This document shows, one piece after another, positions 1 through 64,000 of a DNA stretch of 64,000 bases. The stretch is taken from NCBI RefSeq assembly GCF_002078605.1, contig NZ_MSJR01000002.1, positions 248,001-312,000 on the forward strand, given 5' to 3'. This DNA comes from Salegentibacter sediminis (lineage in GTDB: Bacteria > Bacteroidota > Bacteroidia > Flavobacteriales > Flavobacteriaceae). Each line of letters opens with the position of its first letter. Position 1 is the first letter of the stretch. The position numbers and the translations under genes were made by a program. The notes beneath the pieces were generated by a model that did no database searches, was not told the origin of the DNA, and saw nothing but the letters and a program-made list of their open reading frames with translations.

Positions 1-353
1 ACCAGGCTATATTTCAATATAGCGTTAGACTCCACAGGAATAAAAGCAAGAGCGATAAAACTAAAAACCGCACAGATGAAAATATAAATTTCGGTAAGGC
101 TTGGTTTTACCAGGCTTCGAAAAAGGCTTTCTTCCAGAACGGGAGCGATAACCACCGCCATAATCACGAAAGCCAGCGGACTTTCATTCATAAAATTAAA
201 AAGCTCGGTTTGCTGGTATTTTTCAAGATCGATCGAAGGAATTACTGTTGTGAGAAAACCCAGCAAAAAAAAGAACAAAAAATAGGTTCCCAGCATTAAC
301 CAGTAATTTCGAAAAAGATTGCTGACTTTTGGTGGGAGATTTAGGAGCTGCAA
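1..353 (-). CDS. CPBP-family intramembrane (glutamic) protease, partial (C-terminus runs off window start)
   Basis: Manual reverse-strand translation gives ...NLFRNYWLMLGTYFLFFFLLGFLTT...VIAPVLEESLFRSLVKPSLTEIYIF..., with the EExxFR motif and hydrophobic segments. Start is uncertain: TTG at 353 or ATG at 296. Confidence 0.6.
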   Translation of the reverse strand, partial: MQLLNLPPKVSNLFRNYWLMLGTYFLFFFLLGFLTTVIPSIDLEKYQQTELFNFMNESPLAFVIMAVVIAPVLEESLFRSLVKPSLTEIYIFICAVFSFIALAFIPVESNAILKYSL

Positions 354-539
354 AGACTTAAATTTGATTATTACTGCAATTTAAAACTGTATGCTATTTT
401 AAGCCACAAATTCACGAATTTTTATTTCTGAAAATAGTAAAGATTCGTAATAACTCATACCTGGAAACAGATAATTGATATAGAACAGATTACCACGTCG
501 GCTATCGCCTCCTTGTAATGACGATTATAGCAGGATGTT

Positions 540-1973
540 CTAACAATCACTCAAACTCACCTTCACCGCAAGCCCGCCTTCAGAGGTTTCCTTGTATTTT
601 GAGTTCATATCCTTTGCGGTATCCCACATTGTCGCAATAACTTTGTCCAGGGGAACTTTAGCTTTACTGGCATCGCTTTCCAGGGCGATTTCAGCGGCAT
701 TTATAGCTTTAATTGCCCCCATTGAATTTCTTTCAATACAAGGCACCTGTACCAATCCGGCTATGGGATCGCAGGTAAGGCCCAGGTGATGTTCCATAGC
801 GATTTCGGCGGCCATAAGGGATTGTTCGGGAGTGCCCCCTAAAAGGTCAGTAAGGCCTGCTGCAGCCATTGCTGAGGAAACTCCAATTTCGGCCTGACAC
901 CCGCCCATAGCAGCAGAAATGGTGGCTCCTTTTTTAAAGAGACTGCCAATTTCACCGGCAACCAGCATAAAGCGCTTTAAATCTTCAAAAGTGGCGTTGT
1001 GATTTTCGATTACCATATAATACATCATCACAGCCGGAAGCGTTCCCGAACTGCCATTTGTAGGAGCAGTAACTACCCGGCCCAGCGAGGCGTTTACCTC
1101 GTTTACACTAAAGGCGAAACAGCTAACCCATTTAAGGATCTGGCGGAATTTTACTTCAGTCCTTCTTATTGCGGTGATCCATTCTTCCGCATTCGAATAT
1201 TGTTCGTCTCCTATTAAGCGTTGGTGCATCTCAAAGGAGCGTCGTTTCACATTCAAGCCCCCGGGAAGGGTGCCTTCGGTATGACATCCAATATACATAG
1301 ATTCCAGCATTACATCCCAAACCTGGCGGAGGCCTTTATCTATTTCTTCATCGGTGCGGAGGGATCTTTCATTTTCCAGAACTACTTCAGAAATACTCAT
1401 ATTTTGCTCCTTGCAATACTGAAGTAATTCGGTAGCTTTTTCTATGGGGAACGGAAATTCCAAAAAGCTTTGCATTTTTTTGCTGGCATTCTTACGTTCC
1501 TTTTTTACCACAAACCCACCACCGATGGAATAAAAGGAGGAAGAGTATTTCTTCCCGTTTGCCAGGCTTGCCCTAAAGGTCATTCCGTTGGGATGAAACT
1601 CCAGGAATTTACGGTTGAACTTCACATCGTTTTCTATATTAAAAGGGATAGCTCTTTCTCCGTTGAGCAACAATTCAGCATTCTGACGGATTTTTTCTAT
1701 CTCCCTGTCAATTATGCTGATGTCCATAGTAACCGGATCGTGACCTAATAAGCCTAGAAGTGTGGCCACATCTGTAGCGTGACCTTTTCCGGTTAAAGAA
1801 AGGGAACCATACAAATCTATATGGAGTTTTTCCACCTGGTCGAAGCAGCCTTTTTTCTTTAATTCAGCAATAAAACGCTGGGCAGCACGCCAGGGACCAA
1901 GAGTATGAGAGCTGGAGGGGCCAACGCCTACCTTCAGCATATCAAAAACGCTAATACATTCAATTTTTCGCAT
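540..1973 (-). CDS. sdaA: L-serine ammonia-lyase (single-chain, Fe-S type)
   Basis: SVFDMLKVGVGPSSSHTLGP N-terminus and GCQAEIGVSSAMAAAGL / CDPIAGLVQVPCIERN motifs. Confidence 0.93.
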   Translation of the reverse strand: MRKIECISVFDMLKVGVGPSSSHTLGPWRAAQRFIAELKKKGCFDQVEKLHIDLYGSLSLTGKGHATDVATLLGLLGHDPVTMDISIIDREIEKIRQNAELLLNGERAIPFNIENDVKFNRKFLEFHPNGMTFRASLANGKKYSSSFYSIGGGFVVKKERKNASKKMQSFLEFPFPIEKATELLQYCKEQNMSISEVVLENERSLRTDEEIDKGLRQVWDVMLESMYIGCHTEGTLPGGLNVKRRSFEMHQRLIGDEQYSNAEEWITAIRRTEVKFRQILKWVSCFAFSVNEVNASLGRVVTAPTNGSSGTLPAVMMYYMVIENHNATFEDLKRFMLVAGEIGSLFKKGATISAAMGGCQAEIGVSSAMAAAGLTDLLGGTPEQSLMAAEIAMEHHLGLTCDPIAGLVQVPCIERNSMGAIKAINAAEIALESDASKAKVPLDKVIATMWDTAKDMNSKYKETSEGGLAVKVSLSDC

Positions 1974-2112
1974 TCAGAGCAAATATTTGAATGCAAAAAT
2001 AAGGATTTGTCAGGCTTAAGCATAGTTTAAAATAGAAAGTTTATAACGATTTCGTAAAGTAGATTTGGTAAGGCTTTCAGATGAAAGTGACAACCTGTCA
2101 GAAGTTTTCTGC

Positions 2113-2127
2113 TGGCATAATGATTGA
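2113..2127 (+). promoter_or_regulatory. possible sigma54-like -24/-12 element upstream of dnaK
   Basis: TGGCATAATGATTGA; resembles TGGCAc-N5-TTGC but the -12 GC is GA. Confidence 0.2.
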
Positions 2128-2181
2128 CTTTAACAGAGCGAATCGAATTGAAATCAATAAAATAAATCAACGTATAAAGTT

Positions 2182-4116
2182 ATGAGTAAAATAATTGGAA
2201 TTGACTTAGGTACTACCAACTCGTGCGTTGCCGTAATGGAAGGTAACGAACCAACGGTAATACCTAATGCCGAAGGTAAGAGAACTACGCCTTCTGTAAT
2301 TGCCTTTGTGGAAGGTGGCGAAATAAAAGTAGGAGATCCTGCAAAGCGTCAGGCGGTAACCAACCCTGAAAAAACTGTAGCGTCTATCAAGCGTTTTATG
2401 GGGAATAAATATTCTGAGTCTTCTAAAGAGGCAGGAAGAGTTCCTTATAAAGTTATAAAAGGAGATAACGATACTCCACGTGTTGAAATAGACGGAAGAA
2501 AATATACTCCGCAGGAACTTTCGGCAATGGTACTTCAAAAAATGAAGAAAACCGCAGAAGATTATCTTGGACAGGATGTTAATGAGGCGGTAATTACCGT
2601 ACCTGCATACTTTAACGATTCTCAGCGTCAGGCTACAAAAGAAGCCGGTGAGATCGCAGGTTTGAAAGTAAGCCGTATTATAAACGAGCCTACTGCAGCA
2701 GCATTGGCCTATGGACTTGATAAAAAATCTCAGGACCAGAAGATCGCGGTATATGACCTTGGTGGGGGTACATTTGATATCTCTATCCTTGAATTAGGTG
2801 ATGGTGTATTTGAAGTATTGTCTACTAATGGTGATACACACCTTGGTGGTGACGATTTTGATGAAGTATTAATAGATTATCTTGCAGATACTTTTCAAAA
2901 AGCTGAAGATATTGATCTAAGAAAAGACCCAATGGCACTTCAGCGTTTAAAAGAAGCTGCTGAAAAAGCTAAAATTGAGTTGTCTTCTTCAACACAAACA
3001 GAGATCAATTTACCTTATGTAACGGCAACTTCAAGCGGCCCTAAACACCTTGTAGAAACGATCACTCGTTCTAAGTTTGAGCAATTAGCTTCAGATTTGG
3101 TAACCCGTTCTATGGAGCCGGTTAAGAAGGCACTTAGTGATGCAGGTCTTTCTAAAAGCGATATCGATGAGGTAATTCTTGTTGGTGGATCAACTCGTAT
3201 CCCTAAGATCCAGGAAGAAGTTGAAGCGTTTTTCGGAAAGAAACCTTCTAAAGGTGTAAACCCAGATGAGGTTGTGGCAATTGGTGCTGCGATCCAGGGT
3301 GGTGTACTTACAGGAGATGTAAAAGATGTATTGCTACTTGATGTTACTCCACTTTCTTTAGGTATTGAAACTATGGGAGGAGTTAACACTAAGCTTATCG
3401 AATCTAATACAACGATCCCAACCAAGAAGTCACAGACTTTCTCTACGGCGGCAGATAATCAGCCTTCAGTTGAGATCCACGTGCTTCAGGGAGAGCGTCC
3501 AATGGCGGCAGATAACAAGACAATTGGTAGATTCCACCTTGACGGAATTCCACCAGCGCCAAGAGGAACTCCTCAAATTGAAGTGACTTTTGATATTGAT
3601 GCTAACGGTATCATTAAAGTAAGTGCTACCGATAAAGCAACTGGAAAATCTCAGGATATTCGTATCGAAGCTTCTTCAGGATTAACTGAAGAGGAAATCG
3701 AGAAAATGAAGAAAGAAGCTGAAGCGAATGCTGAAAGCGATAAAAAAGCCAAAGAAAAAGTAGATAAGCTTAACGAAGCTGATGCTATGATCTTCCAAAC
3801 TGAAAAGCAGTTGAAAGAATTTGGCGATAAACTTTCTGATGAGAAGAAGAAGCCTATCGAAGAAGCTTTGGAAGAGTTGAAGAAAGCTTACGAAACAAAA
3901 GAAGTTGAAACCATCCAACCTGCTTTAGATAAGATCAATGAAGCCTGGAAAACCGCTTCAGAAGAGATGTACAAAGCACAGGCAGAAGCCCAGGGCGGGC
4001 AGGCCGGAGGCCCCCAAGGAGCACCCGGAGCCGGCGCCGAAGGTGGCCAGGCCGGAGGAGGAGACTCCAAAGGTGGTGACGATGTAGAAGATGTAGATTT
4101 TGAGGAAGTGAAGTAA
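2182..4116 (+). CDS. dnaK: Molecular chaperone DnaK (Hsp70)
   Basis: [34 protein letters not shown], Gly/Ala-rich tail ending [12 protein letters not shown]. Confidence 0.98.
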
Positions 4117-4125
4117 GCAGAGAGC

Positions 4126-4160
4126 CATTATTCAAAGCGCGAAAAGCGCTTTGAATAATG
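4126..4160. repeat. Perfect 15-bp inverted repeat (hairpin) just after dnaK
   Basis: CATTATTCAAAGCGC-GAAAA-GCGCTTTGAATAATG. Confidence 0.8.
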
Positions 4161-4161
4161 T

Positions 4162-4272
4162 GCGAATCGCTTATCCCGAACTTGCTTCGGGATCCCTGAA
4201 AAGTCTGAATCGTATGTTGAGTTCGGAGCTTTTTGAAAATTGAGCGAATCGCTTATCCCAACGAAAGTCGGG
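4162..4272. repeat. Two degenerate copies of an intergenic repeat GCGAATCGCTTATCCC...CGGG
   Basis: Copy 1 (4162-4191) and copy 2 (4243-4272) share GCGAATCGCTTATCCC; copy 1 also forms TCCCGAA-cttgc-TTCGGGA. Confidence 0.6.
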
Positions 4273-4296
4273 TTCTCAAAAGACAATAGATTAAAT

Positions 4297-4330
4297 TGAA
4301 AAGCGTGAACTGAAAAGTTCACGCTTTTTT
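4297..4330. terminator. Rho-independent terminator-like hairpin
   Basis: AAAAGCGTGAAC-TGAAAA-GTTCACGCTTTTTT between convergent genes. Confidence 0.8.
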
Positions 4331-4357
4331 AGTTTATATAAATTTCCTCTTCGGTGG

Positions 4358-5629
4358 CTAGGGGGCAAAAGTATAATACAAATACCCTAAATTAAACAGC
4401 ACTAAAAACCAAAAACAAACCAGGCTGAAAATGCGGTAATTCTTTCCAGGTTGATGTTTTTTTGGCATTTGGTTGCCGGTAACGAGTTTATAATTAAACC
4501 AGGCCAAAAATGGTGCAGATAGAAATGAAAGTCCGGCGGCAAAATCTACCAAAAGTGTAAAGGAGCCCGACAGGAAAAATAATATAGAAAGTGAAAAAAT
4601 CGGGATAATGAAAATGGAAATTCGGTAAATTTTCCATTTTTCTTTTTTATCAGCAGGTTTATTCTTTTCGGGGTTTTTTAATTCAGAAATCACTCTCGGG
4701 TAGGCATCAGTAACTGTTAGAACGGTACTTAACATGGTAACAAAAGCTGCTATGGAGATCAAAGGTTTGCTCCAGACTCCAAGGGTTTTTCCGTAGAGTT
4801 CTACCAACTGGCTCGAGAATTCCACGCTGTTGCTGGAAAACGAAGTGCCACTGCCAAACATTACTAAAACGCCTAGCAAAAAGAAAAGTAAACCAATAAA
4901 TGCAGCCGAAAGATAACCCACATTAAAATCGACAAATGCACCTTTTACTGAAATTTTCTGTTTATTCTGCACCGCCTTTTCTTTGGTCCAGATGGAGTGC
5001 CAAACCGAAGCATCCAATGGAATAGGCATCCAGCCCATAAAAGCGATGATAAAACCCAAACTGGCAGTAGTCCAAAGCGAAGGCGATTCGGTAGTTACCG
5101 CATCATTCACTGTACCAGCGCCAAAAGCCATAATGACCGCGGCAAGAGTGGCAAAGGTCAATAAGGTGACGATCACTTTCATACTTTTATCGAGGCCGGG
5201 ATATTTTCCTATTAAAAGTAAGGCGATACTGGCAATGAGAATAATGCCACTCCAAAGAAAAGGTGACCAGCCAAAATTGAAGAGTCGCTCGGCTAAACCG
5301 GCGGTGACAATAGTCACCGCAGCCTGAATAATAAACATACTTCCCAGGGTGATCAAAATATAGATCCAATAAGGAAATTTGCCGAGTTTTTTATAACCGG
5401 TAATGAGATGGTTTCCCGTACCTGCGGCAAACCTGGGGCCAAATTCCAAAAAAGGATATTTTGAAATGCAGGCAAGGATCAAGGCCCAGATAAGTATAAA
5501 CCCATAATCGGCTCCAGCGCGAGTGGCTTGCACCAAATGAGAAACTCCAATAGCTGCTCCCGCCAATAAATAGCCGGGACCTATACTTTTTAAAATAGAT
5601 GTTTTGGAAGAAGTATTTTTTTGTTTCAT
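4358..5629 (-). CDS. Nramp-related divalent metal/cation transporter (non-canonical motifs)
   Basis: GPGYLLAGAAIGVSHLVQATRAGADYGF N-terminus, about 11 hydrophobic segments, GWMPIPLDASVWHSIW in a later TM. Confidence 0.75.
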   Translation of the reverse strand: MKQKNTSSKTSILKSIGPGYLLAGAAIGVSHLVQATRAGADYGFILIWALILACISKYPFLEFGPRFAAGTGNHLITGYKKLGKFPYWIYILITLGSMFIIQAAVTIVTAGLAERLFNFGWSPFLWSGIILIASIALLLIGKYPGLDKSMKVIVTLLTFATLAAVIMAFGAGTVNDAVTTESPSLWTTASLGFIIAFMGWMPIPLDASVWHSIWTKEKAVQNKQKISVKGAFVDFNVGYLSAAFIGLLFFLLGVLVMFGSGTSFSSNSVEFSSQLVELYGKTLGVWSKPLISIAAFVTMLSTVLTVTDAYPRVISELKNPEKNKPADKKEKWKIYRISIFIIPIFSLSILFFLSGSFTLLVDFAAGLSFLSAPFLAWFNYKLVTGNQMPKKHQPGKNYRIFSLVCFWFLVLFNLGYLYYTFAP

Positions 5630-5688
5630 TTAGAATCTTGAATCCTTAAAAACGATTATGTCACTTCAAGCGCAGTCGAAGACACAAT

Positions 5689-6324
5689 TTAAGCAAATTC
5701 GGTTATAAATTCTTTGTTGACTTCGTGTCCCCCTTCAAAATTGCGAATCTTCAAATTCCGTGGGAATATTTGCTCCAGGCGTGCTTCCTCTTTTTTAATA
5801 ATTTCCTCTTTTAAATATTCATCCTGTTCTCCATAGATGAAAGTAAAGCTCGTGTTTTTCAAAAAAGTGAAATCTTTAGCATTCAATTCAGCAGGTACCT
5901 TTCCTGAATGCAATATCAGGTGATCACAAGCGATCTCCCTATGGGCCACCCATCGTGTTGCTACCGAAACCCCCTGGGAATACCCGAATAGGAGAAGTCT
6001 CGGAGCATTTTTCAGATTTTCCAACTTATAGATTTCATCGAGATAATTCAGTACATTTTCGGTTTCCAGCTCAGTGTTTTCACGGGTTAGCCAGGAGGCT
6101 CCCACGTGGGTGTATTTTCCGTTGAGATAATATTTAGAGGGGGCCTGTGGTGCAATGATATAATTTTCTTCCGGGTCGAGGTGTTTGAAATATTTCAGGA
6201 AGTATCTACTTAAATAGCCAATTCCGTGGCAAACCACCCATACGTTTTTGGTCTTTGTGGTAAAATCGTTTAATACCTCATAGGTATTGGTGCTTTGGTA
6301 GGAAACCTGTTTCTCACTGCTCAT
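5689..6324 (-). CDS. Alpha/beta hydrolase (carboxylesterase/phospholipase-like)
   Basis: GYSQGVSVATRW nucleophile elbow; YGEQDEYL and GGHEVNKEF. Confidence 0.8.
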   Translation of the reverse strand: MSSEKQVSYQSTNTYEVLNDFTTKTKNVWVVCHGIGYLSRYFLKYFKHLDPEENYIIAPQAPSKYYLNGKYTHVGASWLTRENTELETENVLNYLDEIYKLENLKNAPRLLLFGYSQGVSVATRWVAHREIACDHLILHSGKVPAELNAKDFTFLKNTSFTFIYGEQDEYLKEEIIKKEEARLEQIFPRNLKIRNFEGGHEVNKEFITEFA

Positions 6325-6359
6325 TTTTTACGTATTTTTACAAAGTAACCAATCTTATT

Positions 6360-6782
6360 GTGATGACCCAAGAAGAAATTCTGGAGCTTTCCAGAAAGGT
6401 GTGTAAAAACACACTGATGGAAACCCTTGATATTGAATTTACTGAAGCAGGAGAAGATTATCTTATTGCGAGAATGCCGGTAAGCTCCAAAGTGCATCAG
6501 CCAGATGGCGTGCTGCACGGCGGTGCCAGTGTGGCTTTGGCTGAGAGCGTGGGCAGTTTGGCAAGTTATGTTTTTTTGAATACTGAAGAATTTTTTATTC
6601 GGGGAATAGAGATTTCGGCCAATCATTTAAAAAGTGTTGCTGAAGGTTTTGTCTATGCTAAAGCCAGTTTTATACATAAGGGTCGAACCACACAGCTTTG
6701 GGAAATAAAGATTACCGATGAGGATAACAACCTGATCTCCCTTGTAAAACTTACCACTATTGCCTTACCAAAAAATAAGTAA
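6360..6782 (+). CDS. PaaI/hotdog-family thioesterase, probable DHNA-CoA thioesterase by context
   Basis: HQPDGVLHGGASVALAESVGSLAS motif; start of menaquinone cluster. Confidence 0.8.
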   Translation: MMTQEEILELSRKVCKNTLMETLDIEFTEAGEDYLIARMPVSSKVHQPDGVLHGGASVALAESVGSLASYVFLNTEEFFIRGIEISANHLKSVAEGFVYAKASFIHKGRTTQLWEIKITDEDNNLISLVKLTTIALPKNK

Positions 6783-7937
6783 ATGATGAATGCAGAAGAA
6801 TTTTTTAATCGGTTAAAAGAGCAATTGCACCAGGAAAAGCCTTTTGTAGCCTGGCACGATCCGGGTTCGGGTAGGGGGATGACCACCGCCCTCTTACAGG
6901 AAGACACCTCAGAAAATCTGGTGAATGATTTCACCGAAAGCGGATTCATTTTCGCCCCTTTTCAGAAGGAATTACCAACCTATATTATTCCGCAGGAAAG
7001 CGCTGAATTTCTTCAAACAGAATATTCCGGATTTATAGATCATGAAAAGGCTTTAGAAAAAGAAAGTCCTGAATTTCCACCTGAACAATTTATTCAGAAG
7101 GAAAAATCGGCTCACGAGAATCTTGTGCAAAAAGGTATAGATGCAATTGAAGCGGGAGTTTTTAAAAAAGTAGTGCTCTCCAGGAAAGAAGAAATAGAAA
7201 CCCAACTGGGACCACTGGAAATTTTTAAAGACTTGCTTAAAAAATATAAAGAGGCTTTTGTTTATATCTGGTTTCACCCTAAAACCGATATATGGTTGGG
7301 CGCAACTCCCGAGACCCTGCTTAAAGTTGAAAGGAATAAATTCAAAACAATGGCTTTGGCGGGCACCCAGGCTTTTAAAGGTCTTACTAATGTGAGCTGG
7401 GGAGATAAGGAAATTGAAGAACAAAAGATCGTGACCGATTATATCCTGGAAAATGTTAAAAAAGTATCTGTCGGGCGGGTGGACCAATCGGAAGCTTACA
7501 CAGCCAGAGCCGGAAATCTCCTGCATTTGCGCACCGATATTCAAGGGGATATTCAACCCGGTACCTCAAATTTGAAGGAATTGATAATGACGCTTCATCC
7601 CACTCCTGCAGTTTGCGGTATGCCCAGGAATAGCGCTATGGAATTCATTTTAAAAAATGAAAATTACGACCGTGAATTTTATACCGGTTTTTTGGGAGAA
7701 CTGAATTTCAAAAAGGAGATTAAACGTAGCTCAAACCGTAGAAATCAGGAAAATCAGGCTTACGGAAGTATTAGCTCGTCAACCTCTCTATTTGTTAACC
7801 TACGCTGTATGAAGATAGAAGATGATGAAGCTGAGATCTTCGTTGGGGGCGGAATAACCAAAGATTCAGATCCTGTTTTGGAGTTCGAGGAAACTCAAAA
7901 CAAGGCCCAAACCATCAAGGCTGTATTAGTAAAATAA
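6783..7937 (+). CDS. menF: Isochorismate synthase
   Basis: Chorismate-binding motifs ATPETLLKVERNKFKTMALAGTQ, LHPTPAVCGMPR, EIFVGGGIT. Confidence 0.9.
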   Translation: MMNAEEFFNRLKEQLHQEKPFVAWHDPGSGRGMTTALLQEDTSENLVNDFTESGFIFAPFQKELPTYIIPQESAEFLQTEYSGFIDHEKALEKESPEFPPEQFIQKEKSAHENLVQKGIDAIEAGVFKKVVLSRKEEIETQLGPLEIFKDLLKKYKEAFVYIWFHPKTDIWLGATPETLLKVERNKFKTMALAGTQAFKGLTNVSWGDKEIEEQKIVTDYILENVKKVSVGRVDQSEAYTARAGNLLHLRTDIQGDIQPGTSNLKELIMTLHPTPAVCGMPRNSAMEFILKNENYDREFYTGFLGELNFKKEIKRSSNRRNQENQAYGSISSSTSLFVNLRCMKIEDDEAEIFVGGGITKDSDPVLEFEETQNKAQTIKAVLVK

Positions 7938-8054
7938 TTCCCCTGAAAAATTGTAAATTTGGGTGACCAAAAGAAGGTCGTTCTGAAGTAATTACTCAAT
8001 TTCCCAGGAGCCCCTGAGTTAAGTCCAGGGGGACACTTTTCAAAACATAAATTT

Positions 8055-9788
8055 GTGAAATACTCCAAAATACCTGTTGCCCGCTCGGTTGTAGCACTTT
8101 GTGTGGCCAAAAATATACATCACGTAGTAATCTCCCCGGGTTCGCGAAATGCTCCGCTCACCCTCGGTTTTACCCATCATCCCGAAATTAAACCATACAG
8201 TATAGTAGACGAGCGTGCCGCGGCATTTTTTGCCCTGGGAATGGCTCAGCAACTACAGCAACCCGTAGCCCTGGTTTGTAGTTCGGGATCTGCTTTGTTG
8301 AATTATTATCCCGCTATCGCCGAAGCTTTTTACAGTGATATTCCTCTTGTCATTATTTCAGCTGACAGGCCAATAGAACGCATCGATATTGGTGATGGGC
8401 AAACTATACGACAGAAGAACGTTTTTGAAAATCATATACTGTATTCCGCAAATTTGCACTCAGAGTTGGTATTAGACCAAACATCGAGTGATCCTAAGCT
8501 TCAGCAGAAACAATTTGAGGCGCAAAAACACAATGAGAGGGAGATAAATCTGGCTCTGAACAGGGCGATAGAAGGGAAAGGTCCTGTGCACATCAATGTA
8601 CCGTTTTATGAGCCTTTGTACGACCTGGTAGAAAATGTAGAGGTTAATCCGCTACAGATTTTGCCTGAGATCAAAGAGCGTAATTATTCTGAAAAGCAAT
8701 TAAGCGCTTATGCCGATATCTGGAATAGGGCAAAGAAAAAGATGGTAATTGTGGGAGTGGCTCAACCCAATGCAGTTGAACAAAGGTTTTTGAACGAACT
8801 GGCTAAAGATGACTCGGTAATCTTTTTTACCGAAACCACTTCCAATTTACATCACCCCGATTTCTTTACCAGGATAGATACTGTGGTGGGCCCCATTGAA
8901 AGGGAGGCTGATCCGGAATTCCATTTTAGGAAACTCCAGCCGGAAATCCTGCTCACTTTTGGCGGGATGATAGTGTCCAAAAAGATCAAAGCTTTTCTCA
9001 GGAAATATCAGCCACAAGAACACTGGCATATTGACGATAAAAAGGCCTACAATACCTTTTTCTGTTTAAATAAACATTTTGAAACTGATGTAAATTCCTT
9101 TTTTAGCAATTTTCTTCCTCTAATTAAAAAACAGGAGAGCGATTATGGAAAATACTGGAAAAATATCTGGAAGAAACGCCAGGCAAGACACGAGGAATAT
9201 ATGAATGAGATTCCTTATTCTGATCTTAAGGCTATGCAGCTTGTTGCGCCTAAAGTTCCTGAAAAATATATGCTGCAGCTAGGGAATAGTTCAATAATCC
9301 GCTATGCGCAATTGTTTAAATGGAAAGAGAGTTTACGAATCTTTTGCAATCGCGGCACCAGCGGAATCGATGGTAGTGTATCTACGGCTGCCGGTGCAGC
9401 CTGCCATTCAAACGAACCAACACTTTTGATTGTAGGCGATCTTAGCTTTTTCTACGATAGTAATGCCCTATGGAATAATTATCTGCCCTCTAACTTCAGG
9501 ATTATTGTTTTGAACAATCGGGGAGGCGGGATTTTCAGGATACTTCCCGGGAACAAGAATACCGAGAATTTCGATACCTATTTTGAAACGGTACATCACC
9601 TGGATGCCAAACCGGTATGTGAGCTTTATGATTTGGAATATTCTTCAGCAAAAACTTCAGAAGAAATAGAGAAGGAAATGCGAAGCTTTTTTCAGAAATC
9701 AGAAAGGCCCAGGCTATTGGAAATATTCACCCCCAGAAAACTCAATGATGAGGTATTATTAGAATACTTCAATTTTATGAAATCTTAA
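8055..9788 (+). CDS. menD: 2-succinyl-5-enolpyruvyl-6-hydroxy-3-cyclohexene-1-carboxylate synthase
   Basis: ThDP enzyme; HHVVISPGSRNAPLTLGF, CSSGSALLNYYPAIAEAFYSDIPLVIISADRP, GDLSFFYDSNALWN. Confidence 0.95.
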   Translation: MKYSKIPVARSVVALCVAKNIHHVVISPGSRNAPLTLGFTHHPEIKPYSIVDERAAAFFALGMAQQLQQPVALVCSSGSALLNYYPAIAEAFYSDIPLVIISADRPIERIDIGDGQTIRQKNVFENHILYSANLHSELVLDQTSSDPKLQQKQFEAQKHNEREINLALNRAIEGKGPVHINVPFYEPLYDLVENVEVNPLQILPEIKERNYSEKQLSAYADIWNRAKKKMVIVGVAQPNAVEQRFLNELAKDDSVIFFTETTSNLHHPDFFTRIDTVVGPIEREADPEFHFRKLQPEILLTFGGMIVSKKIKAFLRKYQPQEHWHIDDKKAYNTFFCLNKHFETDVNSFFSNFLPLIKKQESDYGKYWKNIWKKRQARHEEYMNEIPYSDLKAMQLVAPKVPEKYMLQLGNSSIIRYAQLFKWKESLRIFCNRGTSGIDGSVSTAAGAACHSNEPTLLIVGDLSFFYDSNALWNNYLPSNFRIIVLNNRGGGIFRILPGNKNTENFDTYFETVHHLDAKPVCELYDLEYSSAKTSEEIEKEMRSFFQKSERPRLLEIFTPRKLNDEVLLEYFNFMKS

Positions 9789-9857
9789 GATTTTAATTTC
9801 GTTTTTAAACCCTGGTTTTGCTAACTTGAAGCTTATTAACCAGTTAAACTAAAAAAT

Positions 9858-10202
9858 ATGGCGACTAAAACCGATGAAAAAGTTGGAAAGTATATTCAGG
9901 ATGTAAAAGAAAAAGTAGGGGAAGAGCCAAATGTGGATCTCCTTAGAAAAGTAACTGAAGCTTTAGGTCCAAGTATCTTTTCAAGTGATGCGGAAATCGT
10001 TTCCAGTTCTTCAGAGTCTGAATTGGAAACTGTGAAAAAGAATTTTCTCATCAAGAAATTAGGCCTTAAGGATGACGAGAAGCTTGACGTGGGAATAAAT
10101 GCGGTGATGGAAAAGTACGGGAAATCTAACCGAAATAAATATCGCGCAGTGGTGTATTACTTGCTTACAAAGTATTTCAAGAAAGAAAGCGTCTATAACT
10201 AG
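9858..10202 (+). CDS. DUF2853-family protein
   Basis: 114 aa, MATKTDEKVGKYIQDVKEKVG...NRNKYRAVVYYLLTKYF pattern. Confidence 0.7.
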   Translation: MATKTDEKVGKYIQDVKEKVGEEPNVDLLRKVTEALGPSIFSSDAEIVSSSSESELETVKKNFLIKKLGLKDDEKLDVGINAVMEKYGKSNRNKYRAVVYYLLTKYFKKESVYN

Positions 10203-10312
10203 ACCAAAATAATAGAATAAGAAAATCCGCTTTTTGGAAACAAATTGCGGATTTTCTGTTTTTAGGTGAAAGCCGTTAATTATAAAGTATCTTTGCATTT
10301 TAAATTTATGTT

Positions 10313-11152
10313 ATGCTGAATATTGGTGAATACCATAGTCTCACCATCGACCGGGAGACGGAGCCCGGACTTTTTCTTACCAATGAAGAAGGTGATGAGG
10401 TTTTACTTCCGAATAAATATATACCCGAAAGCTGGGAAATAGGCGGCGAAATTGAAGTTTTTGTCTACCTGGACCACGAAGAGCGGCCTGTAGCAACAAC
10501 TTTAAAACCCCTGGTTAAACTTGATAAATTTGCCTTTTTAAAATGTGTGGAAGTAAATGAATTTGGTGCCTTTCTGGACTGGGGCTTGGAGAAACATTTG
10601 TTTGTTCCTTTCAAGGAGCAGGCTTACCCCATGAAAAAAGGTGGGAGATATTTAATATTTTGTTATTTAGACGAAGATACCAATCGTTTAGTAGCTTCCA
10701 GTAAGGTTCATGCTTTTCTCGATAATTCTGAATTAACTGTTGAGCCTTTCGAGGAAGTGGATCTTATTATCAGTAACAAATCCGATCTTGGGTATAACGT
10801 GATCATCAATGAAATTCACCTTGGGCTCATCTATAACGATGAGATTTTCCAGCCCCTTAATGTGGGAGATTACATGAAAGGCTTCGTTAAGAAGACCAGG
10901 CCAGACGGAAAGATAGATGTGATGTTACAGCGACCGGGCTACAGAAGTATTGAACCTAATGCGCAGCGTATTTTAGATGAACTTGCCGCAAACCAGGGCC
11001 ACCTTAAACTCACTGATAAATCAGATCCTTCCGTGATACAAAATGTACTGGAGATGAGTAAAAAGAGTTTTAAGCGAGCCGCAGGAAATCTTTATAAGCA
11101 ACGAAAAATAGATATCACCGAAGACGGGATCTATTTAAAGGAAAATCAATAA
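10313..11152 (+). CDS. S1-like RNA-binding protein (CvfB/YitL-like)
   Basis: 279 aa; repeated S1-like segments (EVNEFGAFLDWGLEKHLFVPF), C-terminal winged-helix-like KRAAGNLYKQRKIDITEDGIYL. Confidence 0.8.
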   Translation: MLNIGEYHSLTIDRETEPGLFLTNEEGDEVLLPNKYIPESWEIGGEIEVFVYLDHEERPVATTLKPLVKLDKFAFLKCVEVNEFGAFLDWGLEKHLFVPFKEQAYPMKKGGRYLIFCYLDEDTNRLVASSKVHAFLDNSELTVEPFEEVDLIISNKSDLGYNVIINEIHLGLIYNDEIFQPLNVGDYMKGFVKKTRPDGKIDVMLQRPGYRSIEPNAQRILDELAANQGHLKLTDKSDPSVIQNVLEMSKKSFKRAAGNLYKQRKIDITEDGIYLKENQ

Positions 11153-11628
11153 TACCTACCGTAGGGAGAGAAATAGAGACGGCGACCATACATACTTCTT
11201 AAACCTGAATTATGAAGCGCGTTTTGATAAATTCGCTGGTTTCGATAATAAGGATTCGAATTAAGAGCATCGTTTTCTACTTCAGCCCGATTGTACAATC
11301 CAGTGTTATTAGAGAACTCAAAATCCTTTCTTTCTTTTTTAGGAAGAGGAGATCCAATATCTACTGTACGTTGCCGGTAGTTGTTTTTTTCATCGATTAA
11401 AGCCACGATGTCTATTCCGTTTCTTTTATTTTGATCTACATTCAGGAATTTTCCATTAGGGAGATTAAAATTTGATTTCTCAAATCCGAAATCAAAGTCA
11501 TCGAGACTTCGGTTGAGTTCCTTTCGGCTTAAATCAAAATCGGCTTCATTCCAGGCTTCAAATTCCTGAGCTACCAGGCCGGAAATACCAGAGAAGAAGA
11601 AAAAAAGAATTAGTAAGCGGAATTTCAT
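11146..11628 (-). CDS. Hypothetical exported protein
   Basis: 160 aa ORF with signal peptide-like N-terminus MKFRLLILFFFFSGISGLVAQ. Confidence 0.6.
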   Translation of the reverse strand: MKFRLLILFFFFSGISGLVAQEFEAWNEADFDLSRKELNRSLDDFDFGFEKSNFNLPNGKFLNVDQNKRNGIDIVALIDEKNNYRQRTVDIGSPLPKKERKDFEFSNNTGLYNRAEVENDALNSNPYYRNQRIYQNALHNSGLRSMYGRRLYFSPYGRYY

Positions 11629-11741
11629 CTTGAGGTTTTTTATATAATATCAAAAATAATGCAAATCTGAGGACTTTCGTTTAAATTATTAATTTCTTCG
11701 GAAGCATCAAAAAATCTTATTTTTACATTAAAATAAAAATT

Positions 11742-12581
11742 ATGAGCAAAATAGACTGGAAAACAGTTAAAGAATATGAGGATATTACCTATAAGAAAGC
11801 CAATGGCGTAGCCCGTATTGCCTTTAATCGTCCTGAGGTTAGAAATGCTTTCAGGCCCAAGACTACCAGTGAATTACTGGATGCCTTTCACGATGCCCAC
11901 GAGGATACCTCGATTGGGGTTGTTTTACTTGCTGCTGAAGGGCCCTCATCTAAAGATGGAAAATGGGCATTTTGTAGCGGTGGCGATCAAAAAGCCCGCG
12001 GGCATCAGGGATATGTTGGGGAAGATGGTTATCACCGTTTGAATATTCTTGAAGTTCAGCGGTTAATTCGATTTATGCCAAAGGCCGTAATTTGTGTGGT
12101 TCCCGGTTGGGCAGTAGGGGGCGGGCATAGTTTACACGTGGTTTGTGACCTAACGCTTGCCAGTAAGGAAAACGCTATTTTCAAACAAACCGATGCCGAT
12201 GTAACGAGTTTTGATGCAGGATATGGCTCGGCTTATTTAGCAAAAATGGTAGGGCAGAAGAAAGCCCGTGAGATCTTTTTCCTCGGAAGAAATTACTCGG
12301 CGCAGGAAGCTTATGAAATGGGAATGGTGAATGCCGTAATTCCGCACGATGAGTTGGAAGATACCGCATATGAATGGGCCCAGGAAATTATGGAAAAATC
12401 GCCAACCTCTATTAAAATGCTGAAATTTGCGATGAACATGACTGATGACGGAATGGTAGGGCAACAGGTTTTTGCCGGAGAAGTTACGCGTCTGGCTTAT
12501 ATGACCGATGAAGCCAAAGAAGGCCGTGATGCTTTTCTGGAAAAGAGAAAACCAAATTTTGATAAAAAATGGATCCCATAA
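11742..12581 (+). CDS. menB: 1,4-dihydroxy-2-naphthoyl-CoA synthase
   Basis: Crotonase fold; FNRPEVRNAFRPKT, WAFCSGGDQKARG, GWAVGGGHSLHVVCDLTLAS, QTDADVTSFDAGYGSAYLA. Confidence 0.95.
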   Translation: MSKIDWKTVKEYEDITYKKANGVARIAFNRPEVRNAFRPKTTSELLDAFHDAHEDTSIGVVLLAAEGPSSKDGKWAFCSGGDQKARGHQGYVGEDGYHRLNILEVQRLIRFMPKAVICVVPGWAVGGGHSLHVVCDLTLASKENAIFKQTDADVTSFDAGYGSAYLAKMVGQKKAREIFFLGRNYSAQEAYEMGMVNAVIPHDELEDTAYEWAQEIMEKSPTSIKMLKFAMNMTDDGMVGQQVFAGEVTRLAYMTDEAKEGRDAFLEKRKPNFDKKWIP

Positions 12582-13096
12582 GCAAAGGTTTTAGCAACGA
12601 ACAGATAGATTTGGCTTCCCTCCCCAAATATGAGTCGGTAGCCTACTCTTCAGTTTCGTCTAAATATCTTATAAAAATGAATATTCAGACGGGCATTTTT
12701 ATGCTCGTCTTGTTTATTGCACTTGGTGTCTTTTGGTTTTTTAAGTTAAACCCTTTGCAGTCTGGACTTATTTTTTCGGTTATATTAATAGGTTTTATAT
12801 TCAGGTTTTGGAATAATTATAGGCTGCTTCAAACTTTAGGCTATGCGATTAGGGAGAAGGATATTATTTATAGAAGAGGTTTTATCTTCAGTAAAACCAC
12901 GATCATTCCATTTAATAGGGTGCAACACGCTTCAATTTCACGAGGTATTTGGGATAAGTTTTTAGGCATTTCCAGCCTTAATATTTTTACTGCTGGGGGA
13001 AGTGGGAGCGATATCACTATTCCAGGTTTAGAACCGGAAATGGCTGTGCGGTTAAAAGAAGCTATCGCGGTTAAGATCTCCAATGATGAATCCTAA
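12569..13096 (+). CDS. PH (bPH2/YdbS-like) domain membrane protein
   Basis: Two TM segments then RRGFIFSKTTIIPFNRVQHASISRGIWDKFLGISSLNIFTAGG; overlaps menB end. Confidence 0.8.
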   Translation: MDPISKGFSNEQIDLASLPKYESVAYSSVSSKYLIKMNIQTGIFMLVLFIALGVFWFFKLNPLQSGLIFSVILIGFIFRFWNNYRLLQTLGYAIREKDIIYRRGFIFSKTTIIPFNRVQHASISRGIWDKFLGISSLNIFTAGGSGSDITIPGLEPEMAVRLKEAIAVKISNDES

Positions 13097-14603
13097 AGCC
13101 TATAGCACCGTCCAGCGGCAGACCATAGCCGGGGTTGTTCTTATTTTCCTTTCCAGTCTTTATAAACTTTTCAGGATATTTTGGGCGCTGGGTGCTTATT
13201 TGTTATTAAGCGGTCCCAGCAAAAGCACCTTAGTTTTTACCGCCCTTGGTTTGCTGGTATTAGGTGTTTTAACCTTGCTCTATAGCTATCTTTATTACCG
13301 TAAGTTCATTTTTTATATCGATTATGAACGTGAGGAATTCGTATTGGAAGAAGGCATTTTTTCTTCAGAAAATACTGCAATTCCTTTCGATAAAATTCAG
13401 CAGGTATATTTTAAGCGCTCTATCCTTCAGCGTGTGATAAATGTCTATAGTCTGGTAATAGATACAGCCGGGAGCAATCAAAAGGAAGTGGAGATAAAGG
13501 CTATTTCTGAAAAAGATGCCAATAAACTTTCAGAAATTCTTTTAAAAGCTAAAGCTGAAAAAACTGAAGAAAAACAATTTGAAGAGGAAACGGTAGAAGC
13601 CGTAAATGAAAAACTCTGGATTCATAAGGTATCTATGCTTACCCTTTTAAAAATTGGGATTAGTACTAATTACCTACGCGGCCTATCCTTAATTTTTGTT
13701 TTTGTGACGAGTATTTACAACAGGATAAATACTTATTTTCAAGATCGCATGGATGATGTTGAAGTCTATTTTACTCAATTTTCGGGGGTTTTGCAGTCTA
13801 TTGGGATGTTAGCCATGCTTTTTGTCCTGCTGTTGCTTTTGAGTATTAGCATAACAATTATCGAAGTATTTATAAAGTATTATGGCTTAACAATTCATCA
13901 GAATAAGGATAAAATGGAGGTAGAGATGGGGCTAAAAACCAATACCAAAGTCTCTTTGCAGCCCAGAAGGCTTCAGTTAATGCGAATAAAAACGAATCCC
14001 GTTCAAAAACGTTTAAACCTATATGAAGCTCAAATTTCGTTATCCAGTAGTGAGGATGAACTTCAGAAAAATAAAATTAAGATTCCTGGCTTAGGAAAAG
14101 ATATCGTAAAAAAGATAAAGTCTTTTCTATACAGCGAAACATCTGAAGATAGCTTCAGCAGTACTTTTAGGCCGGACAGATTATTACTATTCCGGAAAAT
14201 TGCACTGGCAATGTTGCCTGTGCTGGTTTTCCTGGCAATATGGTATTTCACAGCTTTTATACCATTCCAAATATGGGCTGTTCTGGTTTTGGCAGGATTA
14301 TATATTATTGCCGCGGTAAGTTTACAAATACTAGCATTTAGAAAACGAAAACTAATAGTTACAGGGGAATTCCTGCAAAAGAAGAAAGGCTTATGGAATA
14401 TGACTGAAGAAACCCTCGAATTATTTAAAATACAATCTACAAGCGTAAAACAACCCATCTGGTATCGCCGAAGAGACCTGGTAAATGTTGTATTCCATAC
14501 TGCCGGGGGTGATCTAAGATTTTATGCGCTTACAAAGGATATTCTGCCCTATGTAAATTATGTTTTGTATAAGGCCGAAGTTACTTCCAGGAACTGGATG
14601 TAA
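13083..14603 (+). CDS. PH (bPH2/YdbT-like) domain membrane protein
   Basis: FVLEEGIFSSENTAIPFDKIQQVYFKRSILQRVINVYSLVIDTAG; repeated PH/TM units; overlaps upstream ORF. Confidence 0.8.
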   Translation: MMNPKAYSTVQRQTIAGVVLIFLSSLYKLFRIFWALGAYLLLSGPSKSTLVFTALGLLVLGVLTLLYSYLYYRKFIFYIDYEREEFVLEEGIFSSENTAIPFDKIQQVYFKRSILQRVINVYSLVIDTAGSNQKEVEIKAISEKDANKLSEILLKAKAEKTEEKQFEEETVEAVNEKLWIHKVSMLTLLKIGISTNYLRGLSLIFVFVTSIYNRINTYFQDRMDDVEVYFTQFSGVLQSIGMLAMLFVLLLLLSISITIIEVFIKYYGLTIHQNKDKMEVEMGLKTNTKVSLQPRRLQLMRIKTNPVQKRLNLYEAQISLSSSEDELQKNKIKIPGLGKDIVKKIKSFLYSETSEDSFSSTFRPDRLLLFRKIALAMLPVLVFLAIWYFTAFIPFQIWAVLVLAGLYIIAAVSLQILAFRKRKLIVTGEFLQKKKGLWNMTEETLELFKIQSTSVKQPIWYRRRDLVNVVFHTAGGDLRFYALTKDILPYVNYVLYKAEVTSRNWM

Positions 14604-14635
14604 GGAGATTTAGACGATTTGGGAGAAATAAAAAT

Positions 14636-14671
14636 AAAAAAACCACGGATAGTAATTTCCGTGGCTTTTTC
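14636..14671. terminator. Bidirectional terminator-like hairpin
   Basis: AAAAACCACGGA-tagtaatt-TCCGTGGCTTTTT between convergent ORFs. Confidence 0.75.
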
Positions 14672-14691
14672 CCTTTAAATAATTAATGTGC

Positions 14692-17100
14692 TTATCTAAG
14701 TTTTGGATATTTTTCAGGGTTTACTTCATTAAAAATGCTATAAATCTTTTCAAAAATATCATCAGAAGATGGCTTGGAGAAATAATCACCATCGGTGCCA
14801 TAAGCAGGACGGTGTTCTTTAGCCGTTAAAGTATCTGGTTTACTATCCAGAAATTTGTATGCATTTTGTTCGTTTAAAACCTTATCCAGGATAAATGCAG
14901 AAGCTCCTCCGGGAACATCTTCATCTATTACAAGAAGGCGATTAGTCTTTTCAACGCTTTTTACAATGTCATGCTCCAAATCGAATGGGAGTAACGACTG
15001 GACATCAATGACTTCAGCGTTTATGCCAAATTCTTCAAGTTCCTGGGCGGTTTGTTCAACAATTCTTAGAGTAGAACCGTATGAAACCAGGGTGATATCT
15101 TTTCCTTCTTTTACCGTTTCCACTTTCCCAATAGGGGTGCGAATCTCGGCTAAGTTTTCAGGCATCTTTTCTTTTAGCCTGTATCCGTTAAGACATTCTA
15201 CGAGCAGTGCTGGAGTGTCCTGCTCCAGTAGTGTATTATAGAAACCAGCGGCTTTGGTCATATTTCTTGGTACGAGAACATAAATGCCACGTACCAGGTT
15301 TAAAATACCTCCCATTTGGGAACCACTGTGCCAGATACCTTCTAATCGGTGTCCACGGGTTCTTATAATAAGTGGTGCTTTTTGTTTTCCTTTGGTACGA
15401 TATTGTACGGTAGAAAGGTCGTCACTAATGGTTTGCAGGGCATACATTAAATAATCCAAATACTGGATTTCTGCAATGGGGCGTAGACCTCGCATCGACA
15501 TCCCAATTCCCTGACCCAAAATTGTTGCTTCCCGAATCCCAACATCGGCGACCCGTAGTTTTCCGTATTTTTTCTGAAGCCCTTCCAGCCCCTGGTTAAC
15601 ATCACCAATCTCTCCCGAATCTTCACCAAAGATTAAGGTTTCCGGTTTGCTGCCAAAGATTTGGTCAAAATTATCCCGAAGGATTATACGCCCGTCCACT
15701 TCCTGTGCATTTGAGGCATACTGAGGTTTTACCTCTTCTATATGAGCTTGATTCTCTATATATAAATGACTGCTGTAATCATCTTTTGCAAGGTCTTCAT
15801 ATGTTTTTATCCAATCCAGAAGATCCTGCTTAAGGGCCGGCTCGTCCTGAACCAGGAAGCGTAAACTTTTTCTTGCTGTAGAAAACACATCCTTTTTAAG
15901 GGGCTCTTTTATTGCTTTAAGCTCTTTAGCCAGGCTTACTATTTCATTCTTTTTTTCAGAGGATTTTGAGATTTCTGCGAGAAGTTTGATCAACTCTTTT
16001 TGTTTCTCTTTCATCGGGTTGGAATAGTTTTCCCAGGCTGTTCTTTTGCCTTCCCGTACCTCTTTTTTTATTTCTTTTTCAAGGTTTTCAAGATCTTCGT
16101 CTGTAGCGAAATCATTGCTGATTATCCATTCCCTTAATTTCACGTTACAATCATATTCCCGCTCCCAGGTAAGTCTTTGTTCGCTTTTATAACGCTCATG
16201 CGATCCCGAGGTAGAATGCCCCTGTGGCTGTGTTAATTCTTTTACATGAATAAGAACGGGGGAATGCTCTCTTCGGGCTATTGTTGCGGCTTTCCCATAA
16301 GCTTCAACCAAAGCAACATAATCCCACCCGTTCACGATTATTATCTCGTAACCTTTATTATCTTCATCACGTTGGAAACCTTTAATGATCTCCGAAATAT
16401 TTTCTTTAGTAGTTTGATGCCGGGCGTGAACCGAAATTCCATATTCATCATCCCAAACGCTTAAAACCATAGGCACCTGCATTACGCCTGCAGCATTTAG
16501 GGTTTCCCAGAAATGGCCTTCGCTGGTGCTGGCATTACCAATGGTTCCCCAGGCTACCTCGTTCCCGTTTTCTGAGAATTTTTCAGCATCAATTCCTTCA
16601 ACATTCCGATAGATTTTTGATGCCTGGGCCAGACCCAAAAGTCGGGGCATCTGGCCTGCTGTAGGAGAGATATCGGCACTGGAATTTTTTTGTTGCATCA
16701 GGTTTTTCCAGCTTCCGTCTTCGTTTAAACTGTGAGTGGAAAAATGCCCGCCCATTTGCCTTCCGGCAGACATGGGTTCATTTACAATATTATTATCGGC
16801 GTAAAGTCCTGCGAAGAACTGTTCAATGCTAAGTTCATTGATTGCCATCATAAAGGTTTGATCGCGGTAATATCCAGACCTGAAATCGCCATTTTTAAAT
16901 GCCTTGGCCATCGCGAGTTGAGGCACTTCCTTTCCATCTCCAAAAATCCCGAATTTAGCTTTTCCGGTAAGAACTTCCCTTCTTCCCAGTAAGCTGCATT
17001 CGCGACTGGTGACCGCAACGCGGTAATCTTCCAGCACTTGTGCCTTGAAATCTTCAAATGAAATTGAATCTTTAGTCTGTGTTTCGCTTTGCATGAACAT
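14692..17100 (-). CDS. Alpha-ketoacid dehydrogenase E1, fused alpha and beta subunits (2-oxoisovalerate type)
   Basis: ThDP alpha-type N-half (AGRQMGGHFSTHSLNEDGSW, WGTIGNASTSEGHFWETLNAAG) and beta-type C-half (FGEDSGEIGDVNQGLEGLQKKYG, RTRGHRLEGIWHSGSQMG). Confidence 0.88.
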   Translation of the reverse strand: MFMQSETQTKDSISFEDFKAQVLEDYRVAVTSRECSLLGRREVLTGKAKFGIFGDGKEVPQLAMAKAFKNGDFRSGYYRDQTFMMAINELSIEQFFAGLYADNNIVNEPMSAGRQMGGHFSTHSLNEDGSWKNLMQQKNSSADISPTAGQMPRLLGLAQASKIYRNVEGIDAEKFSENGNEVAWGTIGNASTSEGHFWETLNAAGVMQVPMVLSVWDDEYGISVHARHQTTKENISEIIKGFQRDEDNKGYEIIIVNGWDYVALVEAYGKAATIARREHSPVLIHVKELTQPQGHSTSGSHERYKSEQRLTWEREYDCNVKLREWIISNDFATDEDLENLEKEIKKEVREGKRTAWENYSNPMKEKQKELIKLLAEISKSSEKKNEIVSLAKELKAIKEPLKKDVFSTARKSLRFLVQDEPALKQDLLDWIKTYEDLAKDDYSSHLYIENQAHIEEVKPQYASNAQEVDGRIILRDNFDQIFGSKPETLIFGEDSGEIGDVNQGLEGLQKKYGKLRVADVGIREATILGQGIGMSMRGLRPIAEIQYLDYLMYALQTISDDLSTVQYRTKGKQKAPLIIRTRGHRLEGIWHSGSQMGGILNLVRGIYVLVPRNMTKAAGFYNTLLEQDTPALLVECLNGYRLKEKMPENLAEIRTPIGKVETVKEGKDITLVSYGSTLRIVEQTAQELEEFGINAEVIDVQSLLPFDLEHDIVKSVEKTNRLLVIDEDVPGGASAFILDKVLNEQNAYKFLDSKPDTLTAKEHRPAYGTDGDYFSKPSSDDIFEKIYSIFNEVNPEKYPKLR

Positions 17101-17298
17101 TCATTTTATTGAATAACAAATGTAACGAAAACTATAATTATACACAATTCATTAAAAGCTGAATATTTTACGAAATAATTATTTTTTTTGACTTAAATTA
17201 TTATTTATGAAATAAAACGGAAGTGTTTAACGGTTTAAGTGAATATCAGATAATTGGTTTCCTTAATCCCAAAAATATCTGAATGGTATAAATTTTTG

Positions 17299-20118
17299 TT
17301 AATACCACCGGCGGGTGAAGAGTTTAATAAGGGTATTAATATCCAGGGAGACGATGAAACGAATTCTTTGATCATATTTCTCTTTCCCAACTTCCCAACC
17401 TAAGCTGGAATAAACCGGAAAAAATACTTCAAAATAATCGTCCACAAGACTAAGACGCAATCCTGAATCATAGAGGAATTTCGCACTTTCAAACTGGTTT
17501 TTCACCAAACCTGCATCTGCATAAACAAAGATGAATTTCCATAAATTTGTACTGGCGTTAGCGGTGGTAAGCCACTGGTTGGCATATTCCGGTTGCAATT
17601 GAGATTTGAAGCCACCCTCAGCGACAATAATTTGTTGGCTGAAAAGCCCGCTGCCCTGACTTCTTCCGTAGTAATTGTAATCAAACAAGTAATCAGTAGG
17701 CCGATCCAGGGCAAAACTGAAGTAATCGGTTTTTTGACTATCATTATATAAAAATGCCCCTGCGAAGAACCTCAGGTTGATCTGCCGGTTGTTCTTAAAG
17801 AGCTTACGGTATTCAAGGCTCATGGAAACCTTGCTGAATTTTTCTGCAAGCTGGTAATCGAAAGAAGCCCCGTGAAAATCTACCAAATGGGGTTTGCTAT
17901 ACTGGTAATTTATGTTGAAAACATTATAATCTGGTCTGTCCAATGGAACGGCTGGGTTTTTATCCCGTCTCACATTTACATTTCTTATAAGCAGGCGTTG
18001 CCTTTCATTGTTTCTTAGGTATTTATTTCTGAAATAAAAGCCAATAAAAGGAGTGTATTTCTCGTAGAAAAGGCCATAATTATAGGAGAAACGGGAGCCA
18101 CTAAGTCCGTAGCGTATAGAATGTAGCTCTTTATTTTCGAATTGTTGGTTATAGAGTAAAGAGGCAGAACCCACTATGGTTTTACTGTTAAACCCATATT
18201 TGGGAGAAATACTAAACTGGAAATTTTTATTCAGAAAGGTTTTATTATACATCTTGGGCCCAATAGAAATTCCGTCATAAAGGTTATAATCAAATTCTGG
18301 CATAAAGAAAACCTGGGTATATCGTGGGTCTTCAATATCCTGAAGAAGTCGGATTTGTAGGGGCTTATTAAGAAGTTTTGTTACTCGCTTATAGTTATCT
18401 CTTTGGTTAATCTCAGGGATTATTCCTTCATAATTCAGGGCGAGCCTGTCTATATCCTTTCTTGGGATGCTTACGGTCTTTTCTTTATTAAAATCATTCA
18501 CCCAGGTTTTATAAACAATTTGTCCGTCTTTAAGGCCGTAAAGGGAAACCGGAAATCCGTTTCTACGTTTGTTCAGGACGGTTACTTTCAGCGAATCCCT
18601 GGTCTTTACCAGATTACTTATTCGGAAATCAATTTTTTCATTTTTAGCTACATAATCCTCAAAAAACCAGGAGATATCCTTATCCGCAGCCGCCTCCAAA
18701 TAGGATTTGAAATCTTTTTCTGAAACCGGCTTCATACTGTTTTCTTTATAAAACTTCTGAATTGCACTTTTTATAGCATCGCTATCCAAATAATCTTCCA
18801 GGTATTTTACACCTACTCCGGCTTTGTAGGGGTTTGCAATATTTATATTGAATTTTATAAGGGAATCCTGCGATGTAGCAAGTGGTTGGTCCAGATTGAG
18901 TCTTGCCGTATTCATATATAGAAACTGGTACTGATCATTAAATTCCAGATCGGCGGCGTGAAACCATCTAATTCCTATAATATCGCTCAGGTTTCCAATT
19001 AATTTCATCCTGGGATAATATCTGGCTACATAATCCATCATAAGAGAAACCAGAATAGCATCATTCACCCATTGTTCTTCCCTGGGATTCACCTGAATAG
19101 AATTTTTAAGCAGGTTGTTTGTTATGGTTTTAAACTGTTTGATATCATATTGGAAACCATCAGGGAAAGGTCTTATAAAACTCGGGAGCTGGTTGAGGCC
19201 ATAAATCGGACTGTTTAAATAATCCTCCTGTGTAACAAATAAGGTGCTGTGAGGATAAGTTCCCAGACGTTCATGAATGAATTTTATTATTCTGTCCAGA
19301 ATAACACTTTTAACTACCGGCTGGAGTCCATCGTCTTCAACATCGGTTAAAATTTCATGGGATTGGGCATATTCCGAATCAAAGAGATAACTTTTTGTAA
19401 GATAGAGTTTAGATTCTGTTCTTTGAAGTCCTACAAGCTTTACGGTTTTCACACCCTTTGAAGTATGGGAATTGCTTTTAGCCAGAGCACTTGCAATATA
19501 AAGGTTTTGAGGAATACTAAGGGTGATGTTCAGATTAGCCGGACTTGTGAATTGATTGTCAAGATTGCGATGACTAAAAATTTGCCATCCATCCCGGTAA
19601 ACCGCCAGGTTAATGTACCAGTATCTTAATTTATAATTTCCAACATTGTCTACTCCGTACCGGGTAAACTTATCGGAAGGAATTTTGAGTTTATAATCAA
19701 GATGAATTTCAAATTCCTCTCCCGGTGCTAAGGCTTGGGGGAGTTCAACTTTTATAATATCAGGATGCAATTCCGGTCTGCTCCAGGAAAGGGAATCCCC
19801 GGATTTTTGGGAAAGGGAATTAATGGAGGTGCCTCCTCTTTCAATTTCTTTTGAAAAATGAAAGCGCCGGGAAAATTCCTCAGCAAATCTTTGGGCGAGG
19901 GGAGTAGATTTACTGCTATAGGCATTGGCCCAGTCATTTAAATAAATTTCCCTTAAAGTATCTTTACTTTCGTTTTGGTAAACAATCTCCTGCTGAATAT
20001 CAAAGGTTCTCAGGGAGTCGTTTAACTGCGCGTTTATAGTGATAGAGTTTTGAGAAAAACCCAAACCTATTCCTGTAATGAGCAGCAGGTAAAAAATAAA
20101 ATACTTCAAGGGAAACAA
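17299..20118 (-). CDS. M1 peptidase-like N-terminal region (no HExxH) with probable outer-membrane barrel C-terminus
   Basis: 939 aa; M1-like YGLNQLPSFI and EEQWVNDAILVSLMMDYV; C-terminal aromatic alternating segments ending RRWY; signal peptide. Confidence 0.6.
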   Translation of the reverse strand: MFPLKYFIFYLLLITGIGLGFSQNSITINAQLNDSLRTFDIQQEIVYQNESKDTLREIYLNDWANAYSSKSTPLAQRFAEEFSRRFHFSKEIERGGTSINSLSQKSGDSLSWSRPELHPDIIKVELPQALAPGEEFEIHLDYKLKIPSDKFTRYGVDNVGNYKLRYWYINLAVYRDGWQIFSHRNLDNQFTSPANLNITLSIPQNLYIASALAKSNSHTSKGVKTVKLVGLQRTESKLYLTKSYLFDSEYAQSHEILTDVEDDGLQPVVKSVILDRIIKFIHERLGTYPHSTLFVTQEDYLNSPIYGLNQLPSFIRPFPDGFQYDIKQFKTITNNLLKNSIQVNPREEQWVNDAILVSLMMDYVARYYPRMKLIGNLSDIIGIRWFHAADLEFNDQYQFLYMNTARLNLDQPLATSQDSLIKFNINIANPYKAGVGVKYLEDYLDSDAIKSAIQKFYKENSMKPVSEKDFKSYLEAAADKDISWFFEDYVAKNEKIDFRISNLVKTRDSLKVTVLNKRRNGFPVSLYGLKDGQIVYKTWVNDFNKEKTVSIPRKDIDRLALNYEGIIPEINQRDNYKRVTKLLNKPLQIRLLQDIEDPRYTQVFFMPEFDYNLYDGISIGPKMYNKTFLNKNFQFSISPKYGFNSKTIVGSASLLYNQQFENKELHSIRYGLSGSRFSYNYGLFYEKYTPFIGFYFRNKYLRNNERQRLLIRNVNVRRDKNPAVPLDRPDYNVFNINYQYSKPHLVDFHGASFDYQLAEKFSKVSMSLEYRKLFKNNRQINLRFFAGAFLYNDSQKTDYFSFALDRPTDYLFDYNYYGRSQGSGLFSQQIIVAEGGFKSQLQPEYANQWLTTANASTNLWKFIFVYADAGLVKNQFESAKFLYDSGLRLSLVDDYFEVFFPVYSSLGWEVGKEKYDQRIRFIVSLDINTLIKLFTRRWY

Positions 20119-20186
20119 GGCTATTTAGCGTATAACAGAATTTCGCTAAATATAATCAAAGTTTATGAGCCCTAAACTCATTTTAA

Positions 20187-20876
20187 TTAGAAGTTAGGAC
20201 TTAAGTTATACTCATCGTAGAACTGGTTAAGGATTTCAATAACCTCATCTTCCGTATCCACCACCTGAACCAGATCCATATCGGGTTCACTAATATTTTG
20301 AAAGCTATCCAGAAGGGTTTTTCTCACCCAATCTACCAGGCCACCCCAAAATTCGGTGCCTACTAAAATTATAGGGAATTTATCGATCTTATGAGTCTGG
20401 ATGAGGGTTATTGCTTCAAAAAGCTCGTCCAGGGTGCCAAAGCCACCTGGCATTACTACAAAGCCCTGGGAGTATTTTACGAACATTACCTTTCTAACAA
20501 AGAAGTAATCAAAATCAAGGCTTTTGTCATTATCGATATAAGGGTTATCGTGTTGCTCAAAAGGCAGGTCTATATTAAGTCCTACCGAAGTTCCGCCGCC
20601 AAGGTGTGCTCCTTTATTACCGGCTTCCATAATCCCGGGGCCACCACCGGTAATTACGCCATATCCGTTTTCTACGATTTTTTTGGAAATTCTTTCTGCA
20701 AGTTTGTAATATTTCTGATCTGGTTTTGTTCGTGCAGATCCAAAAATGGAAACACAGGGCCCAATTTGACTCAGTTTTTCATAACCGTTTACAAATTCCC
20801 CCATTATTTTAAAAATAGCCCAGGAATCGTTTGTTTTAATTTCATTCCAGGCTTTATTCTTTAAGCTAGTTCTCAT
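20187..20876 (-). CDS. TIGR00730/LOG-family protein (cytokinin riboside phosphoribohydrolase-like)
   Basis: GGGPGIMEAGNKGAHLGGGTSVGLNI and MPGGFGTLDELFEAITLIQT. Confidence 0.92.
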   Translation of the reverse strand: MRTSLKNKAWNEIKTNDSWAIFKIMGEFVNGYEKLSQIGPCVSIFGSARTKPDQKYYKLAERISKKIVENGYGVITGGGPGIMEAGNKGAHLGGGTSVGLNIDLPFEQHDNPYIDNDKSLDFDYFFVRKVMFVKYSQGFVVMPGGFGTLDELFEAITLIQTHKIDKFPIILVGTEFWGGLVDWVRKTLLDSFQNISEPDMDLVQVVDTEDEVIEILNQFYDEYNLSPNF

Positions 20877-20893
20877 GTTAGATTTTTGATATT

Positions 20894-23737
20894 TTAATTC
20901 AATTCTTTTTTAAGGTAGGGGGCGGTATAGCCTTTTCCGGATCTGGATACTTCTTCCGGGGTACCTTTGGCGATAAGTTTTCCGCCATTTTTTCCGCCTT
21001 CGGGACCGATATCTATTATATAATCTGCCATTTTAATCACGTCCATATTATGCTCGATAATTAAAACAGTGTTCCCTTTATTGGTTAATTTATTCAATAC
21101 CTCCATAAGCACCCTTATATCTTCAAAATGCAAACCTGTTGTAGGTTCGTCTAAGATATAAAAGGTATTTCCGGTATCTCTTTTAGAAAGTTCAGTTGCC
21201 AGTTTTATTCGTTGTGCTTCCCCACCTGAAAGGGTAGTGCTTTGCTGCCCCAGGGTAATATAGCCTAAACCTACATCCTGAATGGTCTTTAGTTTGCGGT
21301 AAATTTTGGGAATAGCTTCAAAGAAATGTGTAGCCTCATTGATGGTCATTTCCAGAACATCTGAAATTGATTTTCCCTTATACCGAATTTCCAGGGTTTC
21401 GCGATTAAAGCGTTTTCCCTGGCAGGTTTCACATTCCACATAAACATCAGGCAGGAAATTCATCTCTATTACCCTTAGCCCACCGCCTTTACAGGTCTCA
21501 CACCTACCTCCTTTGACGTTGAAACTAAAACGGCCTGGCTTATAGCCCCGAATAAGCGATTCAGGGGTTTTGGCGAAAAGATTTCTAATTTCAGAAAACA
21601 CTCCTGTATAAGTTGCAGGGTTGGAGCGCGGCGTTCTTCCAATTGGCGTTTGGTTGATATCGATTACCTTATCGATATTGTCCAGGCCTTTTATAGAAGA
21701 ATAGGGCATAGGAACCTTCACTCCATTAAAATAATGGGCATTCATAATGGGGTAGAGGGTTTCATTGATTAGGGTAGATTTACCGCTACCGGAAACCCCG
21801 GTTACAGCCACCATTTTTCCCAGCGGAATTTTTACCGAAACTTTCTTCAGGTTATTTCCGGTGGCCCCTTTTAATTCTATAAATTTCCCATTGCCTTTTC
21901 TTCTCTTTGAAGGAACCTTAATTTCTTTGGTTCCATTAAGGTATGCAGCGGTAAGCGTATCGTGTTCTTTTAATTCTGACGGGGTTCCTTCACTTATTAT
22001 CTCGCCACCGTGTTTTCCGGCTTCAGGGCCAATATCTATAACATGGTCTGCCCGCTCTATCATATCCTTATCGTGTTCTACCACAATAACAGAATTTCCC
22101 AGGTCGCGTAGAGAAACCAGGGAATTGATAAGTTTTTCATTGTCGCGCTGGTGTAAGCCAATGCTGGGTTCATCTAAAATGTAGAGCACTCCTACGAGCT
22201 GGGAACCTATTTGGGTCGCCAGCCTGATACGCTGAGCTTCCCCGCCCGAAAGCGATTTGGAACCCCGATTAAGAGCCAGGTAGGTTAGACCAACATCAAC
22301 GAGAAACTGAATTCTGGTTCGTATTTCTTTTATCACCTCAGAAGCGATTTGATTTTGTTTAGTGCTGAGGTGCTTCTCCAGGCCTTTAAACCATTTCGCC
22401 AGATCGCTGATATCGAGCTGGGCGAGTTCAGCGATATTTTTATCGTGAATTTTAAAATAAAGAGACTCCTTTTTCAAACGGGTCCCCTGGCACTCAGGGC
22501 ACTCTATCTTATCCATATATTCCTTTGCCCAGCGCCTAAGGGAAGTAGAGTCGTTATTATAATAGGTCTTTTCAATAAAAGTAGCTACCCCTTCAAAATC
22601 GATTTTAAAATCGCGTGTAATACCCAGGGTTTTGGATTCTTTGGAGAATTTTTCCTTTCCGCCGAAAAGAATGAGCTCCATGGCTTCTTTTGGGATTTTA
22701 CTAATAGGATCGGAAAGTTTAAAATCATATTTCTCAGCAATAAGTTCCAGTTGCGAGAAGATCCAGTTCTTCTTTTGGGGCCCGTGAGGTGCAAGACCAC
22801 CATTTTGAATACTTTTTTTAGGGTCTGGGATGATCTTATCGATATTCACCTTGAATAAGGTGCCTATCCCGTTACAGGAATCGCAGGCTCCTTTTGGAGA
22901 ATTGAAGGAAAATGTATTAGGTTCAGGATTTGGATAGGATACGCCGGTTGAAGGACACATAAGTGTTCGGCTAAAAAAACGTAACTCCCCGGTTTCCTGC
23001 TCCATAATCATTAGCACATCATCGCCATGGTACATGGCGGTTTTTATACTTTCATCCAGGCGTTTATCGGCTTCGGTCTTATCGTCTATCTTCAGCCGGT
23101 CTACTACAATTTCTATATCGTGTGTTACGTAGCGGTCCAGCTTCATTCCTTTTACGATATCTCTTATCTCACCATCGGTACGTACTTTTACGAAACCCTG
23201 TTTTGCGATCTGCTCGAAGAGCTCGCGGTAGTGTCCTTTTCTTGATCTTACCACCGGGGCCAGTACATTCACCCTTTTTCCTTTAAAATCCTGCAGGATC
23301 AGGTCTTTGATCTGGCTATCGGTATAGCTAACCATCTTCTCACCGGTATTATAGCTATAAGCTTCTCCGGCGCGGGCATATAAAAGTCGCAGGAAGTCAT
23401 AAATTTCAGTAATCGTACCCACGGTACTTCGGGGATTCTTACTGGTAGTTTTTTGTTCAATGGCAATAACAGGGGATAGACCATCAATTTTATCAACATC
23501 AGGGCGTTCTAGGCCTCCCAGGAACTGCCGGGCATAGGCCGAAAATGTTTCGATATACCGGCGCTGTCCTTCAGCATAGATCGTATCGAAAGCCAGAGAT
23601 GATTTCCCGGAACCTGAAAGTCCGGTAATTACCACCAGTTTTTCACGTGGTATTCTAACATCGATGTTTTTGAGATTATGGACCCGGGCCCCTAAAACTT
23701 CTATATATTCTTCGAATTCTGCCATATTTTTAAACAA
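20894..23737 (-). CDS. uvrA: Excinuclease ABC subunit A
   Basis: [33 protein letters not shown] and CETCKGGG zinc motifs, two ABC signatures LSGGEAQRI. Confidence 0.98.
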
Positions 23738-24151
23738 GGGGGCAAAGGTACTTAAAGTGTTGCTAACTAAAAAGAAAGCTTATTCTGATGCTTGTTAATT
23801 AAGACGTAATATTTTTAATGATTTAATACTGTTTTAAGAATGTTTTTGCCCACACTAAATGCAAATGCTTTGTTAAACAAAACTTTAAGCTTCCATAAAA
23901 TTCAATCTTAATCTGTGAAAAGAGGTTCTAAGTCAGGCTTATAGTTTGTTGATTGTCAGTATAATATTACAGAAAATATTTCCGAAGAATGGGTAATTTC
24001 ACCTATATTTGAGATAGTAAATTTCTTACCCAAATCTTAATTATTCCCCCCCGGAAGCTAAACTCCAATTTATTGCGAGTTTGTAAACTACTGCCCCAAA
24101 CAGTTAGTAATGCTTATTAACCAGTGCTTAGGCACACTAAAATATTGTGGA

Positions 24152-25168
24152 ATGATTACAGATAAGAAACAACTGCTGTTGATTACCAGCAGGAGCGAAC
24201 TCGAGAGGGGCATTAAGGATGGGCTAAGTTTACATTTTGAAGTTAATACGGCTACTTCCTTACATACGGGTTTTAATACGGCCCTCAATTTATTACCAGA
24301 TATTATTCTGATTGATTATGCTTCCTATAGATCGGGAAGAAACTTTAAAAATATCTCCAATTTTAAATCCACCCATTTTCTCAATAAAGCCTGGCTGATC
24401 GTTTATGCCGATGAAAGTTTGAAGATGGAAGTAGAGAGTCGTTTTAGAAGAGTAGTTGATGAATTTATCTATTCACCCACCGTTCCAGCTCTCTGCGGAA
24501 AAATCATAAAACTCGTATTCGCGAATAATTCGCTTTCTAATTTTTGGAAAGATTCCTTTATGGGGCTCTTCAATTTAATGGCTAAGCCTGTGGTATTGCT
24601 TCAACAGGATGAAATTATTGCGATGAATGATTCTTTCCGGCAGCATTTTAGGATCGAGAAAACCCAGGGATTAAAACTTACCGATCTAGTACAATGTGAA
24701 AATAAAGCTAAGGTGAAGAATGCCCTTCGTAATTTTGGCAGAGGCAAGCATATGAAAGCATCTACAAAAACGGCTCTTCTTCTTAGGTCTAATAAGGTAC
24801 GCGATGCAAAAATAAGTTTCTCAAAACTAAATAAGAACTACGGGAATCATTTTATTATGATTATAGATTTTAATGGAGATGAGGTGTTGGTAAATCCCAA
24901 GCTCGGGACAAATTCAGAATTGGTGGAGGCTTGTTTTAAGGAAAATAGTAATATTCCGAAATTTAGCTTCACTAAAAGAGAAAAAGAGATTATCCAGTTA
25001 TTGATCAAAGGATATAAAACAAAAGATATTTCTTCCACCTTATTTATTTCTCCAAAAACCATAGAGAAGCATCGCTCCAATATTATTAAAAGAACAAATT
25101 CTGAAACTATTCTTGAAAGTATTATCTATGCCATTAATCATAATTTGATTGATTTTCAAAAGGCCTGA
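24152..25168 (+). CDS. Receiver-like/PAS-like/LuxR-type HTH transcriptional regulator (ORF extends to 24110)
   Basis: N-terminal LPDIILIDY receiver-like; NLMAKPVVLLQQDEIIAMNDSFRQHF PAS-like; C-terminal FTKREKEIIQLLIKGYKTKDISSTLFISPKTIEKHRSNI. Confidence 0.8.
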   Translation: MITDKKQLLLITSRSELERGIKDGLSLHFEVNTATSLHTGFNTALNLLPDIILIDYASYRSGRNFKNISNFKSTHFLNKAWLIVYADESLKMEVESRFRRVVDEFIYSPTVPALCGKIIKLVFANNSLSNFWKDSFMGLFNLMAKPVVLLQQDEIIAMNDSFRQHFRIEKTQGLKLTDLVQCENKAKVKNALRNFGRGKHMKASTKTALLLRSNKVRDAKISFSKLNKNYGNHFIMIIDFNGDEVLVNPKLGTNSELVEACFKENSNIPKFSFTKREKEIIQLLIKGYKTKDISSTLFISPKTIEKHRSNIIKRTNSETILESIIYAINHNLIDFQKA

Positions 25169-25396
25169 TTCTTACATTTAATTCATTATTACGGGATTTC
25201 CCCCATGGTACTCCGGCAACAATTATTCTACTTTTATATTAGAATTTTAGGATAAGATAGTCACCCCACTTTCCATCTTGTCTGTATGTGAACTTTCCCC
25301 AACAACTGTGTTTAATGCATTATTGATAGATCACCCATTTTGGGTACCTATATATTTATTAACCATTCTAAAATAATTATTAACTAAAAATCTTTA

Positions 25397-27064
25397 ATGA
25401 TGAAAAACTTTAGGTATTTTTTTTCAGCAATTGCAATTTTTGCAATGCTATTTAGCTCCTGTAGTAAGGAGGACAACCCATCGGTTGTTGAAAATCAGGA
25501 AAAAGCGACGCTTTCGTTTGCTTCTGCTTTAAATGACTTGATGGATAATGCCAATAAACAGGCAATAGGTGACTTAATTCCCCTGTGTAGTGAAGATGTG
25601 CCGGCGTATGTACACGTAGTACTTACCGGAGAGGAAAATGTGGGTACTATGGCCGATCCTCTAATGATTCCCGTAAATGAAACCCCTATTGAAGAGGATG
25701 GGGAAATGGTATATTTCACTGAGGAATCTGCCGACCTGGAATTAACTCCAGGAGATTACGAGCTTACCTATTTTGCGGTTTATAGTGAGGACGATATCCT
25801 TATTTGGTTAGCCCCTACTACAGGAGGTGATCTGGAGGACTTCGTAGATAACCCTTTACCGATTGATATTTCGCTTGGAGCCGGAGTTAAGAAGTACGTA
25901 GATGTTGAAGTCCTATGTTTTGATGATCGTCTGGTCAATGAATATGGATACTTATTCTTTGATATTATTGGTAAGGAAGCCTTTGAATTTTGCTTCTTTG
26001 CGAATTATTGCGATGATAACGGTCGACACTATCCTGCACGTTACTCAGTAGATATCTGGTTAGAAGGTGAAGATGAAATGCTTTATTCAGGGGTGATTAA
26101 TGATGTTGATGCCACCGGGGATGATCCATCTGCAAAGACTTTATGTTTTGCACTTCCAAATATTCCTTCATACGGTGACGATGTAGAATACATCCATTAT
26201 GAAATAACCCTGCTTGATTGGGATGAAGTATATGGAACAGTTGGAGACTTTACTGAAAGCGGATCTCTGAGCCGAAATGAAATTGAAGCTAATTTTGATG
26301 GAGATGACAATGTAGATTATGAACACATCCGTTTCAACTGTGGCGATACACCTCCCCCACCAAATGATGACGATGATGATGGCTGGCCAAATGATGATGA
26401 CAACTGTCCTAATGATTACAATCCGGACCAACTAAATTCTGATGATGATAGCTTTGGAGATGTTTGTGATAACTGTCCTTTCGTAGATAATGAAAATCAG
26501 GACGATACTGATGAAGATGGTGTAGGAGATGCCTGTGATGTATGTCCTGATGAGGATGACAATGTCGATGACAATCAAAATGGAATTCCAGACTGTCTGG
26601 AAGATGATAACGGAGACGATTGTGAAACAGATCTTGATACCTGTGAAACTGCCTTTATGGTTGGTAATTACACCCTACAGGACCTTGAACTAGGGAACAA
26701 CCGTTGGGGATGGGCCCTTAACTTCGACGGTGCTGATGGAACTTATGAGTATGACATTTATGCCGCAGCAGGTAAAAATGACACTGATAAAGGCTATTTA
26801 GTAGGTGTAGTTCATTTAACTGTAGAGGGCGATGATGTAACCGTAGATATTGATCTATGTGATGGCGCAGATGCTGAAGGTGGTCATATATACTTCGATG
26901 ATGAAGATATGCCAACCTCTACTGCTCCCGGACAATTTGGATATGAACTTCCAGCATTCGAAGACGACTATAGCTGGAGTACTGACGATGAGTATTCCGG
27001 TGACGGAGACTTCTGGTTGGTAGTACACCTGGATGTTTGTCCTGGAGATGAGGATATGGACTAG
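25397..27064 (+). CDS. Lipoprotein paralog 1 with thrombospondin type 3-like Ca-binding repeats
   Basis: LFSSCSK lipobox; [58 protein letters not shown]. Confidence 0.75.
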
Positions 27065-27236
27065 ATAATTTTAAATGTAGCAAAATTAATATCCGGTTCT
27101 CCATACAGAATAATGGAGAGCCGGAGATTAATCAGCTTCATATCTCACTGGGATTATTGAAAAATCAAAGGCCAACCGGCCATCTCAATAATTCTTATTA
27201 ACCATTCAATTATTTATTAACCTTAATTTTTTAATT

Positions 27237-28628
27237 ATGAAAAACTTTAAACTATTCCTTGGAGGTTTTGCGGTTTTCGCGATGCTTTTCACCTCCTGTA
27301 GTAAGGATGAAACTCCGTTGATCGAGAACGGAGGCGAGAAAGCAACTCTTTCCTTTGGGGCACTTCTTAACGATCTTGTTACCACCAGTAGACAACAGGC
27401 CGATCTCGGTATTCCTGCCTGTGTAGATGATGCTCCGGCTTATGTTGAGGTAATTCTTACCGGAGATGAGAATATTGGAACTGAAGAAGAACCATTGGTA
27501 ATTAATGTTCATCCCACCCCTATTCAAGAAGATGGACAGGATGTATGGTTCACCCAGGAATCTGGGGACCTTGAGTTAACTCCTGGTGATTATGTATTAA
27601 CCTATTTTGCGGTATACAATGAAGGGGGGGATATGATTTGGCTTGCGCCCACTTCCGGGGGAGATCTTGCCGATTTTGTAGATAATCCACTTCCGCTGGA
27701 TATCAGTCTGGGAGCCGGTGTAAAAAAATATGTTGACGTAGAAGTGCTGTGTTTTGATAACCGTATGGTTAATGAATATGGATACCTGTTCTTCGACATA
27801 ATTGGAAAACAAGCCATTGAGTTCTGTATTTTCGGAAACTTCTGTCCTCCTAGTGGAAGACACTATCCTGCTGCCTTTAGTGTAGATGTATGGGTATGGG
27901 AAGATGGAGAAAAAGGTACTCAGCTTTATGATGACCTAAGCAATACCGTAGAATTAAATGACGATGGAGACTGGGCAGGAACCCCATTATGTATGGCCTT
28001 GCCAGACACCAGTGAGGATGATGAATACTATTATGAAATAACACTTTTAAGTTCTGATGCTTATGGAGATGTTACTGAAGAAATAATTAGAGTTGGAAGT
28101 ATTACCGATCAGGAAGTAAAAAGCTTCTTTGATGGGGAAGATAACCTGGATTACTGGCACTTCCGCGAAGGTTGTGAAACCGGGGATGAACCTCCTATTT
28201 TCCAGGATCCAAGAGATGATGCCAAGCATTATAAAGCCTGTTTATATCCTGAAAACGGATCTGAGGTATTTGGTTTTGCTTACTTCAAGTTGGAAGATGA
28301 TATGCTAAGAGCTACTGTTATGGCTACCAACCTTGAAAAAGGTATGCATAAAACACATCCTCAACATATTCATGAGGGTGATAGCTGTGATGATTCCGGA
28401 GGGCCAATCTTTGACTTGAAGGAACAAAACGGAGAATGGCCAAGGGCTCATTCTATGTGGGGATCGCTTAATTATAACAGAGAATTCACTCTAAGCCCCG
28501 CTGAATTAACCGCCTTAGGACAACTGCAAAATAGAACTATCAACATCCATGGAATGACGGTAGACGGGGAATATGTTCCCGGGATACCTGTTGCATGTGG
28601 AGCGATTGATTTACATGAATTTGACTAA
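27237..28628 (+). CDS. Lipoprotein paralog 2 with a different C-terminal domain (CHRD/SOD-like HIHEG motif)
   Basis: LFTSCSK lipobox; N-terminal region shared with flanking ORFs; C-terminal KTHPQHIHEGDSCDDSGGPI. Confidence 0.72.
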   Translation: MKNFKLFLGGFAVFAMLFTSCSKDETPLIENGGEKATLSFGALLNDLVTTSRQQADLGIPACVDDAPAYVEVILTGDENIGTEEEPLVINVHPTPIQEDGQDVWFTQESGDLELTPGDYVLTYFAVYNEGGDMIWLAPTSGGDLADFVDNPLPLDISLGAGVKKYVDVEVLCFDNRMVNEYGYLFFDIIGKQAIEFCIFGNFCPPSGRHYPAAFSVDVWVWEDGEKGTQLYDDLSNTVELNDDGDWAGTPLCMALPDTSEDDEYYYEITLLSSDAYGDVTEEIIRVGSITDQEVKSFFDGEDNLDYWHFREGCETGDEPPIFQDPRDDAKHYKACLYPENGSEVFGFAYFKLEDDMLRATVMATNLEKGMHKTHPQHIHEGDSCDDSGGPIFDLKEQNGEWPRAHSMWGSLNYNREFTLSPAELTALGQLQNRTINIHGMTVDGEYVPGIPVACGAIDLHEFD

Positions 28629-28631
28629 AAT

Positions 28632-28668
28632 AAAAAAGGGAAAGGTGTAATACGCCTTTCCCTTTTTA
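28632..28668. terminator. Rho-independent terminator-like hairpin between paralogs 2 and 3
   Basis: AAAAAGGGAAAGGTG-taata-CGCCTTTCCCTTTTT. Confidence 0.85.
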
Positions 28669-28709
28669 AATACCAAACACTTTAATAACCATTCTTAAAT
28701 ATTTTAATT

Positions 28710-30290
28710 ATGAAAAATTTTAATAAGTACATTGGAGCCATTGCAATAATAGCAATGTTATTTACCTCGTGTAGTAAAGAAGAAACCGATGTTTTACCAG
28801 ATGATGCCAAGGCCACATTATCCTTTGGAACTGTCTTAAATGATCTTGTGGACAACAGCAGACAGCAGGCTAATTTAGGTATTCCTACTTGTGTTGATGA
28901 TGAACCTGCATATGTCGAAATTGTTCTTACCGGAGACGAAAACGTAGGTAGTATGGAAGAACCTTTAGTAGTTAATGTTCACCCCACACCTATCCAGGAA
29001 GATGGGGAAGATGTATGGTTTACTCAGGAGTCCACAGATCTTGAACTGACTCCGGGGGATTATGTCCTTACTTATTTCGCTGTCTTCAATGAAGGCGGAG
29101 ATATGATCTGGCTTGCTCCCACAAGTGGAGGTGATCTAGAGGATTTTGTGGATAATGCGCTGCCTTTGGATATAAGTCTTGGAGCCGGAGTTAAAAAATA
29201 TGTAGATGTTGAGGTTCTTTGTTTTGATGACCGCATGGTTAACGAATATGGATACCTGTTCTTTGACATTATTGGAAAAGAGGCTTTTGAATTCTGTGTG
29301 TTTGCCAATTATTGCGATGAAAATGGAAGACATTATCCTGCCTACTACTCATTTGAAGTATATATGGGAACCGATGACAGCGGGGATTTACTATATAATG
29401 AATTATTATATCCTGTACCTAATACAGATGGTGAAGATCCATCAGTAGCACCATTATGTTTTGCGCTACCTAATCCAACTGATCTGGGTGGTGATGTGCC
29501 TTATATCTACTGGAGAGCTACTTTGGAAGATTGGGATGATGTTTATGGGGAAGCTCCGGATATTGTTCTTGATGGTACCTTAACCCGAAACGCTATAATG
29601 TCGCTCTTAAATGATGATGGTACAACTTCCGAGTATGCTCACTTGAGATTCGGATGTGAGGATGATAATGGTGGAGGTGATGAATGTGATTTAACTGATC
29701 CGGAAGCTGATTGTGATAATGACGGTGTGCTGAATGGAGTTGACGATTGTCCTGAAACTCCTGGTACAGTGGCAACAGATGGTTGTCCTGATGGTGATGG
29801 CGATGGAATAAGAGACAGTCTGGATAACTGTCCTGAATTAGCTAATCCAGACCAGGAACCAGATGCCGATTGTGATGGTATTATTGATGCTGATGAAGCT
29901 GAAGGTTGTGTTAATAATCCAGATCCAAACTGTGGAGCAGTGGTGGTAGTTCCTTGTTTACCAGATCCTGATACTTCAAGTAACTGTGAGACTACAAGCT
30001 TTAATGTGGATAATGTGAGTGATGAATTTCCTTACGAATTTCTTGTTGATGGTACTGTAGTAGGAAATGTAGGAGTAAGTGTTGATGCTAACGGGGATGT
30101 AATTATTGAAATTACCATGAATATATCTAATGATGCTTACTTAGTTGATGAGACCGAAGTTATTATTGGAGACTATATAGAATGTTTCGATTTCGAGAAT
30201 GTAGGCACTGCGACAATGACTATCGAGGGCGATTACTCTTTAGGATTTGATTTGGATATGCGGGTAAATGTTTGCCCGGCGATAAATTAA
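28710..30290 (+). CDS. Lipoprotein paralog 3 with thrombospondin type 3-like repeats
   Basis: LFTSCSK lipobox; shared N-terminal region; DCDNDGVLNGVDDCPETPGTVATDGCPDGDGDGIRDSLDNCPELANPDQ. Confidence 0.75.
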   Translation: MKNFNKYIGAIAIIAMLFTSCSKEETDVLPDDAKATLSFGTVLNDLVDNSRQQANLGIPTCVDDEPAYVEIVLTGDENVGSMEEPLVVNVHPTPIQEDGEDVWFTQESTDLELTPGDYVLTYFAVFNEGGDMIWLAPTSGGDLEDFVDNALPLDISLGAGVKKYVDVEVLCFDDRMVNEYGYLFFDIIGKEAFEFCVFANYCDENGRHYPAYYSFEVYMGTDDSGDLLYNELLYPVPNTDGEDPSVAPLCFALPNPTDLGGDVPYIYWRATLEDWDDVYGEAPDIVLDGTLTRNAIMSLLNDDGTTSEYAHLRFGCEDDNGGGDECDLTDPEADCDNDGVLNGVDDCPETPGTVATDGCPDGDGDGIRDSLDNCPELANPDQEPDADCDGIIDADEAEGCVNNPDPNCGAVVVVPCLPDPDTSSNCETTSFNVDNVSDEFPYEFLVDGTVVGNVGVSVDANGDVIIEITMNISNDAYLVDETEVIIGDYIECFDFENVGTATMTIEGDYSLGFDLDMRVNVCPAIN

Positions 30291-30303
30291 ATTCACGTAA
30301 CAT

Positions 30304-30356
30304 ACTAACCAGTTATTGATTAACCGGGGGGTGACTAATATACTGGTTAGTTTTTT
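30304..30356. terminator. Long-loop inverted repeat followed by T-tract
   Basis: ACTAACCAGT ... ACTGGTTAGT then TTTTT. Confidence 0.55.
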
Positions 30357-30385
30357 ATTATCATCCTTTAGGTTGGTAGTAAAAG

Positions 30386-30418
30386 AGGCTGTTCGGATTT
30401 TCCGAACAGCTTTTTTTG
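30386..30418. terminator. Rho-independent terminator-like hairpin
   Basis: GCTGTTCGGA-ttt-TCCGAACAGC followed by TTTTTTT. Confidence 0.85.
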
Positions 30419-30747
30419 TTAAAATTATCAAAAAGTTCTATTAAAATGCAGGGTTTAGTATGTTAGTAGGGTCTAATCCAGAGGATTACATTTTTTATCA
30501 AATAATTTTTGTTTATAAACATTTCATTTTCAGTGAGTTTTATAAAAAGAATCATAAGAAAAGATAGGGAACAAGCCGGCCCCAGGATAACCAATTATCT
30601 TGCTCATTATTTTTTTTGTAGGAAACTGACTGTTAATTAATTAGAGGCTTTATTGATAAAAATTTTTGGAATAACCTTTGTAAAACCTGGGTGAGTAAAT
30701 TTTAACTAAAATATTATAATTTAAAATTTAGGTAAAAAACCCTACTT

Positions 30748-31773
30748 ATGAGAAAAAGCAAATTTATGTTACTATCGGTTCTAACGATTCTGGCCTGTAG
30801 TAAAGATCCAATTAATGAAACGGAAGAAGCAGAAACGCAAACAGGGACCAACGAAGTTGGGGAATCACTTACAGAGATAGCCTATCCCGATAATGTTGGC
30901 CCCGTATCGGAGATTTATTATACCGGACAAAAAATTCCGGTCGAGAAACACGGTAAGGATTACGTTTATCAGGGGGATATAATGATTCCTGCCCATTTAG
31001 CCAGTTCAGAGCCCCAAAAACTGGTTTATGAAAAAGGCGAAAAAATTGATTTTAAAAGTGTAGGCCGTACCAATGGTTTATGGCCAGATAATAAAGTTTA
31101 TTACGCCATTGACGGAAGCTTACCTAATAAAGACAGGGTTTATGATGCCTTGAAGCATTGGGAGGCTAACACCAACATGGAATTTATAGAAAGATCAGGA
31201 CAGTCAAATTATATATACTTCACTTCCGGATCAGGATGTTCTTCTTATGTTGGAATGATTGGGGGGAAACAAAATATCACCCTTTCCAGCAGCTGTTCTA
31301 CCGGGAATACCATTCACGAGATTGGGCATGCGGTAGGCCTTTGGCACGAGCAAAGTCGGGCTGACAGGAATAACTATATTACCGTACATTATGATAATGT
31401 AAAAAGTGGAACAGAGCATAATTTTCATACCTACGATGAAGGTGGATTTGATGGAGATGAGTATACTTCCAGCCTGGATCTTGGGTCTATAATGATGTAT
31501 GGTTCTTATTCTTTTTCAAAAAATGGAGAGCCAACCATAACAAGGACGGATGGGAGCACCTATAATGTACAACGAACTCAATTGTCCAGTGGGGACAAGA
31601 AAGGGATAGCGGCAATGTATCCTGGAGGTACAACTGCTCCTACTTATGAAAACGGAGAATACTATACTATAAATGGAGTGACGGTTCTCCGAATGTATGA
31701 TAAATGGTATCTGAAAACCCAGTTTGGTTGGAGACAATTAAATTTAATAGATGGCGTTTGGTACTGGGCGTAA
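30748..31773 (+). CDS. Astacin-family (M12A) zinc metalloprotease, probable lipoprotein
   Basis: HEIGHAVGLWHEQSR (HExxHxxGxxHE) with Met-turn region SIMMYGSYSF; N-terminal TILACSKD. Confidence 0.9.
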   Translation: MRKSKFMLLSVLTILACSKDPINETEEAETQTGTNEVGESLTEIAYPDNVGPVSEIYYTGQKIPVEKHGKDYVYQGDIMIPAHLASSEPQKLVYEKGEKIDFKSVGRTNGLWPDNKVYYAIDGSLPNKDRVYDALKHWEANTNMEFIERSGQSNYIYFTSGSGCSSYVGMIGGKQNITLSSSCSTGNTIHEIGHAVGLWHEQSRADRNNYITVHYDNVKSGTEHNFHTYDEGGFDGDEYTSSLDLGSIMMYGSYSFSKNGEPTITRTDGSTYNVQRTQLSSGDKKGIAAMYPGGTTAPTYENGEYYTINGVTVLRMYDKWYLKTQFGWRQLNLIDGVWYWA

Positions 31774-31795
31774 GCTTAGAACAAAAATCATTAGC

Positions 31796-31827
31796 AAAAA
31801 AGCCCGGAAATTTCCGGGCTTTTTTTA
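31796..31827. terminator. Rho-independent terminator-like hairpin
   Basis: AAAAAAGCCCGGAAATTTCCGGGCTTTTTTT. Confidence 0.85.
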
Positions 31828-31963
31828 TGCTAACATTTTTTGGAATTTAAAATGGGGAATCCCGTTCCACACAAAACTGTGTTAAAATTCCCCAAAAAAA
31901 ATACTAAGAAAATCAGAACTGAAAAATGGCCGAAAAAAAAATGTAAAAAATACAGGAAATCAC

Positions 31964-32554
31964 TTAAGTTTTTAATTGGTTTATTTCCTTTTGAGTGAAA
32001 TCAACCAGGTCAGGGAAAAACTCCTCGAATTCATTTTCAAAATCCTGGTAATGCAACCTTAAATCTTTTACAGAATGATGTAGTTGGGAGGTAAAACTTG
32101 TCCGTCGGCTCATTTGCGCCAAAATTCTCTCTACACCCTCCAGGCTTCGGTATTGAAAAAACCAATCATCCTCCACCATAAAAGGGTAGAAATTCTGAAC
32201 CCTTGACGGAAGAAACGCCCAATTTTCTTTCAATAAATCATAAAATTTATAAGTATAGGAGCTTAGAGATTCTTCTGAAAACTTTTTCCAGTTTGCTGCC
32301 AGAAAATGATCATAAAATACATCTACAATAACTCCGCTATAATGACGAAATCGGGGAAAAAGCCTTTTTCGGCTTTTGGCAAAAACCGGATGCACATCGG
32401 TATAAGTATCTATAGCCCTGTGCAGAATAATTCCCTGTTGAATCCTACCGGGATATTTCAGAAAATCTTTCCCTTTCACAGAATCTGCGATAAAGTTTCC
32501 GATTTTCAATTCATTATCCTCTCCAGAGAGATATATATGGGCCAGGTAATTCAT
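31964..32554 (-). CDS. Acyl carrier protein phosphodiesterase-like protein
   Basis: MNYLAHIYLSGEDNELKIGNFIADSVKG and GIILHRAIDTYTDVHP. Confidence 0.85.
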   Translation of the reverse strand: MNYLAHIYLSGEDNELKIGNFIADSVKGKDFLKYPGRIQQGIILHRAIDTYTDVHPVFAKSRKRLFPRFRHYSGVIVDVFYDHFLAANWKKFSEESLSSYTYKFYDLLKENWAFLPSRVQNFYPFMVEDDWFFQYRSLEGVERILAQMSRRTSFTSQLHHSVKDLRLHYQDFENEFEEFFPDLVDFTQKEINQLKT

Positions 32555-32604
32555 TGAAGAAAGTTAGTGATTTCTGGGTTCTTCCTGTTTAATTTGTGTT
32601 AAGT

Positions 32605-32637
32605 TTTGTCTGATACTTCCCGTGACTTGTATATTTG
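32605..32637 (+). promoter_or_regulatory. Bacteroidota-type promoter candidate upstream of glmM
   Basis: TTTG (32605-32608), 21-nt spacer, TATATTTG (32630-32637) matching TAnnTTTG. Confidence 0.45.
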
Positions 32638-32671
32638 TTAAAATTTCATTTTACAAAATCAATATATATTT

Positions 32672-34057
32672 ATGAGTTTAATAAAATCTATTTCCGGAAT
32701 TCGGGGAACAATTGGTGGCAAAACCGGTGAAAACCTTACCCCATTGGATGCCGTGAAATTTGCTGCTGCTTATGGTTCCTGGCTGAAGAACTTTTCAGAT
32801 AAAGAAAAATTAAAGGTGGTAGTGGGAAGAGACGCCCGTATTTCAGGGAAAATGATCCAGGAGTTAACCATGAACACCCTTACCGGTCTCGGTATAGATG
32901 TGATTGACCTTGGCCTGTCTACGACCCCTACTGTAGAGATTGCAGTGCCACTGGAAAAAGCCGATGGTGGTATCATCCTAACCGCCAGCCATAATCCCAA
33001 ACAGTGGAATGCCCTTAAGTTGCTAAATTCCAAAGGAGAGTTTTTGGACGGAGAAGAAGGAGCAAAGATCCTTGGTATTGCGGAGTCTGAAGATTTTAAT
33101 TTTTCTGAGGTTGATGAGCTTGGTAAAATTACTCTCAAAGAGAACTATATGGATACTCATATAGAGGAGGTCCTTAAACTAACGCTCGTTGAAGTCGAGA
33201 AGATTAAAAAAGCTGGTTTTAAAGTCGTTGTAGACGGGGTAAATTCCACCGGGGGAATTGTCATCCCGGCATTACTAAAAAAACTCGGCGTGGAAGTGGT
33301 AGAGCTGTATTGTGAACCCAACGGTCACTTTCCGCATAATCCGGAACCTTTAAAAGAGCATCTCCAGGACATCTCTGATCTGGTGGTTAAGGAAAAGGCC
33401 GATATGGGAATCGTTGTAGACCCTGATGTTGACAGGTTGGCAATTATTGATGAAAATGGCCAAATGTTTGGCGAAGAATATACCCTGGTAGCCTGTGCAG
33501 ATTATGTACTCTCAAAAACTCCGGGTGACACCGTAAGCAACCTTTCGTCTTCCCGGGCCCTAAGTGACGTGACCAACAAATACAATGGGAATTACAAGGC
33601 CAGCGCAGTAGGAGAAGTGAATGTGGTGAAGTTGATGAAAGACAGCAATGCCGTTATTGGAGGTGAAGGTAATGGCGGAATCATCTATCCTGAATCCCAC
33701 TACGGGAGGGATAGTCTGGTTGGGGTGGCATTATTCCTAAGTCTTCTCGCTGAACGAAAGCAGAAGGTTTCAGAATTGAGAAAAGAATATCCCGCTTATT
33801 TTATGAGTAAAAATAAGATTCAATTAACCCCTGATCTTGATGTAGATGGAATCCTGAAGGCAGTTGAGCAAAGACATCGGGAAGAAAAAGTGTCTACCGT
33901 AGATGGAGTGAAAATAGATTTTCCTGAAAACTGGGTTCATCTTAGAAAATCTAATACCGAACCTATAATTCGAATTTATACCGAGGCAAAATCTCAAGAA
34001 GAAGCCGATGATCTTGCCCAAAAGATGATTGCAGAAATCAAATCTATTATAGCTTAG
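32672..34057 (+). CDS. glmM: Phosphoglucosamine mutase/phosphohexomutase
   Basis: ISGIRGTIGG, GGIILTASHNPKQWNALK, VDPDVDRLAII, RKSNTEPIIRIYTEA. Confidence 0.92.
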   Translation: MSLIKSISGIRGTIGGKTGENLTPLDAVKFAAAYGSWLKNFSDKEKLKVVVGRDARISGKMIQELTMNTLTGLGIDVIDLGLSTTPTVEIAVPLEKADGGIILTASHNPKQWNALKLLNSKGEFLDGEEGAKILGIAESEDFNFSEVDELGKITLKENYMDTHIEEVLKLTLVEVEKIKKAGFKVVVDGVNSTGGIVIPALLKKLGVEVVELYCEPNGHFPHNPEPLKEHLQDISDLVVKEKADMGIVVDPDVDRLAIIDENGQMFGEEYTLVACADYVLSKTPGDTVSNLSSSRALSDVTNKYNGNYKASAVGEVNVVKLMKDSNAVIGGEGNGGIIYPESHYGRDSLVGVALFLSLLAERKQKVSELRKEYPAYFMSKNKIQLTPDLDVDGILKAVEQRHREEKVSTVDGVKIDFPENWVHLRKSNTEPIIRIYTEAKSQEEADDLAQKMIAEIKSIIA

Positions 34058-34959
34058 TCTATAACAATAGAGTCATTAGTTATGGGCCTGTGACGGTGCT
34101 TCCACCGTTTATGGGTCCATAAATAATACTGAGGGTCATTGTTAATCTGGCGTTCCAGTAATTTGATATATTCTTTAGTAATAGCAAATTCTGGTTCCTG
34201 CTTGGGATTATCAGAAATATTGATTAAAGTGGCAGCATAATGACCCCGTTTCACTTTTTCAACATTTAAATAAACTACAGCCATATCCAGTTTTCGGGCC
34301 AGAACCTCAGAGCCTATGAACACGGGCACCTTAATACCCATAAAATCTATCCAATGGGTTTTTTTAAAGCGTTTGGGAGATTGATCGGCAATCATGGCAT
34401 AGATACCACGTTGGCCGGCTTTTTCCAAGGCGGTAATTTGTGCAGTTGCCTCAATTGTGGGAATTAATACTCCGTCAAATTTCCCACGAATATCTCTGGC
34501 CAATTTATCAAAATAAGGGTTTTTTACTTTCTTATATATTCCGAAAGCCTTATAGTCTATGCCGTGGAGTTGTAGGGCGATTAACCATTCATAACTCGCA
34601 TAATGCCCGCACATCGCGACAATACTTTTATCAAGTTGCTTCAACCTTTCAAATTCCTCAGGATTGGTAAAAACAAATCGTTTTTTTAATTCTTCATTAG
34701 TAATGGAAATACTTTTTATCATCTCCAAAAAAATATCACACATATGGCGATAGAATTTCTTCTGAAAAGACTTCTTTTCTTCGGTAGATTTATCAGGAAA
34801 TACCAGGTCGAGATTTTCTTTTACGGTTTTTCTTCGGTATCCAATAAGGTGATATACCAATACAAAAACCATATCAGAAACCAGGTAAAATAACCGGAAA
34901 GGTAGTATAGAAATAAACCAGAGCAGGGGGTAGGTCAACCAGAAAACCAGGCGATGCAT
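34054..34959 (-). CDS. LpxL/HtrB-family lysophospholipid acyltransferase
   Basis: GHYASYEW, ADQSPKRFKKTHWIDFMG, QYYLWTHKRWKHR. Confidence 0.88.
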   Translation of the reverse strand: MHRLVFWLTYPLLWFISILPFRLFYLVSDMVFVLVYHLIGYRRKTVKENLDLVFPDKSTEEKKSFQKKFYRHMCDIFLEMIKSISITNEELKKRFVFTNPEEFERLKQLDKSIVAMCGHYASYEWLIALQLHGIDYKAFGIYKKVKNPYFDKLARDIRGKFDGVLIPTIEATAQITALEKAGQRGIYAMIADQSPKRFKKTHWIDFMGIKVPVFIGSEVLARKLDMAVVYLNVEKVKRGHYAATLINISDNPKQEPEFAITKEYIKLLERQINNDPQYYLWTHKRWKHRHRPITNDSIVID

Positions 34960-35012
34960 AAGACAAGTTTCAGCAAATATATGGTATATTTGACATTAAA
35001 TTAAATCCAATT

Positions 35013-35660
35013 ATGGGGGAATTAAACCTTGTTACCATTATCATTATTGCCGCGAATGTTCTTATCTCTTTTAAGGGTTTTAATGATGATTCATTCTTTC
35101 AAAAATTTAAATTCAATATAGCTGATCTAAAAAGGGGCGCGAAATATCAGGTCTTCACCTCTGGTTTTTTGCATGTGGATACAACACATTTGTTTGTAAA
35201 TATGCTTACACTCTATTTTTTTGCCAATGTGGTGATTTATGGAATCGGTTCCGTTGGGTTTTTAATTGTTTACCTGGTGAGCTTAATATTAGGGAATTTA
35301 CTTTCCTATTTCTTTCATAAAGACGAGCCGCATTACACAGCCGTAGGTGCCAGTGGTGCTGTTATGGGAGTGCTCTATTCGGCGATACTCCTGCAACCCG
35401 ATATGATGCTTGGTTTGTTTTTTATTATTCCTGTGCCGGCCTATATCTTCGGAATAGGTTATCTTTTATATACTATTTACGGAATGAAAAAAAGATTGGG
35501 CAATATTGGCCACGATGCACATTTTGGCGGAGCTGTAGGAGGATATGTGTTAACCCTTATCCTTGCTCCCTGGGTTATGGAGAACCACCTGCTCATGGTT
35601 ATCCTGTTAGCAATTCCTATTGTAGTCTTATTTGTGCTGCAGAAAATGGGAAAACTGTAA
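35013..35660 (+). CDS. Rhomboid-family intramembrane serine protease
   Basis: HLFVNMLTLYFF, GASGAVMGVLYSAIL (GxSG), GHDAHFGGAVGGY. Confidence 0.92.
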   Translation: MGELNLVTIIIIAANVLISFKGFNDDSFFQKFKFNIADLKRGAKYQVFTSGFLHVDTTHLFVNMLTLYFFANVVIYGIGSVGFLIVYLVSLILGNLLSYFFHKDEPHYTAVGASGAVMGVLYSAILLQPDMMLGLFFIIPVPAYIFGIGYLLYTIYGMKKRLGNIGHDAHFGGAVGGYVLTLILAPWVMENHLLMVILLAIPIVVLFVLQKMGKL

Positions 35661-35709
35661 TTTGGTACTTTTCTTGTTCCTAAAGGTGTAAATCTAATCT
35701 TATATAATT

Positions 35710-36393
35710 ATGAAAAAACTACTTCTGCTTAGTGCAATTTTGTTAAGTATGGGCATCTTGGCCCAAGAAAACAATATGAAACAGGGAATTTTTGTTTCAG
35801 GAGAAGGGATCGTTAAAGTGGTTCCTGACGAGGTTATAATAAAATCCCAAATAGAACATGAGGGGGTGAATGCAAGTACGGTAAAAAAAGAAAATGACCA
35901 AACAGCAGATGCTATTCTGAAGTATTTAAAAGCCCAGGATATTCCTGAAAGCAATATCCAAACCGATTATGTTAACCTGAATAAAAGGTATAATTATAAC
36001 GATAAATCCTATACGTATGTAGCAAGACAGGCTATTAGCATTACTTTAAAAGACCTTGATAAATATGAGGAAATAATAAGCGGATTGCTGGAAAATGGGT
36101 TGAATGGAATTAACGGCATTCAGTTTAAATCTTCAGAAGTAGAAAAGTATAAAACCGAAGCTCGAAAAAGAGCGGTTCTCGCTGCTAAAAGAAAAGCCGA
36201 GGAATTCGCCGGGCCCCTGAATCAGCAGGTAGGAAAGGCGATTACCATCAGTGAGTCATCGGGGAATAATTTTCAGCCGGTATATCGCATGGCCGATATG
36301 AAAATGAGTGAAGAATCGGGCTCACAGCAAACTCTTTCTCCCGGGGAGATGGAAATAAGTGTAACCGTGAATGTAGGCTTTCAATTACATTAA
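35710..36393 (+). CDS. SIMPL (DUF541) domain periplasmic protein
   Basis: Signal peptide; GEGIVKVVPDEVIIKSQIEHEG and EARKRAVLAAKRKAEEFAGPL. Confidence 0.82.
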   Translation: MKKLLLLSAILLSMGILAQENNMKQGIFVSGEGIVKVVPDEVIIKSQIEHEGVNASTVKKENDQTADAILKYLKAQDIPESNIQTDYVNLNKRYNYNDKSYTYVARQAISITLKDLDKYEEIISGLLENGLNGINGIQFKSSEVEKYKTEARKRAVLAAKRKAEEFAGPLNQQVGKAITISESSGNNFQPVYRMADMKMSEESGSQQTLSPGEMEISVTVNVGFQLH

Positions 36394-36407
36394 TATAAAT
36401 ATGACAT

Positions 36408-36438
36408 AAAAAAAAGCGCCGTACGGCGCTTTTTTTTA
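36408..36438. terminator. Bidirectional terminator-like palindrome
   Basis: AAAAAAAAGCGCCGTACGGCGCTTTTTTTT between convergent genes. Confidence 0.88.
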
Positions 36439-36451
36439 TGTCCAGTAATTT

Positions 36452-37573
36452 TTATTCTTCCCCTAAAAGTTCGGCGATCTTGTTTTCAAGATTCTGTCCC
36501 CTCAGGTCTCGGGCCACTATTACGCCATCCTTATCCAGGATAAATGTGGCTGGAATAGCACGAATTCCATACTGCTTTGCCACCGGTTCATTCCAGAATT
36601 CCAGATGAGATACCTGGTGCCAGGGTAGCTTGTCTTCTTCAATTGCCTTAAGCCACTTATCTCTCTGGTTTGGACGATCCAGGGAAACTCCTATAATTTC
36701 AAGGCCTTTATCGTGGTATTTTTCATATATTTTTACTACGTTGGGATTTTCTATCCGACATGGTTTGCACCAGGCAGCCCAAAAATCTATAACGGTAACT
36801 TTTCCGCGGATCTCTTCCAGAGAAAGATCTTCTCCTTCGGGAGTTGGAGCGGTAAAATTAGGAGCTTTGCTCCCTATTGCCACAGCGCTTTCGCTTTCCA
36901 GTTTTTGTTCCAAAGACCTTGCGATGGAACTTTGTTTTACTTCATCATCCAGGCCTTCATATAATTCTTTGATCTCATTAACCGGAAAAGATTTCATATT
37001 CATCATATCCAAAAGGATCATTACCGATACAAAAGAATCGGGGTTTTCTTTCACCATTTTCTTTTTGAAGACCTTATCATTATCCATCAATTCGGCTTCG
37101 GTTTCCTGGAGCACTCTTAGTTGAGTAGAATCCCTTTGCTGAAAAGCCTGTTGCATTTGCTGGCGCCCTTCACCAACTTTTTTATTAGTTTCTTTAAGGT
37201 GGTCGAGATAAGTTGTTAGGGTCTGGTTTTCTTTTCCACCTTTTATCTCGGAAGTTCTTAAGCTATCCTTATAAATTTCGAAACTTATAGGTTGATTTTC
37301 AGAAATAAAAATCACATTTCCATCTATACCTTCGATTTCTAAGAAGCTTAAATTAGAGCTTTCCACCTCAGTAAGGTCGAGCTCAAATTTTTCATCATTA
37401 ATCGCGGTAGAATCAATTCTTTGGGGACGGGAATTTGGATTCTGGATCTCAGAAATGTAGAGCATTTTACCGTCTTCAATACCTTCAGCAGTACCTTTTA
37501 TAGAATAACCTTTATCATCCTGGCAGGATATTGTTAATAAGGCCAGGCCGGCTATTGCTAATAGTTTTCTCAT
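36452..37573 (-). CDS. TlpA/AhpC-TSA family thiol-disulfide oxidoreductase, lipoprotein
   Basis: WAAWCKPCRIENP thioredoxin-like CxxC; LLTISCQ lipobox; start at 37573 fits the signal peptide better than 37606. Confidence 0.88.
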   Translation of the reverse strand: MRKLLAIAGLALLTISCQDDKGYSIKGTAEGIEDGKMLYISEIQNPNSRPQRIDSTAINDEKFELDLTEVESSNLSFLEIEGIDGNVIFISENQPISFEIYKDSLRTSEIKGGKENQTLTTYLDHLKETNKKVGEGRQQMQQAFQQRDSTQLRVLQETEAELMDNDKVFKKKMVKENPDSFVSVMILLDMMNMKSFPVNEIKELYEGLDDEVKQSSIARSLEQKLESESAVAIGSKAPNFTAPTPEGEDLSLEEIRGKVTVIDFWAAWCKPCRIENPNVVKIYEKYHDKGLEIIGVSLDRPNQRDKWLKAIEEDKLPWHQVSHLEFWNEPVAKQYGIRAIPATFILDKDGVIVARDLRGQNLENKIAELLGEE

Positions 37574-37710
37574 AATATCAAATTTAATTTCAGCAAAAAT
37601 AAACAACTGCTAACAGAAGAGTCTTTCATTTTTATAAAATATTGTTAATTTGGAGCTTCATCAAAGTTCGGGCTTACAGAAAATGTAATTTTACCCAATA
37701 TTATCAGGTA

Positions 37711-40080
37711 ATGAAAGAACAAATTGAAGATTTTCCATTTAAGATTAAGATCAGTTTCCACAAGGTGATTGATGTTTATAAAGCACAACTTGCAAATGGA
37801 ATAGATGGGATTTCCCGGGAATATGTTGAGAAAATCCTGGATTATGTAGATTCTTTTCCCCAATTGACAGAAGGTATTGTAGATCGCGAAGAACTTGTAG
37901 AACTTAAAGAACCTATAAAAATCCTGCTGGATGATATCTTCCCCAGTATTTTAAGCGATAACGAGATTAAAACAGCTTCGGCCCCTCATCACAATATATT
38001 CTTTAACCGTTCCAAAAGATTAAAACGGATAATGAATAATACGGGAAAAGATTTTAATCTTCAAATGCGTAATATGGATGCAGATATGCATTACATCCAC
38101 GCGTGTATCAATATCCTGAACGCTTACTATGGATACGATATAGATTTTTCCAGGCCCATGTATTATGATATTCCTGATGAAAATGGAATTATGCGTCACT
38201 ATCGTGTAGCCATAAACGGGGATTTTGTGGATTTGGAACCTACCGAGAAAGCAAAGAAAATAAGCCAGGAGGATGTAGATAAACTCATTCAAAATTTTGA
38301 AGATATTTCTGTCTGGAAGGAAATGTTCCCACCTCAAAGCTGGCTGTTCAAAGGTTTTATTATCCTGAACCTTACCGATGTAACTATAGATGAAGCTATT
38401 TCAGAATTAAAAACCACCCTGTTATTTGAACAGGCTTCTCAAAAGGACGAATTGCTGAAACTGCAGGAAATCTTTCGATCTATTTATAAGATCCCCGATT
38501 TAAAAGTTGGTTACACGGTGTATAACTCCCAGGATAACCTTTTTGAACGAATGGAAAGCAAGGATGCCCGGAGTTTTATTTTAAACAACAAGCAGGAGAG
38601 CGATTGTAAGACTGGTTTATGCGAGAAAGGTTTTAGAAAATTATTTGAAGAACGCAGTTTCTTCAGTATTCCGAATGTGAAGGCTTATGCCAGAAAAACC
38701 AATAATAATTTCCTGTCTCAACAATTGCTGTCTAATGATATAAAGAGTTGTATCCTGGCACCAGTGGTCAAAAACAACAGGCTTTTGGGAATTCTGGAGT
38801 TGGTGTCTACCCGAAAAAATGAACTTAATAGTATTAATACCATTAAGCTTGACGAGATCCTTCCTTATATCGCGACAGCGGTAGATCGAAACCGTACCGA
38901 TTTTGAAAACAGGATTAAAGCGGTGATACAAAGTGAATGCACTTCCATTCATCCAAGTGTGCTTTGGGTCTTTGAAAGGGAAGCCAAGAAATTCATTAAA
39001 GATTTTGACGAGGACGGCCTGGCTTCTTTTAAGGATATTGTTTTCAGGGATATATATCCTCTATATGGGCAAATAGATGTAGTGGCTTCCTCTGAGGCCA
39101 GAAATGAAGCTATTCAGAAGGATTTACTACATCAGTTAAAAATCATTGTGAAGATTATAGACAAGGCCTACGAAAAAGAGAATCTTCCTATCTATGAACA
39201 GGTGAAATTCAGAATTGCCGATTTTAGAAAGGAACTAAAGGAAAGCCTGAATGCCTCCAGTGAACAGAAGGTATTTAATTTATTGCAAAAAGAGGTAAAT
39301 CCTATTGTTTCACATCTCAAAAAGCAATCTCCTGAACTGAAGAAGATGGTAGATGACTATCAAAAGGAACTTAATCCCGAAACAGGGATTGTATATAACC
39401 ATCGCAAGAATTACGATGAAACCGTACAACAAATAAACCGGACGATGTCTCGCTATATAGATAGGAAACAGGTAAAGGCACAGGAGATCTATCCGCATTA
39501 TTTTGAGCGTTATAAGACCGATGGTGTAGATCACAATATTTACATAGGAGCTTCGATGGCGCGAAATAAAGCCTTTAATAAAGTCTATTTGTATAATATG
39601 AGATTGTGGCAGTTGAGTACGATGTGTGAAATGGAAAATCGTTTCTACCAATTGCAGGAAAATACGCCTATAAAGTTGGATGCTGCTTCTTTAATTCTTG
39701 TCTATAATTCCACCTTGTCGATAAGATATCGCATGGATGAGAAGAAGTTTGATGTAGATGGCACCTATAATGCCCGCTATGAGATCATTAAAAAACGTAT
39801 CGATAAAGCTTTCATTAAAAATACTGAAGAGCGAATCACCCAAAAAGGAAAGATCGCAATAATCTATTCTCAACGCAGCGATGAGCGCGAATACCTTCGC
39901 TATATCAAATACCTTCAGGCCAAGAAATACTTGGGCGAGGAGGTGGAAATCCTTGAGTTGGAAGATGTCCAGGGAGTTGTTGGGTTAAAGGCCATAAGGG
40001 TGAATATCCTTTATACCCCAGATGAAGCAGACCCCGAAAAAACCATTACTTATGAAGACCTTATGCAGGAATTAAACTAA
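37711..40080 (+). CDS. GAF-domain-like large cytosolic protein (ORF extends to 37642)
   Basis: 789 aa from ATG 37711; GAF-like SCILAPVVKNNRLLGILELVSTRKNELNSINTIKLDEILPYIATAV; no recognised output domain. Confidence 0.6.
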   Translation: MKEQIEDFPFKIKISFHKVIDVYKAQLANGIDGISREYVEKILDYVDSFPQLTEGIVDREELVELKEPIKILLDDIFPSILSDNEIKTASAPHHNIFFNRSKRLKRIMNNTGKDFNLQMRNMDADMHYIHACINILNAYYGYDIDFSRPMYYDIPDENGIMRHYRVAINGDFVDLEPTEKAKKISQEDVDKLIQNFEDISVWKEMFPPQSWLFKGFIILNLTDVTIDEAISELKTTLLFEQASQKDELLKLQEIFRSIYKIPDLKVGYTVYNSQDNLFERMESKDARSFILNNKQESDCKTGLCEKGFRKLFEERSFFSIPNVKAYARKTNNNFLSQQLLSNDIKSCILAPVVKNNRLLGILELVSTRKNELNSINTIKLDEILPYIATAVDRNRTDFENRIKAVIQSECTSIHPSVLWVFEREAKKFIKDFDEDGLASFKDIVFRDIYPLYGQIDVVASSEARNEAIQKDLLHQLKIIVKIIDKAYEKENLPIYEQVKFRIADFRKELKESLNASSEQKVFNLLQKEVNPIVSHLKKQSPELKKMVDDYQKELNPETGIVYNHRKNYDETVQQINRTMSRYIDRKQVKAQEIYPHYFERYKTDGVDHNIYIGASMARNKAFNKVYLYNMRLWQLSTMCEMENRFYQLQENTPIKLDAASLILVYNSTLSIRYRMDEKKFDVDGTYNARYEIIKKRIDKAFIKNTEERITQKGKIAIIYSQRSDEREYLRYIKYLQAKKYLGEEVEILELEDVQGVVGLKAIRVNILYTPDEADPEKTITYEDLMQELN

Positions 40081-41256
40081 ATAAAAAGCGATTACAAAGC
40101 TTATTACCGAAAGAATAATTCCTGCCATAAAGACTAAATAGGTTAACCTTAACAGCATATATTTTCGGTGTAGAACCTTTCCCAGCAAATGTAAATCCAA
40201 CATCAGGGATTCATAAACATAATCTTTATCTTTTATGATTTCCTTCATTCCCCAACGAAACTGCTCGAAAGGCATCTTATGGAAATTTCCGAAAAAGAGT
40301 AAATTTACTTCTCTGTTCTTCACCTGATCCTTGGTGAATTCGCCGCTGGTTACGTTCGGCCTGGTAGACATAATGGAAAGAATAATAGAGGCCACACTAA
40401 ACAGCATTAATACAAGGCTGGGAATAAGAAGGTGTTTATGGGTTTCGGCGTCCAGTTTGGGCAACAAATTAGCAAATGCCAGGGAAATAATGATAGCATT
40501 TACTGAAAGAAGGATGTTTGCTTTGGTATCGGCAATATCGCTTAATTTTATATGGTTCCGCAAAGTGACCCTGAAAAGCGTTTGAATACTGCGTTCAGGA
40601 TTATCATTCTTAAACTTCGCCTTCATGCGAGCCTTAGCCTCTTCTTTTTTAAGCTTTTTCTCCTGCTTTTTTTGTGATTCAATGAGGTCGAGCAGGTTTT
40701 TTTCTTTGCCTTGCTGCCAGGTGGTAAGCGCATAAGTGGTGTAAAATTGATGCTTTTCGGTAAGCATTTCAATATTTTCCTGCACCCATTCTGGAGCGGT
40801 ATAATTATTTATATTTTGTAATTCCAGTTCCTGCCTAAGCAATTCACTGGTTTCCTCGAAATAATCTTTGGCAAAGTGCGAGGAGTCTGCATCCCTTATT
40901 ATCTTTTCGGGAAGAGTTTCCGGTTCAGTATCAAAGCAGGTTGCTTTTATATATTGCTGAACTTTTTCAATGAGTTCAGGGGTGGCATTATTTTCTTTTA
41001 AAAAGGAAGTTGCAATGTTCACGCTCTCTTTTTCGTGCCCCTTAAAAGTACGTGTGTATCCTGTGTCATGGAGCCATGCCGCCAGTAATAGCGCCTCTTT
41101 CTCTTTAACATTAATTTCAGAATTATCAATTAATTCTTTAGTACTTTTAACCACTCGCTGCGTATGCTTGTAGTTATGATAAATAAAGGTATTGGGTAAT
41201 TTTTCCTTAAAAAGATTCAGCACAAATTTATCGGCTTTCTCTATTAGTTGGTTCAT
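40072..41256 (-). CDS. HD-domain phosphohydrolase fused to Pycsar-effector-like (DUF5706) transmembrane domain
   Basis: HD motif YHNYKHTQRVV...AAWLHDTGYTRTFKGHEKES; C-terminal LRNHIKLSDIADTKANILLSVNAIIISLAFANLL plus further TM segments. Confidence 0.75.
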   Translation of the reverse strand: MNQLIEKADKFVLNLFKEKLPNTFIYHNYKHTQRVVKSTKELIDNSEINVKEKEALLLAAWLHDTGYTRTFKGHEKESVNIATSFLKENNATPELIEKVQQYIKATCFDTEPETLPEKIIRDADSSHFAKDYFEETSELLRQELELQNINNYTAPEWVQENIEMLTEKHQFYTTYALTTWQQGKEKNLLDLIESQKKQEKKLKKEEAKARMKAKFKNDNPERSIQTLFRVTLRNHIKLSDIADTKANILLSVNAIIISLAFANLLPKLDAETHKHLLIPSLVLMLFSVASIILSIMSTRPNVTSGEFTKDQVKNREVNLLFFGNFHKMPFEQFRWGMKEIIKDKDYVYESLMLDLHLLGKVLHRKYMLLRLTYLVFMAGIILSVISFVIAFYLV

Positions 41257-41306
41257 GTGCACTTTTTTTTGTCCAAGCCAAATTACAAAAAAGATCAAAC
41301 TCATAT

Positions 41307-44300
41307 ATGAAAAAAAATATCTTCTTTCCTTTTATCGCCTTTTCGATTCTTCTAACATCCTGTGTTACGGTAAAACCGAAAATCCATGAAGATGAACCTA
41401 AAGAGGACTTTGGCTACCCCGAAACAAAAGAAATAGAAAAATCCTTTTACTTAATTGGCGATGGTGGGTACTCACCTGAAGGGGGTTCTTCTAAAGGCCT
41501 TATTGCTTTTAAAAATTTCCTGGACTCGGTAAAAAAGCCTGAAAATTATACCTTCTTTCTTGGCGATAATATCTATCCCGATGGCATGCCGCCAGAAGGA
41601 GACCCGGAAAGAGAAAAGGCCGAGTATATGCTTGATGCTCAACTTGACGCCATTGAGGAATATGATGGCAATGTACTTGTAATTCCCGGCAATCATGATT
41701 GGTACAATCAAGGTATTCCCGGGCTGGATCGTCAGGAAGATTATTTAAAAGAGAAATTTGAAGAGAATCTTATCTGGTCTCCTGAAACAGGCTGTGGTTT
41801 GGAAATTATAGAGGTATCAGAGGATATTCAACTTATAGTCATCGATTCCCAATGGTATCTTACAGATTGGGACAAACATCCAAAGGTTAACGACGATTGC
41901 GGACAGATCAAAACCCGCGAGGCTATGTTGCTGGAGGTAGAGACCGAGCTTAAAAAGAGTCAGAATAAAACTGTACTCATAACTCTGCACCATCCGGTAC
42001 TTTCTAATGGAATTCACGGAGGGCAGTACAATTTCAACCGACATATTTATCCCAGTCAAAAGAAGTTGCCAATTCCCATCCTGGGTTCCCTTGCGATGTT
42101 GATTAGGACCACAGGAGGGGTGTCTATTCAGGATCTTCAGAATGAGAGATATAAGTCGCTGGCCCGTAGGCTTGAGACCATAGCCCACCGAAGAGAGCGG
42201 GTGATATTTATTGCAGGGCACGAGCATTCTCTCCAGTATATCGATAATGGTAATATCAAGCAGATCGTTTCAGGCTCAGGATCTAAAGGAACTTTTGCCA
42301 GCCTTAGTAATGACGGGCGTTTTGCCTATAGCGGGCAGGGATTTGCCGTTCTGGATGTGTTTAAGGATGGTTCTTCCTGGGTAAGTTTCTACGGAAATGA
42401 AAAAAATAAAGCCAAGTTACTTTTTCAGAAGGAAATTAATTCTGCGCCGCAGGAATACGATCTAAGTCAGTTCTCCACAGAGTTTCCTGAAACAATTACT
42501 ACATCGGTCTATTCAAAAGAAGAAACCGAAAAAAGTGATTTTCACCGAACCGTTTGGGGTAAGCGTTACCGGGAACTTTACGGAAAAGATATAGAAGTGA
42601 AAGTGGCCGATCTCGATACTTTATATGGTGGTCTCGAACCCCTCATCAAATCGGGAGGGCACCAAACGGTCTCGGTAAGAATGAAAGATACCTTGAACCG
42701 GGAGTATAATATGAGAAGGATAAGGAAGGAATCTGTGCAGTATTTGCAAAAAGTGGCCTTTAAGACGACTCCTATTCAGGATGATCTGGAAAATACCGTT
42801 GCAGAGAGACTGATGACCGATTTTTATACTGCTGCACATCCATATGCTTTTTTAGCAGTGCCTGGCTTGGCTTCTGCCGTTGACGTTCATCACACCAACC
42901 CTGAACTGTTTTATATGCCAAAGCAGCCAATCCTGGGAAGATATAATGAGGAGCACGGAGATGATATCTATATGATTGTGGAACGCCCGGAAGAGAATTG
43001 GCTTGGAAAGGAAAGTTTTGGAAGCCCCAATCACGACATTGTGAGCACCGCCGATATGTTTGAAAGGCTAAGACGAGATGAAAAATATACCCTCGATGAG
43101 CCGCGATACGTAAGATCCCGTATTTTCGATATGCTTATAGGCGACTGGGATCGCCACCAGGACCAATGGCGCTGGGCCGAGATCGAAGATCAGGAAGGAA
43201 ACCGCCACTTTGAAGCTATTCCCAGAGACCGCGATCAGGTGTTTTCTAATTTTGATGGCGCTTTCTTCGGAACGCTCAGAGCACTTGCTGGTTTTGCAAA
43301 TCAATTTGCCGTGTATGATGAGGATATTAAAGATGTGGAATGGTTTAATATCGCAGCGGTTGGTCTTGACCGTTCCCTGCTGCAAAATGTGGGCCGAGAA
43401 ACCTGGTTGAAAGAGGCCAAGTTTATTCAGGAGAATATGACCGATGAAGACATAGATAAAGCATTTGAGAAACTTCCCCCGGAAAGCAGAGAGGAAACCT
43501 TGGAAGATCTTATCGCAAAGTTAAAAGGAAGAAGAGATAATATTGTCGATATTGCGATGCGTTATTATGATCATTTGGCCAGTCTTGCCATTGTAACCGG
43601 TACCGATAAAGATGATTTTATAGATGTTACCCGCCTTCCGGAAGGTAAAACCAGAGTTAAAATAACAAGAAATAAAGGAGGGGAACGTGCGGAGACGCTC
43701 AGTGAGAAAACTTATTCCAGAGAAGAAACAAAAGATATCTGGATATATGGACTGGATGACGAAGATAAGATCCGGGTAGATGGAGAAGGAGATGAGGAAA
43801 TTTACCTGAGGATCATCGGAGGTTTAGGAAATGATATCTATACCATTAAAAATGGCCGAAACCTAAAGGTCTATGATCATAAATCATTACCCAATACAAT
43901 TAAAGAGGAGGGAAATGCCCGATTTAGATTTAGAGATCATTATGATATTAATACCTACGATAAAGATAAAAAGAACTTTAAGGGTGGAGCCTTTTTACCG
44001 GGGTTGGGGTATAATCCTGATGATGGGTTTAAAATAGGGATTGAAAGTGTATATACCGTAAACAACTTTAAGCGCAATCCGTTTACCTCGAAACATACTT
44101 TTGGCGGAGGTTATTATTTTGCAACTAATGGCTACGACCTTTATTATGAAGGAGAATTCGCTAATATTATTGGGAGATATAATTTACGGGTAGGGGCCAG
44201 TTATAACAGCCCGAATTTTGCCAGTAACCTTTTTGGCTATGGAAACGAAACAGAAAACTTCGATGACGAGTTGGGAATGGATTATAACCGTGTGAAAATA

Positions 44301-45026
44301 AGCCGGTATGCTGCTAAAGCCGGATTTGTAAAAAAGACACCTTTTGGGAGCTACTTTAGTTATTTGGCGAATTTTGAAAGTAATAAAGTAGAAGATACCG
44401 AAGGGCGGTTTATCCACGAAGAATTTAATATTACTGATGAAGATTTCTTCGAGAGAAAATATTTTGCAGGACTGGATGCCTTATATCGCTATGAAAGCTA
44501 CGATAATTCCTTAAATCCAACCCGGGGGATGAAATTTGAGTTAAACCTGGGAGGGAAGATCAATACCGCTGATACCGATCAACATTATGGATATTTTAAA
44601 CCCTACTGGAGCTTTTTTAATGCCCTGAGCCGAAACCGGAAACTTGTATTAAAATCCAAGGTGATGGCACATTTAAATATGGGCGATGGTTATGAGTTTT
44701 ATCAGGCCGCACGCCTTGGGGGCGAAACCGGCCTCAGAGGCTATAGGTTACATAGGTTTATAGGAAAAAGCGCCTTTGCTACAGGAGGAGACCTGCGCTA
44801 TAGTTTTGATGAATTCAAGACCGGCTTTTTACCAATACAATTAGGAGTTTTTGGAGGCTATGATCTGGGTAGAGTCTGGAATGATTTTGAAGAGAGTGAC
44901 AAATGGCACGACTCCTACGGTGGTGGTTTCTGGGTGACCAGTGCTCGAGCCGTAAACGGGACCTTTAGTTTCTTTAAGGGTTCGGAAGGTTGGAGGTTTG
45001 CTTTTGGCCTTGGCTTTGAATTCTAA
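41307..45026 (+). CDS. Calcineurin-like metallophosphoesterase fused to Omp85/BamA-TamA-like barrel
   Basis: GDGGYSPEGG, FLGDNIYPDG, PGNHDWYNQG, AGHEHSLQY; C-terminal ARLGGETGLRGYRLHRFIGKSAFATGGDLRY and final FGLGFEF. Confidence 0.82.
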   Translation: MKKNIFFPFIAFSILLTSCVTVKPKIHEDEPKEDFGYPETKEIEKSFYLIGDGGYSPEGGSSKGLIAFKNFLDSVKKPENYTFFLGDNIYPDGMPPEGDPEREKAEYMLDAQLDAIEEYDGNVLVIPGNHDWYNQGIPGLDRQEDYLKEKFEENLIWSPETGCGLEIIEVSEDIQLIVIDSQWYLTDWDKHPKVNDDCGQIKTREAMLLEVETELKKSQNKTVLITLHHPVLSNGIHGGQYNFNRHIYPSQKKLPIPILGSLAMLIRTTGGVSIQDLQNERYKSLARRLETIAHRRERVIFIAGHEHSLQYIDNGNIKQIVSGSGSKGTFASLSNDGRFAYSGQGFAVLDVFKDGSSWVSFYGNEKNKAKLLFQKEINSAPQEYDLSQFSTEFPETITTSVYSKEETEKSDFHRTVWGKRYRELYGKDIEVKVADLDTLYGGLEPLIKSGGHQTVSVRMKDTLNREYNMRRIRKESVQYLQKVAFKTTPIQDDLENTVAERLMTDFYTAAHPYAFLAVPGLASAVDVHHTNPELFYMPKQPILGRYNEEHGDDIYMIVERPEENWLGKESFGSPNHDIVSTADMFERLRRDEKYTLDEPRYVRSRIFDMLIGDWDRHQDQWRWAEIEDQEGNRHFEAIPRDRDQVFSNFDGAFFGTLRALAGFANQFAVYDEDIKDVEWFNIAAVGLDRSLLQNVGRETWLKEAKFIQENMTDEDIDKAFEKLPPESREETLEDLIAKLKGRRDNIVDIAMRYYDHLASLAIVTGTDKDDFIDVTRLPEGKTRVKITRNKGGERAETLSEKTYSREETKDIWIYGLDDEDKIRVDGEGDEEIYLRIIGGLGNDIYTIKNGRNLKVYDHKSLPNTIKEEGNARFRFRDHYDINTYDKDKKNFKGGAFLPGLGYNPDDGFKIGIESVYTVNNFKRNPFTSKHTFGGGYYFATNGYDLYYEGEFANIIGRYNLRVGASYNSPNFASNLFGYGNETENFDDELGMDYNRVKISRYAAKAGFVKKTPFGSYFSYLANFESNKVEDTEGRFIHEEFNITDEDFFERKYFAGLDALYRYESYDNSLNPTRGMKFELNLGGKINTADTDQHYGYFKPYWSFFNALSRNRKLVLKSKVMAHLNMGDGYEFYQAARLGGETGLRGYRLHRFIGKSAFATGGDLRYSFDEFKTGFLPIQLGVFGGYDLGRVWNDFEESDKWHDSYGGGFWVTSARAVNGTFSFFKGSEGWRFAFGLGFEF

Positions 45027-45070
45027 GATTGGTTCCTCTGCTATAGCTAAAACATAAGAATAATTTTAAC

Positions 45071-45110
45071 CTGAAGCGCCCCATCTGGTTAGATGGGGCG
45101 CTTCAATTTT
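45071..45110. terminator. Terminator-like hairpin
   Basis: TGAAGCGCCCCATCT-ggtt-AGATGGGGCGCTTCA then ATTTTT. Confidence 0.8.
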
Positions 45111-45183
45111 TCACTTTATGTTACTTTATTAGTACAGGGGTGCTTTATAATGAAGATTCCCTGGGCTGGCTGCGTCTTGTGTT

Positions 45184-46041
45184 TTAATTTATTCTGAATT
45201 CATATAGGTTTCCTCCTCGGCCTGCCGATTGTTCATCGGTGAGGTAAAGGCTTGTGCTATCTTTGAAGCAAACGCTCTCTTTCTGAGAATTATGACTAAA
45301 TTCCAGGTGTTTTATTTTTCCGCCTGCAAAATCATCACCTTTAAAATCTGTGATCACGTATAAAGATTTGTTGGTAAGCAAGATCAGCTTTTTCTGATCT
45401 TCACTTACTGAAGCCGCCGTAATACGGCAGGAGGTCTCTTTACAAGACTGAAATTCTCCTATTAATTTTGCCTTATGTTTGCCCGGGACATCAGGCAAAC
45501 GGTAGATCTTTGAAACTCCGTTGCTTTTGCTGCTGCGATTTTTAGTGAAGAGGTATAGATTTCCGTTTAAATGTGCAAAGGCTTCTATATCAAAATTTCT
45601 GTGTTTCCTTTTCGGCGGAAATTCTGTTTGATCTTCCAGCCGAAAAGAGATCTTTTCTGCAGTAATTTCTTCCGAAGTAATTTTTTCAGGATTCTTTACT
45701 TTATAAATAACCAGATCATCCCGTTTATTGCGGTTATTGCCAAAATCTCCGATATATAGATAATCTGAGGTATCCCAAGCCAGGTCTTCCCAATCCTTAT
45801 TTTCAGCATTGTTTATTTCGATGTCTTTTAATGTAGTTTCCCCCGGCTTAAGACCATAAAGTACATTTTCATTTCCTGAATCATTGATCATCCAGATCAT
45901 TTCTGAGCCGGGAAATTTTTCCATTCCGCTTACTTCTTTCATAGTGGCGGGGAGGTGTTGAATTTTTAGTAACTGCCCATAATCTTCACAACTCCATAGC
46001 AGGAAAATCCCCAGTAATGGAAATAGTTTAAAAGTCTTCAT
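45184..46041 (-). CDS. Hypothetical lipoprotein, possibly beta-propeller-like
   Basis: LLWSCEDYG lipobox; repeated strand-like motifs (MIWMINDSGNENVLYGL, WDTSDYLYIGDFGNN). Confidence 0.6.
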   Translation of the reverse strand: MKTFKLFPLLGIFLLWSCEDYGQLLKIQHLPATMKEVSGMEKFPGSEMIWMINDSGNENVLYGLKPGETTLKDIEINNAENKDWEDLAWDTSDYLYIGDFGNNRNKRDDLVIYKVKNPEKITSEEITAEKISFRLEDQTEFPPKRKHRNFDIEAFAHLNGNLYLFTKNRSSKSNGVSKIYRLPDVPGKHKAKLIGEFQSCKETSCRITAASVSEDQKKLILLTNKSLYVITDFKGDDFAGGKIKHLEFSHNSQKESVCFKDSTSLYLTDEQSAGRGGNLYEFRIN

Positions 46042-46042
46042 T

Positions 46043-46933
46043 TTACTGATTGTTGTCGGGGTTTTTTATGGATAAGTTATTAGAGAAATCGATAGTTCTA
46101 ATAGGGAATGGGATGGTGATATCGTTGGCATCAAAGGCCTGTTTGATCGCGATGATAGCCTTGTTTTTGGCAATTAGAATATCCCGGTTTTTAGTGACAT
46201 CTGTCCAGAACCTAATGACAAAATTAATAGAACTATCGCCAAACTCTGTATACATAAACTCTACTTCCTCGTTGGATTTGGGAGGGAAGATCTTTTCAAT
46301 GGTTTCCAGGCTGAGTTTTTGCACAAATTCCAAATTGGAATTATATGCGATTCCGCAGTCGAGCATAACACGGGACCGGGGAGTACTTGAAAAATTCTTA
46401 AAGGGTTCCTCTACAATTTTGGAGTTGGGGATAACTACATAATTGTTATCAGACTGTTTGATCACGATATTCCGAAGATTGATATCTATAACCTGCCCGG
46501 CGTACGAATTAGTTTCAATCCAGTCACCTATTTGAATTTCTGGAAGAAAACTAAGAATAACCCCGGAGAAAGTATTGTTTAAAGTGCCTTGAAGGGCAAG
46601 GCCTATAGCCAGACCTACAACTCCGGCACTTGCAAGAACAGTAGTTAAAACCTTATCCAGGTTAAGTAATCCCAGGGCAACAAAAAAGCCAATAAGTACT
46701 ACGACAAGCTTGAGAACCTTTATGATCATCCTGCGGATGGAAACCTGTTTAATCTTAATCCTTAACAGTCGGTCCAGGACTCTGCCAAGATAGCGTGCCA
46801 GAATAAGAAATAGGCCAAAAACAAGAATGGCCAGCACAAAATTCGGTAAATTCAGAATTATTGTATCCAGCCATTCCTGAAGTTTGCTCCCTATTTTTTT
46901 CAGGGAATCATAAAAGTTATAATCATCGAACAT
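46043..46933 (-). CDS. MscS-family mechanosensitive ion channel
   Basis: ASAGVVGLAIGLALQGTLNNTFSGVILSFLPEIQIGDWIE, NNYVVIPNSKI. Confidence 0.92.
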   Translation of the reverse strand: MFDDYNFYDSLKKIGSKLQEWLDTIILNLPNFVLAILVFGLFLILARYLGRVLDRLLRIKIKQVSIRRMIIKVLKLVVVLIGFFVALGLLNLDKVLTTVLASAGVVGLAIGLALQGTLNNTFSGVILSFLPEIQIGDWIETNSYAGQVIDINLRNIVIKQSDNNYVVIPNSKIVEEPFKNFSSTPRSRVMLDCGIAYNSNLEFVQKLSLETIEKIFPPKSNEEVEFMYTEFGDSSINFVIRFWTDVTKNRDILIAKNKAIIAIKQAFDANDITIPFPIRTIDFSNNLSIKNPDNNQ

Positions 46934-46945
46934 TAAGAGAGGGGA

Positions 46946-47449
46946 TTACTTAGCCTTTTTTACCGGGGCATGACCATCGGTAGTTTTCATTTTCCAGGCG
47001 TCAAGCATCCAGCTTGTTTTCTCCAGTTCTCTAATGTAAGCTCCAATAAGATCTATAGTACCTTCATCGCCGGCTTTATCGGCAACTTCTACCACGCTAC
47101 GCATTTGTTTTAGCAAGATGCCGTGGTCTTTCAGGAGCGTTTCAATCATTTCGTAATCGGTAAGATCGGCCTTTGCTTCTTTAAGGTTTGAAGCTTTCAG
47201 GTATTCGCTTAGATTACTTGTTGGCTGATGGCGAAGGGTTAAGATCCTTTCGGCTATTTCATCTACTTTTAGCTTGGCATCATCATACAGCTCTTCGAAT
47301 TTTTCGTGAAGGTCAAAGAAATTCTTTCCTATAACGTTCCAGTGAAAATTCCGAAGTTTCTGGTAATAAAGATGATAATCGGCAAGGAGAACATTAAGCT
47401 CTTTAACTGTGTTCTCGGTTTTCTTTTTATCTAATCCTAAGTAACTCAT
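46946..47449 (-). CDS. Dps-family DNA-binding/ferritin-like protein
   Basis: YQKLRNFHWNVIGKNFFDLHEKFEELYDDAKLKVDEIAERI. Confidence 0.92.
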   Translation of the reverse strand: MSYLGLDKKKTENTVKELNVLLADYHLYYQKLRNFHWNVIGKNFFDLHEKFEELYDDAKLKVDEIAERILTLRHQPTSNLSEYLKASNLKEAKADLTDYEMIETLLKDHGILLKQMRSVVEVADKAGDEGTIDLIGAYIRELEKTSWMLDAWKMKTTDGHAPVKKAK

Positions 47450-47548
47450 AGTTTTTGTTTATTGATTCTTAAATTATGATACTAAAATACAATAGTTTAG
47501 TGAGCTTGCCAAGCCGTATTATTGCTTTAATAGAAGTTTAACGAGTTA

Positions 47549-47869
47549 TTAATCGATTGGGCGATGGCCCTTGAGGTCCAGCTTTTTCATCATTTCATCG
47601 GACACCTGTCCACTGGAAATTCCATAACCATCTACAAGGACACCTTTTCGGCCATTGGTTGTGGATATGGCATAAAGAATGGCATTATCGTCGGGGTTGC
47701 TCATTCCTTCGAAACGAAGCACCTTATCAACGTCAAATTCTTCAATGCCATAAGTTTCATTTTTAGATTTGATCTCAATTTGTTCATCCAGCAGATTGAA
47801 ATCGTGTTCATATCCTTCTTCCAGTTTCAGTTTATTAATTGCCTGGGATAATGTTCCGTAATCTTTCAT
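47549..47869 (-). CDS. Small conserved hypothetical protein
   Basis: 106 aa; MKDYGTLSQAINKLKLEEGYEHDFNLL...; no recognised catalytic motif. Confidence 0.6.
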   Translation of the reverse strand: MKDYGTLSQAINKLKLEEGYEHDFNLLDEQIEIKSKNETYGIEEFDVDKVLRFEGMSNPDDNAILYAISTTNGRKGVLVDGYGISSGQVSDEMMKKLDLKGHRPID

Positions 47870-47992
47870 TTTAATTATTTTGACATGATTAGAGTATTAA
47901 ATTACGGCGCAAGCCCAATATTTGCAAACTACTACGGGGGTTTAGGATAAGTTTAACTCGTGATAAAAACTACTTCCGGAGAAAAGAAAAGT

Positions 47993-48154
47993 TTAGAAGT
48001 CCTTTCCTTGTTGCTCATCTTCATTTTTCTTTTTTCTGCGGAAGAAGCTAAGAGGGAAAACAAGGAAAATAAACAGGTACCAGCCGGTGAGGATCCCGAT
48101 TATGGTGATAAGGGCTGCAAGAATAAAAAACCAATAGGTACGCAGAAAATTCAT
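47993..48154 (-). CDS. Small membrane protein (53 aa), absent from ORF track
   Basis: Manual translation MNFLRTYWFFILAALITIIGILTGWYLFIFLVFPLSFFRRKKKNEDEQQGKDF*; ATGA overlap with upstream DCC gene. Confidence 0.65.
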   Translation of the reverse strand: MNFLRTYWFFILAALITIIGILTGWYLFIFLVFPLSFFRRKKKNEDEQQGKDF

Positions 48155-48615
48155 AATAATGCCAAAATAACAAAAACAGCGAGAAGGTAAAAAAGCCAGT
48201 AGAATTTAAAATTGACAGGGTCTTCTCCCAGAAGTGCTTTAGTAAGCTTAAAGTAAAAATCCCGGTTTTTCGCTATATGATTATAAGCTTCATCACTTAA
48301 CTTTTCAAACCAGGAATATTGTTGGTACCAATGATGCCATTTTTCATCACCGGTGTAGTATAAGCTTCTGTAGGCAGAATCGGGCCCGCTGTAAACCCTG
48401 CCATCGGGTTCGATAAGTCGGCTTGCCTTTTTGAATTCTTTTTCTGGAATATCAGGAAATTCGCCAGCTTCCTCCTGGTAAGTAACAAATCGGAGTTTAG
48501 CTTTTGTTTTTAGTTGCCAACGGGTCTTCCAGAATTTACAAAAGCCGCAGGTGCCATCCCAAACCATTGTAGGTTTTTTTGGGGGATATTCGGTTTGGTT
48601 TATTTTAGCAAACAT
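48151..48615 (-). CDS. DCC-family thiol-disulfide oxidoreductase (DUF393)
   Basis: WDGTCGFCKFWKTRW motif. Confidence 0.85.
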   Translation of the reverse strand: MFAKINQTEYPPKKPTMVWDGTCGFCKFWKTRWQLKTKAKLRFVTYQEEAGEFPDIPEKEFKKASRLIEPDGRVYSGPDSAYRSLYYTGDEKWHHWYQQYSWFEKLSDEAYNHIAKNRDFYFKLTKALLGEDPVNFKFYWLFYLLAVFVILALL

Positions 48616-48749
48616 TTTCTTTAGAATTATTTTTAAGGCCTTTTAAAGTTATTAAATCTTTAATAAAATCATGAAACATATCAGGGTAAAGAATAATTTC
48701 CAGGAAATATTCATACTTTTATAAATTATTTTAATTTTTCAGAGAGATT

Positions 48750-49757
48750 ATGAAGAATAAGATCACCCTTAAGGAATTAGCAAAACTGCTTAATGTATCA
48801 ATTTCAACCGTTTCCAAAGCTTTAAATGACAGCCCCGAGATAAGCGCCAAGACCGTTGAGCGGGTAAAGGAACTTGCTAAATTGCATAATTACAGGCCTA
48901 ATCCGGTAGCTGTAAATCTTAAAAGCAGCAAGAGTGGGACTATTGGAGTTATTATCCCAAATATTTCCAATTCCTTTTTTGCCCGTGTACTTTCGGGGAT
49001 TGAAGCAGAAGCCCAACGTGCCGGTTTGCAGGTGATCACTTATATTTCTAATGAAAAGTTGGATAGAGAGAAGCAGATCTGTGATATGTTAACCACAGGT
49101 TATGTAGATGGGGTTTTGATAGCTGTAGCAGAAGAGACTCAACGAAAAAAAGAATTTGACCATCTATACCAACTGGTGGAATATGGAATCCCGGTAGTAT
49201 TGTATGACAGGATAAATTTTGACATTCCCGCCGACCGAATAGGAATAGATGATGTAGGTACTTTTGCTGATGTAACCAAAGGCTTACTGGCAAAAGGCAT
49301 TAGAAAAATAGGAATAGCTACTACTATCCATCATATGGGTGTGGGAAAACTGAGGATAGAGGGTTATAAAGAGGCTTTGCCTAAAAATGAAAATTATTAT
49401 ATCGCCAACTCGGCCCGGCCGGAGTCTTTAAAAGAGAAAACCGAAAAGATGCTTGTTAAGGATAAGGTAGAGGCAGTAATCTGCACCGATTTTGAAAGTA
49501 CCATGCAGGTCTACCGATCGGCTTTTGAACATACAATAAATATCCCTGAGGATCTGAAAGTTATAGGTTTTATAGGGAAAGAACTCGCCAACTTTTTAAC
49601 TCCGAGTATCAGCTATATCGACCAGTTTCCCGAAGAGATGGGAACGGGAGCAATGCAGTTACTGGAGGCTCGTCTTAATAATTACAATAAAGATAAATCC
49701 GGCACCGAGAGAATACTTAAAACCAGCCTGGTACATTTGGAGTCTACCAAATTCTAA
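48750..49757 (+). CDS. LacI-family transcriptional regulator
   Basis: ITLKELAKLLNVSISTVSKALNDSPEISAKTVERVKELA HTH; periplasmic-binding-like sensor. Confidence 0.94.
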   Translation: MKNKITLKELAKLLNVSISTVSKALNDSPEISAKTVERVKELAKLHNYRPNPVAVNLKSSKSGTIGVIIPNISNSFFARVLSGIEAEAQRAGLQVITYISNEKLDREKQICDMLTTGYVDGVLIAVAEETQRKKEFDHLYQLVEYGIPVVLYDRINFDIPADRIGIDDVGTFADVTKGLLAKGIRKIGIATTIHHMGVGKLRIEGYKEALPKNENYYIANSARPESLKEKTEKMLVKDKVEAVICTDFESTMQVYRSAFEHTINIPEDLKVIGFIGKELANFLTPSISYIDQFPEEMGTGAMQLLEARLNNYNKDKSGTERILKTSLVHLESTKF

Positions 49758-50062
49758 ATTATCTATAGCCCTGGAGAGGATTATTTATAGGGCAGATTTA
49801 GGTATGCTATGCCATACCGGTGCTTCTTTGAAGTTTCCCTATAATTTCTTTTTAACAGAGGTTTTTTTACAGAGAAATAACGAAGGAGGACCTAGCTAGA
49901 TGTGATTATTTACGAGTTGATTTATTTGATTTATTTCTAAAGAGTATCCGGTATATCAGAATCTTATAATCTAAAAATACTTTTCAAGAAATAAGTTGGA
50001 TGCTTGGAGGTAAACAAATAATAATTCTATTTTTGCCGATGCTTCTGAAAGAACTATAGAAA

Positions 50063-51508
50063 ATGTTATTCAACTCCCTGGACTTTGCGATCTTTCTGCC
50101 GATTGTTTTTATTCTTTACTGGTTTGTTTTTAACAAAAATCTAAAATGGCAAAACCTACTGGTTGCTGCAGCTAGTTATGTTTTCTACGGTTGGTGGGAT
50201 TGGCGATTTCTTTCGCTTATACTTTTTAGCACTTTAGTGGATTATTTTGTTGGTGTGAGCTTAGGCAAAACGGAAGCCCCAACGAGAAGAAAAGTCTTAC
50301 TTTGGATAAGTATCCTGGTTAATCTTGGTTTCCTGGGATTCTTCAAATACTATAACTTTTTTCTGGATAATTTTAAGTCGGCTTTTAGTATCGCGGGCTA
50401 TGAATTGAATGCAAATTCTCTTAATATCATCCTTCCTGTTGGAATTAGTTTTTACACCTTCCAAACTTTGAGTTATACCATAGATGTGTATAAAGAACGA
50501 TTAGAACCAACTAAAAATTTCATCTCTTTTGCGGCTTTTGTCAGTTTCTTTCCCCAGTTGGTTGCAGGTCCTATTGAAAGGGCGTCTAATTTATTGCCAC
50601 AATTTTATAAGCCGAGAAAATTTGAATATAGCCAGGGAGTTGATGGCATGCGGCAGATTTTGTGGGGACTGTTCAAAAAGGTAGTAATCGCAGATAACTG
50701 TGCGGTATATGCCAATCATATTTTTGAAAACTCTGCAGATATGTCTGGGAGTACTTTAGCTTTGGGAGCTGTGTTTTTCACCTTTCAGATCTATGGGGAT
50801 TTCTCCGGATACTCAGATATTGCTATAGGAACCGCCCGACTTTTTGGTTTTAATTTAATGCAGAATTTTGCATCCCCATATTTTTCCAGAGATATCGCAG
50901 AATTTTGGAGGCGTTGGCATATATCCTTATCCACATGGTTTAGGGATTATTTGTATATACCCCTGGGAGGAAGCCGGGGAGGCACTTTGATGAAAGTCAG
51001 GAATACCTTTATTATATTTATTGTAAGCGGTTTCTGGCACGGGGCAAACTGGACTTTTATTGTATGGGGGGCATTGAATGCAGTTTATTTTCTCCCCTTA
51101 CTACTAACTAATAAAAACCGTCAGAATATGGAAGTGGTGGCCGAGGATTCTTATTTGCCTTCATTGAAAGAGATGGGACAGATGACTTTAACCTTTGGAC
51201 TAACGGTAATTGCCTGGGTGTTTTTTAGAGCGGAGAATATTGGACATGCCGTGAGCTACTTGGGAGGAATGTTTTCATGGTCATTTTTTAATGAACCCTC
51301 ATACTCTGGGATTTCTTTTCTTAAAACTTTAATACCAATATTAATTTTATTTTTTACCGTTGAATGGTTAGGTAGAAGAAACCAGTATGCCTTATCCCAG
51401 GGTTTATTAAAAAATAATGTTTTAAGGAAAACCTTATACTTAACGATCTCTATATTAGTTTTATTATTTTATGGACAAAATCAGGAATTCATATATTTTC
51501 AGTTTTAA
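50063..51508 (+). CDS. MBOAT-family O-acyltransferase (AlgI-like), copy 1
   Basis: FVSFFPQLVAGPIERASNLLPQF, FWRRWHISLSTWFRDYLYIPLGGSRGG, GFWHGANWTFIVWG. Confidence 0.93.
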   Translation: MLFNSLDFAIFLPIVFILYWFVFNKNLKWQNLLVAAASYVFYGWWDWRFLSLILFSTLVDYFVGVSLGKTEAPTRRKVLLWISILVNLGFLGFFKYYNFFLDNFKSAFSIAGYELNANSLNIILPVGISFYTFQTLSYTIDVYKERLEPTKNFISFAAFVSFFPQLVAGPIERASNLLPQFYKPRKFEYSQGVDGMRQILWGLFKKVVIADNCAVYANHIFENSADMSGSTLALGAVFFTFQIYGDFSGYSDIAIGTARLFGFNLMQNFASPYFSRDIAEFWRRWHISLSTWFRDYLYIPLGGSRGGTLMKVRNTFIIFIVSGFWHGANWTFIVWGALNAVYFLPLLLTNKNRQNMEVVAEDSYLPSLKEMGQMTLTFGLTVIAWVFFRAENIGHAVSYLGGMFSWSFFNEPSYSGISFLKTLIPILILFFTVEWLGRRNQYALSQGLLKNNVLRKTLYLTISILVLLFYGQNQEFIYFQF

Positions 51509-52519
51509 ATGAAAAAATTCTTAAATAAAATATTAATATTTTCAATAATTCTTTTTGTTTTCAATTTAGTATTGGGATTTATTTTGCCTATTCGGACGTA
51601 TTATGGAAATGAGATGTTTGAACAAAAATTTTCATCTATTAAAAATGATTTAAATGATTATAATTTATATTTTTTTGGCTCAAGTAGGATTGTGAATGGA
51701 ATTAACCCTAAAGTATTTGATTCGGTTATGCAGGTAAATGACAGGGATATTAATTCGTATAATTTGGGAAGTTACGGAACCTGGTTTAATGAAAATATTT
51801 TTTTAATCAATTCAATTTTAAATGATACTTCTATAAAAGATGCAACTTTTATGATAGAGTTTCAACAGGTTATGAGTGTGCCCTGGGAAAAGATTGATAA
51901 CCATAAAAATATTTATTATCAGAGTTCTGATAATTTCACTTTTATCCTTAACTATGTTCTAGATAAGGATATTAGAACATTTCGAGACTTTTTAATTGGA
52001 GTACATTATATCTTTTCATATTCAATAAGTGAAACTTTAAATATTTTTAATCTAGGTAAGCTTAAAGGCTTAGAGTCCTATTCACATTCAAAGGAGTCTA
52101 AAAAATTTGATAATAAAGGTTTTTTTGCTATTGATAGTAGAAAAGAAATGAATCAAATTACTATATCCAATTATCAATCAAAAGGTGTTCAGTTATTTCA
52201 GGCTAATGAAAGCAAATCAAATGGGGCTTTTGAAAAAAAAATTAATGAAATAATCAAAAAAGCACAGGAAAGAAATATTTCCATAATTTTTATTTTAACA
52301 CCTAAAAATTATACTAAGGAAATGGTTGCAAACTACAAAACTTTGCCATCGGAAAATAAAATAGATTACGAAAAATTCTTGGATCAAACTTCCTTGTTTG
52401 AAGCGGCCAATTGGGGAGACCATACTCATTTCAATTTTCAGGGAGCGCAATATTTCACAGAATTTGTAGCGAAAGAATTCCTGATTTTGAATAGGAATGA
52501 GGCTAGTGAAAATAAGTAG
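51509..52519 (+). CDS. SGNH-like partner of MBOAT (DltD/AlgJ-type), copy 1
   Basis: N-terminal TM; FFGSSRIVNGINP block; C-terminal WGDHTHFNFQGAQYF; directly adjacent to MBOAT ORF. Confidence 0.65.
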   Translation: MKKFLNKILIFSIILFVFNLVLGFILPIRTYYGNEMFEQKFSSIKNDLNDYNLYFFGSSRIVNGINPKVFDSVMQVNDRDINSYNLGSYGTWFNENIFLINSILNDTSIKDATFMIEFQQVMSVPWEKIDNHKNIYYQSSDNFTFILNYVLDKDIRTFRDFLIGVHYIFSYSISETLNIFNLGKLKGLESYSHSKESKKFDNKGFFAIDSRKEMNQITISNYQSKGVQLFQANESKSNGAFEKKINEIIKKAQERNISIIFILTPKNYTKEMVANYKTLPSENKIDYEKFLDQTSLFEAANWGDHTHFNFQGAQYFTEFVAKEFLILNRNEASENK

Positions 52520-52667
52520 TTAAAGCTAAAATGTAGGAAATGCAATAACAAAACTCTGTTTCATTTTTTATTGAGTTAATTATAATCTGGATGGTTTAAT
52601 CTATGCTGGAACTCTCAACATCAAAAAAAATGATTTTATATTTACCTCTGTTTTAAAATTGGAATGA

Positions 52668-54116
52668 ATGCTTTTTAATTCTCTGGACTTTGCGATCTTT
52701 TTGCCGATCGTTTTTATTCTTTACTGGTTTGTATTTAACAAAAGTCTAAAATGGCAAAACTTATTGGTTGCTGTAGCCAGTTATGTCTTCTATGGTTGGT
52801 GGGATTGGCGATTTTTGTCATTGATTCTTTTTAGTACTTTAGTAGATTACTTTGTGGGGGTGAGTTTAGGTAAAACCGAAGCCCCAACGAGAAGAAAAGT
52901 CTTACTTTGGATAAGTATCCTGGTTAATCTTGGTTTCCTGGGGTTCTTTAAATATTATAATTTCTTTCTAGATAATTTTAAATCTGCTTTTAGTATCGCG
53001 GGTTACGAACTAAATGCAAATTCTCTTAATATCATCCTTCCTGTTGGAATTAGTTTTTACACCTTCCAAACTTTGAGTTATACAATAGATGTTTATAAAG
53101 ACCGGCTTGAACCAACTAAAAATTTCATCTCTTTTGCGGCATTTGTGAGTTTCTTTCCCCAGTTGGTTGCCGGGCCAATTGAAAGAGCCTCCAATCTTCT
53201 GCCCCAATTTTATAAGCCGAGAAAATTTGAATACAGCCAGGGAGTTGATGGCATGCGGCAGATTTTGTGGGGACTGTTCAAAAAGGTAGTAATCGCAGAT
53301 AACTGTGCGGTATATGCCAATCATATTTTTGAAAACTCTGCAGATATGTCTGGGAGTACATTAGCTTTGGGAGCTGTGTTTTTCACTTTTCAGATCTATG
53401 GAGATTTCTCCGGGTACTCTGATATTGCCATAGGAACGGCCAGGATTTTTGGATTTAAATTAATGCAAAACTTTGCCTTCCCTTATTTTTCCCGGGATAT
53501 CGCAGAATTCTGGAGACGTTGGCATATCTCTTTATCTACCTGGTTTAGGGATTATTTGTATATACCACTTGGAGGAAGCCGGGGTGGCACCTGGATGAAG
53601 GTAAGAAACACTTTTATAATATTCATGGTAAGCGGTTTCTGGCATGGGGCAAACTGGACTTTTATTGTATGGGGTGCATTGAATGCAGTTTATTTTCTCC
53701 CATTACTCCTAACCAATAAAAACCGTCAGAATATGGAGGTAGTAGCCGAGGATTCCTATTTTCCTTCTTTGAAAGAGTTTGGTCAAATGACTTTAACTTT
53801 TGGATTGACTGTAATTGCCTGGGTGTTTTTCAGAGCAGAGAATATTGGTCACGCGATAAGTTATTTGGGAGGGATGTTTTCTGAATCTTTATTAAGTATT
53901 CCCTATTATGAAGGAATTGGCTATGCAAAATTTCTGATTCCATTGTTGGCAATATTTATATTTATTGAATGGTTAGAAAGAAGGAACCAGTTCGCTTTGG
54001 AAAAATTACTCTTAAATCAATCAATATTTATACGTTTAGCGGCTTATTATACGATTGCTTTTTTAATTTTTTATACCGCTGGTGAAGAACAACAATTTAT
54101 TTATTTCCAATTTTAA
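52668..54116 (+). CDS. MBOAT-family O-acyltransferase (AlgI-like), copy 2
   Basis: Nearly identical to ORF at 50063 over most of its length; divergent C-terminus. Confidence 0.93.
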   Translation: MLFNSLDFAIFLPIVFILYWFVFNKSLKWQNLLVAVASYVFYGWWDWRFLSLILFSTLVDYFVGVSLGKTEAPTRRKVLLWISILVNLGFLGFFKYYNFFLDNFKSAFSIAGYELNANSLNIILPVGISFYTFQTLSYTIDVYKDRLEPTKNFISFAAFVSFFPQLVAGPIERASNLLPQFYKPRKFEYSQGVDGMRQILWGLFKKVVIADNCAVYANHIFENSADMSGSTLALGAVFFTFQIYGDFSGYSDIAIGTARIFGFKLMQNFAFPYFSRDIAEFWRRWHISLSTWFRDYLYIPLGGSRGGTWMKVRNTFIIFMVSGFWHGANWTFIVWGALNAVYFLPLLLTNKNRQNMEVVAEDSYFPSLKEFGQMTLTFGLTVIAWVFFRAENIGHAISYLGGMFSESLLSIPYYEGIGYAKFLIPLLAIFIFIEWLERRNQFALEKLLLNQSIFIRLAAYYTIAFLIFYTAGEEQQFIYFQF

Positions 54117-54119
54117 TAA

Positions 54120-55022
54120 ATGAAAAAGTTTTTAATAAGAATATTGATTATCGGCTTTCCAGTAATTTTTTTCCTTATAATAAGCGAATTAGCATTAAGG
54201 AACATTCCTAACGATTATTCATTAAAACGGGAATTCCTAGATGAAAACGCTCAAAATTTAAAAACTCTGGTTTTAGGAAGTTCCCATTTTTATCGAGGAG
54301 TTAATCCCCAATTGTTGGAGCAACCAGCATTCAATGCTGCTATGGTTTCACAATCTCTTGATTATGATCTAAAGATATTAGAAAATTACAAAGCGGATTT
54401 TAAAAATTTAGAAAAACTGATCATTCCAATCTCCTATTTTTCGCTTTTTGGTTCACTTGAAAATGGAGTTGAAAGTTGGAGAGCACCATATTATAATATT
54501 TACTATGGAATAGGAAATCCAATAAAGTTTGAAATTTTGAACAAAAAAGGTAGTCAAACGCTGGCTAAAGTTTTTGATTTTTATTTTAAAGACAATAATT
54601 TAATATTGGCTGATTCCCTAGGCTGGGGTCCAAAAAACGTAAATGTCACTTTGGAAGAATTACAGTTTTCCGGCTTGGAAGCAGCTAAAAGACATACCAA
54701 AAAAAAATTAAATTTGTTGCCGTTTCAATTAAAAAACCTTGAAAAAATAATTCAGATAGCTAATAAAAATAAATGGGAGGTTTACCTGGTTACTCCGCCA
54801 GCATATTATAGTTATGTTGCTAACTTAAATGAAAAGCAACTTGATCTTACTATTAGTTATTGTGAAAAATTAGCTCAGGATTTTGATAATGTATTCTATT
54901 ATAATTTTCTTCAGATTAATTCTCTCGAACCAAAAGATTTTTACGATGCTGATCATTTAAATAAAGAAGGGGCAAATAAATTTTCCCAAATATTGAATTT
55001 TAAAATTCAAAAGAAATTTTAA
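54120..55022 (+). CDS. SGNH-like partner of MBOAT, copy 2
   Basis: N-terminal TM; VLGSSHFYRGVNP block; C-terminal FYDADHLNKEGANKFS. Confidence 0.65.
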   Translation: MKKFLIRILIIGFPVIFFLIISELALRNIPNDYSLKREFLDENAQNLKTLVLGSSHFYRGVNPQLLEQPAFNAAMVSQSLDYDLKILENYKADFKNLEKLIIPISYFSLFGSLENGVESWRAPYYNIYYGIGNPIKFEILNKKGSQTLAKVFDFYFKDNNLILADSLGWGPKNVNVTLEELQFSGLEAAKRHTKKKLNLLPFQLKNLEKIIQIANKNKWEVYLVTPPAYYSYVANLNEKQLDLTISYCEKLAQDFDNVFYYNFLQINSLEPKDFYDADHLNKEGANKFSQILNFKIQKKF

Positions 55023-55334
55023 AACTTAAATCCGGTGGATTCGATATAAGAAAAAAAATAAAGAATCTTTAATTTCTGGATTTTTAATAATTGTTAATAT
55101 ATTTTATTCGTTAATTTATTAAGATAGATAAGGAATAAAAAAGCGCGAAATGCTTTCGATCAATCCTAAATACAAAATAGATCAAGTTAGAAGAGATTTA
55201 ACATTCAAAGTTAAAATTCAAAAGTTATTATTTGTTTGGAATTGATTTCCAGACTTCTAATAAATAACACTATTTATTTGTGACAGCCAGTTTTAAGTGA
55301 TAATACTTAACTTTGACTGATTTTAATATTTTAT

Positions 55335-56012
55335 ATGCTACGTTCGAGGATTAAAACGATAAATAATTATTTTCGGGTTTACAACAAACCAAAAGTGTTT
55401 GGAATTGGTGCAAATAAAACCGGAACCACTTCCTTAAAAACGGCTATGGCTGACTTGGGTTTTATAATTGGTTCTCAGAAAAAAGCTGAGAATTTTTTAT
55501 ATGACTGGGGTAAGCGAGATTTTCACAGAATTATAAAGTATTGTTATTCGGCACAATTCTTCCAGGATATTCCATTTAGTTTACCCTATACCTACATTAT
55601 TCTGGATCATAAATTTCCGGGAAGTAAATTTATATTGACAATAAGAAATGACTCCGAGGAATGGTATGAATCTTTAATTAAATACCATTCAATAAAGTGG
55701 GGTTCAAAAGAGAAAATCTCGGATATGAAGAAATTAAAGGCATCTTTAAACAGAACCCAGAGATGGGCCTGGGAGGCTTTGGAGATTGCCTGTAATGTTG
55801 CCGAGGATGATCCCTACAATAAAGAACACCTTATACATTATTATGAAAATCATAATAGAAATGTGAAAGAGTATTTTAGATATAGACCTGCGGACCTTCT
55901 TATTCTCAATCCTTCGGAGTCAGATGCAATGACAAAACTCTCTATCTTTCTTGAGTTAGATTCCCTCGGGAAGACCTTTCCTAAGGTGAATGTCACAAAG
56001 GATTTGGAGTAA
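55335..56012 (+). CDS. Sulfotransferase-family protein
   Basis: PAPS-binding-like GIGANKTGTTSLKTAM and later KFILTIRNDSEEWYESL. Confidence 0.78.
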   Translation: MLRSRIKTINNYFRVYNKPKVFGIGANKTGTTSLKTAMADLGFIIGSQKKAENFLYDWGKRDFHRIIKYCYSAQFFQDIPFSLPYTYIILDHKFPGSKFILTIRNDSEEWYESLIKYHSIKWGSKEKISDMKKLKASLNRTQRWAWEALEIACNVAEDDPYNKEHLIHYYENHNRNVKEYFRYRPADLLILNPSESDAMTKLSIFLELDSLGKTFPKVNVTKDLE

Positions 56013-56177
56013 AATAGCATTGATTTAACGTCAAACAAAAAATAAACAGTAGACCGTATACCTTAAAGTTTTAATCTCGCTCCTAACCTTTTTAAAGCTT
56101 TAAGGTTTCTTTAGTAAACCTGAAACTTATAAATTCTATCTTTGCGGCTGTTAAAATGTTAAAATTCCCAATTATAC

Positions 56178-57176
56178 ATGATCGACTTTCCAACCGATAA
56201 AATTGCCGGTAAAAATGTATTAGTAACGGGTGGAGCCGGGTTCATTGGTTCCAATTTATGTGAAACTCTCCTTAGCCTTGACGCTAAAGTAATTTGTCTG
56301 GATAATTTTGCCACCGGACATCGCCACAACCTCGAAGCCTTTAAGGATAATCCCGATTTCACCCTTATAGAAGGAGATATCCGCGATCTTGAAACCTGTA
56401 AAAAAGCTTGTGAAAGAGTGGATTATGTACTTCACCAGGCGGCTTTAGGTTCGGTGCCTCGATCTATAAATGATCCCATTACCAGTAACGAAGTAAATAT
56501 TTCTGGTTTCCTGAATATGCTGGTTGCAGCAAGGGACGCCGGGGTTAAACGTTTTGTATATGCTGCCAGTTCTTCAACATACGGAGATTCAGAAAAACTT
56601 CCCAAGATCGAAGATGAAATCGGGAAACCCCTCTCTCCTTATGCCATTACTAAATATGTAAATGAATTATATGCAGATATCTTTCAGAAGGCATATGATT
56701 TTGATACTATAGGGCTAAGATATTTTAATGTATTCGGAAGAAAACAAGATCCCAACGGGGCTTATGCCGCGGTTATTCCCAAATTTGTGATGCAGTTTAT
56801 GCAACATGAGAGTCCTGTTATTAATGGAGATGGTACCTATTCCCGTGACTTTACCTATATAGACAATGTGCTTCAAATGAACCTGCTTGCAATGACCAGT
56901 GAGAACCCGGAGGCGGTTAATGAAGTATATAATACGGCAGTAGGAGACAGGACCAACCTGGTAGAGCTCACACAATTACTCAAAAAATACCTTTCGGAAT
57001 ATGATGCTGAAATAGCAAAGCTGGAAGTGAAACACGGACCTAACCGGCCCGGAGATATTCCACACTCTCTTGCTTCAGTTGAAAAGGCTGAGAAACTTCT
57101 TGGTTATAAGCCAAGTCATAAAATTGAAGATGGGATAAAGGAAGCGATATCTTGGTATTGGAATAATTTAAAGTAA
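56178..57176 (+). CDS. NAD-dependent UDP-sugar 4-epimerase (SDR; WbpP/TviC-like)
   Basis: [45 protein letters not shown]. Confidence 0.88.
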
Positions 57177-57302
57177 AGTAGTAATGAAGTGAAGGAGTGA
57201 CGAAGTATAAGTGTAACCTAGACAACGAGTTTTCTTTTAATCACTTTTTTACAGGTTCACAGCGTCACATGCTCACAATAAAGCGAAAAAACGAAATAAT
57301 AA

Positions 57303-58589
57303 ATGAACAATATTAAAATTGCAGTTATCGGTTTAGGCTATGTCGGTCTTCCTCTTGCAAGATTATTTGCTACCAAATATCCGGTGCTAGGCTTTGATAT
57401 TAATCAAGCACGGGTTAAAGAATTAATGACTGGTCACGATTCTACTTTGGAAGTAGAGGATGATGTATTACAATCGGCTTTAGTTCAAAAGGTAGAATTG
57501 AAAAACGGGAATGGTTTATACTGCTCCGCCGATCTTGAAGATATAGCAGATTGTAATTATTATATCATCACGGTTCCAACTCCTGTTGATAAAAATAATC
57601 GCCCTGATCTTACTCCGCTTTACAAGTCCAGCGAGACTGTGGGGAAAGTTCTTAAGAAAGGAGATGTGGTAATCTATGAATCCACAGTTTATCCCGGAGT
57701 AACTGAGGATGAATGTGTACCTGTTCTGGAGAAAGCCAGTGGATTGAAGTTCAACGAAGACTTTTTCGTTGGCTATTCTCCTGAAAGAATTAATCCTGGA
57801 GATAAAGAGCATACCGTAGATAAAATATTAAAAGTTACTGCTGGTTCTACTCCGGAAATAGGAAAGAAAGTCAACCAGCTGTATGCAGAAGTGATTACTG
57901 CAGGTACTCATTTGGCACCAACTATTAAAGTAGCCGAAGCTGCTAAAGTCATAGAGAATTCACAGAGGGATATTAATATAGCCTTCGTAAACGAACTCGC
58001 CAAGATCTTTAATATGATGGGGATAGATACCCAGGATGTGCTTGAGGCAGCCGGAACCAAATGGAACTTTTTGCCATTCAAGCCCGGTTTAGTTGGTGGA
58101 CATTGCATTGGCGTAGACCCATATTACCTGGCACAGAAAGCCCAGGAGATAGGCTACCACCCGGAGATCATTCTCGCCGGTCGAAGAATGAATGACTCCA
58201 TGGGGCAATATGTGGCTTCAGAAGTTGTTAAGCTTATGTTGCAGAACGATCAGAAGGTGAAAGGCGCTAATATTCTTGTAATGGGAATTACCTTTAAAGA
58301 GAATTGTCCCGATGTAAGAAATACTAAGGTGGTAGATGTAATAAAAAACCTTAAGGAATATGGTACCAATGTGACCATTTATGATCCACTTGCGAATCCC
58401 GAGGAGGTGAAGCATGAATATGGTTTAGAGACAACTCGTGAATTATCTGATGAGAAATACGATGCTGTTGTACTTGCAGTAGCTCATAAAGAATTTTTAG
58501 ATCTTGACCTGGAAAAGTTGAAGAATGGAAGTACCGTGGTGTATGATGTGAAGGGGGTCCTTGGGGATAGGTGTGATAAGAAGTTGTAA
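57303..58589 (+). CDS. UDP-sugar 6-dehydrogenase (TviB/WbpO-like)
   Basis: [54 protein letters not shown]. Confidence 0.9.
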
Positions 58590-58679
58590 TCTGGTGACGT
58601 TGTGAAGGAGTGATGCGGTGACCATGTGAACGAGTAATGATGGGATGAAGTTTTGAATTTATAACTATAACCTTGTTTA

Positions 58680-59027
58680 ATGAAATCACACAAAGATTTA
58701 ACCGTTTACAAGAAAAGTGTTGATTTGGTTGTTGATATTTATCAAATAAGTCGGAGTTTTCCAGAGGTGGAAAAATTCGGATTGACGGGGCAGATTAGAA
58801 GAGCCTCCGTTTCAGTTTCATCTAATATTGCGGAAGGTGCGGCTAGAAGTAGTAAAAAGGAATTTATCAGGTTTCTTTATATTTCATTAGGTTCTGTGGC
58901 AGAGATAGAAACTCAACTTGAGATTGCTTCTAGATTAGATTTTATTAAAGAGAATCCGAAAGTTGCGGAGAAAATAATATATATCAGGAGAATGATCCTG
59001 AAATTAATACAAAGTTTGAAAGAGTAA
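58680..59027 (+). CDS. Four-helix-bundle protein (23S rRNA intervening-sequence/S23 family)
   Basis: KDLTVYKKSVDLVVDIYQISRSFPEVEKFGLTGQIRRASVSVSSNIAEGAAR. Confidence 0.92.
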   Translation: MKSHKDLTVYKKSVDLVVDIYQISRSFPEVEKFGLTGQIRRASVSVSSNIAEGAARSSKKEFIRFLYISLGSVAEIETQLEIASRLDFIKENPKVAEKIIYIRRMILKLIQSLKE

Positions 59028-59235
59028 AGAAGTGATGTAGTGACGCTGTAAAAAATTAATGTTGTTAAAAAGTAAAGGTGAGGTAGTTTGAGAAAGTTGT
59101 TTGTATTGAACCTTGAAATCCACCAATATATAAGAATTATAGGGTTAAAAATGGTTACAAAATAACAGCATCACATGGTTACTTCGTTACTGCATTACAA
59201 GAAACCATTACCTGATAAAAAGATATAATATACAA

Positions 59236-60633
59236 ATGACACAAATAAAAAATATATGTTGCATCGGCGCCGGTTACGTAGGAGGGCCAACAATGGCGGT
59301 GATCGCGCAAAAATGCCCTGAGATCGAGGTTACCGTTGTAGATATTAACGAAGAAAGGATTGCTGCCTGGAATGATGAAGATGTAGAGAACATTCCAATT
59401 TATGAGCCCGGACTATCGGCTGTGGTTAAAGAGGCTAGAGGTAGAAACCTTTTCTTTTCAACTAATGTTGACGCGGCTATAGATAAGGCCGATATGATCT
59501 TTATTTCGGTGAATACCCCGACTAAAACTTATGGAATTGGAAAAGGTATGGCCGCTGATCTTAAATTTATCGAACTCTGTGCCCGTCAAATTGCACGGGT
59601 TTCTAGGACCGATAAAATTGTAGTTGAAAAATCTACCTTACCTGTACGTACCGCCGAAGCTTTAAAGAATATATTGGATAATACCGGAAACGGGGTGAAC
59701 TATCAGATCCTTTCCAACCCTGAGTTTTTAGCTGAAGGAACTGCAGTGGATGACCTTGTTAACCCGGATAGAGTGCTTATAGGTGGAGATATAGATACCG
59801 AAAGAGGAAAAGATGCAGTTGAGGCTTTGGTAGATGTTTATGCACATTGGGTGCCAAGAGAGAGATTACTTACTACAAATGTTTGGTCTTCGGAACTTTC
59901 CAAACTAACGGCTAATGCTTTTCTTGCGCAGCGGGTTTCCAGTATCAATGCGATGAGCGAATTATGTGAGAAAACCGGAGCTGATGTGAATGAAGTGGCT
60001 AAAGCAGTAGGAATGGATTCCCGGATTGGTCCAAAATTCTTAAAATCCTCCGTTGGTTTTGGAGGGTCCTGTTTCCAAAAGGATATCCTAAACCTGGTTT
60101 ATATATCAAAATCTTTCGGTTTAAATGAGGTAGCCGATTACTGGGAGCAGGTAATTCTGATGAATGATCATCAAAAAAGAAGGTTTGCAGCAAAGATGGT
60201 ACAGACCTTATTTAATACTGTTTCAGGAAAGAAGATCGCTTTACTGGGCTGGGCCTTTAAGAAAGACACTAACGATACCCGGGAGTCTGCAGCGATTTAC
60301 GTGGCAGACTATTTGTTGAATGAGCAGGCAGAAATTGTGGTGTACGATCCAAAAGTTAAAACAGAGCAGATCTATGCTGACCTGGATTATCTCAACACCC
60401 GGACTTCAGAAGAAAACCGTACCAGGGTTAAGGTGGTGGATACACCGTATGAAGCCACAAAAGATGCTCATGCAGTGACCTTATTAACAGAATGGGATGA
60501 GTTTATGGAATTGGACTGGAAGAGAATCTATGATGAGATGCTAAAACCAGCCTTCCTTTTTGATGGGCGCAGGTTACTTGAAAGAAAGACCAAGGAAGAA
60601 ATTGGATTTGAATTTTATGCGATTGGGAGTTGA
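59236..60633 (+). CDS. UDP-glucose 6-dehydrogenase family protein
   Basis: [49 protein letters not shown]. Confidence 0.93.
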
Positions 60634-60836
60634 TATAGTTGGGAAGGAGTGATGGAGATGGGAGGTGAACTTTGTGACAAAAGGATGTTGTGAATTAATG
60701 AGGCGGTATTATTTAGACTGGAATACTGATTGTCTGTGAGAAGAATTAAATTGCTGTTAAATCAGTTATGAAAGTTGTCCATTTTTAAAAACATTGCGAG
60801 TTTTGGCGATTAATCTGGGCCCCAAAAGAATATATT

Positions 60837-61637
60837 ATGAAGGATACTTATAAAACCGCTGTTAAAGCAGCGGTTGAAGGAGGAATTAGAATTATGGAAA
60901 TCTACGAAAATGAAGATTTTCAGGTGGAATCAAAGTCGGATGATTCTCCATTGACACTAGCCGATAACGAGGCAAATGATATTATAAATTCCTTTTTGGT
61001 GCCTACCGGTATACCTATTATCAGCGAAGAAAACAAGCAACTTGAATTTTCAGAAAGAAAAGACTGGCAGGAATGCTGGATCGTTGATCCTTTAGACGGG
61101 ACCAAAGAGTTCATCAAGAGAAACGGGGAGTTCACTGTTAATATCGCCTTGATTCGAAATAATGTCCCGGTTTTTGGAGTGATATACGTACCTGCAAAGA
61201 AAGACTTGTATATCGGTGATGTAGAGAATCAGAAAAGCTTTAAAACCAGTTTGGTTGCCGAAGAAAATTTGGACGTGGAGAACCTGGCCCTTACCGAAAT
61301 TGCTCCATCAGAAACTAAAACTGAAATTCGTGTGGTTGGAAGTCGCTCTCATATGAATCAGGATACTCTGGAATATATAGAGAATCTAAAAAGCAAATAC
61401 AATAAAGAAGTAGAGATAGTATCAAAAGGCAGTTCTTTAAAGTTTTGCCTGGTGGCTGAAGGTAAGGCCGATGTTTACCCAAGATTTGCTCCAACCATGG
61501 AATGGGATACCGCTGCGGGGCAGGCAATCTGCAATGCAGTAGGTTTATCTGTTATTGACAGGCAAACCGCTGAACCCATGAAATATAACCGGGAAAATTT
61601 ATTGAATAATTACTTTTTGGTTTCCAGGCTTGGCTAA
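60837..61637 (+). CDS. cysQ: 3'(2'),5'-bisphosphate nucleotidase
   Basis: SPLTLADNEAND, CWIVDPLDGTKEFIKRNGEFTVNIAL, WDTAAGQAI. Confidence 0.93.
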   Translation: MKDTYKTAVKAAVEGGIRIMEIYENEDFQVESKSDDSPLTLADNEANDIINSFLVPTGIPIISEENKQLEFSERKDWQECWIVDPLDGTKEFIKRNGEFTVNIALIRNNVPVFGVIYVPAKKDLYIGDVENQKSFKTSLVAEENLDVENLALTEIAPSETKTEIRVVGSRSHMNQDTLEYIENLKSKYNKEVEIVSKGSSLKFCLVAEGKADVYPRFAPTMEWDTAAGQAICNAVGLSVIDRQTAEPMKYNRENLLNNYFLVSRLG

Positions 61638-62088
61638 ATCCTACAAAAGACATATCGCCAAAAGTGTCACCTGGAGAATTATTGGAACTCTGGATACCAT
61701 GCTTTTGGCTTGGTTGATATCCGGCAACCCGTTAACGGGTTTGAAAATTGGAGCGGCTGAGGTAGTCACAAAAATGTTCTTATATTATCTGCATGAGCGG
61801 GTATGGTTCAGGATTAGAGCCGGAATCACTAAAAACGGTGACAGTAAGAAAAGGCACCTGGCAAAAACCGTTACCTGGAGGCTGGTAGGTACCCTGGATA
61901 CTATGATTCTGGCCTGGGCAATTTCCGGAGACCCTATGGTAGGCTTACAAGTGGGTGGAGCTGAAGTGGTAACCAAAATGATATTATATTATTTGCACGA
62001 GCGCGCCTGGTATAAGATCGATTATGGTCTGAAACAACGAAGAAAAAGAATTAAAAAAGAAAAACAATTACAGGAACAGGAAATATGA
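61630..62088 (+). CDS. Duplicated DUF2061 membrane protein
   Basis: Internal repeat KRHIAKSVTWRIIGTLDTMLLAW... / KRHLAKTVTWRLVGTLDTMILAW...; TTG start at 61630; overlaps both neighbours. Confidence 0.88.
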   Translation: MAKSYKRHIAKSVTWRIIGTLDTMLLAWLISGNPLTGLKIGAAEVVTKMFLYYLHERVWFRIRAGITKNGDSKKRHLAKTVTWRLVGTLDTMILAWAISGDPMVGLQVGGAEVVTKMILYYLHERAWYKIDYGLKQRRKRIKKEKQLQEQEI

Positions 62089-62675
62089 ATAATTTAGTCT
62101 CCCATAAGTTTGAAATTAGTCGTCAGGTAAGAAATAAAAGAAACGGACATAAAAGTTTTGTGATCTGGTTTCTGGGCCTATCCGGATCGGGGAAATCTAC
62201 GCTGGCAAATAAGGTGGAAGAGAAATTGTTTCAACAGGGCATTAACACTTATTCCCTTGATGGAGATAATATTCGCCAGGGGCTGAATAAGAACCTTGGA
62301 TTTTCAAGAGAAGACAGACACGAGAATTTAAGAAGAATTGCTGAGGTAGCTAAATTATTTGTCGATAACGGGAATGTAGTAATTGCATCTTTTATTACGC
62401 CCATGGAGTCAGATAGAAATTCAATAAAAGAAATAATAGGGGAGGATGAATTTGTAGAGGTCTTTGTCAATACTTCTGTGGAGGAGTGTGAAAGAAGGGA
62501 TGTAAAAGGATTGTATAAGAAAGCCAGAAGCGGAGAAATCAAGAATTTTACCGGGATAGATGCTCCATTTGAAAAACCTGTAAAACCTGCGATAGAAATT
62601 AAAACTGAAGAAGAAGCTCCTGAACACGCCGTTGAGCGAATTATGGAAGTTCTTCAGGATAAACTGAAATTATAA
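62085..62675 (+). CDS. cysC: Adenylylsulfate kinase
   Basis: [58 protein letters not shown]. Confidence 0.96.
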   Translation: MNNLVSHKFEISRQVRNKRNGHKSFVIWFLGLSGSGKSTLANKVEEKLFQQGINTYSLDGDNIRQGLNKNLGFSREDRHENLRRIAEVAKLFVDNGNVVIASFITPMESDRNSIKEIIGEDEFVEVFVNTSVEECERRDVKGLYKKARSGEIKNFTGIDAPFEKPVKPAIEIKTEEEAPEHAVERIMEVLQDKLKL

Positions 62676-63580
62676 TGAGTAAGTATTATTTAAATTATTT
62701 AGACGAATTAGAGTCGGAAGCCATCTATATTTTAAGAGAGGTTTGGGCCCAGTTTGAAAACCCTGTGATCCTTTTTTCCGGCGGAAAAGATAGTATTTTG
62801 GTAACCCACCTTGCAAAGAAAGCTTTTTACCCCAGTAAGATCCCTTTTGCCCTGATGCACGTAGATACCGGACATAACTTTCCGGAAACTATAGAGTTTA
62901 GGGATGATCTAATTGATAAACTTGGTGTAAAGCTTATTGTCGGTTCTGTACAGGAATCAATAGATAAAGGCCGTGTTGCAGAAGAGAAAGGCAAAAATGC
63001 CACCAGAAACGCTTTGCAAATTACGACCTTGCTTGATGCTATTGAAACTAATAAAGTAGATTGTGCTATTGGCGGCGGAAGGAGAGATGAAGAAAAAGCG
63101 CGTGCGAAAGAACGCTTTTTTAGTCATAGGGATGATTTTGGACAATGGGATCCAAAAAATCAACGTCCTGAATTATGGAACCTTTTAAACGGAAAGCATT
63201 TTGAAGGGGAACACTTCAGGGCTTTTCCTATTAGTAACTGGACCGAGATGGATGTGTGGAATTACATAAAGCGTGAGAATATTAGTATTCCGTCTCTGTA
63301 TTTCGCACATGAAAGAGAAGTGGTCTTCAGAAGTAATTCCTGGATTCCGGTTTCAGAATATTTGAAGTTAGAGGAAGGAGAGAAAATAGAGAAAAAGAAA
63401 ATTAGGTTTAGGACGCTGGGAGATATTACGATCACCGGCGGGATAGAATCTGATGCTGATAATTTGGAAAAAATTGTTCAGGAAGTCTCTGCAATGCGTA
63501 AAACAGAAAGGGGAGATCGTTCTGATGATAAAAGGAGTGAAACAGCGATGGAGGATAGGAAAAAGCAGGGATATTTTTAA
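62675..63580 (+). CDS. cysD: Sulfate adenylyltransferase subunit 2
   Basis: FSGGKDSILVTHLAKKAF, HVDTGHNFPETIEFRD, GGGRRDEEKARAKER. Confidence 0.96.
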   Translation: MSKYYLNYLDELESEAIYILREVWAQFENPVILFSGGKDSILVTHLAKKAFYPSKIPFALMHVDTGHNFPETIEFRDDLIDKLGVKLIVGSVQESIDKGRVAEEKGKNATRNALQITTLLDAIETNKVDCAIGGGRRDEEKARAKERFFSHRDDFGQWDPKNQRPELWNLLNGKHFEGEHFRAFPISNWTEMDVWNYIKRENISIPSLYFAHEREVVFRSNSWIPVSEYLKLEEGEKIEKKKIRFRTLGDITITGGIESDADNLEKIVQEVSAMRKTERGDRSDDKRSETAMEDRKKQGYF

Positions 63581-63636
63581 TATGGGGCTTTAGGCTTTAT
63601 GCCATAAGCTGTATGCCTTCGCAACTACCGTCAATA

Positions 63637-63990
63637 ATGAGAGATTTTAAGAAATATGATGTTTGGAAGTTAAGTCATGAATTGACTTTGCATGTATATA
63701 AAATAACTTCTTCTTTCCCTAATTCAGAGAGATATCAGTTAGTTTCTCAAATGCAGCGGGCTGCTTATTCAATACCTTCGAATTTCAGTGAAGGTTGTGG
63801 AAGGGGTTCAGACAAAGACTTTAACAGATTTGTACAAATTTTTCTAGGTTCAGCTCATGAATTAGAATACTTTTTCATATTGAGTAAAGACTTAAAACTT
63901 ATAGATGAAAATACATTTAGGATTTGTTTTGAGGAAGTAAATGAAATAAAGAAAAAATTGTTCAGATTGAGTCAGAAATTACATTGCTAA
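63637..63990 (+). CDS. Four-helix-bundle protein (S23 family), second copy (ORF extends to 63613)
   Basis: MRDFKKYDVWKLSHELTLHVYKITSSFPNSERYQLVSQMQRAAYSIPSNFSEGCGRGSDKDFNRF. Confidence 0.9.
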   Translation: MRDFKKYDVWKLSHELTLHVYKITSSFPNSERYQLVSQMQRAAYSIPSNFSEGCGRGSDKDFNRFVQIFLGSAHELEYFFILSKDLKLIDENTFRICFEEVNEIKKKLFRLSQKLHC

Positions 63991-64000
63991 TTTATGATAT

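Follow-up and report, generated by a model that had tools for sequence, protein, structure and literature searches.

A previously undescribed lipoprotein base carrying diverse C-terminal tips in a three-gene array of Salegentibacter sediminis

Three tandem genes in the window, the whole 64,000-nucleotide stretch of Salegentibacter sediminis DNA analysed here, encode lipoproteins that are alike at the N-terminus and different at the C-terminus, raising the question of what the common part does and why the ends differ. The open reading frames were verified at positions 25397-27064 (gene 1), 27237-28628 (gene 2), and 28710-30290 (gene 3), all on the plus strand, as are all other features given below. 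Each has a lipobox (CSKED, CSKDE, and CSKEE in the three copies), bearing out their description as lipoprotein paralogs in the initial annotation. The shared region proposed there also exists, but it is longer than the estimated 190 residues: it comprises the signal peptide and lipobox followed by about 280 further residues (about residues 35-316), up to a conserved H[LFI]R..C, and the motifs quoted at first are its best-conserved part. This base, made up of domains D1 and D2, spans 25505-26341 in gene 1, 27342-28175 in gene 2, and 28812-29657 in gene 3, with 61-67% identity among the window copies.

Beyond the base, the gene 1 product has an Asp/Cys-rich stalk resembling thrombospondin type 3 (TSP3) repeats (26342-26626) and then a beta domain without a Pfam match, the RWGW tip (26627-27061); in gene 2, the base is followed by a tip resembling superoxide dismutase (SOD) and CHRD domains (28176-28625); and in gene 3, a TSP3 stalk (29658-29912) carries a hypervariable tip, defined as the final 125 amino acids (29913-30287). 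Of the TSP3-like repeats first read in copies 1 and 3, Asp/Cys-rich stretches were found in both, with PF02412 above the cut-off solely in copy 3 (26.5 bits, cut-off 25). In gene 1, for which PF02412 is not listed, residues 316-415 match the NCBIfam MtsC family (1.2e-10), the TSP3 type being otherwise assigned by eye. A TraB-family match of gene 3 is confined to the TSP3 stretch. Such repeats make up the likeness to thrombospondin type 3 repeat proteins, whereas the array family is not defined by its stalk, which can be missing or replaced, as by Gly/Asp repeats in genome G013. The C-terminus of copy 2 is unrelated to these, as originally noted. Its tip holds an invariant QHxH, a further His, and two Cys (Q63, H64, H66, C71, H125, and C141 in tail numbering), and the HxH, terminal His, and Cys-Gly pattern recall Cu/Zn superoxide dismutase and CHRD; however, gene 2 scores under the family cut-offs (13.4 bits for the whole protein and 16.7 for the tip alone, cut-off 28.9), and the catalytic metal set is putative. 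Across the 25 members with this type of tip, Sod_Cu was matched in 10 and CHRD in five, all weakly. The RWGW tip was modelled with a pLDDT of 88, and no PDB fold match was obtained for it at E <= 0.001. It also occurs on other scaffolds in other Flavobacteriia, both small lipoproteins and larger repeat-bearing proteins with T9SS-like ends, the latter looking like T9SS adhesins; in the three array proteins, no Pfam or NCBIfam match to a type IX secretion C-terminal domain was found.

The likeness of the three N-termini is not a chance resemblance, since 21 of 120 related genomes also encode the base, fused to other tails and in as many as 15 copies in a single genome. The 3.26 Mb genome of S. 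sediminis itself holds two further copies, one (C16) with a vWA-like tail containing DxSGS, recognised by eye and without a Pfam match, and one (C5) without a tail. Tail-less bases are also present in some relatives, and the base may therefore have a function of its own. Named records bearing it belong to Salegentibacter, Salinimicrobium, Gillisia, and Christiangramia/Gramella, and a search across 348 genomes of the order gave a match in just seven, several of them remote. The shared domain had not been recognised in the initial annotation, and profile searches of Pfam and NCBIfam agree, with no family extending over the base. DUF4458 is below the cut-off in the window copy and weak in 10 of 80 base members (best E 0.0022). 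Sequence searches of solved structures with the base, the CHRD tip, and the RWGW tip gave nothing convincing, and a literature search for the base family, including Salegentibacter thrombospondin-type proteins, found nothing relevant. The base is thus a previously undescribed conserved domain family, present in no curated family.

The predicted fold of the base gives a first indication of its relationships. The AF2 model, built from the gene 2 sequence, has a mean pLDDT of 88 and a pTM of 0.52, the arrangement of the domains being uncertain. In it, two domains rich in beta structure occupy about residues 1-142 and about residues 156-290 of the stretch modelled, and the conserved VNEYGYLFF (VNxYGYxFF in the family) lies in the linker between them, which was predicted with low confidence. 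The best Foldseek match was 5nfi, the Mfa2 anchor (probability 0.97, E 2.7e-4, TM about 0.22), followed by 5cag, a Bacteroides ovatus adhesin (0.91), and, in third place, the SpaE basal pilin, all with low TM-scores; the predicted fold is a pair of beta-sandwiches, its closest resemblance, a weak one, being to type V pilus anchors. Together with a weak match of the gene 2 N-terminus to the Mfa1 family of NCBIfam, these matches could mean that the base is a divergent Mfa/Fim-type pilus subunit or anchor, that the array members co-assemble, and that the tips are adhesins. The lipid anchor, the predicted pair of beta-sandwich domains, and the cysteines are points of likeness to Mfa2 (PMC5789003) and related fimbrillins. 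However, PF08842 has no match in the genome of S. sediminis, no fimbrillin family is above the cut-off among the 80 base members, no fimbrial genes adjoin the array, and large C-terminal tails are fused to the base, so that membership of the type V pilus families was rejected at the level of sequence and a fimbria-like assembly appears quite unlikely.

An indication of where these proteins reside comes from the residues following the lipobox cysteine. The optimal lipoprotein export signal of Capnocytophaga canimorsus is C-X-K-(D/E)2-X (PMC5080379), and C-x-K-(D/E)2 is present in all three window copies. A lipobox was detected by a simple pattern in 115 of 134 relatives, and C-x-K-(D/E)2 was found in 93 of 117 scorable base copies (79%) compared with four of 38 other lipoproteins from the same loci, used as the control (11%, p 2e-14); a stricter pattern pointed in the same direction, the control being small. 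The array proteins thus resemble the surface-exposed lipoproteins of Bacteroidetes and would be placed at the cell surface. They differ in what accompanies the signal: as described so far, it is a short peptide found on proteins that are otherwise unrelated (PMC5080379), whereas here it comes with a conserved base of about 280 amino acids and a leader sequence.

The tails carried by the base are diverse, with more than 15 types. Relatives bear TSP3 stalks with small beta domains, SOD/CHRD-like and MAM-like tails, a haloperoxidase, a sorbosone-dehydrogenase propeller, and an FAA hydrolase, among others. Pfam supports DUF7133/GSDH (copy L016), TSP3 with ABC_transp_aux/DUF4350-like (L017), TTHB210-like (L033), VCPO_N/PAP2 (L058), GSDH at 3.6e-31 (L068), and FAA_hydrolase (L073); DUF7467, MAM, and CHRD matches are weak. 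On a tree of 134 bases, the tail labels require 37 changes against a minimum of 18. This repertoire, together with the mosaic gene 3 described below, upholds the duplication and C-terminal replacement originally proposed, which also withstood comparison of the shared region with characterised domains, none of which matches, and the survey of regulator synteny described below, in which all 22 arrays agreed. Since the tails of dispersed copies include enzyme-like ones (VCPO_N/PAP2, GSDH, FAA hydrolase, and DUF4350), the base could alternatively be a generic anchor for unrelated surface enzymes and substrate-binding proteins, and the locus metabolic, serving nutrient capture. This is unlikely, as the conserved array bears small beta domains rather than enzymes, no transporter or SusC/D genes lie beside it, and one position is hypervariable among close relatives, which is unusual for housekeeping metabolism.

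The order of the array is ancient, and hypervariability is found mainly in the tip at one position and in the MAM gene of other species. Among 46 close genome pairs (regulators at least 85% identical; not independent of one another, as genomes recur in more than one pair), median identities were 91% for the LuxR-type regulator, 93% for phosphomannomutase (PMM), 81% for the CHRD tip, and 82% for the RWGW tip, whereas along gene 3 they were 77% for D1, 64% for D2, 56% for the stalk, and 23% for the tip. In 14 of these pairs, D1 of gene 3 is more than 75% identical while the tip is below about 30%. Fast point mutation of the tips within an ordinary expanding family, rather than exchange, might account for such values, and a common fold of the gene 3 tips is conceivable, given the similar spacing of conserved positions seen by eye. 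The mosaic structure of gene 3 DNA contradicts the point-mutation reading: the drops in identity are sharp and flanked by high identity, as between G003 and G002 (75-90% up to CDS position 1200, 41-63% over the tip, and 85% beyond) and between G012 and G014 (D2 at 59-61%, with 88-97% on both sides), and G002 combines a G003-like base with the tip class of G004, G011, G012, and G014. Tip classes also require eight changes on a uvrA+PMM+LuxR tree, against a minimum of three, making ordinary expansion very improbable. The core of the paralogs, 87-93% identical in protein, is only 0.29-0.50 identical at fourfold sites; recent gene conversion was therefore rejected, and the likeness of the core is attributed to purifying selection. 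The MAM gene of other Salegentibacter likewise has divergent alleles. Exchange of end pieces between close relatives is a pattern of adhesion, recognition, and attacker-escape genes.

Taken together, the locus probably encodes surface lipoproteins in which a common pedestal displays exchangeable binding tips, one slot being hypervariable, and its most likely role is in cell-surface adhesion or recognition, with gene 3 under diversifying pressure. These outer-membrane proteins would be assembled from pedestal, stalk, and tip. The pedestal would be the fixed part for anchoring and export, consisting of the signal peptide, the surface-export signal, and the two beta-sandwich domains with their VNxYGYxFF linker, and the Asp-rich TSP3-type stalks, which probably bind Ca2+, would lift the C-terminal tip over the membrane. 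The tip would be the working part, engaged in binding or, in dispersed copies, catalysis. Genes 1 and 2, with their RWGW and SOD/CHRD-like tips, would be retained as fixed functions, and gene 3 would be the variable slot, in which recombination between flanking homologies may swap the tip and sometimes the stalk and D2 as well. Salt-loving marine Flavobacteriaceae would thus possess an unannotated display module of leader, export signal, and two-domain base, fused to binding domains and enzymes alike; in the otherwise stable locus, a single small tip domain is the part that varies most. It becomes possible to ask which targets these bacteria recognise and, for Bacteroidota, how the cell surface diversifies when no inversion switch is evident, and the base and the RWGW domain would be useful as new family models for annotation.

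A narrower version of this reading, possible though tentative, is a polymorphic recognition locus in which the gene 3 tip would set self/non-self, phage, or partner specificity, tips would be exchanged through homology arms in the base and flanks, genes 1 and 2 would be fixed partners, and the LuxR-type regulator would time display. Myxococcus TraA (PMC6372800) offers a parallel in manner of working only, in that a surface protein conserved along with its locus contains a polymorphic part for recognition; its architecture is unrelated.

A leader motif, TTATTAACCATTC, lies a short way 5' of the start codons of genes 1 (25356-25368), 2 (27195-27207), and 3 (28682-28694, with one mismatch), and is conserved between species. 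Within 70 nt upstream and with 0-2 mismatches, it precedes 48 of 86 array copies, 18 of 53 dispersed copies, and three of 493 other open reading frames. A role as a common site for the regulator, array, and astacin genes was rejected; the motif is absent before the regulator and astacin genes in most species and thus need not be the site of the regulator. Hairpins with T runs, resembling terminators, are located between genes 2 and 3 (28633-28667, inverted repeat I10) and 3' of gene 3 (30381-30417, inverted repeat I17), suggesting separate transcription units. Phase-variable inversion was also considered and rejected: around the array, inverted repeats with long arms are weak and scattered, and both tight hairpins are the terminator-like ones. 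The array genes would be read as separate units with a common leader, under the probable control of the adjacent LuxR-type regulator.

This orphan regulator of LuxR/NarL type (24152-25168) has a C-terminal GerE HTH (53 bits), a weak PAS-like middle (PAS_8 below the cut-off), and a receiver-like N-terminus, in which no Response_reg match was found and the usual N-terminal acidic pair is absent by eye. The open reading frame can start at 24110 or 24152, and the starts of relatives correspond to the ATG at 24152, giving 338 amino acids. The upstream, same-strand position first described holds throughout the relatives surveyed, the regulator directly preceding the array in 22 of 22 full-array genomes, with an inserted open reading frame in G009 as the exception. 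Its orthologs were found in 16 genomes (15 of the same genus, including S. sediminis, plus G021) out of the 80 searched and the genome itself, all of them within this group. The order uvrA, regulator, array, astacin, and downstream genes is kept across genera, uvrA not being beside the regulator in G005. The astacin gene (M12A; 30748-31773; PF01400, 158 bits) encodes a lipoprotein metalloprotease with the HExxHxxGxxHE motif present as HEIGHAVGLWHE, and its orthologs (E <= 1e-40) occur in 15 of the 80 genomes searched, solely array-bearing ones. G010, the one congener with neither a base copy nor an astacin ortholog, retains the regulator next to uvrA, but a frameshift near codon 73 breaks the gene in two, consistent with its having lost its function once the array was gone, although in a single assembly a sequencing error is possible. 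Synteny, co-occurrence, and decay therefore support the control of the array by the regulator that was initially suggested, and such control is most likely, the link itself being inferred. The most likely role of the astacin is to work together with the array surface proteins or to have them as its targets, although it may be a mere neighbour. The flanks, whose gene names were assigned by reading, comprise uvrA, the regulator, and the astacin together with genes of ACP phosphodiesterase, phosphomannomutase, and LpxL types.

The RWGW beta domain that tips the first lipoprotein of the array occurs a second time in the same genome, close to the start of a contig (G000:C2:263-721, L196), where its host protein is larger and has a T9SS-like C-terminal end. 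In the related genome G013, the RWGW gene (L085:7739-9241) retains this tip and carries a Gly/Asp repeat in place of the TSP3 stalk. Among the CHRD-type tips, those of the Salinimicrobium and Gillisia members of group A4 (such as L050, L051, and L086) contain an EF-hand-like calcium loop, which the window copy lacks.

Two astacin-like lipoprotease genes, rather than one, lie close to the array in Gramella sp. KN1008 (L087, at 3388 and 4710) and at locus L052 (at 10345 and 14734). In G009 (L078), an ORF of 412 aa on the opposite strand, at 2538 (-), separates the regulator from the array and is possibly a transposase-like insertion.
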